This document shows positions 1 through 55,115 of a DNA stretch of 55,115 bases, piece after piece (positions within the stretch are counted from its first letter, which is position 1; each line of letters starts with the position of its first letter). The DNA comes from Candidatus Bipolaricaulota bacterium (GTDB taxonomy: Bacteria; Bipolaricaulota; Bipolaricaulia; RBG-16-55-9; DRXL01): positions 1 through 55,115 of the forward strand of contig JANXAU010000061.1 of NCBI GenBank assembly GCA_025061735.1, in the 5' to 3' direction. A program made the position numbers and the translations under genes. The notes under the pieces are model-generated. The model did no database searches. It had not been told where the DNA came from and worked only from the letters and a program-made list of their open reading frames with translations.

Positions 1-16
1 CCGTGATGACTCACGG
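1..16. other. Short perfect hairpin at the window edge
   Basis: CCGTGA (1-6) and TCACGG (11-16) form a perfect 6 bp stem around a 4-base loop. No T-run follows, so it is not a typical intrinsic terminator. It may belong to the end of an upstream gene outside the window. Confidence 0.3.
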
Positions 17-58
17 GAGAGGGGTGGCGTAGCCGGGGTGAGGGCCAAAGGGCAACCC

Positions 59-967
59 ATGATGCTCACAGAAAAAGTCGCAGAGAATATCTATATCTTA
101 GACACGGAGATGCTGGGGCTGCCCCGCTACGGCTCGCTTTATATCTTAAAGACCCCGCGTCCCACGCTCATCGAGACGGGGTTCTCGCATACGTTGGAGA
201 AGACGCTGAGCGCTCTTGACGAATTGAAGATTCGCCCTGAAGACGTCGCGTATATTATCCCTACCCACGTCCATCTCGATCACGCCGGCGGAACGGGAGA
301 CTTAGCCCACGCTTGTCCCAACGCCAGAGTCGTCATCCACGAGCAGGGCGCGCCCCATATAGTAGATCCCACGAAGCTCATCGAGAGCGTCAAGCGCGCC
401 GTCGGCCCGATGTTCGGCTTCTACGGGACGCTCCGGCCCACTCCTCCAGAGCGCCTGATCGTCGTCAAGGGCGGGGAGTCGTTCGATCTGGGCGGGGGGT
501 ATCAGTTAGACGTGCTCCACGCGCCCGGACACGCGCCGCATCAGATCTGTCTCTACGAGCGCAAGACGGGCGGGCTGTTCACGGCCGACGCCGCGGGGAT
601 CTATCGTCCGTGGGCCGCGGGGTTGATTCTGACGACCCCGCCCCCGGCGTTTCATTTAGAGCAGAGCTTAGAGACTCTAGAGCGTTTGAAAGCGTTAGCG
701 CCCAGAGTGCTCTTCTACACGCACTGGGGCGCGCATACTCAGATTAAACTGCTCGACGACTACGCCCAGATGCTGCGCGCGTGGGTCGCCGATGTTGAGG
801 CGCAGAAGCGTCTCTTGGGCGATGACGCGGCCGTCAAGAGATATTTTGTGGAACGCGACGGGCCGCGCTTCCAAGATCACTATCCTGAACTGATCCTACG
901 CGGCGAGATCGAGATGAACACCCAAGGGATCTTGCTCTATCTCAAGCGTGTGCGGGGCGTGGCGTAA
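59..967 (+). CDS. MBL-fold metallo-hydrolase
   Basis: This is a metallo-beta-lactamase-fold hydrolase of about 302 residues. The metal-binding signature THVHLDHAGG lies near residues 69-78 and supplies the HxHxDH ligands. A later GHAPHQ segment, an Asp in FTADAAG and a C-terminal YTHWGAH segment supply the remaining expected ligands. Two in-frame ATGs (59 and 62) follow a weak purine-rich stretch; I chose 59 over an upstream GTG at 38 because the N-terminus then matches the family. There is no signal peptide, so it should be cytoplasmic. The substrate cannot be read from the sequence; thioesterase- or lactonase-like activity is common in the superfamily. It ends 16 bases before the clpC promoter. 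Confidence 0.85.
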   Translation: MMLTEKVAENIYILDTEMLGLPRYGSLYILKTPRPTLIETGFSHTLEKTLSALDELKIRPEDVAYIIPTHVHLDHAGGTGDLAHACPNARVVIHEQGAPHIVDPTKLIESVKRAVGPMFGFYGTLRPTPPERLIVVKGGESFDLGGGYQLDVLHAPGHAPHQICLYERKTGGLFTADAAGIYRPWAAGLILTTPPPAFHLEQSLETLERLKALAPRVLFYTHWGAHTQIKLLDDYAQMLRAWVADVEAQKRLLGDDAAVKRYFVERDGPRFQDHYPELILRGEIEMNTQGILLYLKRVRGVA

Positions 968-983
968 AGCGTGACGAAGATGC

Positions 984-1012
984 TTGACAGTCACGGTCGA
1001 CCCACTTATAAT
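984..1012 (+). promoter_or_regulatory. Consensus sigma-70 promoter of clpC
   Basis: TTGACA (984-989) and TATAAT (1007-1012) are separated by exactly 17 bases, a full match to the housekeeping consensus. Transcription should start near 1019, leaving about 37 bases before ATG 1056. The promoter overlaps the longest possible reading frame, which begins at the TTG of the -35 box, so that longer frame is not the real gene start. Confidence 0.9.
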
Positions 1013-1055
1013 CAATCGGGTGCCCGCAACGGTTGCCCCGGAGGTAGACCAAATC

Positions 1056-3494
1056 ATGCATGAGATGTACAATCTCTTCTCGCGAGAATCCCAGCAAGCC
1101 ATCGGGATCGCTTACAAAGAAGCCGAAGCGTGGGGTCACGACTACGTGGGAGCGGAGCACTTGCTGCTCGCTTTTACGAAGATGCGCAACAGCGAAGTCT
1201 GCCGGCTCTTAGAGGCCAATGGGCTGAACTATCAGCGTCTGGTGCGGGAGATCGAGCGCGAGGTCGGGCGCGGCGACTCGCGCTTCGTCCCCAGCGAGCT
1301 GCAGCCCACCCCTCAGCTCAAGCGCATCATCACCCGCGCCTACGAAGAGATGCGCCGCTACGGGCACACCCTGATCTCTCTAGAAGATCTGCTCTTGGGG
1401 ATTCTCGAGGAGGGCAACAGCATCGCCGCGCATCTGCTCCACCAGGCGGGGGTAGACGCCGGCAAGGTCCGGCGGTATCTGTCGCCTCTCCAGGCGGGGG
1501 TTGGGGCGCGCTTGCGCCGCGAAGAGCGCAGCAAGTTCAAGAATTTTGAGTACGGGCGCAACTTGGTCGAAGAGGCCCGCGCCGGACGCTTAGACCCCGT
1601 TATCGGGCGCGAAGAGGAGATCAACCGCATCATTCAGACGCTCTCGCGGCGCAAGAAGAACAATCCCGTCATCGTCGGCGAACCCGGCGTGGGGAAGACC
1701 GCGATCGTCGAGGGCCTGGCGCAGCGCATCGCCTCTGGGGACGTGCCCGCGCCGCTCTTGGGCAAAGAGATTATCGAGTTAGATATGGCCGCGATCGTCG
1801 CGGGCACCAAGTATCGGGGTGAGTTTGAGCAGCGCCTCAAGAGCTTGGTCAACGCCGTTGTCGAGGCGGGCAACGTCATCCTCTTCATTGACGAGCTGCA
1901 CACGGTCGTCGGTGCCGGTGGCGCCGAGGGCGCCATTGACGCTTCGGCGATTCTTAAGCCCCCTCTGGCGTCAGGCTTGATCCAGTGCATCGGCACGGCA
2001 ACGCTGGACGACTATCGCAAATACATCGAGCGAGACCCGGCGCTGGAGCGCCGCTTTAAGAAGATCTTGGTCGAAGAACCACAGATCGAGGCGACCGTCA
2101 AGATTCTCAAGGGCTTGCGCCCGCGCTACGAATCCCACCATCGCGTCAAGATCAGCGACGAGGCCCTCTGGGCCGCCGTCAAGCTCTCCGATCGCTATAT
2201 CACCGATCACTTCTTGCCGGACAAGGCGATAGACTTAATAGACGAAACGGCCGCCAAGAAGCGCTTGGAGACCAGCTCGTTCTCGCCAGAGATCCGCGAG
2301 CTTGAGGATCAATTGCGCGCGCTGGCCGAGCAGAAGAATGCCGCGGTGACCGAGCAGAACTACGAGCTGGCGGCCGAACTGCGCGACCGCGAGCGCGTGC
2401 TGCAAGAGAAGCTCCGCGAGCTGAAGATGCAATCCCACGAATCCGAGGTCGTAGTGACCGCGGACGACGTCGCCCAGATGATCTCAAGCTGGACGGGTGT
2501 GCCCGTCGGCCACATGAAGATGGAAGAGTCCAAGAGAGTCTTGATGATGGAAGAAGAGCTGCACAAGCGCTATATCAATCAAGACGAGGCCGTCAAGGCC
2601 GTCTCGCGCGCCATTCGCCGCGCTTACGCCGGGGTCAAGGATCCCAAGCGCCCCATCGGCAGCTTCTTGTTCTTAGGGCCCACGGGCGTGGGCAAGACCG
2701 AGCTGGCCAAGGCGATCGCCGAGTTTCTCTTCGGCGACGAGGAGGCCCTGATTCGCATTGATATGTCGGAGTATATGGAGCGCTTTTCGGTATCTCGTCT
2801 CATCGGTGCGCCGCCGGGGTATGTGGGCTACGAAGAGGCCGGCGAGCTGACCGAAGCCGTGAGACGGCGCCCTTATTCTGTGGTGCTCTTCGACGAGATC
2901 GAGAAGGCCCATCGCGATGTCTTCAACATTCTCTTGCAGGTCATGGACGACGGCGCGCTCACCGATTCTCAAGGGCGGCGCGTAGATTTCAGAAACACCG
3001 TCTTGATTATGACGAGCAATCTTGGCTCCAAGACGATCACCGATCGTGCGTCGCTGGGCTTTGGCACCGATACCCAAGTCGACTCCAAAGAGTCTTACAA
3101 CGAGATGCGCAGCCGCGTGATGAGCGAAGTGAAAGACTTCTTCAGGCCCGAATTTCTCAACCGTCTTGACGACATCATCGTCTTCCATCAGCACACCAAG
3201 GAGAACATCTATCAGATTGCCAATCTCAAGTTCCGCGAGCTTGCGGATCGTCTGCGCGAGCGCGAGATCGAGATCGAGATGACCGAGGCGGCCAAGGAGC
3301 TGCTCATCAAAGAGGGCTACGACCCCAAGTACGGGGCGCGTCCGTTGGTGCGCACGCTGGAGAGATTGGTGGAGAACCCCATCTCCGATAAGATCTTAGA
3401 GGGCGAGTTTGCCAAAGGCGATCGCATTATCATAGACGCCAAGGACGGGCAGATCACGCTCTCGAAGGCCGAGAAGTTCGTGGCGACGCCGTGA
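1056..3494 (+). CDS. clpC: ATP-dependent Clp protease ATP-binding subunit ClpC
   Basis: This AAA+ unfoldase feeds substrates to the ClpP peptidase in the cytoplasm. At 812 residues it matches the usual ClpC length. An N-terminal Clp repeat domain comes first, then AAA+ module 1 (Walker A GEPGVGKT at residues 208-215, Walker B LFIDEL), a UVR-type coiled segment (YELAAELRDRE) and AAA+ module 2 (Walker A GPTGVGKT at 541-548, Walker B VVLFDEIEKAH). The start is ATG 1056: GGAGGT at 1040-1045 is 10 bases upstream and the promoter lies before it. ATG 1065 is an alternative that gives a more typical MYNLF start but has poor spacing. radA and disA follow, as in the Bacillus clpC operon, but ctsR, mcsA and mcsB are absent here. 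Confidence 0.96.
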   Translation: MHEMYNLFSRESQQAIGIAYKEAEAWGHDYVGAEHLLLAFTKMRNSEVCRLLEANGLNYQRLVREIEREVGRGDSRFVPSELQPTPQLKRIITRAYEEMRRYGHTLISLEDLLLGILEEGNSIAAHLLHQAGVDAGKVRRYLSPLQAGVGARLRREERSKFKNFEYGRNLVEEARAGRLDPVIGREEEINRIIQTLSRRKKNNPVIVGEPGVGKTAIVEGLAQRIASGDVPAPLLGKEIIELDMAAIVAGTKYRGEFEQRLKSLVNAVVEAGNVILFIDELHTVVGAGGAEGAIDASAILKPPLASGLIQCIGTATLDDYRKYIERDPALERRFKKILVEEPQIEATVKILKGLRPRYESHHRVKISDEALWAAVKLSDRYITDHFLPDKAIDLIDETAAKKRLETSSFSPEIRELEDQLRALAEQKNAAVTEQNYELAAELRDRERVLQEKLRELKMQSHESEVVVTADDVAQMISSWTGVPVGHMKMEESKRVLMMEEELHKRYINQDEAVKAVSRAIRRAYAGVKDPKRPIGSFLFLGPTGVGKTELAKAIAEFLFGDEEALIRIDMSEYMERFSVSRLIGAPPGYVGYEEAGELTEAVRRRPYSVVLFDEIEKAHRDVFNILLQVMDDGALTDSQGRRVDFRNTVLIMTSNLGSKTITDRASLGFGTDTQVDSKESYNEMRSRVMSEVKDFFRPEFLNRLDDIIVFHQHTKENIYQIANLKFRELADRLREREIEIEMTEAAKELLIKEGYDPKYGARPLVRTLERLVENPISDKILEGEFAKGDRIIIDAKDGQITLSKAEKFVATP

Positions 3495-3497
3495 GCC

Positions 3498-4820
3498 ATG
3501 TACCGCTGCCGAGACTGCGGCTATCGCGCGCTCAAATGGCTGGGGCGTTGCCCGCAGTGCGGCACATGGGAGAGTCTCGTCGAAGTCTCAGAGACGCTAA
3601 GCGCAAGACCCACAGCGGTTCCCCAAGCGCTCGCCGATATTCCCATCAGCGACGCGCAGCGCGTGACGACGGGGATTGCCGAGTTCGATCGGGTGCTGGG
3701 CGGAGGCTTGGTGGCGGGGTCGGTGCTGTTGGTGGGCGGCGAGCCGGGCATCGGCAAATCTACGCTGCTCTTCCAAGTTGCCGCTCAATTCGCGCGTCTG
3801 AGCGCTGCTCCCGTGCTCTACGTCTCCGGAGAAGAAGCTCCTGCTCAGATCAAACTCCGTGCCGATAGACTCAGATTGGACTTCCCCTCTCCGTTGTTGA
3901 TATTGCACGAACAGAATCTCAGCGCGATCTGCGAGCAGATCGTGCAGACCAAAGCCGCTTTGGTCGTTATCGATTCGATCCAGACGGTCTTCCCCGAAGG
4001 CCTAGGCGAGAGCATCGGGATGCCCCATCAAGTGGGCCAAGCAGCGTTTGCGCTCAATCAGATCGCTAAAGCTCAGAAGATCCCGATCTTTCTCATCGGG
4101 CACATCACGAAATCCGGAGACTTCGCCGGCCCCAAAGCGATCGAACACTTAGTAGATGTCGCGCTCTACTTAGAGGGCGGACGCGAGAGCGATGTAAGAA
4201 TCTTAAGAGCCGTCAAGAATCGCTACGGTTCGACAGAAGAGATCGGGGTCTTTCAGATGCGCGCCGAAGGCCTGGTCGAGATCGCCAACCCCTCGCAGTT
4301 CTTTATCGAGCGACATGAGACCGTCCCCCCCGGCTCGGTGATCGTCCCCAGTCTCGAAGGGACGCGCCCGATCTTGATCGAGATCCAGGCGCTCGTCGCG
4401 CCGACGAATTCTAGTTATCCTCAACGGCGTGCGATGGGCGTGGACTTCAATCGCGTGGCGCTGCTGCTGGCTGTCATAGAAAAACATCTGGGAGCGCAGA
4501 TCAGTCGAGAAGACGTCTATGTGAACGTTGCCGGGGGGTTGAGCGTGCGCGAGACGGCCACGGACTTGGGGATCGCGCTAGCGCTGGTCTCTAGTTTTAA
4601 GAACCGCGCGATAGAGGGGCGCACGGTGGTGGTGGGCGAGCTGGGGCTTGCTGGGGAGGTGCGCCGCGTCAAGCGCCTCAAGGAGCGCCTGACCGAAGCC
4701 GCCAAGCTCGGCTACGAGCGCGCCGTGATCCCCAAGGGCGAACGCCTCCACGAGCTGGTAGAATTAGAGACGATCGCCGTGCGGAATCTTCGTGAGGCGG
4801 TGGAGGCGCTCGATCTCTAA
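3498..4820 (+). CDS. radA: DNA repair protein RadA (Sms)
   Basis: RadA is a RecA-like branch-migration ATPase acting in homologous recombination. It has 440 residues, normal for the family. An N-terminal zinc finger uses Cys 4, 7, 18 and 21. The Walker A GEPGIGKST lies at residues 81-89. The RadA-specific KNRYGS motif follows in the middle, and a Lon-protease-like C-terminal domain completes the protein. It begins three bases after the clpC stop, and its TAA overlaps the disA ATG by one base, indicating cotranscription and probable translational coupling. Confidence 0.96.
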   Translation: MYRCRDCGYRALKWLGRCPQCGTWESLVEVSETLSARPTAVPQALADIPISDAQRVTTGIAEFDRVLGGGLVAGSVLLVGGEPGIGKSTLLFQVAAQFARLSAAPVLYVSGEEAPAQIKLRADRLRLDFPSPLLILHEQNLSAICEQIVQTKAALVVIDSIQTVFPEGLGESIGMPHQVGQAAFALNQIAKAQKIPIFLIGHITKSGDFAGPKAIEHLVDVALYLEGGRESDVRILRAVKNRYGSTEEIGVFQMRAEGLVEIANPSQFFIERHETVPPGSVIVPSLEGTRPILIEIQALVAPTNSSYPQRRAMGVDFNRVALLLAVIEKHLGAQISREDVYVNVAGGLSVRETATDLGIALALVSSFKNRAIEGRTVVVGELGLAGEVRRVKRLKERLTEAAKLGYERAVIPKGERLHELVELETIAVRNLREAVEALDL

Positions 4821-5881
4821 TGCCCAAGCCGATCTACGACGAAGAGTTTCTCAAGGTGCTAGCGAAGATCGCGCCGGGGACGCCCCTGCGCGACGCGATC
4901 AATTCGATCGTGCAGATGCGCAACGGCGGCCTGATCGTGATCGCCGATCCGGAGAAGGCCCAGGAGGTCGTGCAAGCGGGCTTCTGGCTCGACGCGGATT
5001 TTACGCCCCAGCGCGTCGTTGAGCTTTCCAAGATGGACCGTGCGATCGTCTTGACCGAGGACCTCAAGAAGATTTCATACGCCAATGCGTATCTCGTCCC
5101 CGATCCCCGCATCCCTTCGGACGAGACCGGAACGCGCCATCTCACCGCCGAGAAGGTCGCCAAGCAGCTCAACGTCGCGGTGATTGCCATCTCGGCGGAG
5201 CGCTTTGGGCGCGTGACCGTCTATTACGGTCCTATCCGATATGTGCTTCAAGACAGCGCGACGCTGAGCGCGCGGGTCAACCAAGCGCTGCGCATCTTGG
5301 AGCAGTATCGCGTCACGTACAACGAGCTGTCGCTGGAGCTGACGGCGTTAGAACTCGAAGGACGAGTGCTGCCCTATCACGTGGCGAATATCTTGCAGAA
5401 CATCGTCCAGATGCTGGATACCGAGGAGCAGATACGGCTGTGGTTTATTGAGTTGGGCGAGGAGCGTGAGATGCATCAGCTCTTGCTGGAGTGGCTGATG
5501 GTAGACGTGCGCGAGCAGGCGGAGCTGCTGGTGCGCGACTTTCAAGAGAACCGCAAAAGCCCCCAAGCGATCTTGGAGGAGATTCGCCGTCTGCCTCCCG
5601 AAGAGCTGCTCTCGACGGAGAAGATCATGGAGGTGCTGGGCTATGAAGGGGGGGAGGAGATCTTGGATCGCTTCTTGCCCTCGCGGGGGTATCGCGTGCT
5701 CAGCCAGATTCCGCGGTTGCCCATGAGCGTCATTGAGGACTTGGTCAGCGAATTTGGCTCGCTGCGGGCGATCTTGCGGGCGACGGAGAAGGACTTGATG
5801 GAAGTAAAAGGGATTGCCGAAGTGCGCGCGCGGGCGATCCGCATGGGGTTGCGACGGTTGAAGAACAGCTTTATGGGGTGA
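4820..5881 (+). CDS. disA: DNA integrity scanning protein DisA, altered active-site motifs
   Basis: DisA proteins scan DNA for branched structures and make cyclic di-AMP from ATP. The 353 residues show the N-terminal diadenylate cyclase (DAC) domain, a helical linker and a C-terminal helix-hairpin-helix DNA-binding region (residues about 295-350). The normally conserved DGA motif reads D73-R74-A75, and the RHR motif reads R106-H107-L108. The Asp and the RH pair are kept, but one residue in each signature is changed. Cyclase activity is therefore uncertain; the assignment to the family is not. It starts in a TAATG overlap with radA. Confidence 0.93.
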   Translation: MPKPIYDEEFLKVLAKIAPGTPLRDAINSIVQMRNGGLIVIADPEKAQEVVQAGFWLDADFTPQRVVELSKMDRAIVLTEDLKKISYANAYLVPDPRIPSDETGTRHLTAEKVAKQLNVAVIAISAERFGRVTVYYGPIRYVLQDSATLSARVNQALRILEQYRVTYNELSLELTALELEGRVLPYHVANILQNIVQMLDTEEQIRLWFIELGEEREMHQLLLEWLMVDVREQAELLVRDFQENRKSPQAILEEIRRLPPEELLSTEKIMEVLGYEGGEEILDRFLPSRGYRVLSQIPRLPMSVIEDLVSEFGSLRAILRATEKDLMEVKGIAEVRARAIRMGLRRLKNSFMG

Positions 5882-5883
5882 AC

Positions 5884-6702
5884 ATGACCGAGTTAGAAAG
5901 ATTGCAACAAGCAGCCCGGTTCATCCGCGAGCGTCTTACGCTGGCACCCCGGATCGCTATCGTTCTGGGGTCGGGGATGTCGGAGGTGCTGAAAGACCTA
6001 GAAGGGGCGGAGCGTCTGGCGTGGGAGCAGATCCCGCACTTCCCTAGGGCGACCGTGGCGGGACACGCGGGAGAATGGATCTTTGGTTATTTAGAGAAAA
6101 AGCCCATCCTTCTCTCGCGCGGGCGCGTGCACTACTACGAAGGCTACTCGATGGCCCAGATCGCTTTCCCCATCAGGCTGATGAAGCTCTTGGGGATAGA
6201 GCGAGCGATTCTTACCAACGCAGCGGGAGGAATCAACAAAGACTATAAAGTTGGAGATTTCGTGCTGATTCGGGATCATATCAACACGATCCCTGATAAT
6301 CCCTTGCGCGGGGAGAATCTCTCAGAGCTGGGGCCGCGATTCCCCAATCTCCTAGACGCCTACAGCGCGCGCTGGCGTGCCCAGGCGAAAGAGATCGCTA
6401 GAGAATTGGGCTTAGGGCTACACGAAGGGGTCTATATCGCGACCCCCGGCCCCATGTACGAGACCCCGGCGGAGATCGAAGCCTATAGGCGATGGGGAGC
6501 CGACTTAGTGGGGATGAGCACCGTGCCCGAAGTGGTTGCCGCTCGCCACTGCGGGCTAGAAGTGCTGGCGATCTCGCTGGTGACCAATCTTGCGGCAGGG
6601 CTGGGAAGCGATAAGCTGACCCACGAAGAGGTCTTAGAGACGACCAAGAGGCGAGAGAACGAGCTGGCCAGGCTGTTACGGGAGCTGGTGAAGAGGCTGT
6701 GA
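5884..6702 (+). CDS. Purine-nucleoside phosphorylase (trimeric, PNP-I type)
   Basis: It splits purine nucleosides with phosphate to free base and (deoxy)ribose-1-phosphate, a purine salvage step in the cytoplasm. At 272 residues it matches the trimeric class. The phosphate loop GSGM is at residues 29-32, followed by RVHYYEGY, TNAAGGIN, TPGPMYETPAEI and GMSTVPE. An Asn in the SLVTNLAAG segment is typical of 6-oxopurine-specific enzymes. ATG 5884 lies two bases after the disA TGA. An alternative GTG at 5878 would overlap the disA stop by three bases, so the enzyme is the fourth member of the clpC-radA-disA operon. Confidence 0.93.
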   Translation: MTELERLQQAARFIRERLTLAPRIAIVLGSGMSEVLKDLEGAERLAWEQIPHFPRATVAGHAGEWIFGYLEKKPILLSRGRVHYYEGYSMAQIAFPIRLMKLLGIERAILTNAAGGINKDYKVGDFVLIRDHINTIPDNPLRGENLSELGPRFPNLLDAYSARWRAQAKEIARELGLGLHEGVYIATPGPMYETPAEIEAYRRWGADLVGMSTVPEVVAARHCGLEVLAISLVTNLAAGLGSDKLTHEEVLETTKRRENELARLLRELVKRL

Positions 6703-6717
6703 AGAATAAAGAGGAGG

Positions 6718-6819
6718 GAGAGCTTGACCCCCCATAGGAGCGGCTGGGGAAAAACCCCGCTAGGGGGAGCGGGTAAAACCCTGGCCGCCGGCCTTCATCT
6801 AGGCACGGGTCAAGCTCTC
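6718..6819. ncRNA. Structured RNA element of unknown family
   Basis: A perfect 13 bp stem (6718-6730 with 6807-6819) closes a 76-base interior. Inside, GCGGC (6740-6744) can pair with GCCGC (6784-6788), enclosing two small hairpins, GGGG-A5-CCCC (6746-6758) and GGG-TAAAA-CCC (6771-6781). This nested junction is far more ordered than an average gap. I do not recognise SRP RNA, 6S RNA, tmRNA, RNase P RNA or a common riboswitch. On the + strand it would lie between pnp and a strong Shine-Dalgarno sequence; on the - strand it lies downstream of an extended -10 promoter. The strand is undecided, and a bidirectional transcription-end structure is possible. Confidence 0.45.
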
Positions 6820-6837
6820 GGCTCAAGGAGGTGATGA

Positions 6838-6984
6838 GTGCTTCATTCGCTTACCCTACTACCCGCCACTGTTATTATAGCACCGGTTTGGGAAATTCTG
6901 ACAGATTCGGTCGGAAAATCTCTAAAATCGGCTTCAGAAGCGCAAGAAAACCTCTTGACCGCCGCTTTCGTCATGTCGTCCTGA
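6838..6984 (+). CDS. Candidate 48-residue small protein
   Basis: An unusually strong Shine-Dalgarno sequence, AAGGAGGTGAT (6825-6835), is followed six bases after GGAGG by GTG at 6838. That frame stays open for 48 codons to TGA 6982-6984. The product has a hydrophobic N-terminal half and a polar C-terminal half rich in Ser, Lys and Glu, so it could touch a membrane. No family is recognised. The support is the ribosome-binding site and the lack of any other explanation for it. A competing frame from ATG 6834 has only two bases of spacing. Confidence 0.35.
   Translation: MLHSLTLLPATVIIAPVWEILTDSVGKSLKSASEAQENLLTAAFVMSS
6874..6882 (-). promoter_or_regulatory. Extended -10 promoter pointing toward the structured element
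   Basis: On the minus strand the sequence reads TGCTATAAT, the same extended -10 found before the HesB-type, HEPN and amidase genes in this window. Transcription would begin near 6867 and run across the sequence complementary to AAGGAGGTGAT and through the 13 bp stem. No minus-strand coding region follows, so the product would be a small RNA or a transcript antisense to the end of pnp. Confidence 0.5.
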
Positions 6985-6995
6985 GCGCCTCGGGG

Positions 6996-7024
6996 GTGAC
7001 GAGAGGGGGCGAAGCGTGTATAAT
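6996..7024 (+). promoter_or_regulatory. Promoter of moaD-moaE
   Basis: GTGACG (6996-7001, four of six matches) and TATAAT (7019-7024) are 17 bases apart. Only nine bases separate the -10 box from ATG 7034, so the transcript should have almost no leader. Confidence 0.7.
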
Positions 7025-7033
7025 AAAGCGCCT

Positions 7034-7276
7034 ATGCGCATTCGCGTAAAGCTCTTCAGCGTCATACGCGAGATCTGCGGCCACTCTGAACTCTCTCTCG
7101 ACTTTAGTGGACGCACCGTGGGAGAGCTATGGCTGCAGTTGGAGCAGCAGCATCCGGCGCTGCGGCCTCTGCGGGCCTCTCGCGCGATGGCCGTCAACCG
7201 TCAGCACGCCCGCGAAGAGCACGTGCTCCACGAGGGTGACGAAGTGGCCTTCTTTCCCCCGGTGAGCGGGGGCTAG
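7034..7276 (+). CDS. moaD: Molybdopterin synthase sulfur-carrier subunit MoaD
   Basis: MoaD carries the thiocarboxylate that MoaE transfers to precursor Z (cPMP) to make molybdopterin. The 80-residue ubiquitin-like protein ends in the required Gly-Gly (PVSGG). ATG 7034 follows the -10 box too closely for a normal leader and has no Shine-Dalgarno sequence; the longer frame from GTG 7016 would start inside the promoter. moaE follows after one base. No other cofactor genes are nearby. Confidence 0.9.
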   Translation: MRIRVKLFSVIREICGHSELSLDFSGRTVGELWLQLEQQHPALRPLRASRAMAVNRQHAREEHVLHEGDEVAFFPPVSGG

Positions 7277-7277
7277 G

Positions 7278-7658
7278 ATGTACATTGAGATCACGTCGCG
7301 GCCGATCTCGCTAGAAGAAGCGTTGGAGCGTCTCGATCTGAGGGGATGCGGCGGTCTGGTTACGTTCTCGGGGGTGGCCCGTCCCACCGACGCTCAGGGT
7401 CGCAAGCTCTCCCATCTTGAATATGAAGCCTACACGGAGATGGCCTACTCCGAGATCGAGAAGATCTGTCGGGAGATCGAGCGTCGCTGGGGGGTGACGC
7501 AGATCGCGATTCTGCATCGAGTCGGGCGTGTCGAGATCGGCGAGCCGAGTGTCATTATCGCTGTAGCGGCAGAGCATCGCGCCGAGGCGTTTGCGGCTTG
7601 TCGCTACGCCATCGATACCCTCAAAGAGACCGTGCCCATTTGGAAGAGAGAAGTGTGA
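7278..7658 (+). CDS. moaE: Molybdopterin synthase catalytic subunit MoaE
   Basis: MoaE forms the heterotetrameric molybdopterin synthase with MoaD and inserts the dithiolene sulfurs into cPMP. The 126 residues cover the normal fold, including the LVTFSGVAR segment near residues 27-35, the HRVG motif in the middle and the C-terminal VPIWKRE segment with a catalytic-type Lys. The gene starts one base after moaD, so the two are cotranscribed and probably coupled. Its 3' end contains the start of the promoter for the next gene. Confidence 0.94.
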   Translation: MYIEITSRPISLEEALERLDLRGCGGLVTFSGVARPTDAQGRKLSHLEYEAYTEMAYSEIEKICREIERRWGVTQIAILHRVGRVEIGEPSVIIAVAAEHRAEAFAACRYAIDTLKETVPIWKREV

Positions 7659-7672
7659 TTTCACTAAAAAAT

Positions 7673-7681
7673 TGCTATAAT
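7673..7681 (+). promoter_or_regulatory. Extended -10 promoter of the HesB-type gene
   Basis: TGCTATAAT at 7673-7681 is a full extended -10 element. No good -35 hexamer is visible, which such promoters tolerate. Transcription should start near 7688, and AAAGGAG (7697-7703) sits 10 bases before ATG 7714. Confidence 0.65.
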
Positions 7682-7713
7682 GATGCTATCCTTTGCAAAG
7701 GAGTGATTCAGAG

Positions 7714-8058
7714 ATGTTCACGGTGACGGAGAGGGCGGCTCAAGCGTTGTATCAATTTCTGCAGAGCGAGGGCAAGACCGATTATGCGTTGCGGGTGGTA
7801 GCGCAAGCGGGCGGTTGCTGCGGCCCGGCCTATGGACTGTTCTTAGAGAAAGAGATGGCCCCCGGCGATCTCGTGATTGAAGCGGGTTCGGTCAAGATCT
7901 ACGTAGATCAGATGAGCAGCGCGCTTTTAGACGAAGCCAAGCTGGACTTCATGGACGGCCCAGAGCCGGGCTTTTTTATAGATAACCCCAAGGCCCAAGG
8001 CAGCGCCTGCGGGTGCGCTAGCTCCAACGACAGCAGCGGCTGTGGCTGTGGACACTAA
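7714..8058 (+). CDS. HesB/IscA-type iron-sulfur cluster protein
   Basis: Members of this family carry Fe-S clusters or iron to apoproteins. The 114-residue protein has Cys 35/36 in GGCCGPAYGL and the C-terminal CGC pair (Cys 99 and 101) that form the expected metal site. An additional Ser/Gly-rich tail ends in a second CGC (Cys 110 and 112) followed by GH, which is longer than usual and could bind another metal. The start is set by AAAGGAG at the right distance. Proximity to molybdopterin genes suggests a link to metalloenzyme assembly, an inference only. Confidence 0.85.
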   Translation: MFTVTERAAQALYQFLQSEGKTDYALRVVAQAGGCCGPAYGLFLEKEMAPGDLVIEAGSVKIYVDQMSSALLDEAKLDFMDGPEPGFFIDNPKAQGSACGCASSNDSSGCGCGH

Positions 8059-8143
8059 GCTCTGAGTCCTCGCGGCGAGCTTGAGTGACCGATCCCGCTC
8101 AGCGAGAACGAAGGTACAGTTTTAGCTGATGGTGAACGCTGCG

Positions 8144-9145
8144 CTAATTGAGATGAAACTCGCCTTCTTGGATCAGATTCTCGAACGATTCGAGCTTCTG
8201 GCGCAGCTTCATCCCGCGCAGACGATCAATCGCTTCCTTCTCGATCTGACGGATGCGCTCGCGGCTCAACCCGAACTCTTTGCCCACCTCTTCGAGCGTC
8301 AACGGCTGCTGCCCGCTCAGGCCAAAGCGCAGCTCCAGCACCTTGCGCTCGCGCTCCGGTAGGCTCTCGATCGCCCGCCGCAGCTCTTCGTACTTGATCT
8401 GCGAGAAGGCTTCTTTCAAAGGCGAAGACTTTGTGCGCCCGATGAAGTCCCCCAACACGGAGCCTTCTTCCTCGTCGCCGATGGGCTCTTCAAACGAGCG
8501 CGTGTACGGGCTGATCTTCTTGACGCGCTCGATCTCTTCTACGGGGACCCCCAGCATCTTCGAGAGATCCTGCGACGTGGGAGGCTCGCCGTACTCTTGC
8601 ACGTACTCTTCTTCGGCCTTGTAGATGCGGCGCATCAGCTCCAGGACGTGCGTGGGGATCCGAATCGTGCGCGCTTTATCGGCGATGGCCCGGCTGATCG
8701 CCTGGCGGATCCACCAGGTCGCGTACGTGCTGAACTTATAGCCCTTGCGATAGTCAAATTTCTCGATAGCGCGCATCAGGCCGATATTGCCCTCTTGAAT
8801 CAAGTCCAAGAGCGACAACCCGCTCCCTTGATGCTTCTTGGCGATCGAGACGACCAGACGCAGATTGGCCAGCGCTAGCTGCTCGCGGGCTTGCTTATCG
8901 CCTCGGGCCACCCGCCGCGCCAGCTTCACTTCCTCCTCGCGCGTCAAGAGCGGCACCTTGCCGATCTCCTGCAGATAGAGCTTGACCAGATCCTCCGAGA
9001 GGTCTTCATCTTGCTGAAGATCGGCCTCCAGCTCCTCTTGCTCCAACTCCTCTTCGAGCTCTTCTTCGTTGTCTTTCATGTCAAAGAGCTCCATCTCTTC
9101 TTCTTCCAAAATATCGGGCATACGAATCACAGATGTCTCCTCCAT
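8144..9145 (-). CDS. rpoD: Primary RNA polymerase sigma factor (RpoD/SigA)
   Basis: This housekeeping sigma factor directs core RNA polymerase to -35/-10 promoters. It has 333 residues and lacks the long region 1.1 of large RpoD proteins; a very acidic stretch (residues about 14-55) takes its place. Region 1.2 is at about 50-80, region 2 at about 95-155 with the [13 protein letters not shown] core, region 3 at about 165-240 and region 4 at about 255-315 with the helix-turn-helix around [13 protein letters not shown] 9145 has no Shine-Dalgarno sequence; GTG 9130 lies six bases after GGAGGAG and is a good alternative start. The gene is convergent with the HesB-type gene. Confidence 0.95.
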
Positions 9146-9263
9146 CGTGCTTTGATGTGGCTTTAATCTTATGCGTGTCTTGGCGGATTTGAACAGAGAT
9201 GCGTCTGCAGCATCCAGAGAACGTCCTTAGGCCGGTAAGACCGCATTGAGCCAAGGCAGTGCT

Positions 9264-9292
9264 ATTATAATCGTCCGAGGGGGATCTGTCAA
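9264..9292 (-). promoter_or_regulatory. Consensus promoter of rpoD
   Basis: On the minus strand TTGACA (9292-9287) and TATAAT (9269-9264) are 17 bases apart, a perfect match. The start should be near 9257, giving a leader of about 110 bases. The sigma factor gene thus uses the promoter class its own product should recognise. The rest of the rpoD-ddl gap (9293-9417) holds a weak TCGGC/GCCGA hairpin near 9336-9355 and nothing else I recognise. Confidence 0.88.
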
Positions 9293-9417
9293 TAGCTCAT
9301 CGCGATTTGCAGCATATTATGGCTGCTTTGGAATCTCGGCGTGTTTTTTAGCCGATATTTTCTTGGTGATCCCCGAAAAGGTGACCGCTGTCCGGCGCCT
9401 ACGCGATACCGGGCTCC

Positions 9418-9446
9418 TTGCTGGCCCGGCAGGATTGGGCTATAGT
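9418..9446 (+). promoter_or_regulatory. Promoter of ddl
   Basis: TTGCTG (9418-9423) and TATAGT (9441-9446) are spaced by 17 bases. Only seven bases separate the -10 box from ATG 9454, so transcription should start at or next to the A of the start codon. Confidence 0.75.
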
Positions 9447-9453
9447 GAGAGCC

Positions 9454-10422
9454 ATGAACGTTGCGCGCCAGCGGATCGGGGTGCTCATGGGGGGGCTATC
9501 GCCCGAACGGGAGGTCTCCCTGCGGTCCGGGGGGAACGTCTGTGCGGCCCTCGCGCGGCGGGGATATCGCGTCTATGCCCTCCAGATAGATCATCTCGAT
9601 CAGATCGTGCCCGCGCTCTACGAGATAGACGTGGCGTTTATCTGTCTGCACGGGGGCGTCGGCGAGGACGGCACGCTGCAAGCTCTCTTAGAAGTCTTAG
9701 GGATTCCCTACGTCGGCTCCGGGGTGCTAGCCTCCGCCCTGGCGATGAACAAGCTCCAAGCCAAGCGCGTCTTTCTCAGCCAGAAGCTGCCAACGGCCCC
9801 GTGGGTCGAGTATCGAGATGAGCTGTGGCCCGACTGGCGCGCGCGCGTAGCCCAAGAGATCGGCTTCCCGTGCGTCGTCAAGCCCGTATCGCAAGGCTCG
9901 AGCATTGGGGTTCATATCGTGCACTCGGAAGACGAGCTGATCGCGGCCTCGCAAGCGACGCGCGACGAGTTCGGGCATTTCTTTGTAGAGAAGTTCATCC
10001 CGGGGAAGGAGATCACAGCGGGGATCTTGAGAATAGACGGAGCAGATCGCGCGCTTCCGTTGATCGAGCTGCGTCCCCATCGAGAATTCTATGACTACAT
10101 CGCCAAATACACCCCCGGCGCGTGCGATTTTATCATCCCCGCCGAGCTAGACCCCCAGACGACCCTGAAAGTCCAAGAGACCGCGCTCCGCGCTCATCAC
10201 GCCTTGGGATGCTTTGGCTTCTCCAGAGTAGATCTGCGCGTGACGCCCCAAGGCGAGCCATATCTGCTCGAGATCAACACCCTGCCCGGCATGACCGACA
10301 CTTCAGACCTCCCTAAGGCCGCTGCCGCCCTAGGCATCGGCTTTGACGATCTGGTCGAGAGAATGCTCCAGACCGCCTTCGAGAAAGAACAACTCAAACC
10401 TAAGCCTGCCGTCAAGAGCTGA
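9454..10422 (+). CDS. ddl: D-alanine--D-alanine ligase
   Basis: This cytoplasmic ATP-grasp enzyme joins two D-Ala for peptidoglycan precursors. The 322 residues include the N-terminal GGLSPEREVSLRSG motif, the central ATP-grasp region with FPCVVKPVSQGSS, and the C-terminal Mg-binding and dipeptide-binding segment EINTLPGMT. ATG 9454 is preferred because the promoter ends at 9446; the longer frame from TTG 9418 begins inside the -35 box. No mur genes are adjacent. The gene stands alone between rpoD and a TetR-regulated set. Confidence 0.94.
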   Translation: MNVARQRIGVLMGGLSPEREVSLRSGGNVCAALARRGYRVYALQIDHLDQIVPALYEIDVAFICLHGGVGEDGTLQALLEVLGIPYVGSGVLASALAMNKLQAKRVFLSQKLPTAPWVEYRDELWPDWRARVAQEIGFPCVVKPVSQGSSIGVHIVHSEDELIAASQATRDEFGHFFVEKFIPGKEITAGILRIDGADRALPLIELRPHREFYDYIAKYTPGACDFIIPAELDPQTTLKVQETALRAHHALGCFGFSRVDLRVTPQGEPYLLEINTLPGMTDTSDLPKAAAALGIGFDDLVERMLQTAFEKEQLKPKPAVKS

Positions 10423-10480
10423 CCAGATCCGTTTCAGCTCTTATCTTCTCTTCACGTTCTTTAACTTATGATCTTCGTCA

Positions 10481-10509
10481 TTGACACCTCATCTTTCGGC
10501 GGGTAGACT
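10481..10509 (+). promoter_or_regulatory. Promoter of the TetR-RND operon
   Basis: TTGACA (10481-10486) and TAGACT (10504-10509) are 17 bases apart. Transcription should start near 10516, at the left edge of the inverted repeat that follows. The preceding gap (10423-10480) holds only a T-rich stretch without a clear hairpin. Confidence 0.8.
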
Positions 10510-10514
10510 GTCGA

Positions 10515-10549
10515 TTGACCGGTCGGTCGAAAACAGACCGATCCGTCAA
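10515..10549. promoter_or_regulatory. Probable TetR operator
   Basis: Two 14-base half-sites (10515-10528 and 10536-10549) match as an inverted repeat at 12 of 14 positions around a 7-base spacer. The left arm starts TTGACCGGTCGG. The site covers the predicted transcription start and ends three bases before the tetR ATG, the layout of an autorepressor operator. Confidence 0.75.
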
Positions 10550-10552
10550 ACC

Positions 10553-11197
10553 ATGAGCACTCAAGAACGCCGGCTGCGGGAGAAAGAAGAGCGCTTCGCC
10601 GCGATCCGCCGCGCGGCCACCGCGATCTTCGCTGCCAAGGGCCTCCAAGAAGCCACGATGGACGAGATCGCGCAGCTCGCCCAGTTGAGCAAGGGCACGA
10701 TCTATTATTACTACCCGTCCAAAGAGGCGCTGATCGAAGACTTGGTGAAATCGAATCTTCCGCTCTTCTTTGAAGGCCTCTGCGACGGGTCAGCCGCTAC
10801 GCCCTTGGCCCTCAGTGAGGGGATCGTCGCGCGCTTTCTCGAGCGCTTCGCGGCCCATCCCGAGGCGTTCAAGGTGCTCTATCTCGTCTTGGCCGAGGGG
10901 ACAGACCCCAGATCCGATCGTTCGTTACGCCTTCAGGGCGCTATAGATGCTTTTCGTATCGCTCATCTGCATTGGCTGGTGGAGCTAGAAGAGCACGTGC
11001 GCCCGCTGCTACAACATAATTCAGAACTCTCCGTGCGCGAGGTCGTGGATTTTGTCGGCACCCACTTTCACGGGATTCTGATGATGGCCGTCTCGGGTCG
11101 GGATCTCGCCAAGATTCGAGAGGAGTCTGGGCGCGTCCTGCGCGCCTTCTTCAAAGCATCTCACAGTAAAGCACCAAAGGAGGTTGACGCTCTATGA
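10553..11197 (+). CDS. TetR/AcrR-family transcriptional regulator
   Basis: This is a 214-residue repressor-type regulator. The N-terminal helix-turn-helix includes MDEIAQLAQLSKGTIYYYY, typical of the family; the C-terminal ligand-binding domain is all-helical and divergent, so the inducer cannot be guessed. ATG 10553 is chosen because the promoter and operator occupy 10481-10549. Its stop overlaps the next gene's ATG (ATGA at 11194-11197). It likely controls itself and the downstream secreted protein, RND transporter and calcium-repeat protein. Confidence 0.92.
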   Translation: MSTQERRLREKEERFAAIRRAATAIFAAKGLQEATMDEIAQLAQLSKGTIYYYYPSKEALIEDLVKSNLPLFFEGLCDGSAATPLALSEGIVARFLERFAAHPEAFKVLYLVLAEGTDPRSDRSLRLQGAIDAFRIAHLHWLVELEEHVRPLLQHNSELSVREVVDFVGTHFHGILMMAVSGRDLAKIREESGRVLRAFFKASHSKAPKEVDAL

Positions 11198-12156
11198 CCC
11201 TGCGTCTGTGGATCGGACTAGCGCTTGCGATAGCTCTGTTAGCAAGCATGAACTCTGCGGTCGCCCAAACTCGCCCCTTTGCGCTCGACGAGATCGTCCC
11301 GCAGTATCCCGAAGGATACACGCGCGTCCTCGCGGCCGATATCGCCGTTCTGTTGCAGACTCCCGCCCTCAATCAAGGGCTGATGAACCCACTCGCTGCG
11401 GCTCGTCATCCCCTTAACGGCATCCGCCAGGCGATCGAGCTGTTCAAGCTCGATCTGGGACGCATCCCATGGGTTGCGCACGGGGCTGGGCCGAATCTCT
11501 CGAGTTTTTCGGCGATTCACGGGGCACCCGCTCCTCAAGTCCTAGGAGCGCTCCAAGGGCTGAAAGCCGCGACGGGCGCGCCGGGATCGCCCTATCAAGA
11601 GTGGGAGCAAGTCGATTTAGGGGGAGTCCCCGCGGTCTTCATCGGCGCGGTCTTCGGCCCGATCCCCATTCAGTATGCGTATCTGCCCTTGGGGATTCAG
11701 TTGTGGTTCGGCACGGAGATCGGTCTGGGCGGGCCGCCCAACAAGGCACGCCTGCGCGAATCGGCACACAAGATCGCCGCGCGTTTGCAGGGGCGTGGTG
11801 AGGTCTTTGGCGAATTCGTTGCGGCTTACCCGACGCGCGGCGGCACGATCGCGTATGTTCGTCTCACAGACTCTCTCAAAGACAAGCCCGTCGAGCGCGA
11901 CGAAGAAGCCATGAGCTACAGCGTCGCGTTCGATGGCACGACGGCGCGCGTGCGCTTCCATCTGCGCTTTCTCACCGAAGCTGCGGCCAGCGCGGCGCAC
12001 GCGAATTTAAGAGCGGGGAGAAGCCCCTATCTCGCTCAAGACTTATATCGTGCAGAACTGATCGGCGTGCAACAGAGCGGGCGCTTCTTAGATATCGAGG
12101 TGCGCACCGATCTGCGGGGAGTCGTCGGTCTTCTGGTCTTGACCATGCCGTTATAG
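11194..12156 (+). CDS. Secreted protein of unknown function
   Basis: The 320-residue product begins with a clear signal peptide (hydrophobic residues 5-20, cleavage likely after AVA at residue 24). The mature part is rich in Ala, Gly and Leu without a family I can name. AAAGGAGG (11176-11183) lies 10 bases before the ATG. Its place between a TetR regulator and an RND transporter suggests an extracytoplasmic partner of that transporter, an inference from order only. Confidence 0.8.
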   Translation: MTLRLWIGLALAIALLASMNSAVAQTRPFALDEIVPQYPEGYTRVLAADIAVLLQTPALNQGLMNPLAAARHPLNGIRQAIELFKLDLGRIPWVAHGAGPNLSSFSAIHGAPAPQVLGALQGLKAATGAPGSPYQEWEQVDLGGVPAVFIGAVFGPIPIQYAYLPLGIQLWFGTEIGLGGPPNKARLRESAHKIAARLQGRGEVFGEFVAAYPTRGGTIAYVRLTDSLKDKPVERDEEAMSYSVAFDGTTARVRFHLRFLTEAAASAAHANLRAGRSPYLAQDLYRAELIGVQQSGRFLDIEVRTDLRGVVGLLVLTMPL

Positions 12157-12164
12157 CGTTCGAC

Positions 12165-12213
12165 CCCCTCTTGGAGATGGGAAGCGCTCTTCGCTTCCCA
12201 TCTCGTAGAGGGG
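12165..12213 (+). other. Long stem-loop before the RND gene
   Basis: A 13 bp perfect stem (12174-12186 with 12192-12204, loop of five bases) is extended by a second perfect 7 bp stem (12165-12171 with 12207-12213) across a 2x2 internal loop. It ends two bases before the GGAGG (12216-12220) of the RND gene. No T-run follows, so it looks like an mRNA processing, stabilising or translation-control element. Confidence 0.7.
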
Positions 12214-12226
12214 ATGGAGGCGAACC

Positions 12227-14782
12227 ATGCGCGCTTCGTTGGCGATCATCGGCGCAGCGGCGGCACGAGCGCCTCGTCTGGTGCTTCTGCTCTTGGCGCT
12301 CGTGACGCTCTTCTTTGCGGTGGGGCTGACGAAGCTGCGCATCGCCAACGATCCCCAAGAGTTTCTCCCTGAGCATCCCCGCGTCGAGGCCGCGCGTCTC
12401 ATTGAGCGCGAGTTTGGCGCTGGGAACTTCTCACATCTCATCACGGTGCGCTTCGCGCCGAAAGAGCCCTACACAATTGAGTCCCCCGAAGCGATCCTAG
12501 AGATGGAAGCCGTGCTGCAGGCGCTGCGCGCCGTGCCGGGGATCGTCTCCGCCGAGGGGATTCCCGATTTTGTCAAGTTTGTGCGTTCGGGACTGCACGG
12601 CTTCGACCAACGCTACTACAGTCTGCCTGCCAACGGCGACGAGCTGGGCTATTCGTTTGAAGAGCTGATCCGCATGGCCTTTCAGCGCATGGCCTTGCTC
12701 AAGAGATTTACGTCTCAGGCGGGCACGGCCCTCGCCACGGCTACGGTTGCTAAAGACGCTGATATTGTAAAAGTAGCGCAGAGGGTGAAAGCGGCGTTAG
12801 CTCCCGTGCAAGAGCGCGCTCTAGCTCTAGAGATCGGTCCCGTCAGCTACGGCGAAACGCTCGACGTCTTCAACCGCACCACCCAGCGCGATCTGAGATG
12901 GCTGACGCCGTTGGTCTTTGTCTTTATCGTCGTGACTTTAGCGTGGGCCTTTCGCTTGACGCGCCCGCGCGATCTTGGCTTAGCGGGCGTCTTGGTGCTG
13001 GCCGGGGTAGGAGCCACTCTCGGGCCTGAGTTCTTCTCGGGCTGGACGCTGTCGGTGGAGATCGTAAGCCTCGTGACGTTTGCTGTGACCATTCTTGGAA
13101 CATATAAGCGTTTGAACAGTCTTTATCTGACGTTGGCCGTGATTACGCTTTCGGGGGTGTGGGCGTTTGGGCTGATGGGCTGGCTGGGAGTGCCGCTCAA
13201 CTTCCTGATGGCTGCGGTGCTCCCGTTGTTGATGGGCATCGGCGACGATTACGCGATCCACTTGCTGCACCGCTACGAAGAAGAACGCTGCAAAGGGCGC
13301 GACGGCCCCCAAGCCGTAGGAGTCGCGCTCGACCGCACAGGGCGCGCTCTAGTCATCACGACGTTGACCACAGTAGCGGGATTTATCTCGCTCTTCTTTG
13401 CGCCCAGCCCTCCCGTCCAATGGTTCGGTCTCTTGGCTGCTTTTTCGATCGTCAGCGCGTTCGTGATCACGGTGACGCTCATCCCCGCGGCCAAGCACTG
13501 GTTCCCCGAGGGCACGCGCGTTGAGCCGTGGACGCGCGAACGGCTCTTCGCTCATCCCCTCGACAGCTTGGTCAGCCGTTGGCTGTCGGGCTACGCGCGG
13601 CTGGTGCAGAATCGCCGCGTCGCTCTAGGCGCTTTGATCGTTGGGATCGTCCTTGGTCTGTTGGGCTATTGGCAGGGCCACTCGTTCCAGACGTATTCGG
13701 TCGATTATCGCCATCTCTTGCCTCAAGAGTACCCCATCGTTCGGCTCTACGACCAGATCAACGACGAGTTCAGAACGTATGACGAGGTTCAGATCTTACT
13801 GAAGGGCGATATCGTGCGCTTCGGCGTGATGAGGCTCTTGCTCAAAGAGATCCCTGAGGCCCTTGGCGCTTCGCCCTATGCGCACAAGGTGACGAGCATC
13901 GCGCACTATATAGATGACGTGCGTGCCGCTCATCCGCAACTGTCGCAAGGCTTTCTGGAGCGCTTTGTCGAAGACCCCGACGCGGCTTATCGCTGGATAA
14001 TATCTGAGATCTTTGCGCAAGAGTCGCTGCGCTGGCGCGCTGAAATGTATATTTCAGAGGGTCTTGCGGTCGTGCGCGTTAACACGATGCGCTTTGCCGA
14101 TCAAGCCGGGATCGCGCGCGTCACCCAAGATATAGCAGAACGTCTCGAACCCGTGATCGCCAAGCTCCAAGCCTTGGGTCTCTCTGTCGAACTGACGGGG
14201 GTGCCCTATCTGGAAGAGCTGGGGTTGGAGACGCTCCGTCAGTCGTTCGTGCAATCGCTGATCATAGCGTTTGGGCTTTGTTTTGTCGTCATGGCGCTCA
14301 TCTTGAGATCGGCGCTGTGGGGAGCAACGGCGCTCTTTCCCATGACGCTGACGACGGGATTGCTCTTGGGGACGGTCACGCTGCTGCGCTTAGAGCTTAA
14401 CGCCGCGACGGCCATCGTCGCAGCGATCAGCATCGGCCTGGGAGTGGACTATGCCGTGCATCTGTTGCAGAGATTCTTAGAAGAGCGCGATCTGGCCAAA
14501 GCGACGGCTCGCACGGGCGAAGCGCTGTTTGCGTCGTTCGTCACGACGGCTTCGGCCTTCTTTGTGCTCTTGGCCGCTACGATCATCTGGAACCGCGCGT
14601 TCGGACTCTTGGTCGGATTGGCCGTCTCGTATGCGTTTGCAGCTACCGTGCTCTTCTTCCCCGCGCTGATCTCTCTGATCACAAGCGCGCGTTCAAGATG
14701 GGAAAACGCTGATAAAAATATAGACGGGAATTTTTCGCCCAGCTCTCTTCTCCAAGAGAGAAGGGTATCTACGCATCACTAA
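12227..14782 (+). CDS. RND-superfamily (MMPL/HAE3-like) transporter
   Basis: This is an 851-residue inner-membrane exporter powered by ion flow. It has two homologous halves, each with one N-terminal membrane segment, a large extracytoplasmic loop and a membrane bundle. Acidic motifs GIGDDYAIH (first half) and GLGVDYAVH (second half) lie in the membrane segments that carry the proton-relay Asp in the superfamily. About 50 extra residues with two hydrophobic stretches seem to be inserted after the second membrane segment of half one. GGAGG lies six bases before the ATG. The cargo is unknown; lipids or hydrophobic compounds are common for this class. Confidence 0.9.
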
Positions 14783-14801
14783 CTTAAAGGAGGCGAGACC
14801 C

Positions 14802-15767
14802 ATGCGTGTTCTCTTCACTCTAGCGCTCATCACAGCGCTGCTAGCCCTAGACGCTATCGCCCAAGACTCGGACAACGACGGCCTTACAGATGCCCAAGAG
14901 CGAATCTTGGGCACCGACCCGAACAAACCCGATACCGACGGCGACGGCCTTCTCGACGGCGAAGAGTATTTCGTCTACTTTACGACACCCACCAAAGCCG
15001 ACACCGACGAGGACGGCCTCAATGATAAACAAGACCCCTATCCCCGCTGGCTGCGCTACGAAGACCTCAACGGCGTGGCCATCAGCACGGATCGCATTCT
15101 CCAGGGGCCTCAGGGCCTCAGGCTCCATCAAGTCGTTGAAGTGCGAGCCGGTAACGTCATCACGACCGATTGGTACAACTTTCTCCACCCCGACTTCACC
15201 ATGCGCGAGGCGCGCTTTACCATCAAGTTCGACTTCCTCGACCCCAACCGCCCCGACTACCAAGGAGAGGGATACTATAAGCCCGTAGATGCTAATCAAA
15301 TGGAGATTCTCTTGCCTACGTACGAAGGGATCTTCCGAGCGACGATCCCCTGGCCGGGGCGCGCCATGGCCTACAACGATTGGATCTATCATCTCTACAG
15401 CAAGCCGCTGCAGGTGGGGCAGACCTACGAGTACAACGTCTTCTTCTCCGAAGTGATCCGCTGGGGGGAAGAACCCTTCGCGCGCGCGCGCTCCGAAGTC
15501 CTCAGCACCGAGCGCATCCCTCTGGAGACCAGGCTCGGGCGTCGAGAATATACGGCCTATAGAGTGCGAACGGTCTTCAAGTTCGCGCCCTTCAAAGACC
15601 CGTTCTTCAGGACGTTCTTGGCGCCCGACTACGAACTCGTGCTACAAGCGTTCTTCACGGTGGGGGAGACTCCCCAAAAACAGACGCTGCTTCGCTACAC
15701 GACCCCGTTCTTCCGGATCACCCCGACGAAGTCGGTGGGGTTTTCGGATTTTATCGTGAGGCACTAG
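14802..15767 (+). CDS. Secreted protein with calcium-binding (thrombospondin type 3-like) repeats
   Basis: The 321-residue product has a signal peptide (cleavage likely after AIA at residue 20) directly followed by three acidic repeats: [18 protein letters not shown] and DTDEDGLND (residues 22-76). Such repeats bind calcium and often act as rigid linkers or anchors. The remaining 240 residues match no family I can name. AAAGGAGG (14785-14792) precedes the ATG. It is the last gene of the TetR-RND set, and its stop overlaps that of rplQ on the other strand by three bases. Confidence 0.82.
15721..15744 (+). terminator. Candidate intrinsic terminator inside the gene end
   Basis: CCCCGAC (15721-15727), a three-base loop and GTCGGTGGGG (15731-15740) form a GC-rich stem with one bulge, followed by TTTTCGGATTTT. 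It lies within the last 16 codons of the calcium-repeat gene. On the opposite strand no T-run follows, so it would stop only the plus-strand transcript. Confidence 0.5.
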
Positions 15768-16114
15768 ACCCACGTCAGGCGCGCCAACTCCGCGCCGTCG
15801 CCGGGGCGGGGAGGGAGCTTTAAGACGCGCGTGTAGCCGCCGGTGCGCCCCATATACTTGGGTCCAAGCTCCGCGAAGAGCTTGTCGGTCAGCTTGGGAT
15901 CTTGCAAGATGGCAAAGGCTTGACGACGCGCGTGGGGGGTGTTGCGCTTGGCCAACGTGATCAAGCGCTCGGCGAGTCGGGCGCCCTCCTTCGCCCGGGC
16001 GACCGTCGTGTCCACCTTGCCGTGATCAATGAGCTCCTTGGCGAGGTTCTTCAGCAACATCTTGCGATGCTGCGGATCGCGGTTGAGCTTGCGAAATCCC
16101 TTGCGATGCCACAT
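15764..16114 (-). CDS. rplQ: 50S ribosomal protein L17
   Basis: L17 binds the 50S subunit near the peptide exit. The 116 residues open with the family signature [16 protein letters not shown] and cover the full length. It is the last gene of the ribosomal block, seven bases after rpoA. Its stop codon overlaps the convergent gene at 15764-15767, so no intergenic terminator exists here. Confidence 0.96.
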
Positions 16115-16121
16115 AAAGAGA

Positions 16122-17045
16122 TCAGCTCCGTTTGCTCTCTTTGAGTTTGTAGCCCAATTCTTCCAGGTGCTCTAGAACTTTCTGCAAGGTCTTGTCGCCA
16201 AACCCGTGAATATCTTTGAGTTCTTCGTGGGTCTTCTGTAAAAGATCTTTCAGGGTGAGGACGCCCTTGGCGGCGAGCAGGTTGCACGCGCGCTTGTCGA
16301 AATTCAGCTCTTCCAGAGACTTGCTGAGTTCCTCCGGCTCAACGGCGACGGGTTCGGCCGTCCCCATCGGCAGGGTGAACAACTGAAAGTGCTCGATCAG
16401 CACTTGAGCGGCTCGTTGAAGCGCTTCGTCGGGACGAACCCCGCCGTTGGTGCGGATCTCCAGAACAAGCCGATCGAAGTCGGTGCGCTCGCCCACGCGC
16501 GTCGGCTCCACCCGATAATTGACGCGCTTTACCGGGGAAAAATCCGAGTCTACCGCGATAATCCCCAAGGGCATGTCGCGGCGCTTGTTGCGCTCTGCCG
16601 GACGATACCCGATCCCCGGCTCCACTTCCATGTCCAGCGCCAGTCGCCCCTTCTCGTTGAGCGTGGCGATGACGTGATCGGGATTTATGATCTCCAGGCC
16701 CCGCGGCAGCTCAATATCCCCCGCGCGCACGACCCCCGCCCCCTCGCGCTGCAAATACAAGTGCTTCGGTTCCCCATCGGTCAAGCGAAAGGCGATCTCC
16801 TTGAGATTGAGAATGATCTCTAAGACCGTCTCTTTGACGCCCTCGATTGTATCGTATTCGTGATATTTGTTCTCAAAGCGCACGCGGGTGACCGCCGCAC
16901 CGGGGATCGAAGACAGCAGCACGCGGCGCAGCGAATTCCCCAATGTCATCCCATAGCCGCGCTCCAAAGGCTCAACGATGAAGACCCCCTCGGTGGCGGT
17001 CAACCCCTGAACTTTGATCTTGGGCTTCTCCAGCTCCGCGCGCAT
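16122..17045 (-). CDS. rpoA: RNA polymerase alpha subunit
   Basis: The alpha dimer scaffolds RNA polymerase assembly, and its C-terminal domain contacts promoter DNA and activators. The 307 residues contain the N-terminal dimerisation domain with the LGNSLRRVLLSS motif and the C-terminal helix-hairpin-helix domain (about 235-300, with HGFGDKTLQ). ATG 17045 is chosen over the longer frame from 17078, which overlaps rpsD, because GAGGAGG precedes it and the N-terminus then fits the family. Confidence 0.97.
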   Translation of the reverse strand: MRAELEKPKIKVQGLTATEGVFIVEPLERGYGMTLGNSLRRVLLSSIPGAAVTRVRFENKYHEYDTIEGVKETVLEIILNLKEIAFRLTDGEPKHLYLQREGAGVVRAGDIELPRGLEIINPDHVIATLNEKGRLALDMEVEPGIGYRPAERNKRRDMPLGIIAVDSDFSPVKRVNYRVEPTRVGERTDFDRLVLEIRTNGGVRPDEALQRAAQVLIEHFQLFTLPMGTAEPVAVEPEELSKSLEELNFDKRACNLLAAKGVLTLKDLLQKTHEELKDIHGFGDKTLQKVLEHLEELGYKLKESKRS

Positions 17046-17055
17046 ACTCCTCCTC

Positions 17056-17676
17056 TCAGCGCGAATAGTACTCGACAATCAGATGCATCTGGAGCTTGTG
17101 CTCCAACTGGTCTACCTTGGGGCGATCCAAGACCTGCACCCGACCATCGCGGCGCTCCAGCCATGCCGGCACGCTCTGACGCGGCTTGGCCTCCAGCAGC
17201 GCTTTGATCCCCGGCTTGGCATAGGCATTCGGCTTCAGCTCGATGATATCGCCGGGGCGCACCAGAAACGACGGGATGTTGACGCTCCGCTCGTTGACCA
17301 TAAAGTGCCCATGAGTGACCAATTGGCGCGCCTGAGCGCGCGAAGTGGCCAGCCCCGCCCGATAGACGACGTTATCCAAGCGCCGTTCCAACAGCTCCAG
17401 CAAGAAGTCGCCGGTGACGCCCTTGACGCGCTTGGCCCGCTCCACGTAGCGGCGAAACTGCTCCTCGCGCAGCCCGTAGATGCGCTTGGCCTTCTGTTTC
17501 TCTCGCAGGTGAATGCCGTATTGGCTCAACCGGCCGACCTTGGCCGCGTGCATGCCGGGCGCATAGGGCCGCCGCTCCACCGGGCATTTCTCGGTGTAGC
17601 ACTTCTCGCCCTTGAGAAAGAGCTTCTCGCCCTCGCGCCGACAGAGCCGACACTTCGCTTCCGTGTAGCGTCCCAT
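17056..17676 (-). CDS. rpsD: 30S ribosomal protein S4, zinc-binding form
   Basis: S4 nucleates 30S assembly on 16S rRNA. The 206 residues include a zinc-finger N-terminus (CRLC at residues 9-12, Cys 26 and Cys 31), the ribosomal S4 core and the S4 RNA-binding domain (about 95-160). Cys-bearing S4 is the zinc-replete form. It sits between rpsK and rpoA in the usual alpha-operon order. Confidence 0.97.
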   Translation of the reverse strand: MGRYTEAKCRLCRREGEKLFLKGEKCYTEKCPVERRPYAPGMHAAKVGRLSQYGIHLREKQKAKRIYGLREEQFRRYVERAKRVKGVTGDFLLELLERRLDNVVYRAGLATSRAQARQLVTHGHFMVNERSVNIPSFLVRPGDIIELKPNAYAKPGIKALLEAKPRQSVPAWLERRDGRVQVLDRPKVDQLEHKLQMHLIVEYYSR

Positions 17677-17686
17677 AATGCTCCCT

Positions 17687-18025
17687 TCAGGACGACTTGG
17701 TGCTGCTGTGGCTGACAGGGGTGACGTTCTTGACGTCTTCGATCCTCAGGCCCGCGCCGCGCAGCGTGTTCACGACGGCATTGCGGCCCTGGCCCGCTCC
17801 GTTCACCGTGACGATCAGCGAGCGAATCCCCATCTCTTTCATCTTGGCCAGCAGCGTCTCACAGGCCAACTGCGCGGCGTAGGGCGTGCCCTTCTTGCTG
17901 CCCTTAAAGCCGCGGGTGCCCGGACTGGCCCACGCCAAGACTCGTCCTTCCAAATCCGTTAAAGTCAAGATCGTGTTGTTGAACGTGGAGTGCACGTGCA
18001 GTCTCGCGCGATCGATCTTTTTCAT
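17687..18025 (-). CDS. rpsK: 30S ribosomal protein S11 with atypical C-terminus
   Basis: S11 forms part of the 30S platform near the mRNA exit. The core is clear (FNNTILTLTD, GSKKGTPYAAQLA), but the 112-residue protein lacks the basic tail of most bacterial S11: after VTPVSH it reads SSTKSS and stops, where HNGCRPPKRRRV is usual. No alternative frame restores that tail. It lies between rpsM and rpsD as expected. Confidence 0.94.
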   Translation of the reverse strand: MKKIDRARLHVHSTFNNTILTLTDLEGRVLAWASPGTRGFKGSKKGTPYAAQLACETLLAKMKEMGIRSLIVTVNGAGQGRNAVVNTLRGAGLRIEDVKNVTPVSHSSTKSS

Positions 18026-18035
18026 ATCCAGCTCC

Positions 18036-18413
18036 TCACTTGCCCTTGTCGCGTTTGCCGGCCTTGGCCGGGCGCGGGCCTTTCCACGTGCGGGCGTTGC
18101 TGCGCGTCTTCTGGCCGCGCACCGGCAACCCCACCGTGTGCCGCACCCCGCGATAGCACTTGATCATCTTGAGACGGGCGATGTCGTTCTGCACCTTGCG
18201 GCGCAGATCGCCCTCGACTTGATACTTCGTCTCGATCTCCTTGCGCAACGCCGTGATCTCCTGCTCGGTGAGATCTTTGACTTTCTTGTTCAAGTCGATC
18301 TGCGTCTGTTGCAAGATCTGCCGCGAGAGTGGCCGCCCAATCCCATAGATATACGTGAGCGCCACCTCGATGCGCTTGTTACTAGGCAAATCCACACCGG
18401 CAATACGAGCCAT
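18036..18413 (-). CDS. rpsM: 30S ribosomal protein S13
   Basis: S13 lies in the 30S head and touches the P-site tRNA and the 50S bridge. The 125 residues start [14 protein letters not shown] and contain the YIYGIGR helix-hairpin segment and the C-terminal [14 protein letters not shown](K/R)T motif, all typical. An AGGAG-type ribosome-binding site precedes the ATG. Confidence 0.97.
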
Positions 18414-18430
18414 AGCCTCTCACTGCTCCT

Positions 18431-18547
18431 TTATGTGCCCTGGCGCTGCTTGTGCTTGGGGTTCTTGCAAATCACTAGAACCCGACCGTGACGCCGCACG
18501 ATCTTGCACGATTCGCATATCTTTCTCACGGAACTGCGTACTTTCAT
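18431..18547 (-). CDS. rpmJ: 50S ribosomal protein L36 (zinc form)
   Basis: This 38-residue protein is short enough to escape size-filtered gene calls. It starts [15 protein letters not shown] and has the Cys-Cys-Cys-His zinc site (Cys 11, 14 and 27, His 32). AAGGAG lies five bases before ATG 18547. Its place between infA and rpsM is canonical. Confidence 0.94.
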
Positions 18548-18557
18548 AAGCACTCCT

Positions 18558-18779
18558 TCAATCGCGCTCGCGATAGATGATCCGTCCGTGCGTGAGGTCA
18601 TAGGGCGAAAACTCCACCGTGACGGTATCGCCGGGCAAGATCTTGATATAGTTCTTGCGAATCCGCCCCGAAATGTGACAGAGGGTCTCGCTGCCGTCCT
18701 CCAACTGGACTTTGAACATCGAGTTGGGGTAGGCTTCGAGCACCTTGCCCCGCCTGCGAATGAACTCGCCCTTGCCGAT
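18558..18779 (-). CDS. infA: Translation initiation factor IF-1, apparent ATC start
   Basis: IF-1 binds the 30S A site during initiation. The OB-fold core is clear ([27 protein letters not shown]). The only usual start codon, GTG 18743, would give 61 residues and remove the first beta strand. Reading back in frame, ATC at 18779-18777 gives a 73-residue protein whose N-terminus aligns with normal IF-1; a purine-rich GAGGTGAGG is five bases upstream, and the map stop lies just before. There is no in-frame ATG, GTG or TTG between that stop and 18743. A non-AUG start is therefore likely, though a base-call error is possible. Confidence 0.85.
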
Positions 18780-18786
18780 AGAGACC

Positions 18787-19593
18787 TCACCTCACCGTTG
18801 CCAAAGCTCGTTGGGGCTCCACAAGCCCCGTCCCCAACACAACCGGCTCTGCCCCTACCAAGACCATCGCTTCGTAATGCGCCGCGACCGTCGCCCCCGG
18901 CGCCCGGGCCGTCCACCCGTCTTCGAGGACCTCGACCTCCAGAAGATCGCTGGGGCCATCGGCGACCATCGGCTCGATGCAGAGCACCATGCCCTCTCGC
19001 AGCAGCGGGCCTTGTCCCGCCGTTCCGTAGTTGGGAACGGGAGGCTCTTCGTGCATCTCGCGCCCGATGCCGTGCCCCACAAAGTTCGTCACCACCGAGA
19101 GTCCGTAACTGTTAATATATCTCTGAATCGCGCTGGAGATATCTCCCACGCGCCGGCCCGCTCGTGCCTGCTCGATCCCGATCTGTAGCGCCTCGGCCGC
19201 CCGCTGCATCACCCGGCGCTGATAGGTGTAAGCCGGGCTATCGGATTCGCCGCCGATCAGCACGGTGGTCGCCAGATCGGCACAGAACCCCTTGCGCCTC
19301 ATGCCTATATCTATAGAGAGAACATCGCCGGATTTCAAGAGGCGCTGCGCGCTGGGAATCCCATGGACGACCTCGGCGTTTAGCGACGTACAGATCGTCG
19401 CGGGATACCCACGATAGCCCTTGAACGTCGGGCGCCCGCCGATCTCGGCGATCCAGCGCTCGGCCTGGCGATCCAACTCCAGCGTAGCCACGCCGGGACG
19501 GGCCTCCTCGATCAAGCGCCGCAGAATCGCCTGAAGCAGCTCGGCGTTCTCTCGCAAGATCGCGATTTCCTCTTGCGATTTGAGACGAATCAT
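18787..19593 (-). CDS. map: Methionine aminopeptidase, type I
   Basis: It removes the initiator Met from nascent proteins. The 268 residues keep all five metal ligands: Asp 95, Asp 106, His 174, Glu 207 and Glu 241, plus the substrate-binding His 78. There is no N-terminal zinc extension, so it is the short type I form. It follows adk by three bases, in the usual secY-adk-map-infA order. Confidence 0.96.
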
Positions 19594-19596
19594 CCT

Positions 19597-20220
19597 TCAG
19601 CTCACGGCGGCCTTCACCGCGCGATAGACCTCCTCGACGCTGCCGCGCGCGTCCACCTCGCGCAGCACGCTCTGATTCTGATAGAACTCTAGGACAGGCT
19701 GAATCTCCCGCGTATAAATATCTACACGGTTCTCGATCACCTCAGGGCGATCGTCGCTGCGCTGCATGAGCCGGGTGTGACACGCATCGCAGATCTCATC
19801 GTGCTTGGGGGGGCGCGCTAAGAGATTATAGATCTGTCCGCACTGGGGGCAGAGCCGCCGCGCGCTCAATCTCTTCACGATCTCCTCCCGCGAGAGCGAG
19901 AAGAGCACGGCCCGCTCGACCCGCGTCACGCCGTTGAGCAACTGCGCTTGGCTGAGATTGCGGGGAAAGCCGTCGAGCACAAAGCCCGAGGCCTTCTCTA
20001 GCCGCCCGCGAATCATCGCCACGACCAGCTCATCGGGGACCAGCTCGCCCCGATCCATATAGCTCTTGGCTCTCATGCCCAACTCTGTCTGATTCTGCAC
20101 CTCGGCGCGCAACAGATCCCCCGTCGCAATATGAGGGACGCCCAGCTCTTGGGCTAGGCGTACCGCTTGCGTGCCCTTGCCGGCCCCCGGAGGTCCCAGA
20201 AAGACAATCTTGCGCACCAT
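19597..20220 (-). CDS. adk: Adenylate kinase, zinc LID form
   Basis: It interconverts ATP plus AMP with two ADP. The 207 residues include the P-loop GPPGAGKGT (residues 9-17), the FVLDGFPRN motif and a LID domain with two CxxC pairs (LCPQCG and CDACH), which in this family hold structural zinc. The ATG overlaps the secY stop by one base (TAATG), suggesting coupled translation. Confidence 0.97.
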   Translation of the reverse strand: MVRKIVFLGPPGAGKGTQAVRLAQELGVPHIATGDLLRAEVQNQTELGMRAKSYMDRGELVPDELVVAMIRGRLEKASGFVLDGFPRNLSQAQLLNGVTRVERAVLFSLSREEIVKRLSARRLCPQCGQIYNLLARPPKHDEICDACHTRLMQRSDDRPEVIENRVDIYTREIQPVLEFYQNQSVLREVDARGSVEEVYRAVKAAVS

Positions 20221-21578
20221 TAGAACCGCCGCCCGAAGGCCGCCCCCTTCTCAATCAGGCTCTCGTACTGGCGCTCGACCATATGAGCCTCGATCTGCTT
20301 GATCGTGTCTACGCCGACGCCGACCACGATCAAGAGCGAGGTGCCGCCTAAGAAGACCGCCGTGAAGCCGCTCGCGTTCGTAATAATCATGGGCAAGAGC
20401 GCCATGAAGACCAAGAAGATCGCGCCGATGAAGAGCAAGCGCGACTGCACCGACTCGATGAAATCCGTCGTGGGCTTGCCCGGACGAATCCCGGGGATAA
20501 AGCCGCCCCACTTGCGCAGATTCTCCGCGAGATCTCGGGGGTTAAAGACAATCGCGCTATAGAAGTACGTGAAGAAGAAGATGAGAATCGCGCTGAGCAG
20601 CATATAGAGTTCGCCGCCGCGCGTGAACTGATCGGCCAGCCAGTTGACAAACCCTATCAGCGCGTTGAGCCAGCCGGGGTTGGTCTCGCTGGGGACGGGC
20701 AACATCCCGTTCTGCTGAGCCATCTGAAAGGCCGTCATGGGGATCGCCAGGAGCGCGCTGGCGAAGATGATCGGGATGACGCCTCCTTGGTTGACTTGGA
20801 GGGGCAAGAACGTATTGTGTCCGCCGTAGACGCGTCCTTTGACGATCCGCTTGGCGTACTGAATATCTATGCGTCTGGCGCCCAGTTGCACCATCACCAC
20901 GCCCGCCGTGACAATCACAAACATCGCGATAATCGCAGGAACCCATAAGAACTTTGTGGGATCCGGGTTGTTCGTCACGTCGAACCAAATCTGGCCAAAG
21001 TAGGAGGGGTACTCGGCCAGAATTCCGGCCATGATCAGCATTGAGATCCCTCGCCCAATGCCGTTCTCGGTGATCCTCTCCCCCAGCCACATCAAGAACA
21101 TCGTCCCGGTCGTCAAGGTGATGACCGAGATGAACATAAAGAGCCACAGAGGCTGATTGGGCTGCGTCAGCCCTTGGCTGTGAATCACATAGCTCGTACC
21201 GATGCCCTGTAAGATCGCTAGCCCTACGGTGCCGTAGCGCGTGATCTTGTTGATGACGCGCCGGCCCTCTTCGCCGCGCTCTTGGATCTCTTTGAGCTTG
21301 GGGATGATGGGGATCAATAGACTCAGAATGATCGAAGCGTTGATATACGGGATGACACCGAGCGCGAAGATCGAGAAGCGCTCCAGCGCCCCTCCCGTAA
21401 ACGCACTGAGAAACGCGCCCAGCTGCCCCAACTGAGTGAAGACATCTTGCACGGCTTGCGGGTTGACCCCCGGCACGGGGATCCACGCCCCCAAGCGAAA
21501 GACCAAGATCGCCCAGATCGTAAAGAGAATGCGCTTGCGCAGCTCTGGAATCTTAAATGCTTCTAAGAACCCTTCCAT
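20220..21578 (-). CDS. secY: Preprotein translocase subunit SecY
   Basis: SecY forms the protein-conducting channel of the inner membrane. The 452-residue protein shows ten hydrophobic segments, the plug-region PYINASIIL motif, and the cytoplasmic loops near GGHNTFLPL and FNPRDLAENLR. It starts three bases after rplO in the spc-operon order. Confidence 0.97.
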   Translation of the reverse strand: MEGFLEAFKIPELRKRILFTIWAILVFRLGAWIPVPGVNPQAVQDVFTQLGQLGAFLSAFTGGALERFSIFALGVIPYINASIILSLLIPIIPKLKEIQERGEEGRRVINKITRYGTVGLAILQGIGTSYVIHSQGLTQPNQPLWLFMFISVITLTTGTMFLMWLGERITENGIGRGISMLIMAGILAEYPSYFGQIWFDVTNNPDPTKFLWVPAIIAMFVIVTAGVVMVQLGARRIDIQYAKRIVKGRVYGGHNTFLPLQVNQGGVIPIIFASALLAIPMTAFQMAQQNGMLPVPSETNPGWLNALIGFVNWLADQFTRGGELYMLLSAILIFFFTYFYSAIVFNPRDLAENLRKWGGFIPGIRPGKPTTDFIESVQSRLLFIGAIFLVFMALLPMIITNASGFTAVFLGGTSLLIVVGVGVDTIKQIEAHMVERQYESLIEKGAAFGRRF

Positions 21579-21581
21579 AGG

Positions 21582-22064
21582 TCACTCCGTCTTCTTGGGC
21601 TTCTCTTCAGAAGCGGGCCGCGGCTCCAACTCGATCACCTGACCGCCGGCCGCTAAGATCTTCTCTTTGGCGCTTTGGCTGAACCGATGCGCGTGCACCA
21701 CCAATCGCTTCGTAAGCGAACCGTTCCCCAGAACCTTCACAGACTCCGACTTCTTAATCAGCCCTTGTTGGACAAGCGCTTGGAGGGTCACTTCGGCGCC
21801 ATCGTCGAACCGCTCGTCGAGCTGCCCTACGTTGATAGGCACGTAATCTCGGCGCAGCGCGTTCTTGAAGCCGCGCTTGGGGACGCGCTTCCAGAGAGGC
21901 GTCTGGCCGCCTTCAAACCCAGGGGGCATCCGATACCCCGTACGGGCGGTCTGCCCCTTTCCCCCACGCGTCGAGTAAGTGCCATGGCCGGAGGCGTTGC
22001 CGCGTCCGACGCGCTTGGGACGCTTCTTGCTCCCCGGCGTAGGCCGCAGATCGCTCAGCTTCAC
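21582..22064 (-). CDS. rplO: 50S ribosomal protein L15
   Basis: L15 is a late 50S assembly protein. It has a basic Gly-rich N-terminus (RVGRGNASGHGTYSTRGGKG) and a C-terminal globular part; 160 residues. The GTG start at 22064 overlaps the rpsE stop (GTGA). The gene that usually lies between them, rpmD for L30, is absent. The much longer frame from 22307 only shadows rpsE. Confidence 0.95.
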   Translation of the reverse strand: MKLSDLRPTPGSKKRPKRVGRGNASGHGTYSTRGGKGQTARTGYRMPPGFEGGQTPLWKRVPKRGFKNALRRDYVPINVGQLDERFDDGAEVTLQALVQQGLIKKSESVKVLGNGSLTKRLVVHAHRFSQSAKEKILAAGGQVIELEPRPASEEKPKKTE

Positions 22065-22645
22065 TGGAGGACCTCCTCGGGTTTCTTGTCGCGCGCTTGG
22101 GCCACTTGCTCCAACGTGCGCAAGCGCTTCAGCCCGTCGAGCGTGGCCATGGCTAGCGTTAACGGGTTGGTCGAGCCGCGGGCCTTCGTGAGAATATCGC
22201 GAATCCCCGCGAGCCGACAGATCGCCCCCACCGTTCCCCCCGCGATGATCCCCGTGCCGGGGAAGGCCGGCTTGAGCAGAACCCGCGACGCCTTGAACTT
22301 CCCCCATACCTCGTGAGGGATCGTCCGATCTTCGATCAACGGCACCTGGATCATGCGCCGGCGCGCGTCGTGGATCGCCCGTTGGATGGCCGAGGGCACC
22401 TCACGGGTATTGCCCTTGCCAATCCCTACGCGCCCTTGGCCGTTGCCCACGACCACCGTCGCACGAAAGCTCAGATTCTTTCCGCCCTTGGTCACTTTGG
22501 CCACGCGGCGCAGATCGATCACTTCGTTCTCCAGACCCTCGACCGGGGCGCGGCGCTCCCGCTCGCGAGCCCGCGTGCGCGAAGCCGCCCCAGCGCTGAC
22601 GTTGGCGCTAGGGCTGCTCGCTCCAGAACTTTGCTTCTTCGCCAT
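22061..22645 (-). CDS. rpsE: 30S ribosomal protein S5
   Basis: S5 helps in decoding accuracy and mRNA unwinding at the entry tunnel. The 194 residues carry an unusual Ser/Ala/Arg-rich N-terminal extension of about 35 residues before the double-stranded RNA-binding domain (VAKVTKGGKNLSFRA). The C-terminal domain (GTGIIAGGTVGAICRLAGI) is standard. Confidence 0.96.
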   Translation of the reverse strand: MAKKQSSGASSPSANVSAGAASRTRARERERRAPVEGLENEVIDLRRVAKVTKGGKNLSFRATVVVGNGQGRVGIGKGNTREVPSAIQRAIHDARRRMIQVPLIEDRTIPHEVWGKFKASRVLLKPAFPGTGIIAGGTVGAICRLAGIRDILTKARGSTNPLTLAMATLDGLKRLRTLEQVAQARDKKPEEVLQ

Positions 22646-22656
22646 ACAGATCCTCC

Positions 22657-23010
22657 CTAAAACTCTAGCCCCGCCTGACGACTGGCCTCTGCAAGAGCCT
22701 TCACCACCCCGTGATACCGATACCCTCCACGATCGAAGACGACCCGCTTGATGCCCTTCTGCAGCGCCCGCTCCGCGATCACGCGGCCGAGCGTCTGGGC
22801 GGTCTGGACCGTGCTCTTCTTCAGCCCCAGCTCCGGTTCGAGCGTGCTGGCCGCGACCAACGTCCGCCCTGTGGTATCGTCAATGACCTGCACGCGCAAG
22901 TGCTTCAGGCTCTTATGCACCGACAGGCGCGGGCGCTCCGGCGTGCCAAAGACCTTGAGACGCACCCGCCGATGACGGCGCTGGCGGCGCTCAGCGCGAG
23001 TCAGCTTCAT
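22657..23010 (-). CDS. rplR: 50S ribosomal protein L18
   Basis: L18 binds 5S rRNA. The 117 residues show a very basic N-terminus and the conserved C-terminal [20 protein letters not shown]. Spacing to rplF and rpsE is four and 11 bases. Confidence 0.96.
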
Positions 23011-23013
23011 ACC

Positions 23014-23583
23014 CTATCCTCCTGAAGCCCCCTTGCCCCCGCCCCCAGCGGCGAGCTTTCCGGCCTTGCGCCGGATCTGCTCGTCTTTGTAGCGGATCCC
23101 GGTGCCCTTGTAGGGCTCTGGCTTGCGCAACGCTCGGATCTCCGCGGCGACTTGGCCGACCAGTTGTTTATCGGGGCTGGTCAGCGTGATCTCCGTCTGG
23201 TCTTTGACCTCGGCCTTCACGTTCTCGGGCAGCTTGTAGCGCACCGGATCGTGAAAGCCGATCTCTAAGACCAATTCTTTGCCCTCGAGCTTGGCGCGAT
23301 ACCCCAGCCCGACCAACTGCAAGGTCTTCGTATACGGCTGCTGTACCCCTTGAATCATATTAGCGATCAGCGAGCGATAAAGCCCATGTCGCGCTTTAAA
23401 TTCTTTTTCATCGCCCTTGCGCGTCACGACGATCGTTCCGTCTTTCAGCTCCACGCTCACATACTGAGGCTCATAGGCTTGGGCGAGCTTGCCGGCCTTG
23501 CCCTCGACCAAGACCCTATCGGGCTGGATCGTCACCTTGACGTCCTTGGGCACCGCAATCGGCAACTTTCCAATTCTGGACAT
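23014..23583 (-). CDS. rplF: 50S ribosomal protein L6
   Basis: L6 lies near the sarcin-ricin loop. The 189 residues begin MSRIGKLPIAVP and end in the EPYKGTGIRYKDEQIRRKAGK motif, followed by a Gly-rich tail. ATG 23583 follows GGGAGG; the longer frame from 23604 lies partly inside rpsH. Confidence 0.96.
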   Translation of the reverse strand: MSRIGKLPIAVPKDVKVTIQPDRVLVEGKAGKLAQAYEPQYVSVELKDGTIVVTRKGDEKEFKARHGLYRSLIANMIQGVQQPYTKTLQLVGLGYRAKLEGKELVLEIGFHDPVRYKLPENVKAEVKDQTEITLTSPDKQLVGQVAAEIRALRKPEPYKGTGIRYKDEQIRRKAGKLAAGGGGKGASGG

Positions 23584-23597
23584 AGGCCTCCCTTCTT

Positions 23598-23993
23598 CTA
23601 CCAAACGCGCAGCAGCAGCTCGCCGCCGACGCGCGCCCGCCGCGCCGCCTTGCCCGTCAATACCCCCTGCGGCGTGCTCAAGATCGCCACGCCAAGACCG
23701 CTGCGCACGCGCGGGATCTCGTGGACGCCTACATAGACACGCCGCCCCGGCTTGGAGACCCGCTCTATCCCCTCCAAGACGGGGTCCTTGCCGCGCTTGC
23801 CCTTGTACTTGAGCACGATCACCAAATCGCGCTTCTTCTCATCGCCCTCCACGCGATACTCTTGAATAAATCCCTCTTCTTGAAGAATGCGCAGGATCTC
23901 CGCCTTCAGTCGAGAGAACGGCACGCGCGTCTCGCGCAGCCGCCGCTGGTTGGCGTTGCGAATGGCCGTTAGCATATTGGCAATCGGGTCCAT
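23598..23993 (-). CDS. rpsH: 30S ribosomal protein S8
   Basis: S8 binds the central domain of 16S rRNA and often regulates the spc operon in other bacteria. The 131 residues start MDPIANMLTAIRNA and end with the typical Gly-rich GVLTGKAARRARVGGELL segment. Confidence 0.96.
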   Translation of the reverse strand: MDPIANMLTAIRNANQRRLRETRVPFSRLKAEILRILQEEGFIQEYRVEGDEKKRDLVIVLKYKGKRGKDPVLEGIERVSKPGRRVYVGVHEIPRVRSGLGVAILSTPQGVLTGKAARRARVGGELLLRVW

Positions 23994-24015
23994 AGCTTCC
24001 TCGCCTCTCTAAAGA

Positions 24016-24201
24016 TCACCACGACGCCTTGCGCACGCCGGGCAGCTCGCCGCGATGGGCCATGGCGCGAAAGCAGAGCCGGCACAGCCCAAAATCCCGA
24101 ATATATCCACGGCGGCGCCCACAGACGCTACACCGTCGCACCCGGCGCGCCGCAAACTTCGGCGGCATTAGCGCCTTGTGTATCCATGATGTCTTGCCCA
24201 T
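24016..24201 (-). CDS. rpsZ: 30S ribosomal protein S14, type Z (zinc)
   Basis: The 61-residue short form of S14 carries two CxxC pairs (CSVCGRRRG and CRLCF) that bind zinc. It is the short type Z form, unlike the longer Cys-free S14 of E. coli. It lies between rplE and rpsH. Confidence 0.95.
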
Positions 24202-24211
24202 GCCAACCTCC

Positions 24212-24742
24212 TTAGTCTTTGAACGGCGCGCCCAGCGCCTTCAGTAAATAACGAGCTTCTCGATCGTTCTTCGCCGTGGTCACAATCGTGATGTCCATCC
24301 CCTGGACTTTCGCAATCTGGTCGTACTTGATCTCCGGGAAGACCAACTGCTCGCTCAAGCCCAGCGAAAAATTCCCCCGGCCGTCAAACGAATCCGACGA
24401 CAACCCGCGAAAGTCACGGATTGCGGGCAGCACTATGTTAAAAAGCTTCTCCAAAAACGCATAGGCGCGCACCTTGCGCAGCGTCACCCGGCAGCCCACC
24501 GGATCGCCCTTGGTCAGCCCAAAGTCCGAGATGCTCTTCTTCGCCTTGGTGATCACGGGCTTCTGCCCCGAGATCAGCGCCAGGTCGCGCGCGCACCCCT
24601 CGATCTTCTTGGGGTCGTCGTGCTCTTTGATGCCCATGTTGATCACGACCTTCTCGATCTTGGGCACCTGCATAATATTCTTATATCCCAGTTCTTTCAT
24701 CAACTTGGGCACAATCTCTTTCTTATAGCGTTCATAGAGCAT
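24212..24742 (-). CDS. rplE: 50S ribosomal protein L5
   Basis: L5 binds 5S rRNA and contacts the P-site tRNA. The 176-residue protein begins [15 protein letters not shown] and has the central [19 protein letters not shown] segment. ATG 24742 follows GAGG at nine bases and is preferred over GTG 24751. Confidence 0.96.
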
Positions 24743-24753
24743 AGCCAACACCC

Positions 24754-25068
24754 TCAGTCAAACGTCTTGCCGCACTGCTTGCAGCGTCGTAACTTCTCCC
24801 CCGTCTCGGTGATATGAAAGCCCACGCGTGTGGGCCGGTCGCACTCGGGGCAGACCAGCAAGACGTTCGAGATATGAATCGTGCCCTCCTGCTGGAGGAT
24901 GCCGCCCTCGCGGTGCTTGGCCGACGGGCGCAGATGGCGCGTGATCATCTTCACGCCCTTGACCATGATGCGCTGCTCCTTGGGGAAGACGCGCAGCACC
25001 TCGCCCTCCTTGCCCTTGTCGTTGCCGGCGATCACGCGAACCGTATCCCCTTTGCGGATCTTGTTCAT
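24754..25068 (-). CDS. rplX: 50S ribosomal protein L24 with a zinc-ribbon C-terminus
   Basis: L24 starts 50S assembly. The 104 residues include the KOW motif ([18 protein letters not shown]). The C-terminal part carries two CxxC pairs (VCPECD and RCKQCG) that should hold zinc; many L24 proteins lack these Cys. The ATG overlaps the rplN stop by one base. Confidence 0.95.
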
Positions 25069-25436
25069 CAGAGCACCTCCGGGGCCAGCGAGAGGATCCG
25101 GAGCATGTTCTTTTGGCGCAGCTCGCGGGGCACCGGACCGAAGATGCGCGTCCCCAACGGCTCCAGCGACGCGTTCACCAAGACAACGGCATTGTCATCG
25201 AAGCGGATGTAGCTGCCGTCTTCGCGCCGATAGGGCTGGCGCGTGCGCACGATCACGCCCTTGACGACGGCGCCCTTGTCGATCTCGCTGGTGGGGATGC
25301 GCTTGCGCACCGATGCCACCACGATATCCCCGATCTTCCCCCACGCCGCGCTCGGCTGCCCCAATACGTTGATCACGCGGACTTCTTTGACGCCCGAGTT
25401 GTCCGCGACCTTGAGAATGCTCCGTACTTGAATCAT
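25068..25436 (-). CDS. rplN: 50S ribosomal protein L14
   Basis: L14 lies at the subunit interface. The 122 residues start [15 protein letters not shown] and carry the family segment [10 protein letters not shown] and a final REL(R/K)..[11 protein letters not shown]. Length and motifs are standard. Confidence 0.97.
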
Positions 25437-25448
25437 AATCAGCTCCCC

Positions 25449-25700
25449 TTAGATCTGGCGAGCGCGCTCCACGATCTCCACCAGCCGCCAGCGCTTCAGG
25501 CGCGAGAGCGGCCGGCTCTCCACGATCTTCACCAGATCTCCTCGCTTGGCCTCGCCCTTCTCGTCGTGCGCGTAGAACTTCTTTCGCTGAAAGTAGTGCT
25601 TCTTATACAACGGATGTTCCACCTTGCGCTCCACCAAGACCGTGATCGTCTTCTGCATCTTGTCGCTCACAACCCGTCCCACTAAGACGCGCTTTGGCAT
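25449..25700 (-). CDS. rpsQ: 30S ribosomal protein S17
   Basis: S17 binds 16S rRNA early in assembly. The 83-residue OB-fold protein has the [15 protein letters not shown] motif and the C-terminal [17 protein letters not shown] segment. Confidence 0.96.
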
Positions 25701-25709
25701 AGCGAATCC

Positions 25710-25921
25710 CTACTTTCGCCGGATTCCTAACTGGCGCTCGCGCATGATCGTCTTGACCCGCGCGATCTCGCGCTTGGTCTGCGTCAACAGCGCCGTATTA
25801 TCTTGCTGTCCCGTCGCCACCGCGAACCGCACCGTGAAGAGCTGGCGCTGGAGTTCGCGCAGCTTGGCTTGGAGTTCGGCATCGCTCAGTTCGCGCAGCT
25901 TCACCGCTTGCTTGCTCATCT

Positions 25922-25925
<4 letters not shown>
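25710..25925 (-). CDS. rpmC: 50S ribosomal protein L29
   Basis: L29 surrounds the peptide exit. The 71-residue helical hairpin contains [14 protein letters not shown]-type sequence and a C-terminal [13 protein letters not shown]. Its ATG overlaps the rplP stop (ATGA). Confidence 0.95.
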
Positions 25926-26353
<428 letters not shown>

Positions 26354-27002
26354 GCACCTCACCTCCGCGCTTGCGATAGATATCGCCGCGGTAGAGCCAG
26401 ACTTTGATCCCAATCAGACCGTACTTGGTCAGGGCTTCGGCCTGCCCGTAGTCAATATCGGCTCGGATCGTCTGCAACGGCACCCGCCCGGCCTTTACTT
26501 CCATCGAGCGCGCGATCTCCGCGCCGCCAATCCGCCCGCTGCAGCGAATCTTCACGCCCCGCGCCCCGTGCGTCATCACCCGCTGCATCACTTCTTTCAT
26601 GGCGCGGGCCGCGGGAATGCGATTCATCAAGCGCGCCGCGATGTCTTCGGAAACCAAGACCGCCTCCAGATCCGGGCTGTCTATCTCTTTGATGGAGATC
26701 TTCACCTTGCGCTTGAGCCGAGATTCCAACTCCGCCTGGAAGCTGTCAATCTCTTGCCCGCCCTTGCCGATGATAATCCCCGGACGCGCCGCATAGATCA
26801 CCAGAGAGACCGACTGCTCCGTAGGGCGCTCGATGCTCACCTTGGCGATCCCGGCCCCGCGATAACGCTCCTTGACGAGGCGCCGAATCTCGTAGTCTTC
26901 TTTGACGTACTCCGGGGCTTTTTTCTCAGAAAACCAGTCCGATATCCATTTCTTGGTAATCCCCAGACGGAGTCCATACGGATGGATCTTCTGTCCCATA
27001 CT

Positions 27003-27383
27003 TTAGGCGTTCGCCTCCTTGGCTCTCTTCTGGGTCTTGGGAGCAGGCTTGGGGCCATCCGAGACGACGATCGTGATGTGCGCGGTTCTCACGCGCCGAT
27101 AGCCCACTTTTCCTCGCGAGCCGGGACGCACGCGCGTGTAGAACGGCCCGCGATCCACCCGCGCCTCTTTGACCCAGAGCGCATCGACGTCCATGTTATA
27201 ATTGTGCTCAGCGTTTGCAATCGCAGATTCCAAGCACTTGCGCACCGGCTCACACGCCTTCACGCGCCCAAAGCGCGTCAGCTTCAGCGCCTCATCCACG
27301 CTAAGGCCGCGCAGTTGCTTGGTGAGCAAGCGCGCCTTCAAGGGCGAGATGCGCACCCACTTAGCGATAGCTTTGGCCTCCAT
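27003..27383 (-). CDS. rplV: 50S ribosomal protein L22
   Basis: L22 lines the exit tunnel. The 126-residue protein keeps the conserved KWVRISPLKARL N-terminus and the tunnel beta-hairpin with RVRPGSRGK-type sequence, then a Lys/Pro-rich tail that is longer than in E. coli L22. Confidence 0.95.
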   Translation of the reverse strand: MEAKAIAKWVRISPLKARLLTKQLRGLSVDEALKLTRFGRVKACEPVRKCLESAIANAEHNYNMDVDALWVKEARVDRGPFYTRVRPGSRGKVGYRRVRTAHITIVVSDGPKPAPKTQKRAKEANA

Positions 27384-27394
27384 AGATCACACAC

Positions 27395-27679
27395 TCACTT
27401 GAGCGGCGGGGCTTGCTTCTTCTTCACGCCGCCGTGCGCTTTAAAAGTCCGCGTCAGGGCGAACTCCCCTAGGCGATGCCCCACCATCGCCTCGGTAATC
27501 GAGACAGGCACGTGCATCCGCCCGTTGTGAACTTTGATGGTCAGTCCGACCATCTGCGGGACGATCATGCTGGCCCGCGACCACGTCTTGATCTCCGAGA
27601 TCTCACCGCGCTTGAGCTTCTCGATCTTCTTCAGCAATTTGGGGTGCACAAACGGCCCCTTCTTGAGCGATCGTGCCAT
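27395..27679 (-). CDS. rpsS: 30S ribosomal protein S19
   Basis: S19 pairs with S13 in the 30S head. The 94 residues start [16 protein letters not shown] and include the [19 protein letters not shown] motif near the end. Confidence 0.97.
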
Positions 27680-27683
27680 AAGA

Positions 27684-28523
27684 TTAACTCACCGGCCTTC
27701 CGTTGCGTCGCGTGACGATCAGCTTGCTGCTGGGTTTGCCCGGCTTGCGCGTGGGCACGCCCTTGGCGGGCTTGCCCGAAAACGTCCTGGGCGGGCCGCC
27801 CACATAGTGACGGCCCTCGCCGCCGCCGTGCGGATGGTCCACGGGGTTCATCGCCGTGCCGCGCACCGTGGGACGAATTCCCAAATGCCGCACTCGTCCC
27901 GCCTTGCCGTGCACTACGTTTTTATGATCTATATTCCCCACTTGGCCAACCGTGGCCATGCAGTCTTCTTTGAAGAGCCGAATCTCTCCAGAGGGCAGGC
28001 GCAGCCGCGCGTAGCCGCCTTCGATGGCCATCACCTGGCAGCTCGTGCCCGCCGCGCGAGCGACCTTGGCCCCGCTCCCAGGCCACAGCTCCACGCCGTG
28101 CACCAACGTGCCCACAGGGATCTTCTTCAGCGGCAGCGCGTTCCCCACGCGCGCCTCCACATCCACCCCTGCCTCGATGATCGCGCCCACCTCTAGCTGC
28201 AACGGCGAGAGAATATAGCGCTTCTCGCCGTCGGCGTACTGCAAGAGCGAGATCCACGCCGAACGGTTGGGGTCGTACTCCCGCGAGACGACCTTCGCCG
28301 GGATGCCCATCTTATCCCGATAGAAATCTATAATGCGATAGCGCCGCTTGTGGCCGCCGCCGCGATGGCGCACGGTGATACGGCCCGTATTGTTGCGCCC
28401 GCCGGTCTTCTTCAGCGGCTCTAATAAGCTCTTTTCGGGACGATCGGTCGTCAGCTCGCTGAAGTCGGGCAGCGCCATGTGGCGCCGGCTCGGCGTCGTC
28501 GGACGAAACGTTCGTATTGGCAT
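27684..28523 (-). CDS. rplB: 50S ribosomal protein L2
   Basis: L2 is needed for peptidyl-transferase activity and subunit joining. The 279 residues contain the [15 protein letters not shown] region, the [14 protein letters not shown] segment and the C-terminal [14 protein letters not shown] signature with the catalytically linked His. Confidence 0.97.
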
Positions 28524-28534
28524 AGTTTAACTCC

Positions 28535-28816
28535 CTATCTGTAAACGTCGATCTTCTGCCCCGGCGCTAGCTGTACGATGGCTTTCTTCCAGCCGGGGAT
28601 CGCGCCGCGTTGATAAAACTTCCGGCGTCTTGGTTTCTCCGGCATCCGCATCACCCAGACGCCTAAGACCTTCACTTTGAACAGGTTCTCCACCGCACGC
28701 TTCACTTGTACTTTGTTGGCCTGCGGGTGAACCTCAAACACGTACTTGCCCTCTTCTTGCAACCTCCAGCCCTTCTCGCTCACCACTGGGGCCAGCAGCG
28801 TATTCTCTAGAGTCAT
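28535..28816 (-). CDS. rplW: 50S ribosomal protein L23
   Basis: L23 docks trigger factor and SRP at the exit tunnel. ATG 28816 gives 93 residues beginning MTLENTLLAPVVSEKG, the usual pattern; the frame from 28840 extends into rplD. It contains the VKVLGVWVMRMPEKPRR-type basic loop. Confidence 0.95.
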   Translation of the reverse strand: MTLENTLLAPVVSEKGWRLQEEGKYVFEVHPQANKVQVKRAVENLFKVKVLGVWVMRMPEKPRRRKFYQRGAIPGWKKAIVQLAPGQKIDVYR

Positions 28817-28818
28817 AC

Positions 28819-29484
28819 CTACGCGGTGGCGACCGCACACCTCGCTTCTAATTCGCCTAGCGCCTCTTCTGTAATCAAGACGTGCTCGTACTTCAACAGA
28901 TCGTAGACGGTCAGGCTATTGGACTCCACGCACTTGACCCACGGGAGATTCGAAAACGTCTTCTTCACCGCCAGGCCATATTCGGCCTGGGAGACGACCA
29001 ACAACAGCTCGTTATGCGGATCTTCGTCGTTCTTGGGGAATCCCAGGCGCTCGAGGGCTTGCAGCCCCGCTTTGGTCTTGGGGCGGTCAAACCCGATCCG
29101 GTCCAAGACCCCCAACTGGGCCGCTTGCAGCTTGGCGATCAGCGCCGACTGCAGGGCGCGACGCACCATCTTCTTGGGCAGCCGATAGTCGTACTCCTTG
29201 GGCTTGGGGCCAAAGACGATCCCGCCGCCCTTCCAGAGGGGGGAGCGCCTCATGCCGTGGCGGGCCCGTCCCGTGTGCTTCTGGGGCCAGGGCTTCTTCC
29301 CCGTGCCCACCACCTCGCCGCGCGTCTTCGTCGAGTGCGTCCCCTGACGCAGATTTAACAGATACGTGCGCACGGCGCGATAGAGCAAGTCTTTATTGAT
29401 CTTATACCCAAAGAGTTTGGGGCTGAGCGGGATCTCCCCCGCGGCTCCGCTCTCAAACTTATAATACGGCGCTACGAGATTCAT
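28819..29484 (-). CDS. rplD: 50S ribosomal protein L4
   Basis: L4 reaches into the exit tunnel and in many bacteria regulates the S10 operon. The 221 residues include the tunnel loop [18 protein letters not shown] and the C-terminal [14 protein letters not shown] segment. Confidence 0.96.
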
Positions 29485-29491
29485 CGTCGCT

Positions 29492-30139
29492 TCACCCGTT
29501 CTTATGCGCTTGGCGCTTGCGGATCTCCACGACCCCTTTGCGGGGGCCGGGGATCGCGCCGCGCAAGACTAATAAGTTCTTCTCCGGGTCTATCTTCAGA
29601 ATCACCAAGTTTTTCACCGTGACCCGTTCATGCCCCATGTGCCCCGCCATGCGCCAGCCCTTGAACGTTCGTCCCGTCGCGCGGATGCTCCCAATGCTTC
29701 CGGGGCGACGATGCCAGCCGCTCATGCCGTGGGAGTCGGGGCCGCCCTTGAAATCGTGGCGCTTCATCACGCCGGCAAACCCCTTGCCCTTGGAGATGCC
29801 GCTGACGTCTACGGCCTCCCCCTCTTGGAAGATCGTCAACGTCAGCTCTTGGCCGACTTTGAACGCTCTGGCTTCTTCGTCGCTTAAGCGGAACTCCCGC
29901 AGAATGCGCTTGGGCGGGACCCCGGCCTTGTTGAAGTGGCCCTTCAGGGGCTTAGGGACGTTCTTCTCTTTGACGGAGTCGTAGCCCACTTGGATCGCGC
30001 TGTAGCCGTCGGTCTCCGGGGTCTTGACTTGGGTGATGACCGACGGTGCGGCGTGCACGACCGTGGCCGCCAGCGCACGCCCCTGCGCGTCGAACCACGT
30101 CATCATCCCTAGCTTTCTGCCTAAGATCCCCAAGGCCAT
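29492..30139 (-). CDS. rplC: 50S ribosomal protein L3
   Basis: L3 starts 50S assembly and its loop reaches the peptidyl-transferase centre. The 215 residues contain GILGRKLGMM at the start and the signature KGKGFAGVMKRHDFKGGP, then HRRPGSIGS. It lies one base after rpsJ. Confidence 0.97.
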   Translation of the reverse strand: MALGILGRKLGMMTWFDAQGRALAATVVHAAPSVITQVKTPETDGYSAIQVGYDSVKEKNVPKPLKGHFNKAGVPPKRILREFRLSDEEARAFKVGQELTLTIFQEGEAVDVSGISKGKGFAGVMKRHDFKGGPDSHGMSGWHRRPGSIGSIRATGRTFKGWRMAGHMGHERVTVKNLVILKIDPEKNLLVLRGAIPGPRKGVVEIRKRQAHKNG

Positions 30140-30140
30140 A

Positions 30141-30449
30141 TCACAGCTTCACCTCGATGTCAATCCCCGCGGGCAACTGAATATCCATCAGCGCGTTGAT
30201 CGTCTCCGACGTCGGCTCTTTGATGTCGATCAAGCGCTTATGAACGCGGCGCTCAAAGTGCTCCATCGATTTCTTATTGACGTGTGGCGAGCGCAAGACC
30301 GTGTAGCGATGGATCTCCGTGGGCAAGGGGATCGGCCCGACCACCTTGGCCCGCGTCTCTTGAGCGGTCTTGACGATCTTGCGCGTGGCGTCGTCCACCA
30401 GCTCGTGATCGTAGCCGCGCAATCGGATGCGAATCTTCTCTCGTGCCAT
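30141..30449 (-). CDS. rpsJ: 30S ribosomal protein S10 (NusE)
   Basis: S10 works in the 30S head and in antitermination as NusE. The 102 residues start with [15 protein letters not shown] and include [17 protein letters not shown]. It begins one base after fusA; the tuf gene that often separates them is absent. Confidence 0.97.
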
Positions 30450-30450
30450 C

Positions 30451-32541
30451 TTACTTTCTCCCCTTCAGGACTTCTTCTTTAATTGTTGCCGGAACGATCT
30501 CGTAGTGCGAGAACCGCATGTGATAGGAGGCGCGCCCTTGGGAGATCGAGCGCAGTTGGGTCGCGTAGCCGAACGTCTCGGCCAACGGCACCAACGCCTG
30601 GATGATCTGGGCGTTCTGGCGCACCTCCATCGACGTGATCTGCGACCGCCGCGACTGCAAATCCGTAATGACCTCCCCAACGTACTCTTCAGGGGTGACG
30701 ATCTCGACGGCCATGATGGGTTCAAGCAGATGGGTCTTCGCCCGCTCGAAGGCTTGGGTGAGCGCGCGCGCGGCTGCCGTCTTGAAGGCGATCTCGCTGG
30801 AATCTACGGCGTGATACGACCCGTAAAAGAGCGTCGCGCGAATATCCACAATGGGGAATCCCCCCAGCGGGCCGCTCGACAACGCCTCTTCCAGACCCTT
30901 CTGCACCGCGGGGATGAACTCCCGCGGGATGATTCCCCCTTTGATCTCATCCACAAATTCAAAGCCCTTGCCGCGCGGCAGCGGCTCAAAACGAATGCAG
31001 ACGTGGGCGTATTGTCCGCGCCCGCCCGTCTGCTTGACGAACTTCTCCTCGACCTCGATGGGCTCCGCCAGCGTCTCGCGATACGCCACTTGGGGATTGC
31101 CCATGTTCGCTTCGACGCGGAACTCCCGCTTCAGACGGTCAAAGATAATCTCCAAGTGCAACTCGCCCATCCCGGAGATGACCATCTGATTCGTTTCGGG
31201 GTCTACGTTATATCGGAAGGTCGGGTCTTCTTGGGCGAGTTTGTAGAGGGCTTCGCTCAGTTTATCTTCATCGGCGTCGGATTTGGGTTCAATCGCAGCG
31301 GTGACGACCGGCTCGGGGAACTCGATCCTTTCCAGGACGATGGGGTGTTCTGGATCGCAGATGGTGTCGCCGGTGATCAGCTCTTTGGGGCCGACGACCG
31401 CCGCGATGTTGCCCGCGGTGACCGCGTCTACCTCGGTGCGCTTGTTGGCATGCATATGGAAGATGCGGGCGATGCGCTCGGTCTTGCCGGTGGTGCTGTT
31501 ATAGACGTATGAGCCTTTCTCTAGCTTTCCAGAGTAGACGCGCACGTAGACCAGGCGTCCGGTATATTCGTCGGTCTGGACTTTAAAAGCCAGCGCCGCG
31601 AGGGGTTCATCGGGGGTGGGGCGGCGCCGCTGCTTGATGACCTCTCCTCCGGTGCCATTAGGCACAACCCCCTCGATGAAGCGGCGGTCGAGGGGGCTGG
31701 GCAGATAGTCTACGATGGCGTCTAGGAGCGGCTGGATCCCGATATTATTGAGCGACGAGCCGCACACGACGGGGATGAATTCTTGGCGAATACAGGCCTG
31801 GCGCACGGCGCGGTGGATCTCCGCCTCGGAGATGGGCTGGCCCTCCAAGAACTTGGTGAGGATCTCTTCGTCTATCTCGGAGATGCTCTCCAGCAGCCGT
31901 TCGCGATAGGCCTGGACTTCGGCCAGATAGTCGTGGGGGATCTCCCGGTACTCAAATCTAGCCCCCTTGGAGGTGGGGTCCCAGATGATCAGCTTCTGTT
32001 TGATTAAGTCTATGACGCCGCCGAACTGATCGCCCTCGCCGTAGGGGAGCTGCAACGGCAGCGGGCGCACCCCCAGCTTCTGCACCATGGACTCAACAGC
32101 GGCTTTGAAGTTGGCGCCGATCCGGTCCATCTTGTTGATATAAGCGATGCGGGGGATGCCGTATTTATCGGCTTGGCGCCAGACTTGCTCCGATTGCGGC
32201 TCGACGCCGTCTACCCCTGAGAAGACGGTCACGGCCCCGTCGAGGACTCTCAAGGAGCGCTCGACTTCGGCGGTGAAGTCCACGTGACCGGGGGTGTCTA
32301 TGATATTGATCTGATGGTCGCGCCAGAAGCAAGTTGTCGCGGCAGACGTAATCGTGATGCCGCGCTCGCGCTCCTGGGGCATCCAGTCCATCTCGGTGTC
32401 GCCCTCGTCCACGTCGCCAATATCGTGAATCCGCCCGGTGTAGAAGAGCAGACGCTCGGTGGTGGTCGTCTTGCCGGCGTCAATGTGGGCGATGATGCCG
32501 ATGTTGCGGATCTTATCGAGGTTGTATCCGAGGGCTTTCAT
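30451..32541 (-). CDS. fusA: Elongation factor G
   Basis: EF-G drives tRNA translocation with GTP. The 696 residues hold the G domain with [11 protein letters not shown] (residues 18-28), the DTPGHVDF and NKMD motifs, domain II, and domains III-V including GMGELHLEI. Length and motifs are standard. It joins the str genes to the S10 genes directly. Confidence 0.97.
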
Positions 32542-32553
32542 AGGGGGATCGAC

Positions 32554-33033
32554 CTACCAGCGGTAGTGGGCGAAGGCGCGGTTGGCTTCGGCCATGCGGT
32601 GGGTCTCTTCGCGTTTTTTGATGGCCTCGCCTTGGTTTTTGAGGGCGTCGAGCATCTCAGCGGCCAAGCGCGCCGCCATGGAGTGTTCGCGCCGGTTGCG
32701 TGCGGCCTCCACCAGCCACCGCAGCGCGAGCGTGCGTTGGCGATCTTCGGGGACCTCATAGGGGATCTGATACGACGAGCCGCCGACGCGGCGCGAGCGC
32801 GTCTCCAGCTTGGGCATGAGATTGGTGATCGCTTTATAGAAGACCTCCAATGGGGGCTCGCCCGTCTTCTCTTGCACGATATCGAACGCCTCGTAGACGA
32901 TCTTGCGGGCCAGGGATTTCTTGCCCCGCCGCATTACGTAATTGATCAGCTTCTCGACCATTTGGCTGTTGTACCGGATATCGGGGGCTGGGGCCCGTCC
33001 GGGGATGACGCGCTCGATCGCGTGTGTGTTCAT
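32554..33033 (-). CDS. rpsG: 30S ribosomal protein S7
   Basis: S7 starts assembly of the 30S head. The 159 residues include the [15 protein letters not shown] motif and the C-terminal [13 protein letters not shown] typical of the family. Confidence 0.97.
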
Positions 33034-33051
33034 ACCAGATCCCGTCCTTGA

Positions 33052-33441
<390 letters not shown>

Positions 33442-33580
33442 ACTGAACTCCTTAAGCTAGAGTAGTCCCATTGCTCGCTGTCTTGGGCATCTCCGGCGAA
33501 CCGAGACACTCCAACAGGCGAGATGGGGGTGCGAGAGATCGTCAGCCGAAGAGTTAAAGCGATCCCCTAAACGCCTGCTT
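33442..33580 (-). promoter_or_regulatory. Leader of the rpsL operon
   Basis: About 130 bases separate the predicted start (near 33574) from rpsL. The stretch includes a small hairpin with a TTCG loop (TCTCGG-TTCG-CCGGAGA on the minus strand) and an AAGGAG site near the start codon. I see no recognised ribosomal-protein binding structure. Confidence 0.4.
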
Positions 33581-33609
33581 ATTATAGAGGATCGGCCCTC
33601 TCTCGTCAA
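33581..33609 (-). promoter_or_regulatory. Promoter of the str-S10-spc-alpha block
   Basis: On the minus strand TTGACG (33609-33604) and TATAAT (33586-33581) are 17 bases apart. This is the only strong promoter I find for the 33 genes downstream, whose gaps never exceed about 22 bases. Confidence 0.88.
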
Positions 33610-33620
33610 GGGCATCTTCT

Positions 33621-33649
33621 TTGCAAGACGTTCCCGGTTCTGTTATGAT
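33621..33649 (+). promoter_or_regulatory. Promoter of rplM
   Basis: TTGCAA (33621-33626) and TATGAT (33644-33649) are 17 bases apart, and TG one base before the -10 makes it an extended element. Its -35 box lies 11 bases from that of the divergent rpsL promoter. Confidence 0.8.
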
Positions 33650-33695
33650 AGCATACTTGCCGCACCTATGCAAGGCGACCGTAAAGGAGAACTCT

Positions 33696-34133
33696 ATGCA
33701 GCGTACGACCTTGATGAAAAAAGACGATAGACGCTCTTTGCGCGCCTGGGTCTTGGTGGACGCTCGAGGGGAGACGCTGGGGCGCCTGGCCTCGCGCATC
33801 GCCAAGATCCTTATGGGCAAGCACAAGCCCTACTACACGCCCCACGTAGACGTGGGCGATTACGTGGTCGTCATCAACGCCAAGGAGATCAAAGTAACGG
33901 GGAAGAAGTCTGAGCAGAAGATCTATTATCACTACTCGCGCTATCCGGGGGGATTGCGCTCGTGGACCTTCTCCCAGATGATCGAGCGCCATCCCACTAA
34001 GCCCCTCGAAGAAGCCGTGCGCAACATGCTTCCCAAGACCGTCCTAGGGCGTCGGATGCTCAAGAAACTGAAGATCTATCCGGGGCCGGAGCATCCCCAT
34101 CAGATTCAGAACCCTACCCCGATTCGTCTTTAG
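33696..34133 (+). CDS. rplM: 50S ribosomal protein L13
   Basis: L13 is an early 50S assembly protein. ATG 33696 follows AAAGGAG and gives 145 residues with the VLVDARGETLGRLAS and MLPKTVLGRRML motifs. The longer frame from TTG 33621 starts in the promoter. rpsI (S9), its usual partner, does not follow; the stop instead overlaps the SRPBCC gene on the other strand. Confidence 0.95.
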   Translation: MQRTTLMKKDDRRSLRAWVLVDARGETLGRLASRIAKILMGKHKPYYTPHVDVGDYVVVINAKEIKVTGKKSEQKIYYHYSRYPGGLRSWTFSQMIERHPTKPLEEAVRNMLPKTVLGRRMLKKLKIYPGPEHPHQIQNPTPIRL

Positions 34134-34591
34134 GCGGGAAAGATCTTAGCTATCGCGTGCGCGCGAAAGTCAAAGATCGCTTCTAAGCGCGAGCGCACCC
34201 AAAGCGCGTGCGCGATCGTGCCGATCGCTCCCAGGGGCAGCGCGTACGTGACGTGATCCTCGATGCGCGTTCCGTCTCTTGTGGGCTCAAAGCGGTGCTC
34301 GTGATACCAAAACTTATAGGGGCCAAAGCGCTGCTCATCGATGAAGCGGCGCTTGGGCTCGACATGCACAATCTCCGTCAGCCATGAGACGACAATGCCG
34401 GGCACCAGCTGAATCCGATACTCAATAAGCTGCCCCGCGTACATCGGTTCGTCTGCTCCTGACAGTATAGTGAAGTGCATCTCGGGTGGGGTCAGCTCGT
34501 TCAAGTTGCGCGGTGTGGCGAAGAACTCCCAGACCCTATCGAGATCGGCGGGCACGACTTGAATCCGCGACAGTCTGTAGATCTTGGGCAT
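34130..34591 (-). CDS. SRPBCC-superfamily (START-like) protein
   Basis: The 153-residue protein has the helix-grip fold pattern of ligand-binding SRPBCC proteins: an opening beta strand, VWEFFATPRNLNELTPPEM, and a repeated beta-sheet section with FWYHEHRFEP. Such proteins bind hydrophobic molecules; the ligand is unknown. ATG 34591 lies eight bases after the HEAT-repeat gene, so it ends the PadR-ABC operon. Most of the longer frame from 34831 shadows that gene. Confidence 0.8.
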   Translation of the reverse strand: MPKIYRLSRIQVVPADLDRVWEFFATPRNLNELTPPEMHFTILSGADEPMYAGQLIEYRIQLVPGIVVSWLTEIVHVEPKRRFIDEQRFGPYKFWYHEHRFEPTRDGTRIEDHVTYALPLGAIGTIAHALWVRSRLEAIFDFRAHAIAKIFPA

Positions 34592-34599
34592 ATGAGTCT

Positions 34600-36207
34600 C
34601 TAAGGAGGGAGAGGCAACGAGATCTTGCTCCAGCGGATCGCAAAGGCCAAGGCGGCACCGGCAGCGTCCAGGCGGACCGAAGAGCTTTGAGCACTCAGGG
34701 CCTGACGCAACGGCACGAGCGCCCGCGCATCGCCCACGCGGGCGAGGGCCGAGAGCGCCGCGCCGCGCGTGCGCGGATCGCTGTTGGTGACAAACCGAGC
34801 GAACAGCTCGGTGTCGTCCGAAGTGGCCCACGGAGCCAGCCCTTCCAGTGCAGCCCGACGCACCAACGTATTCTCGTCAGAGACATATCGAAGAAGCGTC
34901 GCTCGCGCTTCGGCTTGATAGACGCTCGCATAAGCAGCAACCCCCAGCGCACGCACAAACGGACTCTGGTCGCGCACCAGCGCGTCAAACAGCTCTGGCG
35001 CGACCCGCCCCACCGCGCTTAGGGTTCTCACCAAGTCCAGTTCGGCGAAGACAAAGAGAACCGGGAGCGCCTCGCGCAGGGCGTTGAGCGTCGCTTGCGC
35101 CACTTGCAGGGCGAGCGACGCTTGGCCGAGCGCCGCGAGCGCGCGCAGCGTCTCCAGCGCCAAGCTCCCGCACGCGCTCGGATCGCAGCCTTGCAGATAG
35201 CCGCTCCCCAAGAACGCGAGCACGGCTTGAGTCGCCTCGGCGCTTCTGGTCTGGGCAAGCCCGCGCAGCGCCGCTTGGCGCACCGTTGGGGTGGGATCGG
35301 CCAAGAGCGCCTGCGCGAGAGCCGAAGCAGCTCGTGAGCCAAAGGCCCCGAGGGCTTCGGCCGCGGCCACGCGCGCCTGTGGCGAGCGCCCCGTCCGTAA
35401 AAGCGCGATCAGCGGCTCGACGGCGCTTGGCTCGCGCAGATACCCCAGAGCCGTCGCTGCCCCGACTTGCACCGAGTCAGACTCTGTGCGCAACGCTGAA
35501 ATCAGCTCCGGCACGGCATTGCGCACGCCCAGCGCTCCTAGGGCAAAGGCCGCGGCGCCGCGCACAAACGGGTCTTCGTCGGCGTCGGCGAGCGTCGCGC
35601 GGAGACGATCCACAGCGCCGAGCGAGCCAAGCTGCGCCAACGCTTTCAGCATGGCGGCACGCTCGACGACGTTAAAGCGCTCGCGATCCGAGAACGCGCC
35701 CAGCAGCGCGACTTCGGTAGCCCCTCGCATGGCGTTGGGAAGACGCGCCGATGCCGTAAGCTCTTGCAGCGAGAGCGCTGCTGCAGCGAGCGTCTCGCGC
35801 CTGTTCAGCAGCGCGAGAATGACATCAGAATCTTGAGACGAGAGCGCCGCGTCCCAACGAATGCTGGCGATCTCATCGGAGAGCGCAGCGCGACGCAAGG
35901 CTCTTTGCGCTTCTTGGGAGCGAAAGCGCCCCAGCCCAACCGCTGCCCCTCGCCGCACAAACGACGCTTCATCGTTGAGCAGACGCTCCGCCAACAACGG
36001 AACAACCGACTCGTCGCCGTTGCGGGCTAGGCCGTTCACGGCGCTGAGGCGCTCCGCGGCGCTCCCCTCTGTGAGTACCTGCGAGAAGACCGCGAGCGCC
36101 TCGCGTTTGAGTTCTACACCTTCATCGCGCGATGGAACCTCTTGGCCCATCGCGGCTACGCTCAGGAGCAGCGCTCCCAGCGCCCAACGCACGCGCACGT
36201 CGCTCAC
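34600..36207 (-). CDS. Secreted HEAT-repeat protein
   Basis: The 535-residue protein opens with a short hydrophobic stretch (residues 8-20) that looks like a signal peptide, then consists of many repeats of about 31 residues with the PBS/HEAT pattern (for example VRRGAAVGLGRFRSQEA and VRGAAAFALGALG). Such solenoids bind other proteins. The GTG start overlaps the LolA-like gene stop (GTGA). Its place in a Lol-like operon suggests an envelope scaffold or adaptor, an inference from order. It has no catalytic motif that I can see. Confidence 0.82.
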   Translation of the reverse strand: MSDVRVRWALGALLLSVAAMGQEVPSRDEGVELKREALAVFSQVLTEGSAAERLSAVNGLARNGDESVVPLLAERLLNDEASFVRRGAAVGLGRFRSQEAQRALRRAALSDEIASIRWDAALSSQDSDVILALLNRRETLAAAALSLQELTASARLPNAMRGATEVALLGAFSDRERFNVVERAAMLKALAQLGSLGAVDRLRATLADADEDPFVRGAAAFALGALGVRNAVPELISALRTESDSVQVGAATALGYLREPSAVEPLIALLRTGRSPQARVAAAEALGAFGSRAASALAQALLADPTPTVRQAALRGLAQTRSAEATQAVLAFLGSGYLQGCDPSACGSLALETLRALAALGQASLALQVAQATLNALREALPVLFVFAELDLVRTLSAVGRVAPELFDALVRDQSPFVRALGVAAYASVYQAEARATLLRYVSDENTLVRRAALEGLAPWATSDDTELFARFVTNSDPRTRGAALSALARVGDARALVPLRQALSAQSSSVRLDAAGAALAFAIRWSKISLPLPP

Positions 36208-36962
36208 TTCCCCAACTTGTTAGGATCGAAGAGATCGTTCGGGAGATCCTTCGCCTCGATCTTGGTGATCGTCAAGAGCGTCTTGTTCGTCTTAATGAGC
36301 TGATTCTCAATCAGCTGTTTTTTGACGTACTCGTCTTTCTCTAAAAGAGCGTACTCTTGGTAGCTCACGTCGTTGAGGGGGTCGCCGCTCAGGGCGAAGA
36401 GTCGTGCTCTGACCGGGCGCAGCGTTGCCTTCTCGGCCGTCACGGTCGCTCGCTGAAACGCCACGCTCTTGTCGGTCGCTTCCAGCTCGAGTTCCCAAGC
36501 GGGCCTATTCCCCGGCAGGGTTACGTCCTTTCGAGACTTTATCTTATAGTCGCCCTTAAACTGAATGCCCACGGTTTCAGCGACGCTCGAATCGCCAAAG
36601 ACTTGTTGGCGTCCGCTCACTTTCAAGGGGGTTGCCAGCCCTGGCTGCCAGAAGAAGACCCCATCGGGAGTGCTCACGTAGACCTGCCCTTTGAGATCTT
36701 CCGGCGCTAAGAACTCAATGCGCGCGTAGCGCTTCTTGTTGATCTCTTTGAAGTAGAGCTGCACGACCGCTTGCTTGGTGCCATCGGGTCTGTCAGCCAC
36801 GACTTCGACCGTCATCGTAAACGACGTGGCCTCGACAAAGCGCGCCTTGTCCAACGCTTCCAAGAGCTGTTCATCGGTGAGCGCCTGCTGCCCCACCGAA
36901 GCCAATCCGATCAGAAACGCCACCGCAACAACGGCTACGACCGACTTCCAGAGTCTCTTCAT
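36204..36962 (-). CDS. LolA-like outer-membrane lipoprotein-sorting protein (first copy)
   Basis: The 252-residue protein has a signal peptide (hydrophobic residues 7-22) and the half-barrel pattern of the LolA-like sorting family (COG2834-type): YARIEFLAPEDLKGQVYV and a late beta-strand DVSYQEYALLEKDEY. These proteins carry lipoproteins or lipids across the periplasm. It follows two LolE-type permeases, which fits. A second, divergent copy lies at 42487. Confidence 0.85.
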   Translation of the reverse strand: MKRLWKSVVAVVAVAFLIGLASVGQQALTDEQLLEALDKARFVEATSFTMTVEVVADRPDGTKQAVVQLYFKEINKKRYARIEFLAPEDLKGQVYVSTPDGVFFWQPGLATPLKVSGRQQVFGDSSVAETVGIQFKGDYKIKSRKDVTLPGNRPAWELELEATDKSVAFQRATVTAEKATLRPVRARLFALSGDPLNDVSYQEYALLEKDEYVKKQLIENQLIKTNKTLLTITKIEAKDLPNDLFDPNKLGK

Positions 36963-36981
36963 AGTCTTTCACTCCTTTTGT

Positions 36982-38193
36982 TTAGACGTAGCTCAATGCT
37001 TCGACAATATTAGCTCGTGCGGTCTTCCACGCCGGATAGAGCGTGCCCAAGAACGTCGAGATCAGCGCCGTCAAGAACGGCACAACGCCTACCGAGAGAT
37101 GAACAGCAATCCGTACTGGCACGGGATCAATCGCTCCCGGCGGCAGCCACAGAATATTGGCGGAGTTGACCCAAGCTCCCAAGAGCGCTCCTGCTGCCAC
37201 TCCCAGCGCTCCGCCCAACAGTCCTAAGATCAGCCCTTCGGTCAAGAAGACCCGAAAGACCTGAGCGCGGGTAGTGCCGATGGCCCGGATCGTGCCGACC
37301 TCGCGCGTGCGCTCCAAGAACGACATCGTTAAAACTTCTAGGACGCTGAAGAGGACGAGCACGAAGACCCCCATCGTCGTAAACGCCGCGAAGACGCTCC
37401 AGAAGGCCCGGATCGAATCGTAGAACGTCGTGAGCTTCTGCCACGGGCGCGCGTCCAGCGGGATTCCCGCTGCTTTTAGCTTCTCCCGCAGCTCTTGGGC
37501 GAACGCTTCGGCTTGGTCTATCTCTTGAAGCTGAACGATGACACGCTCGACCCCCTGCGTGCGCAGAAGCCGCTGAGCAAATTCGAGATTGACGATACCG
37601 ATCTGGCCCTCTTGCGCGATATTATTGTAGCGCATCGTGCCGACGATCTGAGCGCTGGCGGCGTTGAACGCCCCCGTCGCGGTGCCCGTAGCGACGTTGA
37701 TGATCTCGCCGGGGCGGACGTTGAGCGTCTCGGCGAGCCGGCGCCCAAGGAGAATCTGGGGCGTTCCGTCGTTGCTGAGAGGACGCCCATCTACGACGAC
37801 GCGGCTGTAGTCTTCGATGGGGTTGCCGGGGATCAGCCCGCGCCCCAGGACGAGCGTGCTGCCCTTCTCGTTCCCGATCAGCCCTGCAAAACTCAGCGTC
37901 CACGTGTAGCCCGTCACCCTCGGATCGTCTTGGAGCAGCGCGACGATCTGCTCCAGAGTCTGAGGCGGGATGAGGTGCTCGTAACGCTCAGTCTTGTTGT
38001 CAAAGAGTCTTGCGTCGGCGATCTGCACCGCGCCGATCTCGCGCGTCAAGTTTCGCTTGACGGACTCAAAGCTATCGGTGATGAACCCCATCACAAAGTA
38101 GAGAATCGCGACGCCCAGCGCCGTCACGCCGAGGCTGAACGCCGTGCGGCGCTTGTTGCGTAAGACGTTTCGTGCGGCGATCTTGAAGAACAT
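36982..38193 (-). CDS. FtsX/LolE-type ABC permease A
   Basis: The 403-residue protein has an N-terminal membrane segment after the motif ARNVLRNKRRTAFSL, a large extracytoplasmic MacB-like domain (about 45-260) and three C-terminal membrane segments with FLERTREVGTIRAIGT between them. This is the LolC/LolE/MacB architecture. It is paired with permease B nine bases upstream and shares the ATPase at 39410. Confidence 0.92.
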   Translation of the reverse strand: MFFKIAARNVLRNKRRTAFSLGVTALGVAILYFVMGFITDSFESVKRNLTREIGAVQIADARLFDNKTERYEHLIPPQTLEQIVALLQDDPRVTGYTWTLSFAGLIGNEKGSTLVLGRGLIPGNPIEDYSRVVVDGRPLSNDGTPQILLGRRLAETLNVRPGEIINVATGTATGAFNAASAQIVGTMRYNNIAQEGQIGIVNLEFAQRLLRTQGVERVIVQLQEIDQAEAFAQELREKLKAAGIPLDARPWQKLTTFYDSIRAFWSVFAAFTTMGVFVLVLFSVLEVLTMSFLERTREVGTIRAIGTTRAQVFRVFLTEGLILGLLGGALGVAAGALLGAWVNSANILWLPPGAIDPVPVRIAVHLSVGVVPFLTALISTFLGTLYPAWKTARANIVEALSYV

Positions 38194-38202
38194 ACATCTC
38201 CT

Positions 38203-39420
38203 TCACTTGGACGCGAGGGCTTCGACGACGTTGAGCCGTGCCGAGTGCGCCGCGGGGTAGAGGGCCGAGAGCAGCGTAGCAAATACGCCTACGAGAAACG
38301 GCCCCAGGGCATTGCCCAGTTCGAGGCGCAGCCGCACGGGCACCGGCTCAATCGCCCCCGGCGGCGTCCAGCCGATTCCCAGCGCGTTAAAGCCCTGCCC
38401 GATCAGCCAGCCCCCAGCGATCCCCAAAAGACCGCCCAACACCCCTAAAAAGACGCTCTCCATAAAGAACATCAAAAACACTTGATAGCGCTTGGTCCCA
38501 ATCGCTCGGATCGTGCCGACCTCGCGCGTGCGCTCCAGAAACGAGAGCGTCAACACTTGCAAGACGATGAAGAAGACGAGCACCGAGACGGCAATCGTCA
38601 AGAACCCAAAGAGCACATCGAAAAAACCCTTGATCTGACGATAGAACTCGGCCAGCTGCACCCACGTGCGCACCTCAAACTCTAGCCCAGCTTCGGTGAG
38701 CTTGCGCTGCACTATTTGTGCGATTCGGTCGGTATCATCAATGCTTCTAAGCGTGACGATGACCTTGGCGACGCCTGAAGTGTCTAAGAGAATCTGCCCA
38801 TAGCCGAGGGGCATGAAGACGAGCTGGCCCTCGACGACGGCGTTGTTGAGCGCGTAGATCCCCGCGACTTGCAGCGGCCCAACGTTGTACGCGCCATCCA
38901 CGGTGGTCGTTGTGAGCGAGAAGAAGTCTCCGGGCTGGAGTTGCAGCTCTTCAGAGAGCGCGCGCCCAATCAAGACCTTCGCGCGGTCGTCGGGGTTCAA
39001 TCCCGATCCCTCGACGACGAGATCGTTATAGTCTAGAGCTTGATTTTGGGGTTCTAGCGCCGTCGCGCGCACGACCTTCGTCTTGCGCTCGGTGATCGCC
39101 AGCCCCGACAGATTGAGCTGCACGGTGTGCGCCGTGACCTCGGGGATCTCTTGAAGAAGAGCCACGATGCGCGCCACGTCTTCGGGGGATATAAGATACC
39201 CAAAATTCTCGGTCTTCTCCGCCCACAGCAGCGGCGACGCGATCTGGAGATTCCCAAACTGTCGCACCGTTCCCTGTCGAATGCTCAGCATGCTTTCGTC
39301 CACATAGCCGCGCACGGCGTAGATCATCGCCGTGCCCAGTGCGATGATCGCCAGGCTCAGCAGCGTGCGCCGCCGATTGCGCGTCAAGTTTCTCAAAGGG
39401 ATGAGCAGCTTAAGCTCCAT
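38203..39420 (-). CDS. FtsX/LolE-type ABC permease B
   Basis: The 405-residue protein resembles permease A over its full length (PLRNLTRNRRRTLLSL at the start, SFLERTREVGTIRAIGTK near residue 300), so the pair is probably an old duplication that forms a LolC/LolE-like heterodimer. ATG 39420 overlaps the ATPase gene end by 11 bases, which suggests coupled translation. Confidence 0.92.
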   Translation of the reverse strand: MELKLLIPLRNLTRNRRRTLLSLAIIALGTAMIYAVRGYVDESMLSIRQGTVRQFGNLQIASPLLWAEKTENFGYLISPEDVARIVALLQEIPEVTAHTVQLNLSGLAITERKTKVVRATALEPQNQALDYNDLVVEGSGLNPDDRAKVLIGRALSEELQLQPGDFFSLTTTTVDGAYNVGPLQVAGIYALNNAVVEGQLVFMPLGYGQILLDTSGVAKVIVTLRSIDDTDRIAQIVQRKLTEAGLEFEVRTWVQLAEFYRQIKGFFDVLFGFLTIAVSVLVFFIVLQVLTLSFLERTREVGTIRAIGTKRYQVFLMFFMESVFLGVLGGLLGIAGGWLIGQGFNALGIGWTPPGAIEPVPVRLRLELGNALGPFLVGVFATLLSALYPAAHSARLNVVEALASK

Positions 39421-40099
39421 TCTTCGCACTCCCGTCGAAGAGCTGGCCGTCGCGAATCTTGACGGTACGCTGGGCGTACTGCGTCACCACGGGATCGTGC
39501 GTGACGACGAGAAACGCAACGCGATGCTCTTCGTTGAGCCGTCTCATGATGGCCATCACTTGTTTGCCCGTCTCAGAGTCCAAGTTGGCGGTTGGCTCGT
39601 CGGCGAGGACCAATCTGGGGTTGGTGACGAGCGCGCGCGCAATAGCGACTCGCTGGCGCTGGCCCCCTGAGAGTTCATCGGGCCGACGATGCGCTAACTC
39701 TTTGAGGCCGACTTCTTCCAGAAGCGCCATCGTGCGGCGATAGCGCTCTTTACGGCCTACTCCTAGGAGAATCAGCGGGTACTCGGCGTTCTCGTAGGCC
39801 GACAAGACGGGGATGAGATTGAACGTCTGAAAGACTAACCCGATCTTGCGCTTACGCAGCTCGGCGAGCTGGCCTTCGGAGAGCTGGCTGGTCGGCTGCC
39901 CTTCGATATAGACTTCCCCGGACGTGGGCTTGTCAATGCACGCAATCAAGTTCAAGAACGTCGTCTTGCCCGATCCTGATGGACCGTTAATGACCACGAA
40001 CTCGCCGGTATCGAGCGCGAAGTTGACCCCGCGCAACGCAGGGACTTCTTCTTTGCCGACGCGATAGACCTTCGTGAGATTCTCTGTCTGTAAAATCAT
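39410..40099 (-). CDS. LolD/MacB-type ABC ATPase (first module)
   Basis: The 229-residue ATPase carries Walker A GPSGSGKTT (residues about 39-47), the Q-loop FQTFNLIP, the signature LSGGQRQR and Walker B VLADEPTANLD followed by an H-loop VTHD. The family drives extraction of lipoproteins or other substrates from the membrane. It starts seven bases after padR. Confidence 0.94.
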   Translation of the reverse strand: MILQTENLTKVYRVGKEEVPALRGVNFALDTGEFVVINGPSGSGKTTFLNLIACIDKPTSGEVYIEGQPTSQLSEGQLAELRKRKIGLVFQTFNLIPVLSAYENAEYPLILLGVGRKERYRRTMALLEEVGLKELAHRRPDELSGGQRQRVAIARALVTNPRLVLADEPTANLDSETGKQVMAIMRRLNEEHRVAFLVVTHDPVVTQYAQRTVKIRDGQLFDGSAKNGA

Positions 40100-40106
40100 G
40101 GCTCCT

Positions 40107-40652
40107 TCACGCCCTTTCCAGTTCGGCCATCAGTTCCCGACACCAGCGTTGGGTCGCTTTGAGGTTTTTGACCCCCAAGCGTACCGTGGCGAGCAGAAAC
40201 GGCTCGTGCTTGTGCAGCCCTTGCTCGCGACAACGCTTGGGCAGATACTCTTCGATCTGCTTGTAGACCATTAAGCGTTCGTGCAACGCTGCGTCAAAGG
40301 ATCGCAGGTGCTCTCGCATGGTCTCTTTGGGGATGAGCGCCCCAAAGAAGATCTTCAGCAAGAACGGATTGCGCACGGTGGGCAGCTCGACGGTCGGCTC
40401 GCTCAGCCAGCGGATCAGCTCGGCGCGCCCGCTCTCGGTGAGCGAGTAGATGTGCTTGGGCGGGCGCGTCTCTTGGTGCTCGATGCGCATGGTGACCAGA
40501 CCTTCTTCCTTGAGGCTCTCCAAGGCCCGATAGATCTGGCTCAGATCGGCGCTCCAGAAGTGCTGCACGGAGTTCTCAAACGCGTGTTTCAGCTCGTAGC
40601 CCGTCGCTGGCCCAAAGCTCAGAAAGCCCAGCAGGGCGTGTTTGAGGGACAG
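40107..40652 (-). CDS. PadR-family transcriptional regulator, apparent CTG start
   Basis: PadR proteins are winged-helix repressors. The normal start codon GTG 40568 gives 153 residues and cuts off the first helices. Reading back in frame, CTG 40652-40650 gives 181 residues beginning with SLKHALLGFLSFGPATGYEL, the standard PadR N-terminus. No ATG, GTG or TTG occurs between the upstream stop and 40568, and AGGAG lies 11 bases before the CTG. A CTG start or a base-call error are the options. The C-terminal part is a long helical dimerisation domain. It heads the Lol-like operon and probably represses itself. Confidence 0.85.
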   Translation of the reverse strand: MSLKHALLGFLSFGPATGYELKHAFENSVQHFWSADLSQIYRALESLKEEGLVTMRIEHQETRPPKHIYSLTESGRAELIRWLSEPTVELPTVRNPFLLKIFFGALIPKETMREHLRSFDAALHERLMVYKQIEEYLPKRCREQGLHKHEPFLLATVRLGVKNLKATQRWCRELMAELERA

Positions 40653-40668
40653 ATAGAATCACTCTCCT

Positions 40669-40693
40669 ATATATGACTGCACATATATCTGCA
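40669..40693. promoter_or_regulatory. Probable PadR operator
   Basis: ATATATG (40669-40675) and CATATAT (40682-40688) form an inverted repeat with a six-base spacer, overlapped by a second near-palindrome TGCACATATATCTGCA (40678-40693). It covers the predicted padR transcription start, as expected for autorepression. Confidence 0.6.
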
Positions 40694-40697
40694 CAAT

Positions 40698-40724
40698 ATT
40701 ATACAATCGCGGGAAGGTTGTCAA
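40698..40724 (-). promoter_or_regulatory. Promoter of the padR-ABC operon
   Basis: On the minus strand TTGACA (40724-40719) and TATAAT (40703-40698) are perfect hexamers, but only 15 bases apart, which is short of the optimum. A regulator could exploit that. Confidence 0.7.
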
Positions 40725-40750
40725 GCCGTGGCTCTTTGTAAGAGAGGGGA

Positions 40751-40776
40751 GGAGGGGCCAGAGGTGCGGCCCCTCC
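40751..40776. other. Perfect GC-rich hairpin in the PadR-HicA gap
   Basis: GGAGGGGCC (40751-40759) pairs fully with GGCCCCTCC (40768-40776) around an 8-base loop. Only TT follows on the + strand and a purine-free tail is lacking on the - strand, so it is at best a weak terminator. Confidence 0.45.
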
Positions 40777-40892
40777 TTAATGGGTATCGGAGTGGGGTGG
40801 GTAATAGCTCCGAATAAAAAGCTAATTCTCCCTCTCTGGAAATGCGATACATAAAAGATGGAAATTCGATGGAATTTGACGTCCCTTCGGAG

Positions 40893-40909
40893 TAGTGGCC
40901 TGGCCACTA
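40893..40909. promoter_or_regulatory. Palindromic site, possible operator
   Basis: TAGTGGCC-T-GGCCACTA is a perfect 8+1+8 palindrome between the divergent Lol-like modules. No gene covers 40725-40970, which also holds a TATAAT (40954-40959) without a good -35 partner. A regulator-binding site is plausible. Confidence 0.4.
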
Positions 40910-40970
40910 AGGGGGGCTTCTATAGCGTGACGGTACGAGCGTTTAGTAATATCTATAATGCGGGATAGAT

Positions 40971-41212
40971 TTGAACAGAAAGCCCATTCATGAGCCGCTG
41001 GTATCCGTGAAGCGGTGCGAGTTCATTCGCAAGTTGCTCGCTCTTGGCTTTCAAGGGCCGTTCTCAGGAGGACGCTATCAGTTTTACGCTACAATCGATA
41101 CCGTCTCACGTCACCACATAACGAGGAGTATTCCGTCTCTCAGATTCTTGCTCCGCGAGGTAGAGCAGATATGAAAAGCAACATCCCTCTAAGAGAATGG
41201 GAACAGTTGTAA
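40971..41212 (+). pseudogene. HicA-like toxin remnant with frameshifts
   Basis: Frame 1 (from TTG 40971) reads VKRCEFIRKLLALGFQGPFSGGRYQFY, here split as CEFIRKLLALGFQ and GPFSGGRYQFY, a typical HicA-type start. The family pattern then moves to a second frame (NRYRLTSPHNEEYSVSQI), returns to frame 1 (LLREVEQI) and moves again (NIPLREWEQL) to the stop at 41210-41212. Three frame changes in 240 bases indicate a decayed gene, or sequence errors. HicA toxins are small mRNA-binding RNases; no HicB antitoxin is next to it. Confidence 0.65.
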
Positions 41213-41214
41213 CC

Positions 41215-42441
41215 ATGTGGGTCTTTCTGAAACTCGCCGCGCGCAACCTTTTACGCAACAAGCGCCGCAGCGCCATTACGTTCGTCGCGATTGGGCTGGG
41301 CTTAGCGCTTGTGCTGATTTTCTACGGCTTCATTCAGGGAGTAGATAAACAATTTACTGACGATTTCATCAAAGCCCAGACGGGACATATTCAGATTCAC
41401 GCTCAAGGGTATCGTGAGAAGGCACGCTTGATGCCCCTAGATATCGCGATTCAGGACTTCGAGACCGTGACCCGGCGCTTGAAAGAACTTCCAGGGGTGC
41501 GCTCCGTAGCGCCGCGCATTCGCTTTCCCGTCGTCGTGAGCACCGGCTCTGAGAGCATCGGGGTTCTCGGTTTGGGAATCGACCCGCAAGCCGAGCGCGA
41601 CGGCATCGTCGCTACCAAGATCACCCAAGGAAAATATCTCTCCGGCGAACGGGGCTACGCGCTCATCGGCACGAAGCTCGCCGACGATCTGGGCCTCAAG
41701 CTGGGAGATCTCTTGACACTCATGGCGACGACCGCGCGCGGCGCGCTCAACGCCATTGACGTCGAGATCGGCGGGATCTTCACGACAGGCTATAGCCAAT
41801 ATGACGACTCGATTCTCATACTCTCGCTAGCCGACGCGCAGCGGCTCCTGCGCATGAGCGGGCAGGTCACCGAGATCATCTTAATGCTCGATAGCACCGA
41901 TCAGACCGAGAGAGTCGCCCGGCAGATTCAACAGGGTTTTTCAGAAGACGGCCTCGAAGTTCAGACGTGGCAGGAGCTAGGGGCAGCGATCTTCTCGCTG
42001 CTAGAGGCTCGTCGTCAGCTCATGGCGATTCTCTCTATGGTCGTGATCCTCATCGCTGCGTTGGGGATCGTCAACACGATGTTGATGTCGGTCTTTGAGC
42101 GTATTCGGGAGATCGGCACGCTGATGGCGCTAGGGATGACGCCGGGGGAGATTCGGGGGCTCTTTCTCTTGGAGAGCGCGATCTTGGGGGCAGCGGGCGG
42201 GCTGATGGGGGTTGGGATCGGCGGGGCGTTGTTGAAATACTTTTCGGTCGTAGGCCTCACGATCACGCAGGCATCTCAGTTTGTCAATCTGCCCATAGGA
42301 ACGACGTTCTATGCTGAGTTCTCTTGGGGGATGTTAGCGATGTTCTTTGTGTTTGCAGAAGGCGTGGCTGTCTTGGCAGCGCTCTATCCGGCGTATATCG
42401 CGTCTAAGCAAGAGCCGGTGCAAGCATTGCGCCATGCATAG
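41215..42441 (+). CDS. FtsX/LolE-type ABC permease (second module)
   Basis: The 408-residue protein has an N-terminal membrane segment after LAARNLLRNKRRSAITF, an extracytoplasmic domain (about 45-260) and three C-terminal membrane segments with MSVFERIREIGTLMALGMTPGE. ATG 41215 comes two bases after the HicA remnant; the frame from 41197 starts inside it. Unlike the minus-strand module, only one permease is present, so it may work as a homodimer. Confidence 0.92.
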   Translation: MWVFLKLAARNLLRNKRRSAITFVAIGLGLALVLIFYGFIQGVDKQFTDDFIKAQTGHIQIHAQGYREKARLMPLDIAIQDFETVTRRLKELPGVRSVAPRIRFPVVVSTGSESIGVLGLGIDPQAERDGIVATKITQGKYLSGERGYALIGTKLADDLGLKLGDLLTLMATTARGALNAIDVEIGGIFTTGYSQYDDSILILSLADAQRLLRMSGQVTEIILMLDSTDQTERVARQIQQGFSEDGLEVQTWQELGAAIFSLLEARRQLMAILSMVVILIAALGIVNTMLMSVFERIREIGTLMALGMTPGEIRGLFLLESAILGAAGGLMGVGIGGALLKYFSVVGLTITQASQFVNLPIGTTFYAEFSWGMLAMFFVFAEGVAVLAALYPAYIASKQEPVQALRHA

Positions 42442-42486
42442 AATCACGAAGAGTACTTAGTTAAATCAAAGAGAAGGAGGCGTGTT

Positions 42487-43236
42487 ATGAACGCGATACG
42501 CACCGTTGGGATCGTTCTCGTCGTAGGTCTTGTAACTATAGCATGGGGACAGCAGCCCTCGGCTCAGGAGATTCTGAAGAAGTCGGTCGAGTCGAGCTAT
42601 CCAGAGCAGTTCGTCTCAGTCAATAAACTAGAGAACTTTGAGAAGGGCAAGCTTGTGAGTGCGTATGAGTTGCGCGTCTTCAAGAAGGGCAGCGATAAAG
42701 CGCTCTTAGAAGTGCTCGCTCCCGAAGACGCCAAAGGCCAGAAAATTTTGAGAGTCGGCGACGACGTCGTCATTCTCTTTCCCGAAAACTGTCGGATCGT
42801 TCCGCTCAGTGCGCGGCAGAACGTGCTTGGCACGAGCTTCACGGTCGCCGACGTCCTGAGAGTCAACCTGGTGAACGATTACAATGCCAAGCTCTTAGGG
42901 ACGGAGAGAGTCCAAGACCGTCTAGCCTATAAGCTTGAACTGACAGCTAAGAACGACACCGTGCCCTTTGCGCGCATACTCTACTGGGCCGACACCGAGA
43001 ATTTTCTGCCCCTGCGGGGCGAGTACTATACCGAGACGGGCAGGCTCCTGCGCACGGCCATCTACGAAGAGCGCAAGCAGCTCGCCGGCGCGCTGCGCCC
43101 CAGCAAAATCACGATAGAGAACGCGCTCGAAGCCGGCACCAAGACCGTGATGACTACGTTAGAGATGGAGATCAAAGATCTTCCAGACTCGATCTTCACG
43201 AAAGAAGCTCTGTTAGAGTCTTGCAAGAAGCCATGA
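42487..43236 (+). CDS. LolA-like outer-membrane lipoprotein-sorting protein (second copy)
   Basis: The 249-residue protein has a signal peptide (hydrophobic residues 7-20) and beta-rich LolA-like pattern (LEVLAPEDAKGQKILRVGDD, then VNDYNAKLLGTERV). It resembles the first copy at 36204 in layout: both have the LAPED(A/L)KGQ segment. AAGGAGG precedes the ATG. Its stop overlaps the ATPase start (ATGA). Confidence 0.85.
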   Translation: MNAIRTVGIVLVVGLVTIAWGQQPSAQEILKKSVESSYPEQFVSVNKLENFEKGKLVSAYELRVFKKGSDKALLEVLAPEDAKGQKILRVGDDVVILFPENCRIVPLSARQNVLGTSFTVADVLRVNLVNDYNAKLLGTERVQDRLAYKLELTAKNDTVPFARILYWADTENFLPLRGEYYTETGRLLRTAIYEERKQLAGALRPSKITIENALEAGTKTVMTTLEMEIKDLPDSIFTKEALLESCKKP

Positions 43237-43925
43237 GCGAAGTTGTCGTTCGCGTGGAGAACGTCACCAAAGAGTACGCGATGGGGCACACGGTGGTGAA
43301 AGCCTTGCGCGGAGTCTCGTTAGAGATTCAGCGCGGGGAATTTCTGTGCATTGCTGGCCCTTCAGGATCAGGCAAGACGACGCTGCTTAATCTCATCGGG
43401 TGTTTGGACAAGCCCACGTCAGGGCGAGTCGTCCTGGAAGGACGAGATACCTCCAAGCTTTCTGCCAAAGAATTAGCCTGGGTGCGGAGGCAGCGCTTGG
43501 GTTTTGTCTTTCAGACGTTCAATCTCGTGCCCGTCTTGACGGCCTATGAGAACGTCGAGCTGCCATTGCTCTTGCTGGGCGTGGGGACGGTAGAGCGTCG
43601 CCGCCGCGTGCATGAACTCTTAGAAGCTCTAGGGATACGCGATTTTGCGCATCACCGTCCCGACGAGATGTCCGGCGGCCAGCAACAGAGAGTCTCCATT
43701 GCGCGGGCGCTCGTGACCAAGCCAGCTCTGGTCTTAGCCGACGAGCCGACGGCCAACTTAGACTCTGAGACGGGCAAAGCCATCATCGAGCTGATGCACG
43801 ATCTCAATAAGAAGCGCGACACGACGTTCGTCTTCTCGACGCACGATCCCAAAGTGATGGAGCGCGCCTCGCGAGTAGTGCAGATCAGAGATGGGTTGAT
43901 AAGCTCATCTGAGACAGCGATGTGA
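43233..43925 (+). CDS. LolD/MacB-type ABC ATPase (second module)
   Basis: The 230-residue ATPase has Walker A GPSGSGKTT, Q-loop FQTFNLVP, signature MSGGQQQR and Walker B VLADEPTANLD. It is very similar to the ATPase at 39410. ATG 43233 is preferred to TTG 43221 because of the ATGA overlap. Its end overlaps the MNT gene on the other strand by 21 bases. Confidence 0.94.
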   Translation: MSEVVVRVENVTKEYAMGHTVVKALRGVSLEIQRGEFLCIAGPSGSGKTTLLNLIGCLDKPTSGRVVLEGRDTSKLSAKELAWVRRQRLGFVFQTFNLVPVLTAYENVELPLLLLGVGTVERRRRVHELLEALGIRDFAHHRPDEMSGGQQQRVSIARALVTKPALVLADEPTANLDSETGKAIIELMHDLNKKRDTTFVFSTHDPKVMERASRVVQIRDGLISSSETAM

Positions 43926-44276
43926 GAATGAGTTCGTTGGAGGATAGACCCAGACGATCTTCTCTCGCAGTCTCAGAGAGCAACGCTGCCACTCCGAAAG
44001 AGTGTAGATCAGTAGATCGACGGGAACGGGCAGATCGAGTGTATCCCAACAAGCCGCGCGTCGTATGAAAGGCTCCTGGGAGTGCTCGACAATCACGATG
44101 GTATCGAGATCGCTCCCCACACCCCAGTCCCCGCGCGCGTAGGAGCCGAAGTAACCGATACGTCTCACTTCAGGGTGTTGCTGAGCTATCTGCTCAGCCC
44201 AGCGACGCACAACTTGATCTACTGTGCGAGCATCAGGCCATCTGAGCACGGACGAACTCAAGGATCTCACGGGCAT
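43905..44276 (-). CDS. MNT-type minimal nucleotidyltransferase (antitoxin-like)
   Basis: The 123-residue protein has the GS-x-DxD signature: Gly 44, Ser 45 (YFGSYARGD) and Asp 56/58 (SDLDTIVIV), plus a third acidic residue near 87 (VPVDLLIY). MNT proteins of this type modify and silence HEPN partners by AMPylation in known pairs. ATG 44276 lies 10 bases after GAGGAAG and inside the HEPN gene; GTG 44249 is an alternative start. Confidence 0.8.
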   Translation of the reverse strand: MPVRSLSSSVLRWPDARTVDQVVRRWAEQIAQQHPEVRRIGYFGSYARGDWGVGSDLDTIVIVEHSQEPFIRRAACWDTLDLPVPVDLLIYTLSEWQRCSLRLREKIVWVYPPTNSFSHRCLR

Positions 44277-44622
44277 ATTGGATCGCTTCCTCGCTCTGGA
44301 GAGGGCCGTAGTGCTCAAACGGTGCTCCCTCAGGGTGGCTGTTGGGATAGCGCGGGGGAATATAGAACGTATCGAGCACTCGCGCTTTCTCAATCAGCGC
44401 ATCGGGCACGTGAACGCCCTGGGGCAGCTCCTGAAGCAGGCGCGCGACCACATGCCCCCAGGCCTCTTGACCCATGTACAGATGCAGAGCTTTGACCGCC
44501 TTCTCTGCAGCTTGTTGCGCGATGAAACATGCCCACTCGTGCCATCCCCCGCGACGAGAAGCTTCGGCTTGCAGGAGATCGCGTTCCGCTTGCTTCAACC
44601 AATCTTGGGCACGATTCGGCAT
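44233..44622 (-). CDS. HEPN-domain protein (toxin-like partner)
   Basis: The 129-residue helical protein matches the COG2250-type HEPN family: AAEKAVKALHLYMG in the middle and YIPPRYPNSH later, where RYPNSH fits the Rx4H pattern of HEPN RNases. ATG 44622 follows an extended -10 so closely that the transcript should be leaderless. Together with the overlapping MNT gene it looks like a HEPN/MNT toxin-antitoxin pair, though some such pairs have other roles. Confidence 0.82.
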   Translation of the reverse strand: MPNRAQDWLKQAERDLLQAEASRRGGWHEWACFIAQQAAEKAVKALHLYMGQEAWGHVVARLLQELPQGVHVPDALIEKARVLDTFYIPPRYPNSHPEGAPFEHYGPLQSEEAIQYAREILEFVRAQMA

Positions 44623-44631
44623 AGCATCTTC

Positions 44632-44640
44632 ATTATAGCA
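44632..44640 (-). promoter_or_regulatory. Extended -10 promoter of the HEPN-MNT pair
   Basis: TGCTATAAT on the minus strand ends nine bases before the HEPN ATG, so transcription should begin about two to three bases ahead of the start codon. Confidence 0.65.
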
Positions 44641-44668
44641 ACGCCATGCGTTCAGAGCGAACGCGGAG

Positions 44669-44674
44669 TATAAT
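44669..44674 (+). promoter_or_regulatory. Candidate -10 box of the ABM gene
   Basis: TATAAT at 44669-44674, 34 bases before ATG 44709. No good -35 box or TG extension is visible. GAGGGAGGAT (44694-44703) is the ribosome-binding site. Confidence 0.5.
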
Positions 44675-44708
44675 CTCTTGTTACACGTACCATGAGGGAG
44701 GATCATCC

Positions 44709-45011
44709 ATGATCGTTGTGGCCAATCGCATTCCCGTGGCTAAGGGATACGAGAAAGAGTTTGAAGAGCGCTTCAAGAATCGCCAGAGGCTCGTCGAGCA
44801 GATGCCCGGCTTTGTGAAGTTTCAGTTGCTCAAGCCCATTCAAGGGGATTACTATATCTCGATGACCTACTGGGAGAGCTACGAGGCTTTTGAAAAGTGG
44901 ACGAAAAGCCCAGAGTTTGAGAGGGCACACACCGCCAACCCGCCCCCACCCAAAGAGATGTTCACCGGCAAGAACGTCTTAGAGATTCACGAGGTCATCT
45001 TGAGTTCTTAG
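44709..45011 (+). CDS. ABM-family (antibiotic biosynthesis monooxygenase / HmoA-like) protein
   Basis: The 100-residue protein fits the dimeric ferredoxin-like ABM fold: VANRIPVAKGYEKEFEERF, then MPGFVKFQLL and YWESYEAFEKW. Close families include heme-degrading monooxygenases (HmoA/IsdG-like); the sequence alone does not settle which. The last 17 bases overlap the amidase gene on the other strand. Confidence 0.85.
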   Translation: MIVVANRIPVAKGYEKEFEERFKNRQRLVEQMPGFVKFQLLKPIQGDYYISMTYWESYEAFEKWTKSPEFERAHTANPPPPKEMFTGKNVLEIHEVILSS

Positions 45012-45615
45012 GTTGCGATTTTAAGAATAGATCAATCGCTTCTAGGATCGCTTGAGCGAGCGCTGTCTGATAGGCCATCTGGGAGAGCTTGCGGGCCTCT
45101 TCGGGGTTGGTCACAAAGCCCAGATAAAACTGCACGGCGGGAATCTTCATGCGCCGCAACCAAAGCGGCGCTCGCTCGACTCCCAAGGAAGACGCTTTGG
45201 TAGCTTGAGTGACTCGCTGCAACAGCAGCTCTGCAAGCTGCTCGCTGGAAACTCCAGCACTGGTAGCGATCTGGGCGCGCACCCCGCGCACACGCGCATC
45301 GTGAGAAAAATCTGTATGGAGACTGATAAAGAGATCACCCGCCTGCGCGATCTTTAAGCGCTCCTCCCGCGAAACATAGCGATCTTCGACGCGCGTGAGG
45401 ATCACGCGCAGATGGGGGAACGCAACAGCTTGAATAGCAACCAAATGCGCGATCTGCAATACAATCTGTTTTTCGATGATCTCATAAAGCCCAATGGCCC
45501 CTGTGTCATCGCCCCCGTGACCGGGGTCTATAATCACTCTGTAGCTCAGAGCTTGCGGACTTGCCCCAAGCCCATATAAAGCCGTAATCAGAAGCCCGAC
45601 CGAAAGCGCACGCAT
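44995..45615 (-). CDS. N-acetylmuramoyl-L-alanine amidase (Amidase_3)
   Basis: It cleaves the bond between MurNAc and the peptide in the cell wall. The 206-residue protein has a signal peptide (residues 1-23) and zinc ligands His 33 (DPGHGG), Glu 48 and His 100 (SLHTD), with a catalytic-type Glu in the final GFVTNPEEARKL. It lacks a separate wall-binding domain. It is divergent from the PPIase-TPR gene. Confidence 0.92.
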   Translation of the reverse strand: MRALSVGLLITALYGLGASPQALSYRVIIDPGHGGDDTGAIGLYEIIEKQIVLQIAHLVAIQAVAFPHLRVILTRVEDRYVSREERLKIAQAGDLFISLHTDFSHDARVRGVRAQIATSAGVSSEQLAELLLQRVTQATKASSLGVERAPLWLRRMKIPAVQFYLGFVTNPEEARKLSQMAYQTALAQAILEAIDLFLKSQPKNSR

Positions 45616-45618
45616 CGC

Positions 45619-45647
45619 TTGACAGAGACTCCCAGAGTGTTTATTAT
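45619..45647 (+). promoter_or_regulatory. Promoter of the PPIase-TPR gene
   Basis: TTGACA (45619-45624) and TATTAT (45642-45647) are 17 bases apart. The predicted start is near 45654, leaving a leader of about 65 bases. The -35 box begins four bases from the amidase start codon. Confidence 0.75.
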
Positions 45648-45651
45648 AGCA
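45643..45651 (-). promoter_or_regulatory. Extended -10 promoter of the amidase gene
   Basis: On the minus strand TGCTATAAT (45651-45643) overlaps the -10 box of the + strand promoter base for base. Transcription should start near 45636, giving a leader of about 22 bases. Confidence 0.7.
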
Positions 45652-45718
45652 AATAAGCGTAATCGGGGTCAGCGAAGACCTACACCGTCTCCAACTTAAA
45701 TTTGAGGTGAGTTACTCC

Positions 45719-48700
45719 ATGCATACGATGCGAAGACTCGTAGAACGCTATGGGAAGTACGTCATCGGGGTCGTGGTGGTTGGGTTTGTCATCGGCGGTA
45801 TCGTGATCTTCACGCCCGGCGGGTTCAATCCGGGCAACCGTCCCCAAGACAAAAAGATCGTCTTGATCGTCAACGGGGAGCAAGTAGATCAGGAGCGCTT
45901 TCTTCAGACGTTCAATCAGATTCTCAACGAGCAGCGCCAGTTCAATCAGAATTTAGAGCAATTGTTGCAAGGGCCAGAAGGCGCCTATCGCCAGCTCCAA
46001 TGGCAAGCCGAAGCTATCAATAGACTGATCGAACAGCTTCTCAAAGAGCAAGAGATCCGCAAGCGCGGCATCAGCGTTCCCGGCTCCAAGATTGACGAGC
46101 GCTACAAGTCCGAGTATCAGTCTACGCTCATTATGCTGCAGCAGCGCTACGGCATTGACGAAAAAGAATTGGCGCGTCTCTTGGCGGAGCAGAAGAGTTC
46201 GCTGCCCGCGTTCCAGCGCCAGATTCGCGAGCGCGTCGCGGCCAACTTGCGCGAAGAGGCCCTCCAAGAGATCGTCGTCGGCCCCATCGAGCCGACCGAC
46301 GAAGAACTGCTGAAGTTTCTCGAAGAGAATAAAGCCCGCTACCTCAACGAGGTCGTGGGATATGTCGTGGTGAGCGACGAAGAGCTTCGAGCGCACTATG
46401 AAGCCAACAAAGAGAAGTACGCAACCCCCGAAGTCAAAGCGCGGCACATCTTGGTGAAAGTCGAGCCGGGAGCATCTGAAGAGATCGTTAACCAAGCACG
46501 AGCGAAGATCGAAGATATCAAGAGACAGTTAGATAAGGGCGCGGACTTCGCCGAGCTGGCTAACAAGTACTCCGACGACAAGAGCAACGCCGAGGACGGC
46601 GGCGATCTGGGGTGGTTTGGCCGCGGCGTGATGGTCAAAGAGTTTGAAGAAGCGGCGTTTGCGCTGGAGGTCGGCAAGATCAGCGATCCTGTCAAGACGC
46701 AGTTTGGGTTTCACTTGATTAAAGTAGACGACAAGCGCATTCGCGGGTTTGAAGAGGCCAAAGAGGACGTGCGTCGTGATCTGACGCGCCAGAAGGAAGA
46801 CGCGCTCTTCACGGCGTGGCTGGAGGCGGCCAAGCAGAACAACGCGCCGGAGCGCGTGCAGTTGCGCCGCATCTTCATCCCCGTTGCGGCTACGGCCTCC
46901 GAAGAGGAGCGCATCGCCGCGCGCAAGCGCATCCAAGAGGCTCGCGATCAGATCAACACCCAAGGCAAGAGCTTCTTCGACGCCGTCCAAGAGCACTCCC
47001 AAGACCCGGCGTTCATCAAAGAGCGCGGCGGCGACATTGGCTATTGGAACGTCAGCGATCTCGCCCCAGAGATCCGCGAAGCGGTGGCCAATCTTCAAGT
47101 GGGCCAGCTGAGCACCCTCGTCGAGACCAGCGATGGCGTCTATCTCATTCGCTTGGACGACCGCAAGACGTTCGCTACAATCCGCGAGCGCGTTGCCGAG
47201 GGCTATCGCATACGCCAGCGCGTAGAGCGCTTCAAAGAATGGCTGGAGAACGCCAAGAACACCGCGAAGATCGAGATCAAGCTCCCGCTGGTCACTGTCT
47301 ATAATCTGGAGCGCGACGGGAAGATCGACGAAGCCATCGCTGCTTACGAGAAGCTGCTCAACGAGGGCTTGCTAGAGGCCGACGACCAACTGGGCAATCT
47401 GGGCAACTATATTGATTACTATATCGCGCGGCTCTATAAGACCAAGCTGCGCCAGGCCGAACAAGAGAAAGCCAACCTAGAGCGGGCTACGGATGTAGAA
47501 GACAAAGAGACTAAACTCAAAGAGATCGAGCAGAAGATTCAAGAGTACTCTAAAAAAGCCGCGGAGTATCTGCTCAAGGTGGCCAAGACCGGGGAGGGCA
47601 GTCGCCAATCGTTTGACGAACTGATCGCTCTCGATCCGGACAACGCCGAGGCGCACTATCAGTACGGGCTCTTTCTCTTCACGGCGGGGGACGAGCAGAG
47701 CCTCTCTGACGCGGTGCGCCAGACCAAGCGCGCCGTCGAGCTGGCCCCCACCAACCCCGGCCCGTTGCGGCTCTACGGCCACTTGATGATGTCGTTTAAG
47801 AACTATAAAGCCGCTGCAGAGCACTACGAGAAGGCGCTCCAATACGCGACCAACCCCAGCGATCAGCGCGTCATCAAACAGAAGCTCGCCGAGGCGTATT
47901 TCGGCCTAGACGAGCTAGACAAGGCCGAAGCGCTCTACAAAGAGCTGCGCGAGCTGGAGCTGAAAGAGCGCAACCAAGACGACCCCCGACTCGTCGTCGC
48001 CTTGGGGGATATCGCGGCGAAGCGCAACAACTTTGAAGAGGCGATCGCGCTCTACACCCAGGCGCTCAAGCTCCAGAACAACCCCAACACGCGCTTGAAG
48101 CTGGGGCGCGCCTATGAAGGAGCGCAGAATATCGCCGAAGCCGAAAAAGCCTATAAGCAAGTGATCAAAGAGGCGCCCTATCTCGCCGAGGCGTATCTAG
48201 CCCTAGGCGATCTGCAACGCGCCCAGGGCCAGACCGACGAGGCCCTGAAGAACTATCGCGAGGGCTTCAAGCGCACCGCCATAGCGCAACTGCGCGAGCA
48301 GCTCGGCGAGAAGATCCTAGAACTCGATCCCAAGGATATCGAGACGCGCATGACGCTGGCCAAGCACTATCAGAAGGAGCGCATCTACGAGGCGGCCGTG
48401 CGGCACTACGCAACGGTTCTAGAGCAAGAGCCCAAGCCCGAACAAGCGTTGGCAGCTTACATGGGGTTGGGCGACATTGCCAAGGACCGTGCCGACCAAG
48501 AAGAGATCGCGATTGGGCACTACAAATCCGCCCTCAAAGTGGCCACGACCGAGGCGCAAAAGAAGAATCTCTATGAGAAGATCATCGAAGCGGAGCGCAA
48601 GCGCGTGGGCGCCGGCGCTAAGCTCGGCCCCGAGGGCCTGGAAGCGCTCTACCAGATCGCTCTGCTGGCCTATCAAGAGAAGAAGCTGGCCGACGCGCGC

Positions 48701-49246
48701 GCAAAGCTCGAAGAACTTAAGAAAGAAAACCCCAACTTCCGCACAAACGACGTCGCTCAGATCTTATACGAGATCACGGGGCGGTGGAGCGACGACAAGC
48801 CGGGCAAGCCCATCGAGATTCAGAAAGCCACAGAGCTTGCCGAGGGCCAGACGTTCGAGTACAACTCGACGCCGCCGACGTCGGGAGGCTATCGCCCCGG
48901 AGAGCTGCGCTTCGGCGTCCGCTCCGAAGAGCTGGCCGAAGCTCTGCAAGTCTATGCCCTCAAGGGGAGCGCCGTGCTCGTTCAGTACGGCCCCCAAACT
49001 CCCGAAGACGTCACCAAGCTGATCACGGGGTTGGTTGAGCGGCTGCGCTCGGAGAAGCCCGATAAGTACTGTCGCTTGATCGCCGCGCCGTACAGCAAGC
49101 TCGAAGGCCAGAAGATCGCACTGACGGCCTGGGGCCGACTCGATCTATTAGAAAATTACAACGAAGCGCGCATGACGGCCTTTATAGACGAGTGGCTCGA
49201 CAAAGGCCCCGAGAAGGCCGAATGCACGGTCGAAGAGAAGAAATAG
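45719..49246 (+). CDS. Membrane-anchored SurA/PpiD-like chaperone fused to TPR repeats
   Basis: The 1175-residue protein has one N-terminal membrane anchor (residues about 15-32), a SurA/PpiD-like N domain (about 45-200), two PpiC-type peptidyl-prolyl isomerase domains (about 240-340 with KARHILVKVEPG and GGDLGWFGRG; about 380-482 with RRIFIPVA and GGDIGYWNV), then a run of tetratricopeptide repeats (about 530-995) and a C-terminal domain. PPIase-SurA proteins are usually below 650 residues. It should fold or target exported proteins in the periplasm. GAGGTGAG precedes ATG 45719. Confidence 0.9.
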   Translation: MHTMRRLVERYGKYVIGVVVVGFVIGGIVIFTPGGFNPGNRPQDKKIVLIVNGEQVDQERFLQTFNQILNEQRQFNQNLEQLLQGPEGAYRQLQWQAEAINRLIEQLLKEQEIRKRGISVPGSKIDERYKSEYQSTLIMLQQRYGIDEKELARLLAEQKSSLPAFQRQIRERVAANLREEALQEIVVGPIEPTDEELLKFLEENKARYLNEVVGYVVVSDEELRAHYEANKEKYATPEVKARHILVKVEPGASEEIVNQARAKIEDIKRQLDKGADFAELANKYSDDKSNAEDGGDLGWFGRGVMVKEFEEAAFALEVGKISDPVKTQFGFHLIKVDDKRIRGFEEAKEDVRRDLTRQKEDALFTAWLEAAKQNNAPERVQLRRIFIPVAATASEEERIAARKRIQEARDQINTQGKSFFDAVQEHSQDPAFIKERGGDIGYWNVSDLAPEIREAVANLQVGQLSTLVETSDGVYLIRLDDRKTFATIRERVAEGYRIRQRVERFKEWLENAKNTAKIEIKLPLVTVYNLERDGKIDEAIAAYEKLLNEGLLEADDQLGNLGNYIDYYIARLYKTKLRQAEQEKANLERATDVEDKETKLKEIEQKIQEYSKKAAEYLLKVAKTGEGSRQSFDELIALDPDNAEAHYQYGLFLFTAGDEQSLSDAVRQTKRAVELAPTNPGPLRLYGHLMMSFKNYKAAAEHYEKALQYATNPSDQRVIKQKLAEAYFGLDELDKAEALYKELRELELKERNQDDPRLVVALGDIAAKRNNFEEAIALYTQALKLQNNPNTRLKLGRAYEGAQNIAEAEKAYKQVIKEAPYLAEAYLALGDLQRAQGQTDEALKNYREGFKRTAIAQLREQLGEKILELDPKDIETRMTLAKHYQKERIYEAAVRHYATVLEQEPKPEQALAAYMGLGDIAKDRADQEEIAIGHYKSALKVATTEAQKKNLYEKIIEAERKRVGAGAKLGPEGLEALYQIALLAYQEKKLADARAKLEELKKENPNFRTNDVAQILYEITGRWSDDKPGKPIEIQKATELAEGQTFEYNSTPPTSGGYRPGELRFGVRSEELAEALQVYALKGSAVLVQYGPQTPEDVTKLITGLVERLRSEKPDKYCRLIAAPYSKLEGQKIALTAWGRLDLLENYNEARMTAFIDEWLDKGPEKAECTVEEKK

Positions 49247-49259
49247 AGAGTTCAGGGCG

Positions 49260-49919
49260 ATGATGAGACCGCGCTCGGAGGACGGGCTGCGCCGCTTGGT
49301 CGAGCTGGTAGCGCATCTGCGCTCCGAGCGCGGTTGCCCGTGGGATCGCGCTCAGACGCACCAGTCCCTAAAGAGTCTCTTGATCGAAGAAGCCTACGAG
49401 ACCGTAGCGGCCATCGAATCCCAAGACCCCAAAGCCCTCCAAGACGAGCTGGGCGATCTGCTGTTGCATGTGGCGTTTCACACCCAGATCGCGCAAGAGC
49501 AGGGCCACTTCACGCTCGACGATCTGATCGAGGGCGTCTATCAGAAGATCGTGCGACGCCACCCGCACGTCTTCGGCGAGGAGCGCACGCACGAGATCGA
49601 ACGGATCAAGGGGCGCTGGGAGGAGATCAAGCGCCGCGAAGGCCGTAAGCTCACGGTGCTCTCGGCGCTGCCCGCGCTGATCGAAGCGCGCAAGCTCCAA
49701 GAGCGCGCTGCCCACGCCCTCACCGTAGAGCCTTCTTCGGCCGTCAGAGCCCTGTTCTCTGCCGTCAGCGAAGAAGCCCTAGGCCAAGTGCTCTTGGAGA
49801 TCGTCGCGGTGGCGCGGGAGCATCAGATAGATCCAGAATTGGCCCTGAAAAAAGCTACGGCGCGCTTTGCTCAGCAAGCCGAGATGGAGCTGGAGAGTCG
49901 CCATGATCTCCCTGAGTGA
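49260..49919 (+). CDS. mazG: MazG-family nucleoside triphosphate pyrophosphohydrolase
   Basis: It hydrolyses (d)NTPs to NMP and PPi. The 219-residue protein keeps the MazG signature: CPWDRAQTHQSL, then the EExxE (IEEAYETVAAI) and ELGDLLLHVAFH metal-binding helices. The C-terminal part resembles a reduced second domain. It starts 13 bases after the PPIase-TPR gene. Confidence 0.93.
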   Translation: MMRPRSEDGLRRLVELVAHLRSERGCPWDRAQTHQSLKSLLIEEAYETVAAIESQDPKALQDELGDLLLHVAFHTQIAQEQGHFTLDDLIEGVYQKIVRRHPHVFGEERTHEIERIKGRWEEIKRREGRKLTVLSALPALIEARKLQERAAHALTVEPSSAVRALFSAVSEEALGQVLLEIVAVAREHQIDPELALKKATARFAQQAEMELESRHDLPE

Positions 49920-50175
49920 TCTGCCGCCTCCGTCCGAGGCGCTTGTCTTCTATATCGAGATGCGCGAAGAAGATCTGCATTTCTTTGAGAGCGCCGTGCG
50001 AGGGCTTTATGGGATTGTCAATCCCCGACGCGACATGAAGCTGCACAACGGCGTGATCTACTATAAAAATTACGTGTCGGCCGATCTTCGCCAAGAGTTT
50101 GAAGCGCTGCTCAGCTCGATGAGATCTTATATCTTTATCGGAGACTACGTTGTGGAAGAACCTCTGCCCCGATGA
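49903..50175 (+). CDS. Small conserved-type protein (DUF4911-like)
   Basis: The 90-residue protein starts inside the mazG end (17-base overlap) and runs into the phosphatase gene (26-base overlap). It has alternating beta strands (ALVFYIEMRE, GVIYYKNYV) and helices, which resemble DUF4911-type proteins; I give that assignment little weight. Tight overlaps with both neighbours argue that it is a real gene. Confidence 0.65.
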   Translation: MISLSDLPPPSEALVFYIEMREEDLHFFESAVRGLYGIVNPRRDMKLHNGVIYYKNYVSADLRQEFEALLSSMRSYIFIGDYVVEEPLPR

Positions 50176-50722
50176 AGTCCGCCCTTCGGTCTACGCGATT
50201 GATTACGAGCGCCTGTGGAAGTGGGGCTTTCGCGTGTTGATCTTTGACATTGATAACACGCTAGGGAGTTGGGGCTGCAAGAGACTAGAAGAGAGCCCTG
50301 TGCGCCTGCTGGAGGGCTTAGCCCATCGCGGCTTTCGGTTGGGGTTTCTCAGCAACAACCGGGGTCTAGATCGTGACGCCTTGGTCGCTCAATTGGCTCC
50401 CCATCGGGTCTTATGGAACGCCCAGAAGCCGCGCATCCATGGTCTACAAGCCTTGTTGCAACAACTTGGCGCACACCCTTCAGAAGCGGTGCTCATCGGG
50501 GATCAGATCTTCACGGACATCTGGGGAGCCAAGCGCGCCCGGCTGTACGCGATCTTGGTGGCCCCCTACGATCCGAAGAGCGATTCGTTAGGAGCGAAGC
50601 TGCGCCGTCCCCTAGAGCGCTGGATTCTCCGACACTGTCGTTCAACCGTGGCGGCTGAAGAACCGCCCCACCAACGCACCGATCAGCGTCAAGGGCAAGA
50701 CCAAGAAGAACCCATTGATTAA
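50150..50722 (+). CDS. YqeG-family HAD phosphatase
   Basis: The 190-residue protein is an HAD hydrolase: the nucleophile motif FDIDNTLGSW (Asp 33 and 35) is followed by LSNN, KPRIHG and GDQIFTD. The start is TTG 50150. The last 27 codons overlap the membrane-protein gene on the other strand, and that tail (Gln/Arg-rich) is unlike the family. The substrate is unknown. Confidence 0.85.
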   Translation: MWKNLCPDEVRPSVYAIDYERLWKWGFRVLIFDIDNTLGSWGCKRLEESPVRLLEGLAHRGFRLGFLSNNRGLDRDALVAQLAPHRVLWNAQKPRIHGLQALLQQLGAHPSEAVLIGDQIFTDIWGAKRARLYAILVAPYDPKSDSLGAKLRRPLERWILRHCRSTVAAEEPPHQRTDQRQGQDQEEPID

Positions 50723-51052
50723 GGCTTTTCGGAACGCACCAGCCAACGCGGCCTCTACCCCCAGCAGCGCTTCTGGCCCCATCTCCGGATAGACCAACGC
50801 CAGCGTCGTCACCATCACGCTGACGATCACCGTGAGGATCACCGCAAGCAGCACTTGGGTCAAATTTTTGAACAAGCTGCCCATGCCCACCCCGGCCACC
50901 ACGACCGAGCCTAGGAGCATCCAACCCGGCACCGGCGCAAAGAGCGGCAAGGACTGAGTGGCCATCGCCAACCCTGCTACTATCCCTACCCACAGAGCCG
51001 CTCCCAACAGAAGACCGATCTCGTGCGATGTGGTGCGCATAGGCAAGTTCAT
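50642..51052 (-). CDS. Membrane protein of unknown function
   Basis: The 136-residue protein has four hydrophobic segments (about residues 15-35, 43-62, 65-90 and 110-130). ATG 51052 overlaps the upstream stop (ATGA). The longer frame from 51298 reads a low-complexity stretch that shadows the neighbour. It ends the peptide-ABC operon. Confidence 0.7.
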   Translation of the reverse strand: MNLPMRTTSHEIGLLLGAALWVGIVAGLAMATQSLPLFAPVPGWMLLGSVVVAGVGMGSLFKNLTQVLLAVILTVIVSVMVTTLALVYPEMGPEALLGVEAALAGAFRKALINGFFLVLPLTLIGALVGRFFSRHG

Positions 51053-51534
51053 CGGATGAGCGCGTGAAAGCGCCGCGTGGTCTCCAGAGGGCCACGCCCC
51101 GTCGGCAGCCGAACCTGCACGCTGCCCCGGACCAAAACCCCTTGGAAGCCCGGGGCGCTTCGGGCTTGGTGATAGTTCTCCCAATAGTGACCACGGACTT
51201 CCGCGACCACCTCCAGGCGCCATTCTCCCCCCGCCGAGACGCTGGGGGCGATCTCCGTGGGCAGCGCACAGGGGCCGAGAGACTTCTCCCCCGCCCACAG
51301 CAGGCAGCTCACGCCCTCGATGGGGATCGTCTGGTCGCTAGAGTTGGTCAAGATCAGCGTGAAGCGCACGCGCAGGCTCTGAGGCATCTCCTCGAGCGCG
51401 GTCTCTTCCACGCGCAGCTCCAACGCGCGGGAGATCTGAATCAGTCTTTGATAGTTCCATTGGGCTTGCGCGTGCCAGAGGGCGTTGAGCAGCCCCAAGA
51501 CGATCAGCAACGCCCACGCGATTCGCGGAGTCAT
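51049..51534 (-). CDS. Membrane-anchored protein, LEA-type beta domain (tentative)
   Basis: The 161-residue protein has one N-terminal membrane segment (residues 5-22) and a beta-rich extracytoplasmic part that contains LRVRFTLILTNSSDQTIPI, reminiscent of LEA-type-2 domains. ATG 51534 overlaps the ATPase stop (ATGA). I do not know its role in the transporter operon. Confidence 0.65.
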   Translation of the reverse strand: MTPRIAWALLIVLGLLNALWHAQAQWNYQRLIQISRALELRVEETALEEMPQSLRVRFTLILTNSSDQTIPIEGVSCLLWAGEKSLGPCALPTEIAPSVSAGGEWRLEVVAEVRGHYWENYHQARSAPGFQGVLVRGSVQVRLPTGRGPLETTRRFHALIR

Positions 51535-52889
51535 CCGACCTCGTAACAGGCCACCCAGTGGCCGTTGCCCTTGTCTTCCAACGGCGGATGGTCCGACGAG
51601 GCGCAGCGGTGCGTGGCCAGGGGACAGCGCTCGTAGAAGCGACACCGCGGCGGAGGATCGATGGGCTTGGTAACGCTTCCTTTGAGTTCTATGGGCTGAC
51701 GGCGCATCGTCGGATCGGGAATGGGCACGGCCGAGATCAGCGCGCGGGTGTAGGGGTGCAACGGGTTCTGAATGACCTCTTCGGTTGGCCCCATCTCTAC
51801 GATCTTCCCCAAGTACATCACGGCAATACGGTCGCACATATAGCGCGCTACGGCCAGATCGTGCGTGATATAGAGATAACTGATCCCAAACTCCTCGCGC
51901 AGCTCCAGCATTAGGTTCATGACGCCAATGCGGATCGAGACGTCGAGCATCGAAGTGGGCTCATCGGCGACGATGAACGACGGGTTCAAGATCATCGCAC
52001 GAGCGATGGCCACGCGCTGGCGCTGGCCTCCCGACAGCTCGTGCGGGAAACGGAACATAAAGCTCGTCGCAGGCGTTAAGCCCACGTGCTCGAGCATCTC
52101 GGCGACGCGCTCCTCGCGCTCGACCAAAGACCCAATCCCCTGAACCGCCAGCGGCTCGTTGACGATATCAAAGATCGTCATGCGCGGGTTGAGCGACTCG
52201 TAGGGGTCTTGGAAGATCATCTGGACGTTTCTACGGAAGTTCTTCAAGCGCGTTCCTTCGAGCGTAGCGATGTCGCCGTAGTAGAGCCTCTGCAGCTCGG
52301 GGATGAGCGGGTCCAGCTGGACGTTGTGGGCGAGGGCGTACTCGGGCGTCACGAGCGAGTAAACCGAGTCGCCGATCTCGGCGCGCAGGATCACGCCCTG
52401 AGCGCGTCCGCTCGGCTCGGAGCGCCCTTGTTGACGCAACTGCTGCAAGAGCGCTAGGAAGCGCCGTCGGTCGTTCTCCCCCGGCACCGCTACATCTACG
52501 AGGGTCATCTGCTTAGGAGTGAATTTACCCAGTCCATCGGGGGCGCGCAGCGCTATCGCTCCGATGGCTCTATCCCCTTGGGTGACCACGAGCGGGTATC
52601 TCTCTTGGTCGCGGAGGTAGATATGGCCCTCGGTGGGATCGGTCAGCTTCACTAAGAGCTTCCCGGTGGTCGTCTTGCCGCAACCGGATTCTCCAATCAG
52701 GCCGAAGACCTCGCCCTTCTTGATCTCGAACGAGATGTCATCCACGGCGTGGATAAAGTTGCGGGCGCGGGTGAACAGCCCCTTAGAGACGGGATAGAGC
52801 TTCCTCAAGCGCTCGACGCGCACGAGCGCTTCTGGCTCTTTTATCTTAAGACCAGAGGAGATCTCGGGTTGAGTGGCTGTGGGGTTCAT
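51531..52889 (-). CDS. Opp/Dpp-type peptide ABC ATPase (F subunit) with a large insertion
   Basis: The 452-residue ATPase has Walker [10 protein letters not shown] (residues 66-74), Q-loop Gln 227 (MIFQDPYESL), signature LSGGQRQR (285-292) and Walker B FIVADEPT (305-312), ending in the Cys-containing OppF-type C-terminus. About 110 residues (around 95-205) are inserted between Walker A and the Q-loop, where most relatives have about 20. ATG 52889 overlaps the D-subunit stop (ATGA). Confidence 0.93.
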   Translation of the reverse strand: MNPTATQPEISSGLKIKEPEALVRVERLRKLYPVSKGLFTRARNFIHAVDDISFEIKKGEVFGLIGESGCGKTTTGKLLVKLTDPTEGHIYLRDQERYPLVVTQGDRAIGAIALRAPDGLGKFTPKQMTLVDVAVPGENDRRRFLALLQQLRQQGRSEPSGRAQGVILRAEIGDSVYSLVTPEYALAHNVQLDPLIPELQRLYYGDIATLEGTRLKNFRRNVQMIFQDPYESLNPRMTIFDIVNEPLAVQGIGSLVEREERVAEMLEHVGLTPATSFMFRFPHELSGGQRQRVAIARAMILNPSFIVADEPTSMLDVSIRIGVMNLMLELREEFGISYLYITHDLAVARYMCDRIAVMYLGKIVEMGPTEEVIQNPLHPYTRALISAVPIPDPTMRRQPIELKGSVTKPIDPPPRCRFYERCPLATHRCASSDHPPLEDKGNGHWVACYEVG

Positions 52890-54052
52890 GAGAGCGGGTG
52901 CCAACAAGCCGCGAAGTGGCTGTCGCGGTGGGGCTTGAAGGCCGGGTCCTCCTTGGTGCAGTGCTCCGTAGCGTAGGGGCAGCGCGGATGGAAGCGACAG
53001 CCCGACGGGGGATGAATCAGATCGGGAGGCTCCCCCGGCAGCGACTCCAGCTTGCGCTTCTCCCCTTTGATGCTGGGAAAGGCCGACATCAGCGCTTTTG
53101 TGTAGGGGTGGACCGGGCGCTGGAAGATCGCCTCAGCGGAGGCCAGCTCGACGAGCTTGCCCGCGTACATCACGCCGATCTTATCCGAAACCTCAGCGAT
53201 CACGGCAATATCGTGCGAGATATAGATCATGCTCATATTGAGCTTCTTCTGGATCGCGCGCATCTCCCGCAAGATCTTATCTTGGACGATCACGTCAAGC
53301 GCGGTCGTCGGCTCATCGGCGATGATCAGATCGGGATCGCACGCCAGCGCCATGGCGATGATCGCTCGCTGCTTCATGCCCCCGGAATACTCATGGGGAT
53401 AGCGATCCATCATCGAGGGGTCGATGCCCACGGTTTGAAAGAGCTGGGCGATCTTGTCTCGCACTTCGTTGGGGGGCAGCCCCGGCATGTGGGTATTGAT
53501 CGCCTCGGCGATCTGATCCCCGACTTTATAGACGGGATTGAGGGCGTTCATCGCCGCTTGGAAGATCATCGAGATCCCCTTCCAGCGGATCTCTTGCAGG
53601 CGCGGCTCATCCAGCGCGACCAGATCAACCCCAAGGAGCGCCTTGGGAGCGACCTCTACGGGCATCTCTTTAAGGTGCCCGTTGCTGCGAACTTGCAGCA
53701 GAAGATGGCCATCGCCGCGCACCTCCCGCAGCCGCCCGCTGTAGGCTTCGTTGCCGTTCTGAATGATCTTCACGGGAAAACCCAGATAACGCAAGGCCTT
53801 CTGGGGATCGTAAGGGCGATAGAAGAAGACGTGGCCCTTCTTAAAGATCGCGTTCTCCGGCAAGAGGCGCAGCATGGTAATCGCGATGGACGTCTTGCCG
53901 CAACCGGACTCGCCCACCAATCCCAAGGCCTCGCCTTTGTAGAGCGTGAACGTGACGTCGTCTACGGCCTTGACCTCGCCCTTGCGGGTCAGGTAGTGCA
54001 TCGTGAGGTCTTGGACTTCTAAGACGGGTTGAGAGAAAGTCGCGGTGGTCAT
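52886..54052 (-). CDS. Opp/Dpp-type peptide ABC ATPase (D subunit) with an insertion
   Basis: The 388-residue ATPase has Walker [10 protein letters not shown] (47-55), Q-loop Gln 165 ([13 protein letters not shown]), signature YSGGMKQR (222-229) and Walker B LIIADEPT (242-249), plus the Cys-rich OppD C-terminus. About 60 residues (around 79-142) are inserted at the same place as in the F subunit, although the two inserts do not look alike. Seven bases separate it from the permease. Confidence 0.93.
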
Positions 54053-54059
54053 CGTGTGC

Positions 54060-55103
54060 TCACCGGGCGCGCAGGCGCGGGTTGACGATCTCGTCCAAGC
54101 CGCGACCCACCAGATAGAACGCCGCGCAGAGCAGCGTGATGCACGACCCTGCGGGCAGCCAGAGCCACCAGTACTCCATCATATTCGTTGCGCCCAGATA
54201 ACCGGCATCGCGCGTGACGTTGATCATCAGGCCCCAGCTCATCTTGATATCGACTAAGCCAAAGAAGCTGAGCACGGCCTCGGAGAAGATCGCGCTGGTC
54301 ACCGTGAACATCATATAGAGAAACGAGAGGGGCAGAATATTGGGGATGATATGCCGGAAGATGATATGCCCGTGGCTGCCCCCGGCTACGAGGGCCGCTT
54401 CGATATACGGCTTGACTTTGATCGCCAGCGCTTGGGATTTCAAGACGATCGTGATCGAGCCAAAGCCCCCATAAATTCCCAAGATGACCGCGAGGCTCCA
54501 AAAGTCCATCTGCATCAATCCGCTCAAGACAATCAAGAAAGCAATCAATGGGAAGAGCAGAATGATATCAGCAAGTCTCATGAAGAACGTATCTATAAAG
54601 CCCCCGTAATACGCCGAGATCGCACCCACGGCCGTGCCGATGAAGACCGTGATGAGCGCGGCGAAGATCCCCAAGACGAAGGCCGCTTGGATGCCGTGCA
54701 GGATCTGGCTGAGGATATCGCGTCCGTAGGGGTCGGTGCCCAGCCAATGGCGGGCCGAGGGCGGGGCTGGGAAGTTCTCAGTGACGTAGGTCTGTTGTTT
54801 CTCGTCCCAGATGAAGGGCCTTCCCAAGATCGGGTCATAGATGCGCTCGTCCCAGAGCGGCTGCCAGAGCTTTTGGTTAGGAGCTATGGGAGACCAATCG
54901 GGCATGGTGGGGCCGCCCCACAAGATGGGGTAGACGATAAACCCAGCGATGAAGAAGACTACGATCACAGCGAGGCCGGTCAAGCCGATCTTGCTCTCGC
55001 GGAACATCGCCCAGCTCTCGCGGGCACCGCGCCAGAGCAGGCGCGCGCGCACGCGCCACATCGGCTCAAACTTTCTAGATGGAGCTATAGCTGCCGTAGC
55101 CAA
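54060..55103 (-). CDS. Opp/Dpp-type peptide ABC permease (C subunit)
   Basis: The 347-residue inner-membrane permease has an N-terminal cytoplasmic segment, a membrane anchor, an extra periplasmic loop of about 60 residues before HWLGTDPYGRDILSQ, five more membrane segments and the EAA loop AALVAGGSHGHIIFRHIIPN. TTG 55103 with GAGG eight bases before it is the start. The upstream permease (B) and the binding protein would be beyond the window. Confidence 0.93.
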   Translation of the reverse strand: MATAAIAPSRKFEPMWRVRARLLWRGARESWAMFRESKIGLTGLAVIVVFFIAGFIVYPILWGGPTMPDWSPIAPNQKLWQPLWDERIYDPILGRPFIWDEKQQTYVTENFPAPPSARHWLGTDPYGRDILSQILHGIQAAFVLGIFAALITVFIGTAVGAISAYYGGFIDTFFMRLADIILLFPLIAFLIVLSGLMQMDFWSLAVILGIYGGFGSITIVLKSQALAIKVKPYIEAALVAGGSHGHIIFRHIIPNILPLSFLYMMFTVTSAIFSEAVLSFFGLVDIKMSWGLMINVTRDAGYLGATNMMEYWWLWLPAGSCITLLCAAFYLVGRGLDEIVNPRLRAR

Positions 55104-55115
55104 GGTTCTTTCCTC

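Follow-up and report, generated by a model that had tools for sequence, protein, structure and literature searches.

The structured element in the gap between moaD and pnp is one copy of a multi-copy structured RNA family of Bipolaricaulota that is absent from Rfam 15. It was found in a 55,115-nt stretch of DNA (the whole stretch analysed, hereafter the window) from a Candidatus Bipolaricaulota bacterium. The finding is real and goes beyond what an earlier note on this DNA described, in that the element represents a new structured RNA family. Its likely function is of a known kind, that of small RNAs (sRNAs) bearing an anti-Shine–Dalgarno (anti-SD) sequence, whereas its architecture is unlike that kind. 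The window copy is probably a stand-alone, trans-acting sRNA encoded on the minus strand, one of five paralogues in its genome, which would repress translation by occluding Shine–Dalgarno (SD) sequences.

Layout of the window copy

The perfect 13-bp stem P1, the SD/anti-SD sequence and the extended -10 element are all present where the earlier note had placed them. On the plus strand, positions 6825-6835 read AAGGAGGTGAT, the exact complement of which is AUCACCUCCUU. The assembly that holds the window (G000) is 93% complete and is without 16S rRNA, and the anti-SD sequence was taken from the 16S rRNA of relatives. The 3′ end of this rRNA is GGATCACCTCCTTTCT in ten genomes of the order, and the window copy is identical to it over 11 nt, which bears out the proposed complementarity of the SD-like element to the 16S tail. 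The parts of the element are as follows:

6882-6874, minus strand: extended -10 element TGCTATAAT of the sRNA, read in the sequence; transcription start predicted at about 6867
6703-6867, minus strand: putative sRNA transcript of about 165 nt, delimited by the promoter position, the stem end and the pyrimidine tail
6822-6838, minus strand: 5′ hairpin CUCA-UCACCUCCU-UGAG presenting the anti-SD, identical in G001, G002, G003, G005, G006 and G008
6825-6835, minus strand: AUCACCUCCUU, the same letters as the 16S rRNA 3′ tail (16S ends from 10 genomes of the order)
6807-6819, minus strand: 5′ strand of stem P1, GAGAGCUUGACCC, read in the sequence and paired with 6718-6730
6791-6804, minus strand: P2 hairpin GCCUAGAUGAAGGC, from folding
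6738-6790, minus strand: family core of 53 nt, comprising the P3 stem, GGG/CCC, the U4/U5 internal loop with a coupled A.G closing pair, and the inner hairpin (covariance models R1/R2, covariation)
6775-6778, minus strand: U4 tract of the U-rich internal loop, with little or no variation among 69 distinct copies
6750-6754, minus strand: U5 tract opposite, likewise with little or no variation among 69 distinct copies
6718-6730, minus strand: 3′ strand of stem P1, GGGUCAAGCUCUC; relatives have G-U on the minus reading and A-C on the plus reading
6703-6717, minus strand: pyrimidine-rich 3′ tail CCUCCUCUUUAUUCU, probable terminator or 3′ end (from the sequence; the shorter relatives L058, L060 and L096 end P1 in a clean U-run)

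Convergent with pnp, the RNA points at the 3′ end of that gene; at its other end, it starts back to back with the promoter region of moaD. The orthologues in G001 and G002 keep the promoter element as GCTATAAT and GTTATAAT, respectively. The plus strand at 6703-6840 has a folding energy of -65.3 kcal/mol (z -3.3), and the predicted minus-strand transcript has a z of -2.2; energy alone is weak evidence for the window RNA, and conservation decides. In folds of the predicted full transcript, some pairing between the 5′ leader and the anti-SD is possible; with the leader left out, the anti-SD is 0.89 unpaired. The P1 stem may double as a terminator.

Core family and phylum-wide relatives

The centre of the window element was recovered by a DNA search in 12 of 100 relatives, and a scan of 84,980 genomes with a strict pattern matched 27 stretches, the titles of which name Bipolaricaulota or Acetothermia save for three from one MAG. 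A first covariance model of the 53-nt core (R1) found 76 places, covering all 19 genomes of the order to which the window belongs and none of the 81 other genomes of the phylum. With the stem register corrected, a second model (R2) gave 84 places within the order (2-8 in each of its 19 genomes, five of them in the genome of the window) and, outside the order, one clear homologue (G033) and one marginal match (G070). The match G070:C251 (L198) and a second match in L099 look like chance matches in coding sequence. The window copy matches R2 in its own genome with an E value of 1.9e-14 and belongs to the family by this match, its covarying stems and its U4/U5 loop.

On the minus strand, the core consensus is 5'-N5 C CA GGG UUUU R CCNNN - loop - NNNGG R UUUUU S CCC A G N5-3'. 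Standard pairs make up 96% of the paired cells in 69 distinct copies (35-61% in controls with slid pairing), and double changes occur in 10 of the 13 pairs; cells with double changes number 199, against 54 in shuffles. In the corrected register, GGG pairs with a CCC shifted one position 3′; the first register was dropped because A-U compensation in three copies shows this shift. The R.R position is always coupled (G.A in 62 copies, A.G in 5, A-U in 1 and G-C in 1). The covariation for which the earlier note had looked to related genomes is strong in the core.

The orientation of the RNA is given by several asymmetries. Of 76 copies, 18 have TATAAT upstream on the sense strand, while the other strand has 1 and shuffles give 1.7; the T-loop GGTT[CT]GA lies 3′ of the core in 24 copies, against none on the other strand. 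Stem cells on the minus reading include 24 G-U as against 11 A-C, and the shortest copies (L058, L060, L096) have the order promoter, P1, core, P1′, U-tract, or end in a U-tract. Judged by these sequence features, the RNA is genuine and is encoded on the minus strand. Of the two options offered earlier, that of a minus-strand RNA with its own promoter and anti-SD agrees with these asymmetries, with the covariation and with the enrichment of the anti-SD over about 76 copies, whereas that of a plus-strand structured leader for a small protein finds no support.

Family copies lie in intergenic gaps in which neighbouring genes and their orientations vary, and since they vary, the core RNAs would be independent genes rather than cis-leaders. 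A mobile element was rejected as an explanation: viral contigs are without the strict pattern, and the copies occupy ordinary intergenic places. In L018, L024, L025 and L038, a conserved strong promoter (TTGACA-N18-TATAAT-like) lies downstream of the RNA and faces it from the 3′ side; it would yield an antisense transcript with GGAGG loops, possibly forming an antisense pair. The earlier remark that the element fits no RNA family holds against Rfam 15, in which the RNA had no match at either gathering or permissive thresholds, Pestivirus SLI and anti-hemB being chance matches. A c-di-GMP-I-GGC riboswitch (E 1.9e-13) on contig C4 of the same genome, at 2879-2963 of L075, is a separate element near another family copy.

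One paralogue per genome, termed type 5, is about 340 nt long and highly conserved (L076 in the genome of the window). Its model, R3, matched 53 of the 100 genomes, and these span most of the families in the phylum. The type-5 consensus is cloverleaf-like, with an acceptor-like stem, a short hairpin, a long arm and a T-arm; within the order, the long arm contains the core, and it ends in a CCUCCU loop at the place of the tRNA anticodon. In this consensus, 94.8% of cells are paired and double changes occur in 22 of 30 pairs, in an alignment that was fitted to the model and is biased in its favour. Among 35 type-5 homologues outside the order, CCUCCU is present in 30 and the T-loop in 35, whereas the U5 loop is present in only six (families f8 and f9). 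This pattern of retention suggests that the anti-SD loop and the T-loop cloverleaf are ancestral, and that the U-rich loop and the multiplication of paralogues are derived. The window copy matches R3 in the core only and appears to have lost the T-arm; its syntenic orthologues in the moaD-pnp gap of G001 and G002 match R3 over the full length (E 9.5e-10 and 2.3e-8, respectively). The elements L244-L247 (families f7; G050, G040, G058, G070) are related to type 5, with a T-loop and a cloverleaf, and are without CCUCC; three of them have a sequence like GGGGAUGAAG or AGGGAUGAAG in the long arm and L245 has AGGGAUGGAG, perhaps a different seed or reading.

The anti-SD motif and its proposed role

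Of the 76 copies, 61 contain ACCTCCT, where shuffles give 1.0, and family copies are depleted of GGAGG. The motif stands in a 5′ hairpin in copies of the window type, in a single strand between hairpins in others, and in the apical loop of the core in the rest, where it is mostly more than 0.8 unpaired. CCTCC is missing from several divergent copies (L060, L063, L109, L118-L120). That the motif is kept across differing contexts suggests that pairing with an SD-like sequence is what is selected.

In the proposed mechanism, the structured core would serve as a scaffold from which the exposed ACCUCCU(U) pairs with strong SD sequences (AAGGAGGU) in mRNAs; this pairing would block 30S binding and so repress a set of SD-led genes. 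As the paralogues hold the anti-SD in differing contexts (apical loop or 5′ element) and have their own promoters, each might respond to conditions of its own. Of the 58 ORFs in the window, 17 are preceded by an SD of five bases or more, which would confine the action of such an RNA to a subset of genes. Computed energies for duplexes between the loops and SD sequences are ample (-15 to -23 kcal/mol). Hfq was found in 2 of the 19 genomes of the order and in 4 of 100 genomes of the phylum, and with so little Hfq in the order, pairing would need to proceed without it. A search with sequences complementary to the type-5 and type-1 loops yielded no conserved specific target beyond the SD; it returned the family itself and scattered SDs, with no leader common to different genomes. 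The leader of the uS14 gene (AAGGAGGTTGGCATG; 24200-24213 of the window, minus strand) is complementary at 13 of 14 nt to the conserved type-5 loop; this complementarity was not seen in relatives and may be due to chance.

The chief rival to SD occlusion is mimicry of the 16S 3′ end. A cloverleaf with an anti-SD loop would then bind the 30S subunit, or else a reader of the AUCACCUCC tail such as Era, and would regulate ribosome assembly or hibernation rather than single mRNAs. The tRNA-like T-loop cloverleaf of type 5 with the anti-SD at the anticodon-arm position, the phylum-wide conservation of type 5, the 11 nt of 16S tail in the window copy and the lack of a specific conserved mRNA target all accord with such mimicry. 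However, Era reads GAUCA, and it is ACCUCCU, not GAUCA, that is common to all types; moreover, two to eight paralogues with a varied periphery suit regulators better, and we regard 16S mimicry as unlikely. The anti-SD might instead be secondary, the conserved function being that of the scaffold (the U-rich internal loop and T-loop junction, binding for example an A-rich strand or a protein), with CCUCC making a tertiary contact. In favour of such a scaffold, the U-loop is more invariant within the order than the CCUCC position and tolerates almost no change. Against it, most homologues from outside the order are without the U5 loop, yet 30 of 35 have CCUCCU, and the anti-SD is retained while moving between structural contexts. 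This alternative is rather improbable.

Two further explanations have very little probability. If the element acted on the plus strand, it would be a structured leader, or an SD sponge, before a small ORF, as in the earlier proposal of a leader for a 48-codon ORF at 6838; the SD in a hairpin loop on that strand, its slightly better fold there and the strong opposite-facing promoter of L018-type copies would be consistent with this. The ORF is unconserved, though, the frame after the SD being only 9-25 codons at orthologous loci (G001, G002, G003, G005), and the minus-strand promoter falls inside it; the G-U/A-C asymmetry, the T-loops and the -10 boxes also favour the minus strand, which makes plus-strand action highly improbable. 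The least probable explanation is an ordinary terminator or a chance hairpin between convergent genes. P1 with its pyrimidine tail does resemble a terminator, but as a full explanation this is refuted by the covariation, copy number and phylogenetic conservation of the family.

Relation to known RNAs and significance

SD occlusion has close parallels in Proteobacteria. NfeR1 represses its targets with CCUCCUCCC anti-SD loops, blocking ribosome binding (PMC10746234), and the cuckoo or alpha-r14 sRNAs of alphaproteobacteria are multi-copy trans-acting sRNAs with the anti-SD CCUCCUCCC in unpaired regions (PMC10746234, PMC4504443). Like cuckoo RNAs, the Bipolaricaulota family is multi-copy and holds its anti-SD in an unpaired loop. 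Cuckoo RNAs, however, consist of two to four simple tandem hairpins in which only the loops are conserved and the motif is CCUCCUCCC, whereas the Bipolaricaulota RNAs have a single branched fold with a conserved core, T-loop, U-loop, cloverleaf and ACCUCCU; there is no Rfam relationship between the two, and the phyla differ. On the best reading of this comparison, the Bipolaricaulota RNAs would work like the cuckoo/alpha-r14 sRNAs and be unrelated to them.

The U-rich internal loop recalls the ENE elements of PAN and related RNAs. In the Evade ENE, U-tracts and flanking G-C pairs are both needed for the triplex (PMC12501189), and in the order the Bipolaricaulota core likewise has UUUU and UUUUU flanked by GGG/CCC and CC/GG in 69 distinct copies. 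By contrast, known ENEs are described as eukaryotic and viral, while the present loop is bacterial, is of the form U4/U5 and is lost in distant relatives; no A-rich sequence or conserved A-tract was noticed in the Bipolaricaulota RNAs. The loop is only ENE-like, and a triplex is hypothetical.

The type-5 RNAs resemble tRNA and tmRNA in their T-arm with a TTCGANT loop and their cloverleaf-like junction, but they have an acceptor-like stem of 4 bp, no CCA end and long extra domains, and the window copy appears to lack a T-arm; neither ARAGORN nor the Rfam models made a tRNA or tmRNA call on family copies. The 6S RNA and the bacterial Y RNA (YrlA) are likewise independent structured sRNAs of similar size. 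The 6S model RF00013 matched none of 40 phylum relatives, with positive controls, and Y RNA was set aside because the TROVE/Ro protein is absent from 60 phylum genomes and there was no Rfam match.

A broader scenario is speculative and, in our estimate, unlikely: a phylum-wide tRNA-like RNA may read ribosome-binding sites with an anti-SD 'anticodon' arm, and in one order it may have spawned sRNAs that are stabilised or targeted by a triple helix between the ENE-like U-loop and A-rich RNA, the latter being a poly(A) tail or an A-rich leader beside the SD.

A search of the literature found no papers on noncoding RNA in Bipolaricaulota, to which the present family adds a structured RNA represented by several paralogues in each genome. 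Its occurrence suggests that RNAs which block SDs arose independently outside Proteobacteria, in an order from which Hfq is nearly absent, and its ENE-like loop provides a concrete test case for U.A-U triple-helix elements in bacteria.
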